Source of the DNA: an uncultured Rubrobacteraceae bacterium
GTDB lineage: Bacteria > Actinomycetota > Rubrobacteria > Rubrobacterales > Rubrobacteraceae
DNA length: 42,034 nt
Reading direction: 5' to 3'
Assembly: GCA_902806075.1 (NCBI GenBank)
Contig: CADCVG010000030.1
Location: forward strand, 1 to 42,034
Shown here: piece by piece, positions 1 through 42,034 of the stretch
How the letters are laid out: every line of letters starts with the position of its first letter
Position numbering within the stretch: position 1 is the first letter of the stretch
Notes under the pieces: generated by a model
Seen by the model: only the letters and a program-made list of their open reading frames with translations
Told to the model about the DNA's origin: nothing
The model's database searches: none
Program-made: the position numbers and the translations under genes

Positions 1-68
1 AGCTCTTCATCAACTTCCCGAATGATTTAGCACTCCATGCTCCGCTCATAAACTGTCGTGTTCTCCGC

Positions 69-112
69 CTACTGGCGGAAGCTCTTAGCGGCAATTTGGT
101 GAATAGAGGCAA
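69..112 (+). repeat. Dispersed intergenic repeat copy R1 (right half clear: GCTCTTAGCGGCAATTTGGTGAATAGAGGCAAC)
   Basis: Right half nearly identical to 2160-2190 (CGGCAATTAGGTGAATAGAGGCAAC); left half diverged. Confidence 0.65.
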
Positions 113-128
113 CGAGACAGCTCAACCA

Positions 129-157
129 TTGACATTTTCGTTATTTGCTGGCATTAA
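129..157 (+). promoter_or_regulatory. Candidate promoter TTGACA-17-CATTAA upstream of the MRJP-family gene
   Basis: TTGACA at 129-134, 17 nt spacer, CATTAA at 152-157; flanking bases resemble 2233-2261. Confidence 0.5.
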
Positions 158-208
158 TCAAAGTATTAGTAGCACCCCGCCAGGTGGAGCGGGAGGAAGG
201 ATTATCGA

Positions 209-1306
209 ATGTCAAACAACCCGAACGACGATGTGGCCGTGGGCAGCGCACACGAACTTGAGGTGGCTGCGCAGCTTGTTGACCGCCCCGGCAACCCTGC
301 CTTGACACCGAACGGACGGCTCATCGTTAGCCTGCACCCTTTCCCTTACGGCGACCCTTCACCGTACCATGTGGTCGAGGTGATGGAAGACGGTAGCACG
401 CGTCCGTTTCCGAACGAAGAGTGGAGCACCGCACCCAACGAAGACGGAATAGGACTCTCGTCCGTCATTGGGGTGCAGTCTGACCGCAGGGGCGTGGTTT
501 GGATCATGGACATGGGTGGTGGCGAGCTTCCACCCAAGCTGGTGGCCTGGGACACCAGACGCGACGAGCTTCACCGCGTCATCACGATCCCCCCGCACGC
601 TAGGGTCCCTAACTCCTTCCCGCAGGACCTCGCCATAGACGAGGTCCGGGGGGCTATCTTCCTGGCGGACGTGGGCCGCGGCGACCTCTTTGGGCCGAGC
701 GACCCGGCTATCGTGGCGATTGACCTTGATACGGGTTACGCATGGCGTGCGCTGGAGGGACATCAGAGCCTCCAGCCCGAGGATGATATCTCAGTTGAGA
801 TCGAGGGCCGTCCAATACGTGTCGAGAACCCGGAAGGGGAGGTGGAGGAACCGAAGCTGGGCCTCGACCCCATTGTCATAGACCCGGCCAACGAGTGGGT
901 CTATTACGGCTCTGTTCACGGTACTAGCGTCTACCGCGTTCGCGCAGCCGACCTACTCGATAGGAGCCTCTCAAAGGAAGAACTTGCTGGAAGGGTAGAG
1001 CACTATGGAGAGAAGCCTCCGAGTGACGGCATCAGCATAGATGATGCCGGCAACATTTACGTAACCGATCTGGAGAACAATGCTGTAGGAGTGACGACAC
1101 CTGAGGGTGACTACCAAGTCCTTGCGAGGGATGACGAGCGTCTGGTATGGCCCGACGGCTTCAGCTATGGCCCTGATGGCTACTTCTACGTGACCGTCAG
1201 CCAGCTCCATCGCTCGGCGGTCTTCAACGCCGGGGAAGAGACCTCGCAGACGCCCTTCCTGGTGATGCGCTTCCGAGCTCTGGCACCTAGTGCGGTTGGT
1301 CGCTGA
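209..1306 (+). CDS. Major royal jelly protein/yellow-family (SMP-30-like beta-propeller) protein
   Basis: 365 aa ORF; ALTPNGRLIVSLHPF...GVQSDRRGVVWIMDMGG...NIYVTDLENNAVGVTTPEG is typical of bacterial MRJP/yellow proteins; GGGAGGAAGG ribosome-binding site upstream. Confidence 0.8.
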   Translation: MSNNPNDDVAVGSAHELEVAAQLVDRPGNPALTPNGRLIVSLHPFPYGDPSPYHVVEVMEDGSTRPFPNEEWSTAPNEDGIGLSSVIGVQSDRRGVVWIMDMGGGELPPKLVAWDTRRDELHRVITIPPHARVPNSFPQDLAIDEVRGAIFLADVGRGDLFGPSDPAIVAIDLDTGYAWRALEGHQSLQPEDDISVEIEGRPIRVENPEGEVEEPKLGLDPIVIDPANEWVYYGSVHGTSVYRVRAADLLDRSLSKEELAGRVEHYGEKPPSDGISIDDAGNIYVTDLENNAVGVTTPEGDYQVLARDDERLVWPDGFSYGPDGYFYVTVSQLHRSAVFNAGEETSQTPFLVMRFRALAPSAVGR

Positions 1307-1374
1307 GACTCCCCATTATCACATGAAGCCTTAGAGGCGAGAAGCAGACAAAAGGCTAGACCGGGGCATGCTAG

Positions 1375-1427
1375 TTTCCGAGAAGACTACTCTTAGCGGA
1401 GGTTAGGCGAATAAGGGCATAAGAAGA
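1375..1427 (+). repeat. Dispersed intergenic repeat copy R2
   Basis: TTTCCGAGAAGACTACTCTTAGCGGAGGTTAGGCGAATAAGGGC; aligns with the copies at 2144 and 38447. Confidence 0.65.
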
Positions 1428-1453
1428 GCCGGGGCAACATAGCCCCAGCTCTT
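1424..1453. terminator. Hairpin between convergent MRJP and VOC genes
   Basis: AAGAGCCGGGGC-aacata-GCCCCAGCTCTT inverted repeat. Confidence 0.7.
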
Positions 1454-1509
1454 CAGCGTCATCAGTTGGACAGTACCTCACGTAGTAGTCCAGACCAAGC
1501 TGGCTATAG

Positions 1510-2022
1510 TTAGCTCTGCTCCGGGGGGTAGGTCCGGTGTGGGGGCACCATCTCCTGTGGCATCTCCAGCGCTTCGAGGATGCAGCCTAAAGCACGCTCG
1601 GTATCGAAGTAGGCGTAAGCGCCGTCGTCGTTGGTGCCGAAACCGCGCCCGCTCTGGAGCATCGAGAAGCCCCGAGACTCCATCTTTGAGATCTCTGCGT
1701 CTATGTCCTCAACGAAGTAGCCTAGATGGTGCAGCCCCTCGCCATGCTCGTTGAGGAACTCCTCGTAAATGTTTGGTCCTTGAACTGACTCCATCAGCTC
1801 GTATAGCACCGGTCCTACGCTGCATAGGGCAAGCTTGTAGACGTAGCCCTGTTCCTCACCGTGGACCGTCATATCTCGGATCCAGTCCGGGCTAAGGGTG
1901 TAGACTGCCCACGGCCCCACTCCCAGATCGTTCGTGTAGTGCTCCATCGCTCGGTCCAAGTCGCGCACGAGCACGGCTACGTGTTCGATCGCCCCTATGC
2001 TGCCAGCATTAGCCTCCATCAA
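1510..2022 (-). CDS. VOC family (glyoxalase / methylmalonyl-CoA epimerase-like) protein
   Basis: 170 aa; IEHVAVLVRDLDRAMEHYTNDLGVGPW...EGLHHLGYFVEDIDAEISKMESRGF. Confidence 0.85.
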   Translation of the reverse strand: MMEANAGSIGAIEHVAVLVRDLDRAMEHYTNDLGVGPWAVYTLSPDWIRDMTVHGEEQGYVYKLALCSVGPVLYELMESVQGPNIYEEFLNEHGEGLHHLGYFVEDIDAEISKMESRGFSMLQSGRGFGTNDDGAYAYFDTERALGCILEALEMPQEMVPPHRTYPPEQS

Positions 2023-2150
2023 AGCCTCCTTCCTCTCCGCCTTCCCCGCAGGTTGCTGATACCTTGACTATATCCCTAGCGTGAGGGATATGGAAGGTTT
2101 GCTACAATTAATCAGCGAAGGTTTTCCAGAATAGGCAATGCGGTTTCCGA
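2023..2150 (-). promoter_or_regulatory. Promoter/leader of the VOC gene, duplicated at 38837-38965
   Basis: Minus strand: GATTAATTGTAGCAAACCTTCCAT-17-TATAGTCAAGGTA...CGGGGAAGGCGGAGAGGAAGGAGG; base-by-base similar to the region upstream of the 38525-38836 gene. Confidence 0.65.
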
Positions 2151-2190
2151 GAAGAGGTCTTCCCGGCAATTAGGTGAATAGAGGCAACAG
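2144..2190 (+). repeat. Dispersed intergenic repeat copy R3
   Basis: TTTCCGAGAAGAGGTCTTCCCGGCAATTAGGTGAATAGAGGCAAC. Confidence 0.7.
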
Positions 2191-2232
2191 AGTAGCCAAC
2201 TAACCTCTAGGCAAAGACCCTCTTCCAAAACC

Positions 2233-2261
2233 TTGACACCTTCATTCGTTGCGGTCATTGT
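2233..2261 (+). promoter_or_regulatory. Candidate promoter TTGACA-17-CATTGT upstream of the membrane-protein cluster
   Basis: Same spacing and similar flanks as the promoter at 129-157. Confidence 0.5.
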
Positions 2262-2341
2262 CCAAGTAGCATGCTGGCTCTAGGCGGGGAGGATTCTCTA
2301 TAGCGTCTTCGGCTCTTATCCGCTTAGGTGGGCTGGCGGCC

Positions 2342-2845
2342 ATGGTCGGCGGGTTGCTGTGGGTCGTAAAAGGAGGGGCTATCCTGCTCATGGGCCAGCA
2401 GCCTCCCGTGGTATTCGAGGCGGCCCTGCCCTTGTTCGCGGTCGGGCTGCTAGGGCTCCACGCTCGGCTCGACGGGCGCGGAGGGCCGTTAGGGAAGGCG
2501 GGAGTCCTGGTCGCCTACGCGGCCTTGACCTCGGCCGCCATCGTCTTGGTGGCACCGCTCGCACCCTTCTACGCCGCCGCGGGATTCGGGCCTTTCCTCG
2601 GCTTGGTGTTGCTGGGGAGCGTCACCCTACAAGCCAGGGTCTTCCGCCCGCCCTGGAGCGCGTTGCCGCTCGCTATGGGGTTGGGGGGTCCCCTCTTGAT
2701 CTTGGCGGGAGGGGGTCTGGCCCTGATGAGCGAAAAGCTATTGGAGATCCCGATCGTGTTAGTCGGGCTCGCTTGGATGCTGCTGGGCTATTCGGTGTTA
2801 GTAGTCAAGGAGGCGACGGTCCAAGCACCTGTACGGGTGAGGTGA
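2342..2845 (+). CDS. Small multi-TM membrane protein (paralogue 1); true N-terminus probably ~45-50 nt further upstream
   Basis: LIRLGGLAAMVGGLLWV start matches the next two ORFs; hydrophobic; ends PVRVR like the others. Confidence 0.65.
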   Translation: MVGGLLWVVKGGAILLMGQQPPVVFEAALPLFAVGLLGLHARLDGRGGPLGKAGVLVAYAALTSAAIVLVAPLAPFYAAAGFGPFLGLVLLGSVTLQARVFRPPWSALPLAMGLGGPLLILAGGGLALMSEKLLEIPIVLVGLAWMLLGYSVLVVKEATVQAPVRVR

Positions 2846-2852
2846 GCCTCAA

Positions 2853-3452
2853 GTGAGGAGGAAGTTTACGGTGTCTTCAACTCTTATCCGGTGGGGCGGG
2901 TTCGCGGCTATGGTGGCCGGGCTGCTGTACTTCGTAGGGTACGCTGGCATGGCTGAACTGCTCGTGCCTATGATGAGCAACCTGGGCGGCCACGTGGTGC
3001 TCGGCTTGGCGGGGCTGGCGACCCTACCCGCGTTGGTTGGGGTGCTCGTGCGGGATGCAAGACGGAGTGGACGGCTGGGTACGGTGAGCTATATCCTGTC
3101 CTTCGTCGGGGTGGCGGTGTTCTCTGTGGGTAATCTGGCCGAGGGCGTCTTCGCGATGGAGTTCGGGGTTGTGCTGTTCGGGGTGGGGCTGATAATCCTG
3201 ACGGTAGGCGTGGTGGTGCTCGGCGTGGGCCTGAGGCGAGCGAAGGTGCTGCCGGCTTGGGTCGTGTGGCCGCTAGTCGTCGGCTGGGCGGCTTTCCTGC
3301 CGGTCGCCAACAGCACTGTTGTCTTTGGCTTCGCCTCTTTCGTACCGTCGTTATTGGCTGCAGGGATGTTGGGTGTCGGCTGGGTGGCGGCAGGTTACGC
3401 GCTCTGGTCGGGAAGGACCACCTCAGCGCGGCAGCCCGCGCGCGTGCGGTGA
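2853..3452 (+). CDS. Small multi-TM membrane protein (paralogue 2); GTG start near 2871 is likely
   Basis: TLIRWGGFAAMVAGLLYFVGY...RQPARVR; AGGAGG upstream. Confidence 0.7.
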   Translation: MRRKFTVSSTLIRWGGFAAMVAGLLYFVGYAGMAELLVPMMSNLGGHVVLGLAGLATLPALVGVLVRDARRSGRLGTVSYILSFVGVAVFSVGNLAEGVFAMEFGVVLFGVGLIILTVGVVVLGVGLRRAKVLPAWVVWPLVVGWAAFLPVANSTVVFGFASFVPSLLAAGMLGVGWVAAGYALWSGRTTSARQPARVR

Positions 3453-3568
3453 GTCCTCGAGACTCCGGCCCTCCGTTTATGCCCCTGAACTCTGCCCCTC
3501 TACAAGCTTTGGTGAATAAGCTTCCGGCGGTGCGCTGAGCTTCGCCGGGTGCCTGATACGTTCGGCAG

Positions 3569-4180
3569 ATGAGTTCGAGTAGGAAGGAAGCCATGGGAAC
3601 TTCGATCCTTATCAGGTGGGCTGGACTAGCGGCCATGGTGGGTGGCGTTCTGTGGGCGCTGTGGACCGTGGGCTTCAACTTCGTCGGCTACGGCGAACCC
3701 GGAACCCCGGCCTACGAGCGCTATGAGGCATACAATAGGCTGCTGCCCCTCGCTCTGTTGCCCGTTGTGGTGGGCTTCCTCGGGCTACACGCCGCACAGA
3801 GAAGGAGCTACGGGTGGCTAGGTAGAGCAGGCTTTGTTACGGCCCTCGTCGGACTCGCCCTCGTGGTCGCCGGCAGCGTGGGTGAGTTCTGGGTGTTCAC
3901 TATGCAGCCCTACGGAGAGGCGAACGGTAGGGACGCCTCCTGGACGATCTACCTGTTGGGACACCTCGTCCTGGCCGTAGGTTCTGTGCTCTTCGGGATC
4001 GCCACCGTGCGAGCGAAGGTCCTGGCGCGCAAGCCGACGATGACTTTCGCCTTGCTCGGCGGGTTCGCCGTCGCGCCGTTCTTCGGAGCGTTGATGTTCG
4101 CCATTCCTTTCACGTGGCTAGGGTATACGCTCTGGTCGGGGAAGGGCGAACCGGTCCGACAACCCCAACGCGTGAGGTGA
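3569..4180 (+). CDS. Small multi-TM membrane protein (paralogue 3)
   Basis: ILIRWAGLAAMVGGVLWALWTVGFN...RQPQRVR; ATG at 3593 aligns with the paralogue starts. Confidence 0.7.
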   Translation: MSSSRKEAMGTSILIRWAGLAAMVGGVLWALWTVGFNFVGYGEPGTPAYERYEAYNRLLPLALLPVVVGFLGLHAAQRRSYGWLGRAGFVTALVGLALVVAGSVGEFWVFTMQPYGEANGRDASWTIYLLGHLVLAVGSVLFGIATVRAKVLARKPTMTFALLGGFAVAPFFGALMFAIPFTWLGYTLWSGKGEPVRQPQRVR

Positions 4181-4433
4181 ATTAAGAACTCAGCTACTTG
4201 CACGCAGTCCCATGAGCCGGTCACAAGCGCCTACCGCTAGACCAACTCCAGCTCGATCTCCGGCTCTTCATCCAGCGTAGTAGAGAAGCGAAGTTCAGGG
4301 GTGCGTTGCATTTGAAACGAATATGAGGATAAAAGGGCAAGACCGTCGCGCGGCGGCTAGTGTATCCTTCCTGCAACCGGGGAAAGGGATTTATGAGGCT
4401 CGAAGGGATCTCCCATCCAAAGATCGTGCGATA

Positions 4434-6077
4434 GTGCCTGATCTCGTCCTCGGCCCGCTGCTGCGATACGCCGGCGAGACCGACGCCACCATCTGGGTCG
4501 AGACGGACGCCGCCTGCGAGGTCGAGGTCCTGGGATGCCGCTCGCGCACCTTCCACGTCGAGGGCCACCACTACGCTCTGGTATGCGCCTCCGGGCTGGA
4601 GCCGGGGGGCGTCTACGAGTACGAAGTCCTCCTCGACGGCGAGAGGAGGTGGCCGGAGGCAGGCTCGCCTTTCCCGCCGAGCGCAATCCGCACCCTCGAT
4701 TCAGAAGCGCCCTTGAAGCTCGTCTTCGGTTCGTGTCGCATCTCCGCCCCGCACGAGCCGCCTTATACCTTGAGCAGTGAGGAGGACGGGCGGGGCCTCG
4801 GGGTGGATGCTTTGTACGCTATGGCGATGCGGTTGACGGGAGAGGCTGCCGGGGATCTGCCGCACGCGCTCGTGCTTCTGGGGGACCAGATCTACGCCCA
4901 CAAGCCCCCGTTCGAGACGTTGGAGTTCATCCGTTCGCGCCGCGACACGGGTAAGCCACCCGGGGAGGAGGTGGCTGACTTCGAGGAGTACGCCCGGCTC
5001 TACCGGGACGCGTGGAGCGATCCGGCCATCCGGTGGCTCCTTTCGACGGTGCCAAGCGCCATGATCTTCGACGACCACGAGGTTGCCGACGACTGGAACG
5101 TCTCCGAGGTGTGGGTCGAGGAGGTGCGTACCTACCCGTGGTGGAACGACCAGATCCACGGCGGCCACGTCTCTTACTGGATCTACCAGCACCTCGGCAA
5201 CCTCTCTCCCCGGGAGCTCGCCGATAACGACCTGTTGCAGAAGGTCATGGCGGCCGAGGACGCGGGGCCTCTCCTCCGCGACTTCGCCCGCGACGCGCAT
5301 CGGGAGACCGCGGGGACCCGCTGGAGCTTCCACCGGGACTTCGGCGGCACGCGACTTTTGATGATCGACTCCCGCGGCGGCCGGGTATTGCAAAGGGGAC
5401 ACCGCTCGATGGTAGACGCCAGCGAGTGGGAGTGGATAGAGGAGCACGCGACCGGGGGCTTCGACCACCTCCTCCTCGGCACCTCGCTCCCGGTGCTGCT
5501 CGGCCCCGGCATGCACCACCTGCAAGCCTGGAGCGAGGCCGTTTGCTCGGGCAATTGGGGGGAGCGGGCGGCGGGATGGGGGGAGAAGATAAGGCGTTCC
5601 CAGGACTTGGATCACTGGGGCTCTTTCCACGAATCTTTCGACAAGCTAACCGCCCTGATCCGGGCGGTAGCAGCCGGTGAGAGGGGTGAGTCCCCGGCCT
5701 CCGTAGTCGTGCTCTCCGGCGACGTGCATCACGGTTATCTGGCCGAGGCGGCATTCCGCGACGGAGACGTGCGAAGCCGGATCTACCAGGCGGTCTGCTC
5801 CCCTTTGCGCAACTCCCTGCCCGAACAGAAGTCTCGCCTCCAGAGCGCCGGCTGGACGAAACCGGGCGAGCTCGCCGGACGTCTCCTCTCCCGGCTGGCG
5901 GGGATCGGCAAAGAACAGATAAGCTGGCGCCTGACCCACCAGAAGCCCTGGTTCGAGAACCACGTCGCGACCCTGGAGTTGGAGGGTCAGCGGGCCAGGA
6001 TCACCTTCGAGAAGGCCGTATCGAACGGCTCCGGAGAGCCAGGCCTGGAGAGGATCTACGAGAGCCGCCTCGCCTGA
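4434..6077 (+). CDS. PhoD-like metallophosphatase / alkaline phosphatase D family
   Basis: ORF 4323-6077; GTG at 4434 gives PDLVLGPLLRYAGETDATIWVETD; catalytic-like motifs FGSCR, LLGDQIYA, IFDDHEVADDWN, VVVLSGDVHHGYLAEA. Confidence 0.85.
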   Translation: MPDLVLGPLLRYAGETDATIWVETDAACEVEVLGCRSRTFHVEGHHYALVCASGLEPGGVYEYEVLLDGERRWPEAGSPFPPSAIRTLDSEAPLKLVFGSCRISAPHEPPYTLSSEEDGRGLGVDALYAMAMRLTGEAAGDLPHALVLLGDQIYAHKPPFETLEFIRSRRDTGKPPGEEVADFEEYARLYRDAWSDPAIRWLLSTVPSAMIFDDHEVADDWNVSEVWVEEVRTYPWWNDQIHGGHVSYWIYQHLGNLSPRELADNDLLQKVMAAEDAGPLLRDFARDAHRETAGTRWSFHRDFGGTRLLMIDSRGGRVLQRGHRSMVDASEWEWIEEHATGGFDHLLLGTSLPVLLGPGMHHLQAWSEAVCSGNWGERAAGWGEKIRRSQDLDHWGSFHESFDKLTALIRAVAAGERGESPASVVVLSGDVHHGYLAEAAFRDGDVRSRIYQAVCSPLRNSLPEQKSRLQSAGWTKPGELAGRLLSRLAGIGKEQISWRLTHQKPWFENHVATLELEGQRARITFEKAVSNGSGEPGLERIYESRLA

Positions 6078-6092
6078 GGCGCGCGGCTTTGG

Positions 6093-7679
6093 TTACTTGC
6101 CGGGACTGGCCGCCGGTTGGTCCGTGGCTTCTTCCGCCTCTCGCGATTCCTCTTGTTGGCTCTCCTCGCGCGCGTCTTGCGCGAGGCCCTTGTATAGAGA
6201 CCAGCACATGGCGATCATGATCAGCGCGAACGGCAGGCCGCCCAGGATCGACGCTCGCTCGAGCGCCTCAAGACCACCGGTAACTAGCAGGACCGCCGCG
6301 ATAGCCGCCATCACCACCCCCCACGTCAGCCGGATCACCCTGCCGGGGTTCAAAACGCCGCCGGCGGACATCCTGCCCAGCACGATGGTCGCCGCGTCCG
6401 CCCCTGCAACGAAGAAGATAAAGAGCAGCAAGATCGCCACGAGCGACGTAATTAAAGGCAACGGGTACGCCTGAAGAAAGGCGAAGAGACCCACGGCCGG
6501 GTCGCTCTGGGCGGCCGTGTTGATCGTTCCGCCCGTCGAGCGGTCATAATCTATCGCCGCCCCCCCGAACACGGCGAACCATAAAGCGTTGGCGAGGCTC
6601 GGCGCTACCAGCACGCCTATGACGAACTCCCGGATCGTGCGTCCCCTGGAGACTCGGGCGACGAAGACCCCCACGTAAGGAGCCCAGGCGATCCACGTCG
6701 CGAATAAGAAGAGGGTCCCTGCGGGGTTACTCAAGAAAGCGGTGTCCTGGTTGAAGGCGTTCATCCTGAAGCTCATCGGGATCAGCTCGCCTATATAGTC
6801 GCCTATACCCTGCGTGAAGGCGTTGATCTGGACGACCGTTGGTCCCAGGACGATAAAGTAGAGCAGCAAAACGCCGGCCAGGTAGATGCTCGCCTGGCTC
6901 AGGTAGTTGACCCCCTTGTTGATCGGGGTGGACGCTGAAAGCAAGAAAGCGATCGTGGTAACCCCGATGATGATCAGCTGCAGGCCGATCCCGTTCGAGA
7001 TGCTGAAGCTCTCGCCGAGCCCCGCGCCGATCTGGAGGGTGCCAAGCCCCAGAGAGACCGCCACACCGAACAGCGTGGCCAGGATCGCCAATGTGTCTAT
7101 GGCCTTCCCGATGGGACCATTGGCGCGGTCGCCGAGCAGGGGCGAGAGGACCGCGCTGATCAGACCAGGCTTGTCTTTACGGAAGTTGAAGTACGCGACG
7201 GCGAGGGCGACGACGGCGTAGATAGCCCACGCGTGCAGCCCCCAATGGAAGAACGAGTACTGCATGCTCAGCTGGGCCGCCGCAGCCGTGTTCGGCTCGG
7301 CTCCACCGTAGGGTGGCTGGGAGGCATAGTGCATGACGGGCTCCGAGACCCCCCAAAAAATTACGCCGATGCCCATCCCTGCCTGGAAAAGCATCGCGAA
7401 CCACGAGAACAGGCCAAACTCAGGTTCCTCGTCCTCCTTGCCCAGCTTGATCTTGCCGTAGCGACTGAAGGCCAGAAAGACGACGAAGGCCAAAAACAAG
7501 GTCGTAACGATCAAATAGAACCAACTGAGATTCGCAACGACGAAGTCCAGAGCCGCCCCGGTCACCCTATCGAAGTTATCCGTAAGGAATACACCCCACA
7601 GAACGAACGCCAGCGTGATGGCAATCGTGACCCAGAATACGGTTCCGACCTGAGAGGTCACTTTTCGTATGCTCTGCAC
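6093..7679 (-). CDS. BCCT family (betaine/choline/carnitine) transporter
   Basis: 528 aa; MGIGVIFWGVSEPVMHYASQPP, FFHWGLHAWAIYAVVALAVAYFNFR, TWIAWAPYVGVFVARVSRGRTIREF. Confidence 0.93.
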   Translation of the reverse strand: MQSIRKVTSQVGTVFWVTIAITLAFVLWGVFLTDNFDRVTGAALDFVVANLSWFYLIVTTLFLAFVVFLAFSRYGKIKLGKEDEEPEFGLFSWFAMLFQAGMGIGVIFWGVSEPVMHYASQPPYGGAEPNTAAAAQLSMQYSFFHWGLHAWAIYAVVALAVAYFNFRKDKPGLISAVLSPLLGDRANGPIGKAIDTLAILATLFGVAVSLGLGTLQIGAGLGESFSISNGIGLQLIIIGVTTIAFLLSASTPINKGVNYLSQASIYLAGVLLLYFIVLGPTVVQINAFTQGIGDYIGELIPMSFRMNAFNQDTAFLSNPAGTLFLFATWIAWAPYVGVFVARVSRGRTIREFVIGVLVAPSLANALWFAVFGGAAIDYDRSTGGTINTAAQSDPAVGLFAFLQAYPLPLITSLVAILLLFIFFVAGADAATIVLGRMSAGGVLNPGRVIRLTWGVVMAAIAAVLLVTGGLEALERASILGGLPFALIMIAMCWSLYKGLAQDAREESQQEESREAEEATDQPAASPGK

Positions 7680-7708
7680 CCTGAACCTTCCTTTCTACCT
7701 TTGGCGTC

Positions 7709-9313
7709 CTACTTACCGGGGCTCGATGCCGACCGGGCCGTCGTTGCTGGGGAAGGCGCCCCCGCGCCTTCCCCAGACTCTTCTTCGGGCGCTTCTTGAC
7801 GGCCCTGTTCGCGGAGGTCCGCCCGCATAGACTTGTACATCGTGTAGCACATGAAGAGCATAACTATCGCGAACGGCAAACCTGCCAGGATCGCCGCCTG
7901 CTGGAGCGCCTCGAGTCCCCCGGTCAGGAGCAAGACCGCCGCCATCGCGCCTATCACCGCTCCCCAGGCGAGGCGGACGAACCTGTTCGGGTCCGTGATG
8001 CCGCCGACGGACATCTCGCCCAGGACGATGGTCCCCGCGTCGGCCCCGGCGACGAAGAAGATCCAGAGCATGAAGAGCGAGACGAGCGAGAGGATGAGTG
8101 GGAGCGGCAGGTACTGGAGGAAGGCGAAGAACCCGATGGCCGGATCACTCTGGGCGGTCTGGCTGAGCGTTCCACCGAGCGTCTGGTCTAGGTTGATGGC
8201 CGTCGCCCCGACTATGGCGAACCACGCCGCGGTGATCAGGCTCGGCACGATCAGCATGCCGCCGACGAACTCACGGATGGTCCTCCCCCTGGAGATCCGG
8301 GCGGCGAAGACCCCGACGTAAGGCGCCCAGGTGACCCACCATGCCCAGTAGAAGGTGGTGTAGTTGCCGAGGAAGCTGGTGTCCTGGTTGAAGGCGTTGA
8401 CCCTGAAGCTCGTGGGGATGAGCCCGCCGAGGTAGTCGCCGATCCCCTGGGTGAAGGCGTTGACCTGGATGACGGCCGGCCCGACGACGATGAAGTAGAC
8501 GACTAGAGAGGCGCCCACGATAAAGCTTATGTTGCTCAGCCACTTGACGCCTTTGTCGAGCGGTGTCGATGCCGAGAGCATGTAGGCGACGATGGTGACG
8601 CCGATGATGATCAGCTGCAGGTTGAGCCCGTTGGAGAAGCCCAAAGCCTCGCCGAACCCCGCCCCGATCTGGAGCCCGCCCAACCCCAAAGAGACGGCCA
8701 CACCGATAAGGGTGACGAGAATCGACAGGATGTCTATGGCCTTCCCGATGGGACCGTTGACGCGCTCGCCCAGGATAGGGTAGAAGATCGGACTGATCAA
8801 ACCCCGCGTGTCCCTGCGGAAGTTGAAGTAGGCTACGGCAAGGCCGACGAGGGCGAAGACCCCCCATGCGTGCAGCCCCCAGTGGAAGAACGAGTACTGT
8901 ATGGCGAGCTGGGCGGCCCCCGCCGTGTACGGCTGCGCCTCGCCGAAGGGTGGATCTGCGTAGTGCGTCAGGGGCTCGGAGGCGCCGAAGAAGACGAGGG
9001 CGAGCCCCATCCCCGCCTGGAACATCATGGCGATCCAGGAGAAGCGACCGAACTCGGGCTGCTCTCCCTCCTTGCCGAGCCGGATCTTGCCGTAGCGGCT
9101 GAGGGCCAGAACGATGACGAAGACCAGGAACAGGGTCGTCGCCATCATGTAGAACCAGGAGAGGTTCGAGACGATGAAGCTGAAGCTCGCTCTGGTCACC
9201 GCGGCGAAGCTGCTCGTAAAGAGCACACCCCACAAAACTAACGCTGTGGAGAGCGTGGCCGTTACCCAGAACACCGAACCCGTCTGGGATAACATCCTAT
9301 GCGCCCTTTGCAT
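7709..9313 (-). CDS. BCCT family transporter, tandem paralogue
   Basis: ORF 7709-9760, internal start MQRAHRMLSQTGSVFWVT at 9313; same motifs as the neighbour. Confidence 0.92.
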   Translation of the reverse strand: MQRAHRMLSQTGSVFWVTATLSTALVLWGVLFTSSFAAVTRASFSFIVSNLSWFYMMATTLFLVFVIVLALSRYGKIRLGKEGEQPEFGRFSWIAMMFQAGMGLALVFFGASEPLTHYADPPFGEAQPYTAGAAQLAIQYSFFHWGLHAWGVFALVGLAVAYFNFRRDTRGLISPIFYPILGERVNGPIGKAIDILSILVTLIGVAVSLGLGGLQIGAGFGEALGFSNGLNLQLIIIGVTIVAYMLSASTPLDKGVKWLSNISFIVGASLVVYFIVVGPAVIQVNAFTQGIGDYLGGLIPTSFRVNAFNQDTSFLGNYTTFYWAWWVTWAPYVGVFAARISRGRTIREFVGGMLIVPSLITAAWFAIVGATAINLDQTLGGTLSQTAQSDPAIGFFAFLQYLPLPLILSLVSLFMLWIFFVAGADAGTIVLGEMSVGGITDPNRFVRLAWGAVIGAMAAVLLLTGGLEALQQAAILAGLPFAIVMLFMCYTMYKSMRADLREQGRQEAPEEESGEGAGAPSPATTARSASSPGK

Positions 9314-10117
9314 TCGCAAACTTCCCTTCCCTGATCGTTCGCCTCGGGTGACGGAAGATGGGAGCATACTAATGAATTGCATGACGCATTGCAAGCATGT
9401 GGATGGCTCGGATCTCTCCAGTGGATACGTTCGGAAGGAGGGCCGGGCGCCGAACCGAAGCCTCGAAGCATCCCTTATGCGACCGGCGGAGACCGGGGAG
9501 CACCCACGTACCGCCTTACCATCGAACGAGTTCCCAGCGGTCCGGTCGCTCCTTGCCAAAGTTCCTCGCGCCCGTCCAGATCCTATGCCACTAAACATCC
9601 CCAGCTTCGCACCGCGCGGGGAGGTTGGCTCACGGAGCGGAAGGCGCCGCCGGGAGCGGTCGCTCGGGGTCCGAGCACAGGTGAGAGTGCGAAGCTGGGC
9701 CACGCGAACCAAGGTTGTGTGGGCGAGGGACCGGAACGTCACCCACCTTGGGATCGTCAAGCACTACGGCGCCGAGAAGGATATCGTGCTGCCGCGCCGG
9801 TAAGTGTCCGGACGTGGGGCTTCCCGTGGGCGCCCGCTTCCGGCGACTGGCTGAGGACCACGAACGGACGCCCTCGAGCGTTGCCGGGCCGCGCCTCATC
9901 GCTTTCGCGTGCTTCTTCCTCCGCCATACAGTTGCCATGCCCATGTCAGGGGCGGCCTCGGCTTGAGCTTCCATAGCGTCTGAGGCCAGGTAGACAACGA
10001 ATAGAAAGGCTGAAACGCCCTCGGCGCTCTCATCCTTTCCTTCTAAATGGCGACTCGTATTCCTCGGCACATCATCGCTCAGCATTCATGGTTGTACCCG
10101 AGAATGAACGGTCCGCT

Positions 10118-10822
10118 TCAGCGTCTCAGGGCGAGCTCGATCTCCCGAGCGGCTGCCACGACCCGCTCGGCCAGTCGCTCACCGGGCCGCTCCCCGAGGC
10201 GCGAGACGGGACCACTGGCGGAGACCGCAGCCCGCAACCCCCCGTCGAGGCTGAAGACCGGCGCGCTCACGCTTGCGACCCCAGCCTCGCGCTCGGCGAC
10301 GCTCCCGGCCCACCCCCTGCTCCGTACCGCCTTCAACTCCCCTGCCTCGATCCCGTGGGAGCTCCCCCTGTCTTCCCCCCACGCGAGCAACACCTTCCCC
10401 GCCGACCCCCGCGAGAGCGGCATCACGGCTCCCACCGGCACCGAGTCCCTAAGACCCGTCGCCCGCTCGACGGAGGCTACGCATACCCTGTGGTCCCCCT
10501 CCTGCACGTACAACTGTGTGCTCTCCCCGGTCGCGTCCCTCAGCCTCTCCAACACCGGCCGCGCCCGCTCCACTAAACCCGTCCCCGCCGCCTCGGCCCA
10601 CCCCAGAAGACGCACCCCGAGCGAGTAACGCCCGTCCCTCCGCGTCACCAGATGGTGCGCCTCCAGCGCCGAGAGCAGCCGGTAAGCCGTCGGCCGCGAC
10701 AATCCCGTCCCCTCGACTACCGCCGCCGCGCTCGCCGGACCACCAGCCGCGAGGAACGAGAGGATCGAGACCGCCCTGTCCAAAACCCCAACCCCACTCA
10801 CCACGCCGCTCTTGCTTTCCAT
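10118..10822 (-). CDS. IclR family transcriptional regulator
   Basis: MESKSGVVSGVGVLDRAVSILSFLAAGGPASAAAVVEGTGLSRPTAYRLLSALEAHHLVTRRDGRYSLGVRLL; IclR HTH plus effector domain. Confidence 0.92.
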   Translation of the reverse strand: MESKSGVVSGVGVLDRAVSILSFLAAGGPASAAAVVEGTGLSRPTAYRLLSALEAHHLVTRRDGRYSLGVRLLGWAEAAGTGLVERARPVLERLRDATGESTQLYVQEGDHRVCVASVERATGLRDSVPVGAVMPLSRGSAGKVLLAWGEDRGSSHGIEAGELKAVRSRGWAGSVAEREAGVASVSAPVFSLDGGLRAAVSASGPVSRLGERPGERLAERVVAAAREIELALRR

Positions 10823-10839
10823 CAATCCGTCTTCTATAC

Positions 10840-10878
10840 TGTCCATATGTCGGACAATATATCTCAATATGTGAGACA
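10840..10878. promoter_or_regulatory. Tandem dyad operator candidate in the IclR/methyltransferase divergent promoter
   Basis: TGTCCatatgtcGGACA and TCTCAatatgTGAGA; direct repeat ATATGTCGGACA / ATATGTGAGACA. Confidence 0.55.
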
Positions 10879-10893
10879 AAACAAGGGAAGAGC

Positions 10894-11685
10894 ATGACGT
10901 TAGAGTGGGACGCCGCTGAGTACGAGGTACTCTCAGGGCCGCAGACCGGGTGGGGATTGAACCTCCTCGGGCGTGTATTAGAGGACCGGCCGCTTGGGGG
11001 GGACGAGTCCGCGATAGACGCGGGGTGCGGGACTGGCAGGGTAACGGAGATGCTTCTGGAGCGGTTGCCGCGGGGGAGCGTGCTGGCGGTGGACGCGTCG
11101 GGGGCGATGATCGAGGCGGCGAGGAGGCGTTTTGCCGGCGACGGGCGGGTGCGGGTCGAGAGGGTGGACCTACTGCAACTGGAGGTCGAGGAGCCGGTAG
11201 ATTTGATCTTCTCTACCGCCACCTTCCACTGGATAAAGGACCACGAGAAGTTGTTCGGGCGGCTCGCGCGGGCCCTGAAGCCGGGGGGATGGCTGGTAGC
11301 CCAGTGCGGCGGGGCGGGGAACATCTCGCGGGTGACGAGGGCGACGGAGGAGGTCATGGGGGAAGAGCGTTTCCGGGATCGCTTCGTGGGCTGGGAAGAT
11401 ACCAAGGAGTTCGCCGATCCCGGGACGACCAGGGCACGCCTGGAGGCCGCCGGGTTCGGAGAGATACAGACCTGGCTGCACGAGGAGCCTACACGGTTCG
11501 GTTCGGTCGAAGATCTGGCACGCTACTTGAAGACGGTGGTTCTGCGGCTCCACCTCGAAAGGCTCCCGGAGGCGGACCAGGAGCCTTTTACGCAGGCGGT
11601 GGCCGCGAGGGTCGCGGCGGTAGAGGACCCGCCGGTCATGGACTACGTTCGTCTGAACATGATCGCGACCCGGGGACGGGAGTAG
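10894..11685 (+). CDS. Class I SAM methyltransferase, trans-aconitate 2-methyltransferase-like
   Basis: ATG at 10894 inside ORF 10516-11685; AIDAGCGTGRVTEMLLERLP...DLIFSTATFHWIKDHEKLFGRLARALKPGGWLVAQCGG resembles the Tam layout. Confidence 0.8.
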   Translation: MTLEWDAAEYEVLSGPQTGWGLNLLGRVLEDRPLGGDESAIDAGCGTGRVTEMLLERLPRGSVLAVDASGAMIEAARRRFAGDGRVRVERVDLLQLEVEEPVDLIFSTATFHWIKDHEKLFGRLARALKPGGWLVAQCGGAGNISRVTRATEEVMGEERFRDRFVGWEDTKEFADPGTTRARLEAAGFGEIQTWLHEEPTRFGSVEDLARYLKTVVLRLHLERLPEADQEPFTQAVAARVAAVEDPPVMDYVRLNMIATRGRE

Positions 11686-12371
11686 TGAGGGCGGGTACCG
11701 GAGCCGTGTTCGACGGGGCGGCCGCTAACTATGACCGTGCCCGCCGGCAGCTCGTCCCCCTTTTCGACGACTTCTATGGGGCGGCTGTTGGGGCGATCCC
11801 TTACGGGCGCGAGGATGAGATCCGGGTCCTGGACCTCGGCGCCGGTACGGGGCTCTTGAGTGCTATGATCGCACGGGCCTTCCCCCGGACAAGGATCACG
11901 CTGGTGGACATCTCACCGGAGATGCTCGGCGTGGCGAGGCAGCGCTTCGTGGACGAGCCCGCGCGCTTCGAGTTGCGCGTGATGGACTACGCGGAGGAGC
12001 CGCTCTTAGGGGAGTACGATGCCGTCGTCTCCGCGCTCTCCATCCACCACCTCGATGGAGACGAGAAGCGGGAGCTGTTCCGCAAGGTCTACGGTGTACT
12101 GCGCGAGGGTGGGGTCTTTATCAATGCGGACCAGGTACTCGGGGAGACGTCGGAGACGGAGGCGCGCTACCGTGAGGCGTGGCTCCGGCAGGTGCGCGAG
12201 AGGGGCGTGAGCGAAGGGGATCTGTCCGCCGCCCTCGTGCGGATGCGGGAGGATAAGTCGTCTACTTTAGACGAGCAGAGAGCCTGGCTCGAAGAGGCTG
12301 GCTTCCGGGAGGTCGGCTGCTGGTATAAAGACTACAGTTTCGCCGTGTATGGCGGCTGCAAACGAGATTAG
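11685..12371 (+). CDS. Class I SAM methyltransferase
   Basis: GTG at 11685 overlaps the previous stop; [34 protein letters not shown]...[35 protein letters not shown]. Confidence 0.85.
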
Positions 12372-12390
12372 AGTTATGGAAAGGACTTTC

Positions 12391-13794
12391 ATGAGCAGAC
12401 CGAAGACTTTGGTGGAGAAGGTATGGGAGAGGCACGTGGTGAGGAGTGTCGAGGGCGAGCCCGACCTGCTCTACGTCGACCTCCATCTGGTACACGAGGT
12501 GACGAGCCCGCAGGCGTTCGAGGGGTTGAGGCTCGCGGGGCGCAAGGTGCGGAGGCCGGACCTCACTTATGCGACGATGGACCACAACGTCCCGACGACG
12601 GAGATCGGGCTTCCCATCCGGGACGAGGTTTCGGCGAAGCAGATGGAGGCGCTTAGGACGAACTGCGAGGAGTTCGGGGTCGAGCTCAACAAGTGGGGCT
12701 CTATCGGGCAGGGCATCGTCCACATCATCGGGCCGGAGATAGGCCTGACCCAGCCGGGGTTGGTGATCGTCTGCGGCGATAGCCATACCGCGACCCACGG
12801 CGCGTTCGGCGCCCTCGCGTTCGGTATCGGGACGAGCGAGGTCGAGCACGTCCTGGCGACCCAGACGCTCCCGCAGCGTCGGCCGAAGACGATGGCCGTC
12901 ACGGTCGAGGGCGAGCTGCCCGCCGACGTGACGGCGAAGGACCTCATGCTCGGCATCCTCAACCGCATCGGGACCGGCGGCGGGGTTGGGCATGTGATCG
13001 AGTACAGGGGCGAGGCGATACGGTCCCTCTCGATGGAGGGCCGGATGACGGTCTGCAACATGTCCATCGAGGGCGGCGCCCGCGCGGGCCTCATCGCTCC
13101 CGACGAGACGACCTTCGAGTATCTCGAGGACAAGCCTTATGCCCCGAAGGGCGAGGACTGGACCCAGGCCGTCGAGGAGTGGCGGAGCTTGAGGACCGAC
13201 GAGGATGCCGTCTTCGACAAGGAGGTCGTCATCCAGGCCGAGGACCTCGTGCCGTACGTCTCCTGGGGGACGACCCCGTCCCAGACCGTCGGGATCGACG
13301 ACGCCGTCCCCGAGCCAAAGAACGACGGGCAGGAGCGGGCCTTGAAGTACATGGCGCTCACGCCGGGCATTCCGATCCGGGAGATAGAGGTGGACACCGT
13401 CTTCCTGGGCTCCTGCACGAACGCCCGCATCGAGGACCTGCGCGCCGCCGCCGCCGTCCTCGAAGGCCAGAAGGTGAAGGAGGGCATCCGGGCGCTCGTC
13501 GTCCCCGGATCAATGCGCGTGAAGAGGCAGGCCGAGGAGGAGGGGCTGGCCGAGGTCTTTACGGAGGCAGGCTTCGAGTGGCGCAACGCCGGCTGCTCGA
13601 TGTGCCTCGGGATGAACCCGGACATCCTCCAGCCGGGCGAGCGTTGCGCCTCGACCTCGAACCGAAACTTCGAGGGGCGGCAGGGCAAGGGCGGGCGTAC
13701 TCATCTCGTCAGCCCCGCCGTGGCTGCGGCGACAGCCGTAATGGGACGGTTCGCCTCGCCCTCGGAGCTCGGCGTCCCCGCGGAGGTGCTCTAA
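12391..13794 (+). CDS. leuC: 3-isopropylmalate dehydratase large subunit
   Basis: [86 protein letters not shown]; alternative start 12376. Confidence 0.96.
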
Positions 13795-14381
13795 TGCAGC
13801 CGGTCGAGCGCGTAGTCGGGAAGGCGCTCCCGCTCGGTTACTCCGACGTTGATACCGACCAGATCGTGCCGAGTGACGCCCTCAAGCGCATCGAGCGGAC
13901 CGGCTTCGGGCAGTTCCTGTTCCTTGAATGGCGCGAGGACCCGGAGTTCGTGATGAACAAAGCCGAGCACGAGGGCGCGGTCATCCTGATTGCGGGGGAG
14001 AACTTCGGTAGTGGGTCCAGCCGGGAGCACGCCCCGTGGGCCTTGCAGGACTACGGTTTCGGCGCGGTCATCGCCCCCTCCTTCGCCGACATCTTCAAGA
14101 ACAACTGCGCGAAGATAGGCCTGCTTGCGGTCGAGCTGCCCGAAGAGACCGTAAACAAGCTCCTCGACGCCGTGCGCGAGGATCCGAACACCGTCATAAC
14201 CGTCGAGCTCACGGAGCGTACCGTCACGGGTCCCAACGTGTACGAGACGTTCGAGATGGACGACTTTACCCGCCAGCGGCTCATGGAGGGACTCGACGAT
14301 ATCGGCGCGACGTTGACGCACGAGGAGGACCTGGAAGCCTTCGAGCGGTCGCGTCCGAGCTACCTCCCGAAGGTACTGTAG
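13794..14381 (+). CDS. leuD: 3-isopropylmalate dehydratase small subunit
   Basis: ATG overlaps the leuC stop; GYSDVDTDQIVPSDALKRIERTGFGQFLF, ENFGSGSSREHAPWALQDYGFGAVIAPSFADIFKNNCAKIGLL. Confidence 0.96.
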   Translation: MQPVERVVGKALPLGYSDVDTDQIVPSDALKRIERTGFGQFLFLEWREDPEFVMNKAEHEGAVILIAGENFGSGSSREHAPWALQDYGFGAVIAPSFADIFKNNCAKIGLLAVELPEETVNKLLDAVREDPNTVITVELTERTVTGPNVYETFEMDDFTRQRLMEGLDDIGATLTHEEDLEAFERSRPSYLPKVL

Positions 14382-14406
14382 GACTCTAACTATCCGTGAA
14401 CACGAA

Positions 14407-14434
14407 GAGGCCCGGCGCTCAAACGCCGGGCCTC
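14407..14434. terminator. GC-rich hairpin after leuD
   Basis: GAGGCCCGGCG-ctcaaa-CGCCGGGCCTC. Confidence 0.8.
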
Positions 14435-14460
14435 TCGCACTGAAAACCAAAAACTGACGG

Positions 14461-14916
14461 CTACAGAACAGTAACCTGAACCGGGGCGACGCCGGGACCG
14501 GTAAGCCCTATCGTCTCGGCTGCTCCCTGAGAGAGGTCGACGTCGCGGCCGTCGATGTAGGGACCCCTGTCGTTGACGGTGACCGTGACGGAGTTGCCGC
14601 CGTAGCTCACCAGGAGCTGGGTGCCCATCGGCAGGGTCTTGTGGGCGGCCGTGTAAGCCTCCGGGACAAAGGGCTCGCCGCTGGCCGTCGGGAGCCCGGC
14701 GTGCGAGTAGCCGTAGTAAGAGGCCATCCAGTACTCGCCGCCCGCGAGAGCGCTATCGCCGCACTGCTGGTTCCCGAATATGTCGTACCAGATGCTGTTC
14801 GGGTCGCAGAACGCCTCGAACGCGTTCATCTTGCTCGACACGGCGAAAGATCCAACGAACAACACTACCCCGAAGAGCGCGACCATCAATGCTTTCCTCA
14901 AACTGATTGCTTCCAA
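14461..14916 (-). CDS. Secreted RlpA-like / 3D double-psi beta-barrel protein
   Basis: N-terminal signal/TM segment; MASYYGYSHAGLPTASGEPF...LPMGTQLLVSYGGNSVTVTVNDRGPYIDGRDVDLSQGAAETIGL; TTG start. Confidence 0.9.
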   Translation of the reverse strand: MEAISLRKALMVALFGVVLFVGSFAVSSKMNAFEAFCDPNSIWYDIFGNQQCGDSALAGGEYWMASYYGYSHAGLPTASGEPFVPEAYTAAHKTLPMGTQLLVSYGGNSVTVTVNDRGPYIDGRDVDLSQGAAETIGLTGPGVAPVQVTVL

Positions 14917-15152
14917 GAACTTCTCCTTCTAGTGTCTTTTGCCTACACCTTGAGGCGGCTCATCGGAGCCCCCTCCGTCATGACGGGGAGAAAGTAACAG
15001 CCTAGTAACTAGAACGCAACGCATCCGTAACTACAAACAAAAGAAGCAATACACTACTATTTCCTATAAATAAGCCGATTGTAGGTACATGCGCATAGCA
15101 CATATCTTAATATTTCTTAATAAAACAGAGGGTTTTCGATGTTTTGGTGCTT

Positions 15153-15851
15153 CTAAGCGGGGAAGCCGAACCGGTCGGTGGGCCAGAACCGCAGGGAGAC
15201 CTCGCCGACGAGGTTTTCGTTTGGGACGGGGCCGAAGAAGCGGGAGTCGTAGGAGTTGGCGCGGTTGTCGCCCATGACGAAGACGTGGTCTTTGGGGACG
15301 AAGACGGGGCCGAAGGTCTCCAGGGCGGGCGTCTCCTGGGTGGCGCCCTCTTCCGTGTCGAGGTAGGGTTCGTATGGGGGGCTGCCGTTCACGAGGAGGG
15401 TGCCGTCCTCGACGGAGATCTCATCTCCCGGCAGTCCGATGACCCGCTTTACGGTGTCTTCGTTCTTATTCTTGCCGATATCCTCGAAGACGACGAGGTC
15501 TCCCCGTTCGGGGTCGGAGAGGAAGTCGTAGGCGAGCTTGTTGGTCAGCGCGCGGTCGCCGACCTGCAAGGTGGGGGCCATGCTCTCGGAAGGCACGTAC
15601 ATCGGCTCGGCCACGAAGGGCCGGATGAAGCCGAAGACCAGATCGAAGGCTACCACCATCAACAACAGGAGTTGCAGGTTCTCCCGGCGCTTCCTGGAAA
15701 TCTTCTCCCTCTCCGCTCGCCCTTCTTTGTCGGTCGTCGAGAACCGACCGTAGAAGCTGTCGCGCTCCCTGGTCTGCGTCGAGGATCTGCTATCTAGGAT
15801 CTTACGAGCCACGGTGGCAGAGGATACCGCACATGCGCCGGAGCGTAGCAA
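15153..15851 (-). CDS. lepB: Signal peptidase I
   Basis: AEPMYVPSESMAPTLQVGDRALTNKLAYDF, RGDLVVFED, VKRVIGLPGDEISVEDGTLLVNG, VFVMGDNRANSYDSRFFGPV; start uncertain. Confidence 0.93.
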   Translation of the reverse strand: MLRSGACAVSSATVARKILDSRSSTQTRERDSFYGRFSTTDKEGRAEREKISRKRRENLQLLLLMVVAFDLVFGFIRPFVAEPMYVPSESMAPTLQVGDRALTNKLAYDFLSDPERGDLVVFEDIGKNKNEDTVKRVIGLPGDEISVEDGTLLVNGSPPYEPYLDTEEGATQETPALETFGPVFVPKDHVFVMGDNRANSYDSRFFGPVPNENLVGEVSLRFWPTDRFGFPA

Positions 15852-15929
15852 AGGAGGAGACCCTGGAGCTCCGGGCTACGACTTCCCCCGCTGCCGAAAG
15901 GAGTTCAGGAAGAGGGGTAGAAAGACGCG

Positions 15930-16140
15930 TGCCGCACGGCGGGCGTGGAGCCGAGCGAGTGGCTGGGGCGGCGCCGGTGGGTGGTTGAGAGGACGCTGCC
16001 GTGGCTGAAACGCTTCCGGCGGCTGAAGGTGCGCCACGGGTGGCGGTATGATGCTCCTCAGGCGTTCCTCGAGATCGGGGGCATTACGTGGAGTGATCTT
16101 GTCCGGCACTCGACGGACGTGCCGTTTGCGGACCTTACCC
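15930..16140 (+). pseudogene. IS5-family transposase C-terminal remnant
   Basis: LGRRRWVVERTLPWLKRFRRLKVRHGWRYDAPQAFLEIG; no N-terminal part found next to it. Confidence 0.75.
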
Positions 16141-16151
16141 GGCGGTCGGCG

Positions 16152-17291
16152 TCAGCGCTTGTATGGGTCGCTGCGGGCGTACTCCGCCATGTCTTCGGCG
16201 ATGAGTTCCTTCTCCTCCGCGATGTAACGCTCGATCGCGCGCCGGAACCCCGGGTGGTGGAGGGCATGCGCGCTGTAGGTCAGGGACGGGAGGAAGCCGC
16301 GCGCCAGCTTGTGCTCGCCCTGTGCGCCGGCTTCGAAGAGTGCGAGGCGCCGCTCGATGGCGAACTCGATCGCCTGGTAGTAGCAAAGCTCGAAGTGCAG
16401 GTTGCGCCGCCCTTCTGTCGCTCCCCAGTAGCGGCCGTAGAGCGTCTGGCCCTTGAAGAAGTTGAGCGCGCCTGCGACCGGGCGGCCCGCGCCGTCGCGG
16501 GCGAGGACGAGTAGGATGCGGTCGCGCATCGTCCGGAAGACCTCGGCGAAGAACCCCTCGGTTAGGTACGGCATGCCCCATTTCCTGTCGAGCGTGCCGA
16601 GGTAGAACCGGTACATGATGGCCGCGTGCTCGGGGGAGAGCGCCTCCCCCGTGAGACGTTCGATCTCGAGTCCCTCGCCTGCGAGCTGGCGGCGCTCTCG
16701 CGCGACCTGGCGGCGCCGCTTGCTGGTCAGCGCGTCCAGGTAATCGGAGAACGCGTCGTAGCCGCGGTTGCGCCAGTGGAACTGCAGCGAATGCCGCACC
16801 GCGAACCCGCGCTCGGCGAACTCGTCGAGCTCCTCCTCGGGGAGGAAGAGCGCGTGCGACGAACTGACGCGGCGCTCGTCGCCGAGCCTCTGCGCCGCGT
16901 CGAGCAAGGCGCGCGTCACCGCCGCGCGGCCGGCGTCGGGGCCATGCACCAGTAGTTTCGGGCCGGTCGCGGGCGTGAACGGCACCGCGGCTACGAGCTT
17001 CGGGTAGTATGTGAGCCCGTGCCGTTGGTAAGCCCGTGCCCACTCCCAATCGAAGATGTACTCGCCATAGCTATCCGTCTTGAGGTAGAGGCAGAGCGCG
17101 CCGAGGACGCGTCCTATGTCGTCCTTGCAGACGAGGTAGACCGGCGACCACCCGGTAGCATCCCCGATGCTGCCCGAGCGTTCGAGCGCGCGCAGGAACT
17201 CGAAGTCGAAGAACGGGAAATTCGGTGGCTCGAGCGCGCGCCACGTTGCCTCGTCCACCTGCTCGATTCCGGGGAGCCGCTCGACCCGCAT
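16152..17291 (-). CDS. GNAT/FemAB-like N-acyltransferase (PF04339-type)
   Basis: FFDFEFLRALERSGSIGDATGWSPVYLVCKD...ALCLYLKTDSYGEYIFDWEWARAYQRHGLTYYPKLVAAVPFTPATGPKLLV; start at 17291. Confidence 0.88.
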   Translation of the reverse strand: MRVERLPGIEQVDEATWRALEPPNFPFFDFEFLRALERSGSIGDATGWSPVYLVCKDDIGRVLGALCLYLKTDSYGEYIFDWEWARAYQRHGLTYYPKLVAAVPFTPATGPKLLVHGPDAGRAAVTRALLDAAQRLGDERRVSSSHALFLPEEELDEFAERGFAVRHSLQFHWRNRGYDAFSDYLDALTSKRRRQVARERRQLAGEGLEIERLTGEALSPEHAAIMYRFYLGTLDRKWGMPYLTEGFFAEVFRTMRDRILLVLARDGAGRPVAGALNFFKGQTLYGRYWGATEGRRNLHFELCYYQAIEFAIERRLALFEAGAQGEHKLARGFLPSLTYSAHALHHPGFRRAIERYIAEEKELIAEDMAEYARSDPYKR

Positions 17292-17689
17292 CACATCAGC
17301 GCCGGGCCAGCTTCGACGGCGGGCGACCAACCGGGGCCGTCGGACCGGAAAGAAGGAGTCGCTCAGGATCCGAGCAGAACCGCACGGGCCGTCCCGTGTC
17401 TCCGGCTCCCGGCGGCCGGGTTCGTACACGGGTTCTCGTCCCTGGCGGCCTCCTCCCGCTTCCTTCGGGGACAGGCTCCTCGGCGAGGTCGTAATGCCAC
17501 CGGGTGCCGCAATGCTCGACTCCGGCTACCGGCGCCCGCCCGTCGGGGGCATGCGAGCCTGACAGTTCGCTGATGGGCGAGACCTCGAAGACGGGCTTCG
17601 GTGCTCCGAACCTGCCCCTCGCGTCCGCGCGGGAGAGCACCTGTTGTCTGGTGGAAGCCGTGAGTAACTCCTCTGTACGGTGGACGACA

Positions 17690-18025
17690 ACGGTTATTCT
17701 ACTCGCACTCGTCCTGCGCTTACCTCGAGGTATGACCTGTGGTCGTCGACTCGACACGCGAGGTTCTGTTGCATCGGCCAGCAAGGTACGGAGCCGTTGT
17801 TTAACGACGAGCTTTTGAAGGTTCTTTGGTAGGCGACCGTCTGCCACAGAGGAAAGTCGTGGAGTGAGAGACACCAGCGCAACCCGAACGCAGAACGTAA
17901 AGACGGCGTCCAGCATGCGGCGTGTGGGCCAAACGCTCGGCCGTCTTCTGCACGAGGGCCGGCAGACCAGAGGTTCGAGTACGGCCCACTCCTCAGTGGT
18001 TAGATCGCCGGGGTAGCGCATCTGG
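17690..18025 (-). pseudogene. IS5-family transposase N-terminal remnant, frameshifted
   Basis: MRYPGDLTTEEWAVLEPLV...RRMLDAVFTF in one frame, then LHDFPLWQTVAYQ in another. Confidence 0.75.
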
Positions 18026-18230
18026 CGTCTTGGCGCTTCGTCGGAGAGGCATGCACCGTTTACGCTCTTCGGAGGTTCCGTAGGAGAGGCGTCCGATGGA
18101 CTGCCCAAAGGCGCGCCTCTACCTGCTTAGATAGAGGCGCGGCCAGTTACTTTACCCGTCGTCCCGCTTGCTGCTCCTACATCCCTTACGTTAGCAAGCC
18201 TTCTCGAAGCTCTCCCATGGCCGTGAGCCG

Positions 18231-18842
18231 TCACCGTACGGGCTCGGGCCTTACGGATGCGGGGCCGGTCGACCCTTTCGTCCTCGCTGCGCCGGCACGC
18301 CGGGTCATAATGGCGCTCGTCAGTACCGTCCAGAGCAGGAAGAGTATGAAAGCCGGCCCGAACTCGGCGTTTAGGAACGCGCTATTGACGAGCAGGGCGC
18401 AAGCGGTTACAGCACCCGCCCAGCCTAACCAGACGGGCAAGGCGCCTGTTCTGATGATGAGGGCGCTCGCCGCAGCGGCCATAACGCCCAGAGGGGCCAG
18501 TGTGAGTATGAAGGAGGCGTTGTTCATGGCGATCAGTGCGCCTTCGATCTGAGTACCAGCCCCAGCCTCCCGTGCGGCGATGAAAGGGGCGAAGCTCGCG
18601 AGTTTCACTGCTAGGGCGACCAGGCCGGCACCGAGGGCCGTTGCGGAGAGCCATCCGTCCCCACCCTCCGCTTGGCGCAGAACGGCGAACAGGTAGCCCA
18701 GGAACGGGACGAACAAGATCAGCCCAAAAAGCTCCCACGGCACGACATCAGCCAGCGGGAGGCTTTCTCCGCCCAAGAGGAGCGCGACGAAGAGCATCCC
18801 ACTCGCCGCGCCCAACCTGGGCCACATCTGTTTGTCCATCAT
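18231..18842 (-). CDS. Multi-TM membrane protein of unknown function
   Basis: MMDKQMWPRLGAASGMLFVALLLGGESLPLADVVPWELFGLILFVPFLGYLF. Confidence 0.75.
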   Translation of the reverse strand: MMDKQMWPRLGAASGMLFVALLLGGESLPLADVVPWELFGLILFVPFLGYLFAVLRQAEGGDGWLSATALGAGLVALAVKLASFAPFIAAREAGAGTQIEGALIAMNNASFILTLAPLGVMAAAASALIIRTGALPVWLGWAGAVTACALLVNSAFLNAEFGPAFILFLLWTVLTSAIMTRRAGAARTKGSTGPASVRPEPVR

Positions 18843-19013
18843 GTACCGCCTTTCCTCGGATCGACAACCGTTGCAACACAGCGTACGGCGCGTAGACGGG
18901 TGTGTCCTCATCCTGGATGATGATCTTCGCGTCGTCCTTGAGGATGACCTCGGGCGCAGAACGTCATCGAAAGAGATGATGCGGCAGGTGGCAAGAAGGG
19001 ATACATTTCGGGT

Positions 19014-20240
19014 GTGCTACTTGGTACTGTTACGAAGACGACGCGCGAGCGTCTCGCGTGGGGGCTGGACCTCTTGCTGGCCGCCGCACTAAGCGGAGCG
19101 GCGCTCTACGAGATCTGGGTGGCTCCGTTTCCTTCTGACATGGGCATCCCGGGGCCTCGGCTGGAGAACACGGTCATCTTTGTCTTGGTCGGGTTAACGC
19201 TTGTGCTGCGACGCCGGGTGCCCATCGCGACGCTTTTCGCGATCGTGGTCGCGGTACTGATCCAGAGGGAGATCTTCCTTCCCCAGTCCGTCGATCAGGC
19301 TCCCATCGAGAGCTTCCTCGCCCTGCTTGTGGCTTTCTACTCGACAACAGCCTACGCCGAACTGCGCCGGGCAGCCATTGGTGGGGTGATCGCCGGCGCG
19401 GTGATCGTCGCAACGGACCTTCCCTATCTCATCGCGGGCGACCCCCGCCAGGACACGGTCCCCTCCTGGATCTTCATGGCTACCTTATGGCTGGCTGGGT
19501 GGGCCTTCCGCAGGCAACGGACCCAGTCCGCCCGACTCCAGGACAGGGCCGCAGTACTGGAGCGCGAACGCGAGGAGCGGGCACGGGTGGCCGTGGCCGA
19601 AGAACGCGCTCGAATCGCCCGCGAGTTGCACGACGTGGTGGCGCACAGCGTGAGCGTGATCGTAATACAGGCTCAAGCCGCTCAGCGCCTCATCGACAGA
19701 GAACAGCATGACGCTCGGGGAGCTTTGGGATCTATCGAGACGAGTGGCAGGCAGGCGCTCGTGGAGTTGCGCCGGATGCTCGGGATCCTGCGTCGCGCTG
19801 ACGAGGAGCCGGCGCTCGCTCCCCAGCCCGGTCTGCGGCATCTGAACACACTCGTCGAGCAGTTTCGCGAGTCGGGGCTGCCCGTGGAGTTGAGCGTGGA
19901 AGGCGAAGCCAAGCCCCTGCCGCCCGGTGTGGATCTCTCCGCCTATCGGATCGTACAGGAAGGGCTCACCAACGTCCTCAAGCACGCCGGGCCGGCTCAC
20001 GCCCGGGTGGCGATCCACTACAGAGACGACGAGGTGAGACTCGAGATTCTCGACGATGGTGCCGGGACGGGAGAGGGTGGCGGCTCGGGCCACGGCCTTA
20101 TCGGTATGCTCGAACGAGCCGCCCTCTACGGGGGCGTCTTCGAGAGCGGAGAGCGGGAAGGTGGAGGATACTTCGTCCGCGCACGGCTTCCTCTCAGTAT
20201 CCCTTCCAGCGAGCACATCGTGGAGGAGAGAACGACGTGA
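19014..20240 (+). CDS. Two-component sensor histidine kinase, NarL/HisKA_3 type
   Basis: ARIARELHDVVAHSVSVIVIQAQAAQRL...LVELRRMLGIL...IVQEGLTNVLKHAG...GHGLIGMLERAALYGG. Confidence 0.93.
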   Translation: MLLGTVTKTTRERLAWGLDLLLAAALSGAALYEIWVAPFPSDMGIPGPRLENTVIFVLVGLTLVLRRRVPIATLFAIVVAVLIQREIFLPQSVDQAPIESFLALLVAFYSTTAYAELRRAAIGGVIAGAVIVATDLPYLIAGDPRQDTVPSWIFMATLWLAGWAFRRQRTQSARLQDRAAVLEREREERARVAVAEERARIARELHDVVAHSVSVIVIQAQAAQRLIDREQHDARGALGSIETSGRQALVELRRMLGILRRADEEPALAPQPGLRHLNTLVEQFRESGLPVELSVEGEAKPLPPGVDLSAYRIVQEGLTNVLKHAGPAHARVAIHYRDDEVRLEILDDGAGTGEGGGSGHGLIGMLERAALYGGVFESGEREGGGYFVRARLPLSIPSSEHIVEERTT

Positions 20241-20902
20241 GCATAAAGGTGGTCGTCGCCGACGATCAGGAGCTGGTGCGCACCGGTTTTCGGGTGATCC
20301 TCAACTCCGAGCCGGACATCGAGGTGGTAGGCGAAGCCGGTAACGGACACGAGGCCATCGAGGTCGCGGTGCGGCTCCGACCCGACGTGGTCCTGATGGA
20401 CATCCGCATGCCGGTGCTCGACGGGCTCGAGGCCACCCGCGGAATCGTGACCGACCCCGAGAAAGGACCGCGGGTCCTGATCCTCACTACCTTCGACCTC
20501 GACGAGTACGTCTACGAGGCGCTCAGCTCCGGCGCAAGCGGTTTCCTGCTCAAGGACGGCCCGGCCGAACAACTCCTCTCGGCGGTGCGCGTCGTCGCGC
20601 GGGGTGACGCCCTGCTCGCCCCGCAGGTTACCCGTCGGCTCATCGCCGAGTTCTCGCGCCGCCCGCGCCCCGGCACCAGACCCGCACGGCTGGAGGCACT
20701 TACCCAGCGCGAACTGGACGTGCTAAAGCTCGTCGCGCGCGGACTCTCGAACGGCGAGATCGCCAGGGAACTCTATGTGGCGGAGACTACCGTCAGGACG
20801 CATGTCGCGCATATCCTGACCAAGCTCGGCCTGCGCGACCGGGTGCAGGCGGTTATCCTGGCCTACGAGGCGAGCCTCGTTCGTCCGGGTGTACCGTCGT
20901 GA
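20237..20902 (+). CDS. LuxR/NarL-family response regulator
   Basis: Overlaps kinase by 4 bp; VVVADDQELVRTGFRVIL...VLMDIRMPVLDG...LTQRELDVLKLVARGLSNGEIARELYVAETTVRTHVAHILTKL. Confidence 0.95.
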   Translation: MSIKVVVADDQELVRTGFRVILNSEPDIEVVGEAGNGHEAIEVAVRLRPDVVLMDIRMPVLDGLEATRGIVTDPEKGPRVLILTTFDLDEYVYEALSSGASGFLLKDGPAEQLLSAVRVVARGDALLAPQVTRRLIAEFSRRPRPGTRPARLEALTQRELDVLKLVARGLSNGEIARELYVAETTVRTHVAHILTKLGLRDRVQAVILAYEASLVRPGVPS

Positions 20903-21021
20903 GGGCTAACCCTTCCGATTTACTAGACTAGGCTTCGCTTTGTTCGTGTTAGCATCAAGTCATGCGTGCCGAAGAGGAGCGAAGGTTACCCGGCACGATC
21001 TAGTGAGAAAGGAAACGGTAC

Positions 21022-21825
21022 ATGGCGCTAGCGAAAGGAACCGGCCCGTTTGGTGAGAGGCACGGTGGTGCGTTCAACTTCGACACCTCGGTGCTGAAGG
21101 CTCACACCCTGTACTTCGAGGACTGCCCCAAGCGGGTGCGGGCGGTCTTTAACGGCGAGACGGTCGCCGACAGCCGGCGGGTGAAGATACTGCACGAGAC
21201 CGGACACTTGCCTATCTACTACTTCCCAGAGGAGGACCTCCGCCACGACCTCCTCGAAGAGAGTAACCACACTACCCACTGCCCGTTCAAGGGCGATGCT
21301 GCCTACCGCTCGGTGCGGGTAGGGGATAGGGTCGCCGAGAACGCGGTGTGGGGCTACCCGGAGCCTCTGGAGGAGGCCCCGCCCATCGCCGGCTATGTGG
21401 CCTTTTACCAGGGCGCGATGGACAAATGGCTGGAAGAGGACGAGGAGACCATCGGCCATCCCCACGACCCCTATCACCGGGTGGACGTACTCGAGAGCTC
21501 GCGGCACGTCAGGGTCAGGGTCAACGGCGAGGTCGTAGCCGAGACCGACCGGCCGAAGATCCTCTTCGAGACCAGCCTGCCTCCGCGCTACTACTTCCCT
21601 CCGGAGGACGTGCGTACGGAGGTCCTGGTCGGTAGCGAGACAAAGACCGTCTGCCCGTATAAGGGCGTCGGATCGCACTGGTCGGCGGAGGTGGGCGGCG
21701 AGCTTGTCGAGGATGCCGGGTGGGGCTACCCTGAGCCCCTGCCTGAGGCCCAGAAGGTCGAAGGGCACTTCTGCTTCTACGACGACAGGGTGGAGCTGGA
21801 GGTCGACGGGGAGAGGCAAGGGTAG
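21022..21825 (+). CDS. Double DUF427-domain protein
   Basis: Two internal repeats: VRAVFNGETVADSRRVKILHETGHLPIYYFPEEDLRHDLL and VRVRVNGEVVAETDRPKILFETSLPPRYYFPPEDVRTEVL. Confidence 0.85.
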   Translation: MALAKGTGPFGERHGGAFNFDTSVLKAHTLYFEDCPKRVRAVFNGETVADSRRVKILHETGHLPIYYFPEEDLRHDLLEESNHTTHCPFKGDAAYRSVRVGDRVAENAVWGYPEPLEEAPPIAGYVAFYQGAMDKWLEEDEETIGHPHDPYHRVDVLESSRHVRVRVNGEVVAETDRPKILFETSLPPRYYFPPEDVRTEVLVGSETKTVCPYKGVGSHWSAEVGGELVEDAGWGYPEPLPEAQKVEGHFCFYDDRVELEVDGERQG

Positions 21826-21951
21826 CGCGAGGACGGCGTACCGACGAGCGGGGCTACCTGTACCGGCGGCCCCGCCGTCTCAGACTTCGTTACGTAGTGT
21901 GCGGCTCGTAGATGTAGCCGGAACGGCGGCGAGAAGAACGGTCCGGGGTGC

Positions 21952-22725
21952 CTACGCCGGCTCGTCGGCGATCTCCAGCAAGGTTTCGACGACCTTCTCG
22001 GGCGAGATGATCATGGCATCGTGGCCCGAGGGTATCTCCCGCACTTCCCAATCGTCCCGAGCCGCGGCCCAACGCCGGCTGGACTCTGTCGGGGGGTAAA
22101 GGGGCTCCGTGCATGTCAAGTACGTGCATGGTCTCCCGTTTCCGATGGGGTTGTTCAAGACCAGCCTGTCCGTGTAGGTCTTCAGCGGGTGGGGGGTCAG
22201 GCGACGGTTTACCCAGGCAACATCTTCGGGCTCTGAGATCCCGAACGCGGACGCGGGGAAGGGGCGCATCGCCAACCCGCCGCTGTACTCCTCGGCCTCC
22301 CTCACCCTCTCGGCGACGACGTCTGTGGGGAGCAGGTCGAAGGCCGTCCCGCCGTCCTCGACGATGAAGGCGTCCAGGTACACGAGACGACGCAGGCGCT
22401 CGGGCACGCGGTCGGCGGCCCCCGTTATGCAGATACCGCCGAAGCTGTGGCCCACCAGGATCACGTCCTCAAGCTCCTCGGCCTCGATAACGCCCACCAC
22501 GTCTTCGACGAAGGTGTCGAGACCGACGTTGGTGTCGAGGAGGTGCGCGCGTTCCCCGAGCCCTGTCTGCGTGGGGGTATACACGCGGTTGCCCGAAGAG
22601 AGCAGACGGTCCGCTACCCTCCTCCAGCACCAGCCCCCGTGAAAGGCCCCGTGAACCAGCACGAACGTCCTAACCCTATCGAGCACCTCGTCCTCCCCCA
22701 CAGCGGGCAGCATCGCCTCGGACAA
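21952..22725 (-). CDS. Alpha/beta hydrolase (EstC/salicylate-esterase-like)
   Basis: FVLVHGAFHGGWCWRRVADRLLSSGNRVYTPTQTGLGERAHL, LVGHSFGGICITGAADR. Confidence 0.9.
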   Translation of the reverse strand: MSEAMLPAVGEDEVLDRVRTFVLVHGAFHGGWCWRRVADRLLSSGNRVYTPTQTGLGERAHLLDTNVGLDTFVEDVVGVIEAEELEDVILVGHSFGGICITGAADRVPERLRRLVYLDAFIVEDGGTAFDLLPTDVVAERVREAEEYSGGLAMRPFPASAFGISEPEDVAWVNRRLTPHPLKTYTDRLVLNNPIGNGRPCTYLTCTEPLYPPTESSRRWAAARDDWEVREIPSGHDAMIISPEKVVETLLEIADEPA

Positions 22726-22787
22726 TCCCCGGCGGGGTCGCGGTGCAGCTCGCGTTCGTCTCTAAAACGGGCGCGTTCACCCGGCGC

Positions 22788-23660
22788 CTAGCTCTCGAGG
22801 AAGGACAAGAGCTCTTCCGCCGTATCCTCGGGTCTCTCTTCGGTAAGGAAGTGACCGCAGTCCAGGGGCCCGCCCCGCACGTCCAGGGCGTACCCGCGCC
22901 AGACCTCTGGCACGTCGTAGAGCTTCTCCATGGCGCCGTTGCGGCCCCAGAGGGTAAGGAGCGGGCACGCCACCTTGCGGCCCACATCGGCCTCGTCGTG
23001 GTCCAGGTCGATGCTCGCCGCGGCCCGGTAGTCCTCGCAGCTCGCGTGTATCGTCTCGGGGTCAAGAAAGCAGCGCTCGTACTCGGCGAGGGCCTCCGGC
23101 GCGAACGCCTTCAGGCCCGTTCCCCACCCGCCCAGCTTCTTGCGCAGGTAGTAGCCAGGGTCGGAGCCTATCAGCTTCTCCGGCAGGTCATAGGGCTGGG
23201 CGAGGAAGAACCAATGATAGTAGGTCATCCCGAGGTCCTTGTCCGCGGTCTCGAAGACGTGGCGGGTAGGGACGATGTCGAGTACCGCGAGCTTCGCCAC
23301 CCTGTCCGGGTGGTCCAGGGCCATCCGGTGCCCGACTCGCCCTCCCCTGTCGTGCCCGACGACCGCGAACCGGTCGAAGCCCAGGGCTACCATCGCCTCT
23401 ACCTGATCTTCGGCCATCGCGCGCTTGGAATAGCCGGCGTGATCCTCGCCGGCGGGCGGCTTGGAGCTATCCCCGTACCCCCGCAGGTCCGTCGCCAAGA
23501 CCGTAAAACGCTCGGCCAGGCGGGGCGCGACCAGATGCCACATGGCGAGAGTCTGCGGATAGCCGTGGAGCAACAAGACCGGCTCTCCTTCGCCCCCGCG
23601 TACCGCGTTAATAGTTGCCCCCCGGGTCTCGATCCGGACCCGCTCGAATCCCTCGAACAC
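22788..23660 (-). CDS. Alpha/beta hydrolase (haloacetate dehalogenase / epoxide hydrolase-like)
   Basis: VLLLHGYPQTLAMWHLVAPRLAERFTVLATDLRGYGDSSKP, VVGHDRGGRVGHRMALDHPDRV, CGHFLTEERPEDTAEELL. Confidence 0.92.
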   Translation of the reverse strand: MFEGFERVRIETRGATINAVRGGEGEPVLLLHGYPQTLAMWHLVAPRLAERFTVLATDLRGYGDSSKPPAGEDHAGYSKRAMAEDQVEAMVALGFDRFAVVGHDRGGRVGHRMALDHPDRVAKLAVLDIVPTRHVFETADKDLGMTYYHWFFLAQPYDLPEKLIGSDPGYYLRKKLGGWGTGLKAFAPEALAEYERCFLDPETIHASCEDYRAAASIDLDHDEADVGRKVACPLLTLWGRNGAMEKLYDVPEVWRGYALDVRGGPLDCGHFLTEERPEDTAEELLSFLES

Positions 23661-24062
23661 CTCGCCTCCTTACAGAGCTCTCCTCGACCAGCGAGTAAAG
23701 CCGATCGTACCAGGGTACCGTCCACGTATCTAGCCGGTCACTCACTCAAAGCGCACCTCCTTCACGCCTTCGGCGAGCAGGATTCCAGACCTTAAAGGTT
23801 CTCTGTCAGTCGCGGAGTAACCTCACGTCTGTCTTCTCCCAGTAGAAGGCGGCGTAGCCGGCGAGCGGGGCGAAGTATCCCGCCGGCTTCGGATGGCGAG
23901 CATGGGCTGATCTCGTAAGGATGCAGGAGCACTACGGAGGTACTTGCAGCTTCCGGACGAGCTCGCTCTGGTGGGAAGCCGGTTGACTCGAACCAAGTGT
24001 GCGGCTCATGATTACCTAAAACACCCGGAACGAGACGTGGATGGAGCAACCATCGCTAGGAG

Positions 24063-24797
24063 GTGTCGTTCGTGAGAGAGAAGGATGAGACGGAGAAGCT
24101 GGAGCAACTGGCTGCTCGCGTCACGGTCACCGCCGACGCCGGGTTCCTGCCGCCCCTGATCGATTTCGTGAGACAAACGGCCCACCGGCTGGGACTGCGT
24201 GATGAAGCGGCCGAGCACCTGGACCGCGTCGTCGAGGTGGTCTGCCGGAACGTTATCGAGCACGCCTTCGAGCCGGGCAACGACGGGCGTTACGACGTCC
24301 TCGTCCTCCGCCGGCCCGGACAGGTCGTGGTCGCGGTCGAGGACCAGGGGCTGCCCTTCGATTACGAGTGCTTCAAGGACGGCGACGACCCGGTCCTGAG
24401 CGAGATGGTGCATCGTTCGTTCGCCGACGAGGTTCGCTTCGTCAACCTGGGGCGGCGCGGCAACCGGGTAGAGTTGATCAAGGCCCTGCCCCATGCCGAT
24501 GTTCGGGATCACCTCTCGGTGGACGAACATCATGAGACCGCCGGAGCCTCCGCCGCTTCCGGGGACGTTCCATTGGAGATCCGGATGATGCGCCCCGAAG
24601 AGTCTCCGGCCCTCTCTCGCGTCGTCTACCGCTCCTACGGCTACAGCTACGACCGGGACGACATCTACTACCCGGACCGCATCCGGGAGCTGCAGGAGAG
24701 CGGGTTGATGAGCTCCTGCGTGGCGGTCTCCCCCGAGGGCGAGTTCGTCGGCCACCTGGCCCTGACCAAGCTAGGACATAAACCCTGTCACACATAG
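24063..24797 (+). pseudogene. 5' part of an anti-sigma-type HATPase/GNAT fusion gene, truncated near 24770
   Basis: HATPase-like VVEVVCRNVIEHAFEPGNDGRYDVLVLRRPGQVVVAVEDQGLPFDYE plus GNAT start IRMMRPEESPALSRVVYRSYGYSYDRDDIYYPDRI, then abruptly ends GHLALT-KLGHKPCHT*. Confidence 0.75.
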
Positions 24798-25228
24798 GCG
24801 CCGCAAGCCTTGCAGAAGGTTTGACGCTCATGGGCTGCTCGGGAATGTAACCCGATCGCCTTCGCGTAAAATACGTCTGTCGGATAATCTACTACACCTG
24901 CATCCCGCGACCCACCGGAACATGCAGTCAGAGTGAATAATTGTACGGCCACAGTTATTAGCAGGCCCACCCACGTTGCATCTGGCATCTCGATGGTCGC
25001 CTCGACTCACTTTACGCCCACCCTCAGGCGCATGGTGTAAAACTCCTCAACCTGCCCGTTGCCAAGTGCCTCCTGGAGCCGATCAAAGACACCCTGCGGA
25101 CCTCAGCCCAGCGCTTCTCGCCCAGCTTGCGACGCGAGAGCGCGCTCGGGGCCCACACTCCCGCGCCCGAGCGCCACGAACATCTCGCCGGAGCCGAGGA
25201 TCGAGCGGCGGGCATCGCGGTGGTGACC

Positions 25229-25680
25229 GCTGGCAGCGGAGATGAGGCTGATGCGCGTCCAGACCGACGCGCCGGACCTCGTCGTCCTCGACCTCGGGCT
25301 GCCGGGGCTCGACGGGCTCGACGTCACGTGGACGCTCCGCCGGAACGGCGAGCTGCCGATCATCATGCTGACCGCCCGCGACGACGAGACGGACCGGATC
25401 ATCGGCCTCGAGCTGGGGGCCGACGACTACGTCACGAAGCCGTTCAGCCCACGCGAGCTGGTGGCACGGGTCCGAGCGGTGCTGCACGGGCACGCTGGGA
25501 CCGGACAGACCGAGACCCTCCGGACGAGGGATCTGACACTCGACGTGCCGCGGATGCGTGTGAGGCGGGGCGACGAAGCGATCGAGCTGACCGCCACCGA
25601 GTTCGCCCTGCTGGCCGCCATGGCGCGCCAGCCCAGGTGCGTCTTCACCCGGTCGCAACTGCTCGACGCGATCCGGCGGC
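25229..25680 (+). pseudogene. OmpR-family response regulator fragment, truncated at both ends
   Basis: PDLVVLDLGLPGLDGLDVTWTLRR...LTARDDETDRIIGLELGADDYVTKPFSPRELVARVRAVL...ELTATEFALLAAMARQPRCVFTRSQLLDAI then unrelated residues; N-terminal ~40 residues missing. Confidence 0.8.
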
Positions 25681-25773
25681 CTCGGTGGCGGAGCCGACCT
25701 TGGCCAGCGTCGGTGCGACCGACTCCGGGCCGTCGGGGAAGTCGAAGTTGACCAGGTGTACGCCGATTCTCAT
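25680..25773 (-). pseudogene. N-terminal fragment of an LLM-class (F420-dependent) oxidoreductase
   Basis: Minus strand ATG at 25773: MRIGVHLVNFDFPDGPESVAPTLAKVGSATEA, then joins the response-regulator fragment. Confidence 0.65.
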
Positions 25774-25792
25774 AAGCGTGCCTGCCTTCGGG

Positions 25793-26610
25793 TCAGTGCC
25801 GCGCGTCGACTGGGAGGTCGACGAGATCGGCGCTGACCTGCCACAGGCGGACGGTGGTCGCGGTGTCCGCGCCCCGTTCGGGGCTTCTCATGAACGGTCG
25901 CAGGGCCGCGATTATGGGGGCCATGGCATGGGCGGGGTCCTCCGCGCCGAAGGCGGTGCGGGTCACGCCGGGGTGCAGCACGGTCGCGGTGACACCTGTC
26001 TCCTCTAATCTCCTGGCGAGTTCATAGGTGAACATCACATTGGCCAGCTTCGATTGGCTGTAGGCCCGCTGTCCGGAGTACTTCCGCTCGCCCATCAGGT
26101 CGTCGAAGTCGATCTTTCCCTGGCCATGCGCGCCGGACGACACGGGCCGGTGCGCTGGCCATGAGCCGTTCCAGCAGGAGGCTCGTCAGCAGAAACGGCG
26201 CGAGGTGGTTGAGGGCGAACGTGTGCTCCAGCCCGTCGGCGGTCACGTGGTGGTGGGCCCAGAACCCGCCGACGTTGTTGAGCAGCACATCCAGCCGCGG
26301 GTACGCGGAGAGAATCTCGCCGGCCAACCGCCGGACCTCGGTCTGCAACGACATGTCGGCGACGAAGACGTCCACCGCGGGGTTGCCCGACTCGCGGGCG
26401 ATCGCGGCGGGGCCCGCTCGGCCCGGGTCCGGTCGCGGCCGGTGATGCCCACCCGGGCACCCATGGAGGCAAGGCCGATCGCAGCCGCCCTGCCGATCCC
26501 GCCGGTGCCACCGGTGATCAATACGGTCTTGCCGGTCATCGAAGGTGTGACACTCATCGTGAGCTCCTTGTCCTTCATCGGCTCATGGGACCAGGGTGGT
26601 CGGCTGCGTG
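25793..26610 (-). pseudogene. Short-chain dehydrogenase/reductase, frameshifted
   Basis: TGKTVLITGGTGGIGRAAAIGLASMGARVGITGRD / VADMSLQTEVRRLAGEI..RLDVLLNNVGG / [37 protein letters not shown] lie in different frames. Confidence 0.8.
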
Positions 26611-26627
26611 AGCCGTTGCTCCGTCGC

Positions 26628-27361
26628 CTATGCGCCAAGGCTTTCCGATTCGGATGGGAATCCCTTGATGACTCTCCAGAACAGCCAGACGATTAGCAAC
26701 GCTTCGCCAACGAACGTAAACGCGCCGATGCTCAACGCGTAGTCAGGGACCAGGATCATTCCGAACGAATCGGCCAGGTATCCGCCACCAGCGATGGCCA
26801 CGAGAACACCGAGGAACCTGGGAAAATGGGCTGACCTGAACAGCAAGTATCCAAGGCCGAAGAGATGGAGACCGAAGATCGCCAAGGCAATGCCGGTCCA
26901 GCCGTTGTCGAACGAAGCGATGGATGACATGACCTGTGCCTGGAGCGGCTCCCCTTGAAGCGCAGACTGTTCAGCGCCGCCAACGAGCTGCGCGACGTCG
27001 AGGAGATTCACCAGCGCGTATCCGAATACAGCGGAAAAGACCAACCGCAGCCATGCCGTCAGGAGCGCGAGGGTACGGTTGACCGGTCTCAGCAGGATAT
27101 AGAGTGCCCAGGCGACCACGACATCCAGCATGATCACGATCAGGAAGGCCACAATACCGATACGAAAGAGCCCTTCGGAGGCAATGATGTTCTGGACCGT
27201 TGCCGCTGCGTCTGTTGGTACGACGAGGGTCTGAAGCACACCAAACAGCGCGAAGGGCGCCAGCAGCGCCATGACCAGCAGGCCAATTGCTGCCGTTAGC
27301 GCAACCTTGCGTTGGGAGATGTCGGCGCTAGGCCGTTTCGAGGTTGTCGGATGGTTCGTCA
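26628..27361 (-). CDS. DUF4386-type membrane protein
   Basis: KVALTAAIGLLVMALLAPFALFGVLQTLVVPTDAAATVQNIIASEGLFRIGIVAFLIVIMLDVVVAWALYILLRPVNRTLALLTAWLRLVFSAVFGYAL. Confidence 0.85.
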
Positions 27362-27363
27362 TT

Positions 27364-28461
27364 TCAGTTCCCTTCCAACCTGCCCTCGGGGCAGGAAATT
27401 GACGCCTCGATGCGCGAGAGGTGCACGTCGGCTCTCTTGTCTGACTGGTTGCCATGTTGCCCCGATCCGTTGCAGGACGTGTGTCTGACGGTGACGGCGA
27501 TCTTTCCTTGAGCGTGTCCCTCTCCCACATGACCGATCGCCTCGGGGGTTTCGCTCAGCGGATAGGTGCGGTCGATGACCGGCGTGACCTTGCCGGCTTC
27601 AATCAGCTCCTTGAGGATGACCAGGTCCTCGAACTTCGGCGAGACGAGAAACGGCCGCAGCCTGTGGCTCACGAACCGATTCAACACGTGCGCGCTGATC
27701 ACGCGACCGCCGTTTGCGAACCAATGATTCTCGAACCCTCCGCCGTTTGGCACAAGCGTTCCCGTCGGGGTGAGCGCGCGTCGGAGGTCGGACAGCGAAT
27801 GGTTCGCTACGTTGTCGAGGATGAAGTCGTAGCGCTGATCCTTGTGCGTGAAGTCCTCACGAGTGTAGTCGATGACGTGATCAGCGCCGATCGATCGGAC
27901 CATGTCCACGTTTCGCGTGCTGCACACGCCGGTAACCTCGGCGCCGAGTGCCTTCGCGATCTGCACAGCGAAGGTGCCGATGCCTCCGGAGGCGCCGTTG
28001 ATCAGAACCTTCTGCCCGGCTCGAACGCCGCCATGATCGCGAAGGGCCTGGAGGGCGACGTGCCCGGCCATAGGAACGGACGCAGCCTGTTCGAAGTTGA
28101 GGTTGGCCGGCTTCAGCGCCAGTGCGTCTTCGGAGACGGACGCGTACTCGGCAAAGGCCCCACCGAGCCCACTGCACCAGCCGAAGACCTCGTCACCAGG
28201 CTGCAACCGCCACACGCCGGTGCCGACGGCTTCGACCGTCCCCGCCACGTCCGTCCCTCGGACGGCGTTCTTTGGCTTGCGCAGCCCGTAGACCGGGCGG
28301 GCTATGTACGGCAGGCCGCTCATGATCGCCCAGTCGCCTGGGTTGACCCCGGCGGCCCGGACGCAAACCAGCACCTCGTCGTCGCCGATCTCGGGCTTGT
28401 CGATGTCGCATGTCTTCAGGACCGCGGCTGAGCCGTACGTTTCTTGAACGACTGCCTTCAT
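27364..28461 (-). CDS. Zinc-type (MDR) NAD(P)-dependent alcohol dehydrogenase / quinone oxidoreductase
   Basis: MKAVVQETYGSAAVLKTCDIDKPEIGDDEVLVCVRAAGVNPGDWAIMSG, GQKVLINGASGGIGTFAVQIAKALGAEVTGVCS; unusual C-terminal tail. Confidence 0.92.
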   Translation of the reverse strand: MKAVVQETYGSAAVLKTCDIDKPEIGDDEVLVCVRAAGVNPGDWAIMSGLPYIARPVYGLRKPKNAVRGTDVAGTVEAVGTGVWRLQPGDEVFGWCSGLGGAFAEYASVSEDALALKPANLNFEQAASVPMAGHVALQALRDHGGVRAGQKVLINGASGGIGTFAVQIAKALGAEVTGVCSTRNVDMVRSIGADHVIDYTREDFTHKDQRYDFILDNVANHSLSDLRRALTPTGTLVPNGGGFENHWFANGGRVISAHVLNRFVSHRLRPFLVSPKFEDLVILKELIEAGKVTPVIDRTYPLSETPEAIGHVGEGHAQGKIAVTVRHTSCNGSGQHGNQSDKRADVHLSRIEASISCPEGRLEGN

Positions 28462-28739
28462 GGTGTCTCTCCTTCACTGTCCAGGTACACCTGTTCTCCT
28501 TTCTCCGACTGAATTACCGAGATCAAGGGCATTCCCAAATCACGCACTTTCCTCAGCAAGCCATGCAGCGCGGCTTGATCGACGACCGGGCCAGTCAAGA
28601 GCGTATCGCCGTTGTCTTCCGGAGTGATAGCCAGGCCCTCAAACCAATCTGTCCATTGACGATCCAGATGACCCTTGATCCTGATTTGATAGACTGTTGG
28701 TTCACCCGGGTCAGTTTTTGGGTTGCGCTTGTTTAACAT
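28458..28739 (-). CDS. Small conserved-looking protein of unknown function
   Basis: MLNKRNPKTDPGEPTVYQIRIKGHLDRQWTDWFEGLAITPEDNGDTLLTGPVVDQAALHGLLRKVRDLGMPLISV; stop overlaps the downstream MDR start (ATGA). Confidence 0.75.
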   Translation of the reverse strand: MLNKRNPKTDPGEPTVYQIRIKGHLDRQWTDWFEGLAITPEDNGDTLLTGPVVDQAALHGLLRKVRDLGMPLISVIQSEKGEQVYLDSEGETP

Positions 28740-28789
28740 GTCCCTATTCCTGTGTGTGCCGACGATAACCATCTGTCCATTTGGTCATT

Positions 28790-29533
28790 TCATACTCTAG
28801 ATAGACTCCTTTTAGCGCTCTCGTTCATATCTGCTTGGGCAGACTCGGATACGATCGCAAATGATTTGAATCCTTTGACGATAAGCCATAAGCTTAGAAA
28901 GACTTCGAATAAGGCTCCCGGCGCAGTATGAATTAAGCTAAAGTCCAGTCCGAATATCGCCAGAATGGAACCCGATAGGAAGACTATATATCCCACAATA
29001 CCCCATACTGAGATGAGTCGCGGAATGAGCTTATACTGATACAGAATAGAGCAGAACATCAATCCGCCCAAGCTCCATATGGCCATTCCAATGTTGTACG
29101 AATAGTAGTTCGCCTCCCTCAGGAGGATAGCCATCGTTTCATCCTGGCCTGTAACGGCGGAGCCGGATGTCATGTATGCATCACTAAGCGGAAGGAGTAA
29201 CAGCAAAAATATCACGCCGACTAGAAGGCTTACTGTCGCGACTATTGCTGCACTGAGATAACCAAAATATAGGGTTTCATTGCGTGGCTTTAGGACCGGA
29301 CGCAACACTAACGGCAACCCGATATTCGTAAACGTATGAACCACGCCCATGAGGATGGCCGCAACGACAATCAGCGTTGTGTTGGCGTAGACATTCGAAA
29401 GGATATCCGGAGCGCTAACAATAGACTGAATGAGTGCAGTGCCCGTTCCATAAGCGAGGAACGATATGAGGAAAAACACTCCGAAAAATCTGGCGGCTGT
29501 TTTGTGTGTATTCATTTTTTCTTCCCTGTTCAT
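28790..29533 (-). CDS. DUF4386-type membrane protein
   Basis: KTAARFFGVFFLISFLAYGTGTALIQSIVSAPDILSNVYANTTLIVVAAILMGVVHTFTNIGLPLVLRPVL; lower-GC gene. Confidence 0.82.
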   Translation of the reverse strand: MNREEKMNTHKTAARFFGVFFLISFLAYGTGTALIQSIVSAPDILSNVYANTTLIVVAAILMGVVHTFTNIGLPLVLRPVLKPRNETLYFGYLSAAIVATVSLLVGVIFLLLLLPLSDAYMTSGSAVTGQDETMAILLREANYYSYNIGMAIWSLGGLMFCSILYQYKLIPRLISVWGIVGYIVFLSGSILAIFGLDFSLIHTAPGALFEVFLSLWLIVKGFKSFAIVSESAQADMNESAKRSLSRV

Positions 29534-29979
29534 CGTTTTTCTCCTTTTTGACTACGCCAAGGTTGGCGACATCTATGCCACTGGTTCATGTCATCGTTTT
29601 TCTCCTTTCGCTCCTGCCAAGGTCACATCCTTTTGCCGTCGGCACAGCTGGCTGACCCTCACGCCCTTCGTGACCAAAACGGTGTTAATCGCCCCTGCCC
29701 ATGTGGGGTCAGCATCGAGGAGGAGTGCGCCATCCACGACCTGCACCTCCACCATCGACCTGCTGATCCGCTTGGCTTGCTCCAGGGGGTGGCCCTTACC
29801 AGCAAACCCTCGCTTCTTTTCTCGGCCATCACCTAATACCTCCTCATCGTCGGCGAACCATTCGTCCCCGTAGCTCTCATCCTGTTGCTACCCAGACTCC
29901 TTTCCTAACCGTTGTAATGCAGCATCGCTGTGGCCTGCCAACCGAGGCGCCAAGCGCCACATGAGAAGGCCGGCTAGGA

Positions 29980-30030
29980 CGGTCCAGATGGCCCTTGATT
30001 CTGATTTTTTGGATTGAGTTCGTTTGCCAT
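29980..30030 (-). pseudogene. Degraded 5' fragment of a paralogue of the 28458-28739 gene
   Basis: Minus strand ATGgcAAACgaaCtCAAtCCAAAAA...ATCAGaATCAAGGGcCATCTGGAcCGTC matches 28739 downward with a deletion. Confidence 0.55.
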
Positions 30031-30129
30031 TACCCTGCACCTTTCGTAGCCGTTGTTCTATGTACAGGAGCATAGCTACCGTACGGTGTTGACGTACAGA
30101 CACTTTGGTGTTGGTTAGAGGTGTTGTTT

Positions 30130-32793
30130 TTAGTTTTGGCGGGGGAGGATATCGAGGGATCTGGCTTTTGCCACAGCTTCGGTGCGCCTCTGGACCAGTA
30201 GCTTGCCAAAGATTCTGCGGTTGTGCCCTTTGACCGTGTCCAGGGCGAGGAAGAGCCTCTCGCTGATCTCACGATTCGAGAGTCCCTGGGCGATGAGTCG
30301 CAGTACTTCTAACTCGCGTTGGCTCAATGGCTCGGTAAGGGGCTGGGCAAGTCGGGCAGGGGGCAAATAGGATTTGTCTTCGCGCTTCTGCGCCTCGGCT
30401 TCGAATGCAGCCAGCAACTTGGCTGTATAGTCCTGCATAATCCCGTGGGCGGCTGCTTCGGCCAATAGTTGAGCCATTGGGGTACCTTCGTCGACAAAGA
30501 TACGGATGAAGCCGCCCGGCTCTGCCAGCGCCAGCGCGTCACCCAACAGTTGCACAGCCTCGTCCTTTTCGCCATGTGCATGGTGAGCGAGCGCCTGTAC
30601 AACCATAACCTTGAGCCGTTCATCCTCCCAGCCCTTTGCCTCTGCCTGCCGGCGCAATGGCCCCAGCGCCGCCAGTGCTGCGGACGTGTCTCCTTGGGCC
30701 AGGTGTACCCGTGCCTGGCTGAGGGGGAGGTCGTGCGTCTCAGCCAGATGAGCGGCCGCCGCCAGATTGCCCTGGCGAAGCAAGGTAAGCACCTGTGCGG
30801 CGGCAACATCAGGCATCCGAAACACGAAGCTATGCTGGCGTACGAACTCTTCGGCCTTGGTTAGAATAGCGACCGCGCCGGCCACATCTCCCTGGGCAAG
30901 TTTCAGGCGGGCGAGAAACACATCATACGAAGCGAAGGAGTCGACGCTTCCCATCTGCCGCGTCAGCTGGATAAATTGTTGCCCGTGCTGTTGGGCGGCA
31001 TCCAGGTCGTTCCATTGGTAGGTAATACGGGCTAAGCCAAGACACGCTTCGCAGGCAATCGGTTGCGGCGGATCACCTGCTAATTGCAGGACGCGTCGGT
31101 AGCTCTCGGCAGCCAGAGACAGCTGGTTGTCTGCTTCCCGTAATTGACCAAGATTTATCGTAGCCGCTATGGTGTAGACGGAATCCCCAAACGATTTACC
31201 GGTAGATATAACTTCGTCATAGGCTTTCCTGGCCGCGGCACGGTCTCCCTGAAGCTGATGGGCGTGCCCCAGCGTCCAGGTAGTTGCGGTGCGGAGAGGC
31301 AGGTTGTCGGGGTGCAGGTACTCCAGGGCACGGTGCGACTGGCTAATGATGGTTTCTGCATCGTGCTGAATGACAGCCAACGTAGCCCGCATGGAGGCAA
31401 TACGTCCTACAAGGTCTCGGGTTCTGTCGTCTGGTTCGATGTCTTGCAGGGTTGCTTCAGCAGCTTGTAGTTTCTGTTCGACGGCGGTGTGGTCGACAAG
31501 CAACAACACCGAGGCATAGATCACCCACAACGAGGGTCTGGCATCCAACACCGTCTTGGGAAGCGACTCTAGCCACTTCAGTACAGGGGCCACTGTGCCC
31601 CGAAAGTACAGGGGCACCCCCTCTCCTTCAATGAGGCGCTCAGCGCGCTCAACATCGTTTGCGGCCGCCGCATGCTGAAAAGCTTCAACCTCCAGACCAT
31701 TGTCTTCAAACCATTGGCTGGCACGTACGTGTAATTTAGCCACGCCCCCCACCTCATCCCCTGTAGACGAAGCGGTGCCCTGGTGCAGTCGCTGCCGCAG
31801 CAACTCAGCAAACAGATGGTGATAGCGGTACCAACGCCGCTCGTCGTCCAGGGGGACGAGGAACAGGTTGGCGTGTTCGAGATATTCCAGGGTTTCTTGC
31901 CCGGAAACAGAGGGGTCGAGCAGAACGGCATCACAAAGTGGTCCGCACAGACGGTCGAGGATAGACGTGCGCAGCAGGAAAGCCTGCACGCTTTCGGGCT
32001 GCTGTTGCAGGACTTCTTCGACCAGATAGTCCAGTACGAAATGGTGGCTGCCGGTGAAGGATTTTATGAAGCTGGTGGCGTCTTTGTGTCCCCGCATTGA
32101 AACTGCGGCCAATTGCAGGCCGGCGATCCAGCCTTCTGTGCGGGTTTCCAGGGCGGCGATGTCTTCCGCTGAGAGGCTCAAGCCCATCACCCCTTCGAGA
32201 AATTCGGCGGCTTCGGAGGGGGTGAAACGCAAGTCTGCGGCGCGCAGTTCGGTCAATTGGTCCCAGGCGCGCAACCGCGCCAGGGGTAGACGCGGGTCCT
32301 CGCGGGTGGCGATGACCAGGTGCATCCGTGGCGGCAGGTGATCGAGCAGGAAGGCGAGGGCATCGTCGACCGGTCTGGCATCGATAACGTGGTAGTCGTC
32401 GAGGACGAGAACGAAATCGTCCGGGACGGCGCTTATTTCGTTGAGCAGGTCCGTCAGGATCGATTCGGTCGGTGGTGGCTGAGGGGACTGGAGCGCACCC
32501 AACACCCCTTCGCCGATATCCGCCGCGACCGCCCGCAAAGAGGCTACGAGGTAAGCCAGGAAGCGCGTGGGGTTGTTGTCCCCTCTGTCCAGCGACAGCC
32601 AGGCGGCCGGTCGCCCGCAACCTGCGATCCATTCGCTGAGCAGCGTGGTTTTGCCGAAGCCGGCGGGGGCGGAGACGAGGGTCAGTCTACGGTGCGGGCC
32701 CTCGTTCAGACGCTCGATCAGGCGGGGGCGGAGGACAACTTTAGGCCGAGGTGGGGGAATATAAAGTTTAGTGGCCAAAATTGGCGTAGACAT
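30130..32793 (-). CDS. LuxR-family MalT/LAL-type ATP-dependent transcriptional regulator
   Basis: LATKLYIPPPRPKVVLRPRLIERLNEG, LVSAPAGFGKTTLLSEWIAGCGRPAAWLSLDRGDNNPTRFLAYLVASLR; C-terminal LSQRELEVLRLIAQGLSNREISERLFLALDTVKGHNRRIFGKL. Confidence 0.95.
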   Translation of the reverse strand: MSTPILATKLYIPPPRPKVVLRPRLIERLNEGPHRRLTLVSAPAGFGKTTLLSEWIAGCGRPAAWLSLDRGDNNPTRFLAYLVASLRAVAADIGEGVLGALQSPQPPPTESILTDLLNEISAVPDDFVLVLDDYHVIDARPVDDALAFLLDHLPPRMHLVIATREDPRLPLARLRAWDQLTELRAADLRFTPSEAAEFLEGVMGLSLSAEDIAALETRTEGWIAGLQLAAVSMRGHKDATSFIKSFTGSHHFVLDYLVEEVLQQQPESVQAFLLRTSILDRLCGPLCDAVLLDPSVSGQETLEYLEHANLFLVPLDDERRWYRYHHLFAELLRQRLHQGTASSTGDEVGGVAKLHVRASQWFEDNGLEVEAFQHAAAANDVERAERLIEGEGVPLYFRGTVAPVLKWLESLPKTVLDARPSLWVIYASVLLLVDHTAVEQKLQAAEATLQDIEPDDRTRDLVGRIASMRATLAVIQHDAETIISQSHRALEYLHPDNLPLRTATTWTLGHAHQLQGDRAAARKAYDEVISTGKSFGDSVYTIAATINLGQLREADNQLSLAAESYRRVLQLAGDPPQPIACEACLGLARITYQWNDLDAAQQHGQQFIQLTRQMGSVDSFASYDVFLARLKLAQGDVAGAVAILTKAEEFVRQHSFVFRMPDVAAAQVLTLLRQGNLAAAAHLAETHDLPLSQARVHLAQGDTSAALAALGPLRRQAEAKGWEDERLKVMVVQALAHHAHGEKDEAVQLLGDALALAEPGGFIRIFVDEGTPMAQLLAEAAAHGIMQDYTAKLLAAFEAEAQKREDKSYLPPARLAQPLTEPLSQRELEVLRLIAQGLSNREISERLFLALDTVKGHNRRIFGKLLVQRRTEAVAKARSLDILPRQN

Positions 32794-32804
32794 AGATCAA
32801 TTAT

Positions 32805-32897
32805 AAAAGCCACGGCGACCGGTGTTCGCGCCGATCCACCCGAGGACAAGCCGTATGGCGTCCGCATGTACAGCGTGACCGATCCCGGTGGGCATTC
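32805..32897 (+). pseudogene. VOC/glyoxalase C-terminal remnant
   Basis: VRADPPEDKPYGVRMYSVTDPGGHSW. Confidence 0.6.
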
Positions 32898-32899
32898 CT

Positions 32900-33085
32900 G
32901 GAGCTGTTGGCGGAGACCGGCTGGAGGAGCTGGGCTTCTTCTTCGGCGGGATCATCCCGAGGCCCGGGACGGCGACGTTCTCCGGCTCCAGTACTTGAAC
33001 AACGTCGAGATCGAAAGGGCGACGTGAGTACCGCGTCGGACTTCGGCGAGGAGCTACTGGACCTCAGGCTGCGCTCCGAAGATCC
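32900..33085 (+). pseudogene. 3' remnant of the HATPase/GNAT fusion gene, frameshifted
   Basis: RLEELGFFFGGII (one frame) + EARDGDVLRLQYLNNVEIERAT (next frame) + VSTASDFGEELLDL, the C-terminal signature I associate with this GNAT fusion family. Confidence 0.6.
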
Positions 33086-33156
33086 AGGCTAAGGCCCTGG
33101 CGAAATGCTACCGGCAGATCTATGCTGAAGACGGAGAGGTCTCCGGGTACGGATAA

Positions 33157-34212
<1,056 letters not shown>

Positions 34213-34321
34213 CTGGCCCTGGCAACCTCACCCAGCCATCTCGCACTCTCCTCTCTTGCGTGATAAACCCTTGTCCACCGCTCGGTGCCGGTAGTGTGGT
34301 CCGAGGATGGGCGTACGATAA

Positions 34322-35452
34322 GTGTTATGGAGGAGGCAGAGGGTGGCGAACGGGATCGGCGGCGTCGAGGATCTACACCAGTACAACCTTAACCTGTACC
34401 CCAACGAGGCGTCGGGGATGCTCGCGATCGAGAACGAGAAGCTGCTCGCGGAGCACGGCTGGGACCGGGCGTTCTGGGTGTGCCTCGACGAGGGAGAGGT
34501 CACCGACTGCATCGCGCTCGTCGGCCACAAGAGCGGCACCGGCACCGACCTCGAATCCGACTGGGAGATAGCGCGCCTCCACGCCGTCGCCGTGGGGAAT
34601 ACAAAGACCACCGATGACGCCGAGGCCCTCACCCGTAAGGACGGCTACGTCTACGTCGTAGGCTCCCACTTCGGCAGCAAGAGCGGACCATTGCAGCCCA
34701 AACGCAGCTTCGTCGCTCGCTTCAAGGAGACGGAGATCCTCCGCGCGACCGACGACCCGGCCGCCGAGATAGAGGTGGCCCGCCCGAGCTTCGTCCTCCA
34801 CCGCCTCATCAACGACGCCTTCAAAGAGCACGGCATAGACCTCGTCCCGCTCGGCTCGAACTGCCACGAGGCGTACATCGAGGAGACTATCAAGGTCGGG
34901 GAGAAGAAAAAGAAGAAATGGGCCGGCCTCGTGCGCGAGGGCGACTGGCCGATCAACATCGAAGGCGCCACCTTCCGCCCCGACGGCTCGTTCCTCATCG
35001 GCCTGCGCTTCCCAATGTCCGCCGACGGACGCCCCATCCTCGTAGACGTAGAAGGCATCGAACGCCTCTTCGAGAAGGGCGACTCGAAGCCCGAGGTAAA
35101 GGGCTTCTGGACCGTGGACGCCGTGGGCCGCGACGGGGAGTTGGCGGGCTTCCGCGACCTCACCTACGTCGGCGGCGAGCTACACGCCATCACCGGCGAC
35201 GTGGACAGCTCCCAGTCGCAGAGCCTGCTCATAGAAGACTACCCCGGCGGCCGCAACACCGTCTCCACCCACTGGCGCGTTACCCTTCCGGAGGACCGGA
35301 CCTCCGGCGAGGTAGAAGCTACCCCCGTCCGCGAGTTCCCCGGCCTCCCGCGCGTCGAGGGAATCGCCGGCACCGAAGACGGCCGCTTCTTCTACGTCGT
35401 GGACGAGGACGAGGGTGTACTCCTCAGGCTCACGCGTTTGCTAGAGGGGTGA
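34322..35452 (+). CDS. Conserved hypothetical protein, possible DUF3616-like beta-propeller
   Basis: GDWPINIEGATFRPDGSFLIGLRFPMSADGRPILVDVEGIERLF...FRDLTYVGGELHAITGDVD; start uncertain. Confidence 0.65.
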   Translation: MLWRRQRVANGIGGVEDLHQYNLNLYPNEASGMLAIENEKLLAEHGWDRAFWVCLDEGEVTDCIALVGHKSGTGTDLESDWEIARLHAVAVGNTKTTDDAEALTRKDGYVYVVGSHFGSKSGPLQPKRSFVARFKETEILRATDDPAAEIEVARPSFVLHRLINDAFKEHGIDLVPLGSNCHEAYIEETIKVGEKKKKKWAGLVREGDWPINIEGATFRPDGSFLIGLRFPMSADGRPILVDVEGIERLFEKGDSKPEVKGFWTVDAVGRDGELAGFRDLTYVGGELHAITGDVDSSQSQSLLIEDYPGGRNTVSTHWRVTLPEDRTSGEVEATPVREFPGLPRVEGIAGTEDGRFFYVVDEDEGVLLRLTRLLEG

Positions 35453-35546
35453 GCCCGCCTACCCGTCGCATAGGCGCATCGAGGGATTGCAGTATCGGGG
35501 CTTGCTTTGGGAGATAATGCGGACGAGAGTACAATTGACCTGACGC

Positions 35547-36437
35547 ATGGAGGCACCGTATATGGTTGGACGAGGTTCCGTCGCTGGCGATGCAGCCCGG
35601 GACGCCAGCGACCATGCGGAGGAGGCGGCGCGGCAGGCGAGCCCGTGGGTGGAGAAGCTGGCGCGGTTCGGGTACGCGGCCAAGGGGGTCGTGTATATCG
35701 TTATGGGGGTGTTGGCGATACTCGTAGCCGTGGGATTGGGAGGGAGCATGACCGACCAGGCTGGCACCCTGCGGGTCATGGAGAGCGTGCCCTTCGGACG
35801 GGCGATGCTCGGGGTGATGGTCGCGGGTCTTCTGGGATACGTGCTCTGGCGCTCGGTGCAGGCCGTGATGGACCCGGACGAGGACTGCGCGGACCTCAAG
35901 GGCATTGCTACGCGCCTCGGCTATGCGGGGAGCGCCTTGATCCATGCGGGCTTCGCCTTCACCGCCGGCAGGTTGGCGCTGGGGGTGGGCGAGGGCGAAG
36001 GCTTCTCGTCCGGGAGTTGGACGGCGTGGCTACTCTCCCAGCCGCTGGGGTGGTTGATCCTCGCGACCATCGGGGCGGGGGTCGTGGGCGGGGGACTGTT
36101 CCAGATCTACGAGGCCTACCACGCCGAATTTAGGAAGTACCTCAAGCTCGGCGAGATGGGCGACGGGACGGACGGGTGGATCGAGCACGGCGGACGGTTC
36201 GGCGTCGCGGCCCGTGGGGTTGTCTTCGTCATCATTGGGGTGTTCCTCTCCCTGGCGGCCTTTCATTCCGACGCGCAAGAGATTCGGGGCTTCGGCGGTG
36301 CCCTGGCGGCGGTCCTCTATCAGCCCTTTTTCGGGTACTTCCTCTTGGGCCTGGTGGCGTTCGGGCTGGTTGCCTACGGCCTGCTGATGATCGCCGTCGC
36401 TCGTTACCGCCGCATCGCGCCGCACAAAGGTCTCTAG
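35547..36437 (+). CDS. DUF1206-domain membrane protein
   Basis: Repeated WVEKLARFGYAAKGVVYIVMGVLAI / WIEHGGRFGVAARGVVFVIIGVFL. Confidence 0.9.
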   Translation: MEAPYMVGRGSVAGDAARDASDHAEEAARQASPWVEKLARFGYAAKGVVYIVMGVLAILVAVGLGGSMTDQAGTLRVMESVPFGRAMLGVMVAGLLGYVLWRSVQAVMDPDEDCADLKGIATRLGYAGSALIHAGFAFTAGRLALGVGEGEGFSSGSWTAWLLSQPLGWLILATIGAGVVGGGLFQIYEAYHAEFRKYLKLGEMGDGTDGWIEHGGRFGVAARGVVFVIIGVFLSLAAFHSDAQEIRGFGGALAAVLYQPFFGYFLLGLVAFGLVAYGLLMIAVARYRRIAPHKGL

Positions 36438-36447
36438 CGCGGAGCTC

Positions 36448-37314
36448 CTACAGGGGTTTCGTTCCAACGGCGACGACCGCCTCGCCGCTTACCTCGACCG
36501 GCCCCTCCGGGAACATCTCGCCGATCATCTCCACCACGTCCTCACGGATGACCCTGCGCTGCTCCTCCGACAGGGAGGCGAGCAGTGAGACCAGCGGCCC
36601 CGCAACGGTGCTGACGCCGTACCAGTAAGACTCGGCGTCCTTCGCCTTCACGACCGGCGTCTCGAAGGCGAACGCCTCGACCTCTACGAACCCGGCCTCT
36701 GCCAGGAGTCCCTCCAACCTCTCAGGATTCGGTAGGGCGAAGATGCCGGGGGCGTTCGGATCCCGGGGCGGGAGGGCGGCGTCGCGGGCGATGATCTCCA
36801 TCGGCAGGGAGAAGTTGGGGTTGCGTTCCGGTGCTCCCCAGGTGCTTGCCACCACCCTTCCGCCGGGCTTGAGGGCCACCCGCAGCTCCCGGAGGGCCGC
36901 CACGGGGTCGGGCATGAACATCAGGCCGAGGCGGCAGGTTGCGACGTCGAAGTCCTCGCCGGGGACGCCGAGGCCCAGCTCGCTCTCGATGGTGCGGAAC
37001 TCGGCGTTGCTCGCCCCTTCCCGCAAAGCCAGCTCCCGTGCCGCCTCGACCATCTCCGGCGAGAGGTCAAGGCCGAGGACGTAGCCTCCGGGACCGACCA
37101 GCCCGGCGATGGCGAACGCCGGGTCGCCGACGGCACACGCGAGGTCGAGGACGCGGTGGCCGGCGCGTATCCCCGCAAGCGAGAGCATCTTCTCGGTGAT
37201 GACGCTCGTGGGCGCGGTCATCTTCTCCCGGTTGCGCTGCCAGCCGGGCGCTACGGCGCTCCATTCGGCTCGCTGCCTATCGCGGATGCTCCATGCTCGG
37301 TCCAACCCTACCAT
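36448..37314 (-). CDS. Class I SAM methyltransferase (UbiE-like)
   Basis: AGHRVLDLACAVGDPAFAIAGLVGPGGYVLGLDLSPEMVEAARELA...FDVATCRLGLMFMPDPVAALRELRVALKPGGRVVASTWG. Confidence 0.88.
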   Translation of the reverse strand: MVGLDRAWSIRDRQRAEWSAVAPGWQRNREKMTAPTSVITEKMLSLAGIRAGHRVLDLACAVGDPAFAIAGLVGPGGYVLGLDLSPEMVEAARELALREGASNAEFRTIESELGLGVPGEDFDVATCRLGLMFMPDPVAALRELRVALKPGGRVVASTWGAPERNPNFSLPMEIIARDAALPPRDPNAPGIFALPNPERLEGLLAEAGFVEVEAFAFETPVVKAKDAESYWYGVSTVAGPLVSLLASLSEEQRRVIREDVVEMIGEMFPEGPVEVSGEAVVAVGTKPL

Positions 37315-37659
37315 CCTCTCTTCTCGTCCCCGGAGACGGCCGTGCTACCCACGCTCCTCCAGCCGCTCCCCGGTCGCGGCGGTGGTGGATCCCCGGTCGA
37401 GCCCTGAGTGGTGATCGGGAGGACTTCCCAGCCGTGGAGCCGCAGTCCGTCGCGGAGACGGCCGCCACCAGGACGAGCGCCACGAGCAACGGAAACGGTC
37501 TGCGCTTTTGCATGGTTGTGCCCCCAGGTCTCCGGCCGGTTCCTCAACCTTATGTTACACGTCCGAGCCCCGTGCCCCACACGGCCGGTGTGGGTAGAAT
37601 GTTCCAGGTCGCGCAGAGTGGCGCGGCAGAAAGTTGTCCAGAGTCGAGAGGAGAGGGCA

Positions 37660-38346
37660 TTGAGGGAGAGAAGAGCCGTTTTGCTGGCGTTGTTGGGGGG
37701 ATTGCTGCTTGCCTTGTACCCGGGCGCGGCACTCGCGCAAGGCGGGGGCACGGCTACAGCGCAGCTTGAGGACACGGAAGGCAACCCGGTGGGCACCGCC
37801 GAATTCGTCGAGGGTCCGAACGGTGTCACCATCACCGCCAACCTCCAACCGGGCCAACAGGCGGTCGAGCCCGGCGAGCACGGCATCCACTTCCACGAGA
37901 CGGGCTCTATTACGCCGGACTTCGAGGCCGCCGGGGAGCACTTCAACCCCACCGACGCCAGTCACGGCTTCAACAATCCTGAAGGGCCGCACGGCGGAGA
38001 CCTTGAGAACATAATCGTGAACGAGGATGGGAGCGCCAGCTACCAGACGACCGCTGCCCTGGTAACGCTCTCTGGAGGCCAGAACTCACTACTCGACTCC
38101 GACGGAAGCGCGCTCGTCATCCACCAGTCGGCCGACGACTACGAGACCGACCCTTCCGGCGAGTCTGGTGATCGAGTCGCCGCAGGCGTCATCACGGCAT
38201 CCGCTACCGGTGAGACCACCACTTCTGGGGAGATGACCGGCGGACTCCCTTCGAGTGGCGGTGCTACCCCGTCGGCATTACTGCCTGCCGCCGCCCTGAT
38301 CCTGGGCTCCGGCATCCTGGCGTTCGCTGTTTTGCGGCGCAGGTAG
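37660..38346 (+). CDS. sodC: Cu/Zn superoxide dismutase family, exported, C-terminal LPSSGG-TM-RRR anchor
   Basis: TTG at 37660 gives signal LLALLGGLLLALYPGAALAQ; GIHFHETG, FEAAGEHFNPTDASHGFNNPEGPHGGDLENI, LVIHQSADDY, DRVAAGVI; tail GGLPSSGGATPSALLPAAALILGSGILAFAVLRRR. Confidence 0.88.
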   Translation: MRERRAVLLALLGGLLLALYPGAALAQGGGTATAQLEDTEGNPVGTAEFVEGPNGVTITANLQPGQQAVEPGEHGIHFHETGSITPDFEAAGEHFNPTDASHGFNNPEGPHGGDLENIIVNEDGSASYQTTAALVTLSGGQNSLLDSDGSALVIHQSADDYETDPSGESGDRVAAGVITASATGETTTSGEMTGGLPSSGGATPSALLPAAALILGSGILAFAVLRRR

Positions 38347-38370
38347 CCAAGAAGTTCTCCAGGGGCTCGT

Positions 38371-38401
38371 GGCGGGGAGAGGTGCAGGCTCTCTCCCCGC
38401 C
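38371..38401. terminator. Hairpin after sodC
   Basis: GGCGGGGAGAG-gtgcagg-CTCTCTCCCCGCC. Confidence 0.75.
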
Positions 38402-38446
38402 TCCGGCGGAAGTGTTGCTAAATCTAAGAACGAGTAGCGCCGATGG

Positions 38447-38492
38447 TTTCCGGGAAGACTCCCTCTCGAATACCCGGTGAATAAGCGCTCCC
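38447..38492 (+). repeat. Dispersed intergenic repeat copy R4
   Basis: TTTCCGGGAAGACTCCCTCTCGAATACCCGGTGAATAAGCGC. Confidence 0.65.
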
Positions 38493-38524
38493 GCAGCGAT
38501 TTATAGATCCGCTAATGCGAGTTC

Positions 38525-38836
38525 TCAAGGAATGGTCAGGACCAGACGAAACGCTCCGGGCTTCGCCTCTTCGCAGAGGGCTGCCACCTTGCCGATCACC
38601 TCTTGGGCCCGGGGGTCCGAACGCATCTTGCGGATGTCCTCAAGGCTCCTCCAGGGCCCAAACGAGTAGAAAAGCTGCGGGTCTTCCACACTACGTATAA
38701 GCGTGCCGGTGCCCGGAGGGTTGGGTAGACTCAAGAAGAAGCCTGCTAGATCTTCCTTCCACGCCTGCACAAACTCCTCCTCGCACCCTTCCTTGACGCG
38801 CCACATCGTTAGAGTGTAAGCGTCGCCGTCCTCCAT
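38525..38836 (-). CDS. Antibiotic biosynthesis monooxygenase-like (ABM) small protein
   Basis: YTLTMWRVKEGCEEEFVQAWKEDLAGFFLSLPNPPGTGTLIRSVEDPQLFYSFGPWRSLEDIRKMRSDP. Confidence 0.82.
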   Translation of the reverse strand: MEDGDAYTLTMWRVKEGCEEEFVQAWKEDLAGFFLSLPNPPGTGTLIRSVEDPQLFYSFGPWRSLEDIRKMRSDPRAQEVIGKVAALCEEAKPGAFRLVLTIP

Positions 38837-38965
38837 GGGACCTCCTTCCTCCCGCTTCCCCGGTGTGCTGCGTACACTTCAACTATATCTGGGAGGCGGG
38901 CATGACGGAAAGTCTGCTACAAATTATCGGCCGAAGGGTTTCCATTGAGTAGGGCAGGTTTCCGA
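38837..38965 (-). promoter_or_regulatory. Promoter/leader of the ABM gene, duplicate of 2023-2150
   Basis: Minus strand: GATAATTTGTAGCAGACTTTCCGT-17-TATAGTTGAAGTG...CGGGGAAGCGGGAGGAAGGAGG. Confidence 0.65.
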
Positions 38966-39000
38966 GAATGCTTAATGGCGGCAACTCTACGAACAAGGAC
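38959..39000 (+). repeat. Dispersed intergenic repeat copy R5, degraded on its right side
   Basis: TTTCCGAGAATGCTTAATGGCGGCAACTCTACGAACAAGG; the left side and ~100 bp upstream match R3. Confidence 0.5.
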
Positions 39001-39019
39001 GACGAGCGAGTACCCTCCG

Positions 39020-39325
39020 ATCGTCCACGAGGACGGGGGTGCCAGTACCAAACGACCGCCGCCCTGGTGACACTCTCTGGGGAGCAGAATTCGCTGCTTG
39101 ACTCCGACGGTAGCGTACGAGCCATCTACGTACGGGCTGTCGACCACGAGACCGATCCGTCCGGCGAGTCGGGGATCGGGTGGCAGCCGGTTGGGCCGAG
39201 GCCACGGGAGTAGTGAGCCGCTGACGAGGACGGGCGGCGCAAGCCCCTGTCCACAGTGGGCCTTACGATGTTCGACGTGGCCCTCCTCCCCGGCGCCGGG
39301 GTACTGCTACGGCGGTCGCGCCTGA
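39020..39325 (+). pseudogene. Decayed partial copy of the sodC 3' half
   Basis: ORF 38968-39213: CQYQTTAALVTLSGEQNSLLDSDGSVRAIYVRAVDHETDPSGESG versus SYQTTAALVTLSGGQNSLLDSDGSALVIHQSADDYETDPSGESG; later frame VGLTMFDVALLPGAGVLLRRSR resembles the anchor. Confidence 0.85.
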
Positions 39326-39418
39326 TCTGTTGTACCTCCTCCTGGAGAGGAGACCTCTTGGCGCCGGGAAGAAGGATCGGTGACCGAGGCCGGGGACGAG
39401 CCGGCAAACCAGTAAAGC

Positions 39419-39456
39419 AAGAAGGAGACCGGGGACGAAACCCTGGTCTCCTTCTT
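39419..39456. terminator. Long hairpin
   Basis: AAGAAGGAGACC-ggggacgaaaccct-GGTCTCCTTCTT. Confidence 0.8.
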
Positions 39457-39520
39457 ACTAAGCGCTGAGTTACCGCGTGGGCTGGCTCGCTTCTCCGCGG
39501 CCCAGCCTGTTAGTCTAGAG

Positions 39521-39748
39521 TTACTCTTGCTCCTGCTGCAGCCGGGGGACGAGCATCTCCTTGGCCTGCTGAGCCGCCTTCAGATTGTTCTCGAGGATCA
39601 TGTTGAAGAACTGCTCAAGCTCCTGGTCGCCCTCTTGCTGGGCGTCCTGGACGTAGGACTTGAGCGTTTCGACGTTATCCGAGGCCTGGTAGAGCGCGGT
39701 GATCAGGTTGTAGTTCTTGTCCTTTGGCTGCCTCGACGCTTCGCTCAC
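39521..39748 (-). CDS. Small acidic, Gln-rich helical protein of unknown function
   Basis: KNYNLITALYQASDNVETLKSYVQDAQQEGDQELEQFFNMILENNLKAAQQAKEML. Confidence 0.75.
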   Translation of the reverse strand: MSEASRQPKDKNYNLITALYQASDNVETLKSYVQDAQQEGDQELEQFFNMILENNLKAAQQAKEMLVPRLQQEQE

Positions 39749-39968
39749 TGTACTTCCTCTCTTCTGGCTTGCACGAACGGGTAGTATGTTGCCTCTATCG
39801 GCGATGTTTAAACAGGCTAACGCCCACGAAGCGTCGTAATGGTAACCTCACCCGCCCTTGCCACCGCCGATCAAGGGGGACCCGGGTGTTCCTCGCGCTG
39901 GAGGTTCTTAGAGAGGTACTCCCTCCGGAGGGACGCGACCGGCATGGCATGGCCTTAGAATTGTCGTT

Positions 39969-41225
39969 ATGAACGAGCGAGGGGCAGCGCGGCCCGGATC
40001 AACCCCTTCCTCCGGCGGGGAGGCGAAGGCGGTCCGCCGGTCGCGTCTTCTCTTCTTGCTGGCGCTCCTTGCGGTGGCGGCGGTACTGGCCGTGGTCTTC
40101 TGGTCCCCTATAACCGCACAGGCCCGGGCGGTGGTCGTACTCTCCTCGGTGCTTGAGACACCCGTGCTTATGCCGGCCGTCGCGGCCGTCACGCGCGAGC
40201 CGGTCGTCGAGGACGGCTACGTAGCGGGTAACCCGGCCCTGATCGTGAGGCCGGGGGGCGAGGGTCCGTGGCCCGCTGTCTTCTTCGTCAACGGGACCGT
40301 TCAGGAGGGGCGGGAGTTGCCGGAGGTGCGGCGGCTGGCGGAGGGGTTCGCCCGGGCCGGTTATCTGGTGGTCGTGCCCGACCTGCCGGGGTTGAGGAGC
40401 GATAGGATCATGCCGGAGACCGCCGCCGAGGCCGTCGAGGTGGCCCGGGAGGTCGCCGACTCACCGGATGCGCGCGACGGGGGGGTCGGCCTCGTCGGGG
40501 TCTCCACCGGCGCGTCGCTGGCCCTGCTGGCCGCCGGGGACCCGGAGGTGAGAGAGGATGTCTCGGTCGTCTCGGGCGTGGCGCCTTACTCGGATATCCG
40601 CACCGTCCTGAACGTCGCCACCACCGGCTACTACCGGGAGGACGGAGAGCTCGTCACTTACGAGACCGACTCTTTCCTCTCCTACGTCATCGCCAGCTCG
40701 CTGGTCGCCGCGCTCCCGGAGGGTGAGGACCGGGATACACTCGCCTCCGAGCTAGAGGAGGTCTACCGCTACGACCCGGACCCCCTGGCCGGCCTCCGTG
40801 ACCGCTGCACGGTTGACCTGGGACCGGAGGCGGAGAGCGTGGTCGAACTGCTCGCTAACCGGAACCCCGGGCGCTTCGATGAGCTCTACGAGGCGCTCCC
40901 GGAGGGGGTGCGCGAAGACCTGAAAGAGCTCTCGCCGCTCGCGGAGGTCGGGTATATAGAGGCGCCCGTCGAGCTCATCTCGGGGCCTCGGGACAAGTAC
41001 TTCCCCGTCTCCGAGTCCTACGCCGTCTCCAGGATCGCGCCGGACCTCCGTGTGACCGTCTCCGGGGCGCTCGACCACTCCGAGTTGAGCTTCTCGCTCC
41101 GGGAGGTCCCCGCCTTCCTGCGCGTGAACGGCTTCGTCGTCCGCTCCCTGCGCGAGGCGCGTGACGAGGCCAGTCACGCGCAGCCCGAAGAGCAGCCTTT
41201 AGCAGCCAGCAACTCGAGGCGGTAG
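39969..41225 (+). CDS. Membrane-anchored alpha/beta hydrolase (dienelactone hydrolase-like)
   Basis: N-terminal TM; PWPAVFFVNGTVQEGRELPEVRRLAEGFARAGYLVVVPDLPGL, GVSTGASLALLAAGDP, DHSELSF. Confidence 0.8.
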   Translation: MNERGAARPGSTPSSGGEAKAVRRSRLLFLLALLAVAAVLAVVFWSPITAQARAVVVLSSVLETPVLMPAVAAVTREPVVEDGYVAGNPALIVRPGGEGPWPAVFFVNGTVQEGRELPEVRRLAEGFARAGYLVVVPDLPGLRSDRIMPETAAEAVEVAREVADSPDARDGGVGLVGVSTGASLALLAAGDPEVREDVSVVSGVAPYSDIRTVLNVATTGYYREDGELVTYETDSFLSYVIASSLVAALPEGEDRDTLASELEEVYRYDPDPLAGLRDRCTVDLGPEAESVVELLANRNPGRFDELYEALPEGVREDLKELSPLAEVGYIEAPVELISGPRDKYFPVSESYAVSRIAPDLRVTVSGALDHSELSFSLREVPAFLRVNGFVVRSLREARDEASHAQPEEQPLAASNSRR

Positions 41226-41316
41226 CACGCGAATAGGGAGCGGGTCCGCGTGTGTTACCGGCGCCGTCCCGGGAGCCCCACGGAGAGGGTTGGTCTCTTT
41301 GGGTTAAGATTGAGTT

Positions 41317-42034
41317 GTGAGGAGGTTCTGGGAGATAGACGCGTTGCGCGGGGTCGCTGTTGTTGCGATGGTCCTGTATCACTTCTCGTACGACCTCGCC
41401 TACTTCGTCGGGCTCTTCGACGTGGGGTTCTTCAGGCAAGGGGTCGGGCTCAACGCCGCGCGCGTGATCGGGGGTACCTTCACCTTCCTCGCCGGCCTCT
41501 CGCTGACGTTGAGCTACGCGAGGGTGACAGAGTCGCCGGGGCGGAGGGTCTCTCTAAAGTACCTCGGGCGGGGGGTAAGGATCTTCTCCTACGGTCTGAT
41601 AATTACGCTTCTTACCTGGATCTTCGTGCCGCGCGACATGATCTTCTTCGGCATCCTGCACCTGATCGGCGCCTCGATCATCCTCGCCTACCCGTTCATC
41701 AGGCTGAAGCTCCCGAACGTCTTGCTTGGCGCGGGCTGTATAGCCCTGGGTGTGTATCTGCGGCAAGGCTTCGTCGTCGAGTCGCCCTGGCTGGCGTGGA
41801 TCGGGGGCAGGCCGGGCTTCTCCACGCTCGACTACTGGCCGATCTTCCCCTGGTTCGGGGTGATGTTGCTCGGCATCGCCGCCGGCAACGCGCTCTATGG
41901 CCGGCGGAAACCAGTCTCCCGCACGACCCCTACGCCGTCCACGCTGCGGCCTTTAACCTTTCTGGGGAGCCACTCGCTCGCCGTCTACCTGATCCACCAG
42001 CCAGTCCTCATCGCCGCCCTGGTGCTCCTCGGCC
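41317..42034 (+). CDS. DUF1624/HGSNAT-like membrane acyltransferase, truncated by the window end
   Basis: GTG at 41317: VRRFWEIDALRGVAVVAMVLYHFSYDLAYFVG...FFGILHLIGASIILAYPF...WFGVMLLGIAAGNALYG...LTFLGSHSLAVYLIHQPVL; absent from the ORF track because no stop lies within the window. Confidence 0.85.
   Translation, partial: MRRFWEIDALRGVAVVAMVLYHFSYDLAYFVGLFDVGFFRQGVGLNAARVIGGTFTFLAGLSLTLSYARVTESPGRRVSLKYLGRGVRIFSYGLIITLLTWIFVPRDMIFFGILHLIGASIILAYPFIRLKLPNVLLGAGCIALGVYLRQGFVVESPWLAWIGGRPGFSTLDYWPIFPWFGVMLLGIAAGNALYGRRKPVSRTTPTPSTLRPLTFLGSHSLAVYLIHQPVLIAALVLLG

Follow-up and report, generated by a model that had tools for sequence, protein, structure and literature searches.

A promoter/leader family and dif-like sites around single genes of Rubrobacteraceae suggest mobile gene cassettes

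The REP2 repeat of Neisseria reportedly holds a promoter and a ribosome-binding site. The passage citing it in PMC3898611 places REP2 upstream of unrelated genes, whose expression it influences. Xer recombinases and their dif sites serve chromosome dimer resolution, and in the XerS/difSL system dif lies near the xer gene (PMC3025954, PMC2731167). In the dif or pdif modules of Acinetobacter, genes are bracketed by sites that resemble the dif of the host (PMC6449649, PMC12907356, PMC13141974). Insertion sequences target these dif or pdif sites, and elements of the IS1202 family home on dif sites (PMC10132070).

Here we analyzed a window of 42,034 nucleotides, the whole stretch of contig CADCVG010000030.1 under study, from an uncultured Rubrobacteraceae bacterium (genome G000), together with related genomes. 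Two of the genomes match AVDCRST_MAG37 and MAG28 of uncultured Rubrobacteraceae, a MAG series that we take from its name to be of desert-crust origin. Two genes of this window, one of the VOC family and one ABM-like, have a common start signal, probably since each belongs to a small gene cassette that looks mobile and has copies of dif on both sides. The data suggest a housekeeping recombinase that relocates single genes within the genome together with the promoters they carry.

The shared start region of the VOC and ABM genes

The VOC-family gene (1510..2019, minus strand; PF13669, E 3.5e-20) and the ABM-like gene (38525..38836, minus strand; PF03992, E 1.7e-4, 22.1 bits, just under the Pfam cut-off of 23.1) are preceded by about 125 bp of similar sequence. 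The alignment scored 119, as opposed to 22.4±4.2 for 1000 dinucleotide shuffles (maximum 41). The aligned minus-strand stretches (2025-2160 and 38841-38975) run from TTCTCGGAAACC to GGAAGGAGG, the ribosome-binding site, and TTCCRT is separated from the -10 TATAGT by 17 bp in both copies. An earlier note on this DNA, made from the sequence alone, had given the coordinates and the spacing correctly, and it was also right that the proteins are unrelated, the VOC gene matching Glyoxalase_4 and the ABM gene matching ABM. Its description of the two as small dimeric alpha/beta-barrel enzymes fails for VOC, the fold of which we take from established family knowledge not to be a dimeric alpha/beta-barrel of the ABM type.

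The region does look like a promoter plus leader (weak -35, TATAGTC -10, leader, ribosome-binding site), as the earlier note had read it. Its idea of a duplicated control region holds insofar as the similarity is far above chance, but the two copies are not a private pair, and belong instead to a promoter/leader family found across the genus. Likewise, the alignment of 125 bp stands, but not as a single unit, for it covers two joined elements, a promoter/leader (hereafter B) and a repeat (hereafter A). In a genome-wide search with the promoter motif, the promoter/leader part (2025-2112 and 38841-38927) was recovered upstream of other genes as well, while the TTTCCGAGAA repeat emerged as a separate dif-like element that brackets both genes. 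Copies of this repeat part (2142-2190, and in degenerate form 38958-39000) are found where there is no promoter, and also beside the promoter in either orientation. Specifically, the arm TTCYCGGAAAC gave 22 matches in the genome, mostly without promoter, versus 2 for the reversed control. Since the orientation of the repeat next to the promoter is reversed in L045/L104 and L094, promoter and repeat are separate elements.

Members of the B family consist of a weak -35, a TATAGTC -10, a GGGGAAGGCGG leader and a AGGAAGGAGG ribosome-binding site. Conservation is restricted to blocks (GTAGCA, TTCCG, 17 bp, GATATAGTC, GGGGAAGGCGG and AGGAAGGAGG) with divergent sequence between them. The VOC copy (2025..2112, minus strand) carries the GTAGCA block, a -35-like TTCCAT, 17 bp, the -10 TATAGT, GGGGAAGGCGG and AGGAAGGAGG. 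A model built from six B copies (R1) scored 72.4 bits (E 5.5e-21) for this copy and 71.1 bits (E 1.4e-20) for the ABM copy (38841..38927, minus strand), both of them seed copies. In G000 about eight good copies were retrieved, and across the genus more than 20. The genes behind B encode VOC, ABM, several GYD proteins, two methyltransferases and one TusA protein, and others look like DUF1326, NTF2-like and other small proteins; six of the ten proteins tested against Pfam are products of B genes, and the other B genes were named by eye. Over the conserved block all pairs among ten members are similar (z 3.6-15). The approximately 45 bp further upstream are clearly common only to orthologous genes and to VOC and ABM (z 6.7), which makes the latter a somewhat closer pair inside the wider family. 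A hairpin ahead of the ribosome-binding site (CCCGC/GCGGG) is plausible, being 82% paired versus 36-58% when slid, but it is broken in the ABM copy, and its covariation was not above that of shuffles (57/500). No match to Rfam was obtained in the VOC leader. B may be an active promoter, and coregulation of VOC and ABM, as the earlier note had proposed, is possible, through whatever common regulator B might have.

Element A and the putative chromosomal dif of the genus

Element A is 44 bp long and sharply bounded, with conservation at background on both sides, and the TTTCCGAGAA repeat is one of its arms. We detected 65 copies in G000, 112 in G003, 60 in G007, 40 in G001, 39 in G004 and 27 in G008, and none in G002 or G006. 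Neighboring copies (250-2500 bp apart) have a median distance of 1.1 kb, an interval that mostly contains one or two genes, and 83 are on the same strand versus 14 on opposite strands. In the window, VOC is flanked upstream by an A at 2142..2190 (model R2, 54.5 bits) and downstream by another in the same orientation at 1373..1422 (R2 41.5 bits), and a partial copy at 80..115 (R2 37.6 bits) marks the left end of the array. The neighboring cassette holds, between two A elements, a gene with an MRJP/NHL match in Pfam (209..1306, plus strand), with a weak B match at 155-201 (R1 15.5 bits). ABM is followed by an A at 38445..38492 (R2 35.8 bits) and preceded by a degenerate one at 38958..39000 with the sequence GTTTCCGAGAATGCTTAATGGCGGCAAC. 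All five A copies are on the minus strand.

A family of small membrane-like proteins with RWGGLAAMVGG near the N terminus occurs repeatedly between A elements (window 2390-4180; L090, L091, L095 and L101), and the two members tested had no match in Pfam. An insertion sequence roughly 1 kb long, carrying ORFs for a DDE-type transposase and having the ends GAGACTGTCTGGAAAAT, is inserted in the center of A at L094:1351-2330, L102:5307-6288, L162:3381-4375 and other places. The same position is occupied by a MITE of about 176 bp with ends CAGGCTGTTGAAAAACTC (L094:95-281, L095:8616-8798, L194:4306-4512 and L190:1253-1447). A subset of A copies has an extra common stretch of about 20 bp, ATGCAGGATCGTGGATATGR, beside the AAAC arm (L091:980, L157:5714, L162:1598 and others). 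Neither A-core nor dif patterns were found in viral contigs.

A near-palindrome of 28 bp with an 11-6-11 layout, GTTTCCGATAA-GTGGAA-TTCTCGGAAAC with variants, was found in five genomes (G000, G002, G003, G007 and G008), at a distance of 1.1-1.7 kb from a gene for an Xer recombinase. These Xer genes are orthologs, the protein is homologous to XerD (PDB 1a0p), and that of G000 (C102) has 320 aa. No dif was found beside xer in G001. The 4.16-Mb contig of G002, which begins with dnaA (identified by eye) and contains no A, has the palindrome at 2,115,939 of 4,156,492 (50.9% of the way round from dnaA), 54 bp from the peak of cumulative AT-skew (2,115,885; 200 kb sampled) and 42 kb from the GC-skew peak (2,073,485). 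It occurs once among the arm-pattern matches of G000 and once in the 400 kb sampled of G002. Because it lies beside a conserved Xer and at the terminus of G002, this palindrome is very likely the chromosomal dif of the genus. The canonical dif motif with the TTATGTNAANT arm was absent from 10 genomes.

The core of A matches this dif in one exact arm and in 19/22 arm bases on one strand, while the centers differ. Compared to dif, A has one arm kept, a diverged second arm, a 6-bp center (GANGTC) and an extra block of 14 bp. Scanning the window with the dif arms alone returned 38958 (18/22), 2143 (18/22), 38446 (17/22) and 1374 (15/22) at the top, all of them A sites; shuffled windows reach 14-16 of 22. 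The number of tyrosine recombinases does not track A. Since xer and dif are also present in G002, which is devoid of A, the spread of A must depend on some other factor.

Probable exchange at A and competing explanations

Among low-copy homologous segments, 21/139 end at A, 11 of these in both partners, and A plus margins represents less than 2% of the sequence. A first count of 91/406 was inflated by the insertion sequence and the MITE in A, and was therefore restricted to low-copy matches. Of 69 A-pairs with a common flank, 68 have only one flank in common, which is an upper figure because pairs with the insertion sequence, the MITE or the extended-flank subset are among them. In these pairs identity is raised as far as the 6-bp center and drops to baseline past it, and in two junctions read directly homology switches right after the center. 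An empty site was found for ABM: two G003 contigs are syntenic with 35.0-38.4 kb and 39.36-42.0 kb of the window, with a gap of about 70-100 bp between the syntenic blocks, versus about 950-1020 bp here, and the left homology stops at the outer edge of the A at 38445..38492. Elsewhere in G003 (C93) ABM is bracketed by A, with a highly similar gene, a much less similar promoter and unrelated flanks. ABM and methyltransferase cassettes both occur in unrelated surroundings. Just past the ABM cassette, 39020-39190 is a 77%-identical fragment of the neighboring Sod_Cu gene (38014-38186) of which relatives have a single copy. This fragment inside the insertion and the degenerate second ABM site indicate that homologous recombination contributed to the event or came after it. 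In contig C73 of G000, a direct repeat of 618 bp (93.5%; L098:4346-4963 and 7389-8006), which consists of the 3' portion of a gene, lies on both sides of an A-B-GYD-A cassette and a hydrolase-like gene.

We consider it probable that the A sites and the genes between them form arrays of dif-like gene cassettes in the chromosome, that many of these cassettes bring a promoter of their own, and that the resident Xer moves them. VOC and ABM would each be part of a small cassette in which a dif-like site is followed, after about 30 bp, by the promoter with its leader, the gene and a second dif-like site, with the A sites as diverged relatives of the chromosomal dif. The resident Xer tyrosine recombinase would most likely excise and insert the cassettes, perhaps through a circular intermediate, with strand exchange in the 6-bp center, and this exchange could build both chromosomal arrays and single insertions. 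The standard promoter/leader of many cassettes would allow expression of the gene wherever the cassette lands, and VOC and ABM would share theirs because it is the standard one.

An ordinary promoter under one activator, with the adjoining repeat being incidental, would fit a conservation that comes in blocks at fixed spacing, separated by divergent sequence, the weak -35 together with the conserved GTAGCA block, and the many small enzymes downstream of B. Some B copies are also located away from A (C74 and C57:32150). However, most good copies in G000 have an A element at a distance of about 30-50 bp from their start, and the copy number, arrays and empty site of A are left unexplained, so a regulon alone is an unlikely explanation. 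Gene swapping by homologous recombination has reportedly been proposed for the minimal mobile elements of Neisseria, and A could be viewed as REP- or MITE-like repeats between which genes are swapped by ordinary homologous recombination. The intergenic location and high copy number of A and the insertion of an insertion sequence and a MITE in it agree with this, and the Sod_Cu-like fragment and the 618-bp repeat suggest homologous integration in places. On the other hand, 44 bp of about 65% identity are a poor substrate for homologous recombination, the core of A matches dif, A forms no stable hairpin (fold z 0 to -1.9), and the Y1/REP-type transposase (PF01797) is absent from the A-rich genomes except for one match in G001. 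The last two points led us to reject a REP with its RAYT, and we find the broader reading of scattered repeats quite improbable.

The layout of the arrays is also that of integrons, and a broken integron integrase is present in the same genus (G005:C12), which might point to A as attC and to the arrays as integrase-less attC clusters left behind. Against this, RYYYAAC...GTTRRRY pairs were found in 2/115 A windows versus 1.7 in shuffles, A has no stable single-strand fold, and TIGR02249 was not matched at E 1e-10 in five incomplete genomes (G000, G001, G003, G007 and G008). An identity with attC and integrons is largely refuted by these results, and we assign it a very slim chance. The genome with the broken integrase (L112) has few A elements.

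The proposed Xer-driven cassettes and described systems

The dif-module papers that we found all concern Acinetobacter. If Xer-driven cassettes are confirmed, chromosomal arrays of dif-like cassettes in an actinobacterial lineage would greatly extend the range of gene shuffling by Xer and dif and show it to be independent of resistance genes. A promoter borne by the cassette would be a different answer to the problem of expression, for which integrons use a common promoter. For those Rubrobacteraceae in which the canonical motif is absent, we also propose which site is dif and which gene is xer. We are evenly divided on the more general proposition, that desert Rubrobacteraceae have an integron-like gene capture without dedicated integrase, in which the housekeeping Xer shuffles small cassettes bounded by diverged dif sites in direct repeat, many of them with a standard promoter/leader for expression at any place of insertion.

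The putative dif agrees with known Xer/dif systems in being a 28-bp 11-6-11 palindrome at the terminus and near xer, as in XerS/difSL (PMC3025954, PMC2731167), but lacks the canonical TTATGTNAANT arm. As with Neisseria REP2, a repeat lies ahead of unrelated genes, although the sequences are unrelated and the passage on REP2 in PMC3898611 does not describe bracketing of cassettes. As in integrons, the cassettes of A are lined up in one orientation, mostly with a single gene and one recombination site per cassette, but they have neither attC boxes nor fold, their genes have mixed orientation and their own promoters, and no integrase was found in most A-rich genomes. The dif modules of Acinetobacter are alike in their dif-like brackets, varied contexts and arrays, also on a chromosome (PMC6449649, PMC12907356, PMC13141974), and the insertion sequence and MITE in the center of A parallel the IS1202-family elements at dif (PMC10132070). 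Movement by Xer, a feature of these modules, may also apply to the A cassettes. By contrast, sites here are mostly direct repeats and not alternating (83 versus 14), A has one diverged arm and an additional block of 14 bp, a standard promoter is present in many of the cassettes, and they lie on chromosomal contigs of a different phylum. The A cassettes thus appear to work like the dif modules of Acinetobacter, but without the alternating orientation, and for this reason we do not file them there.
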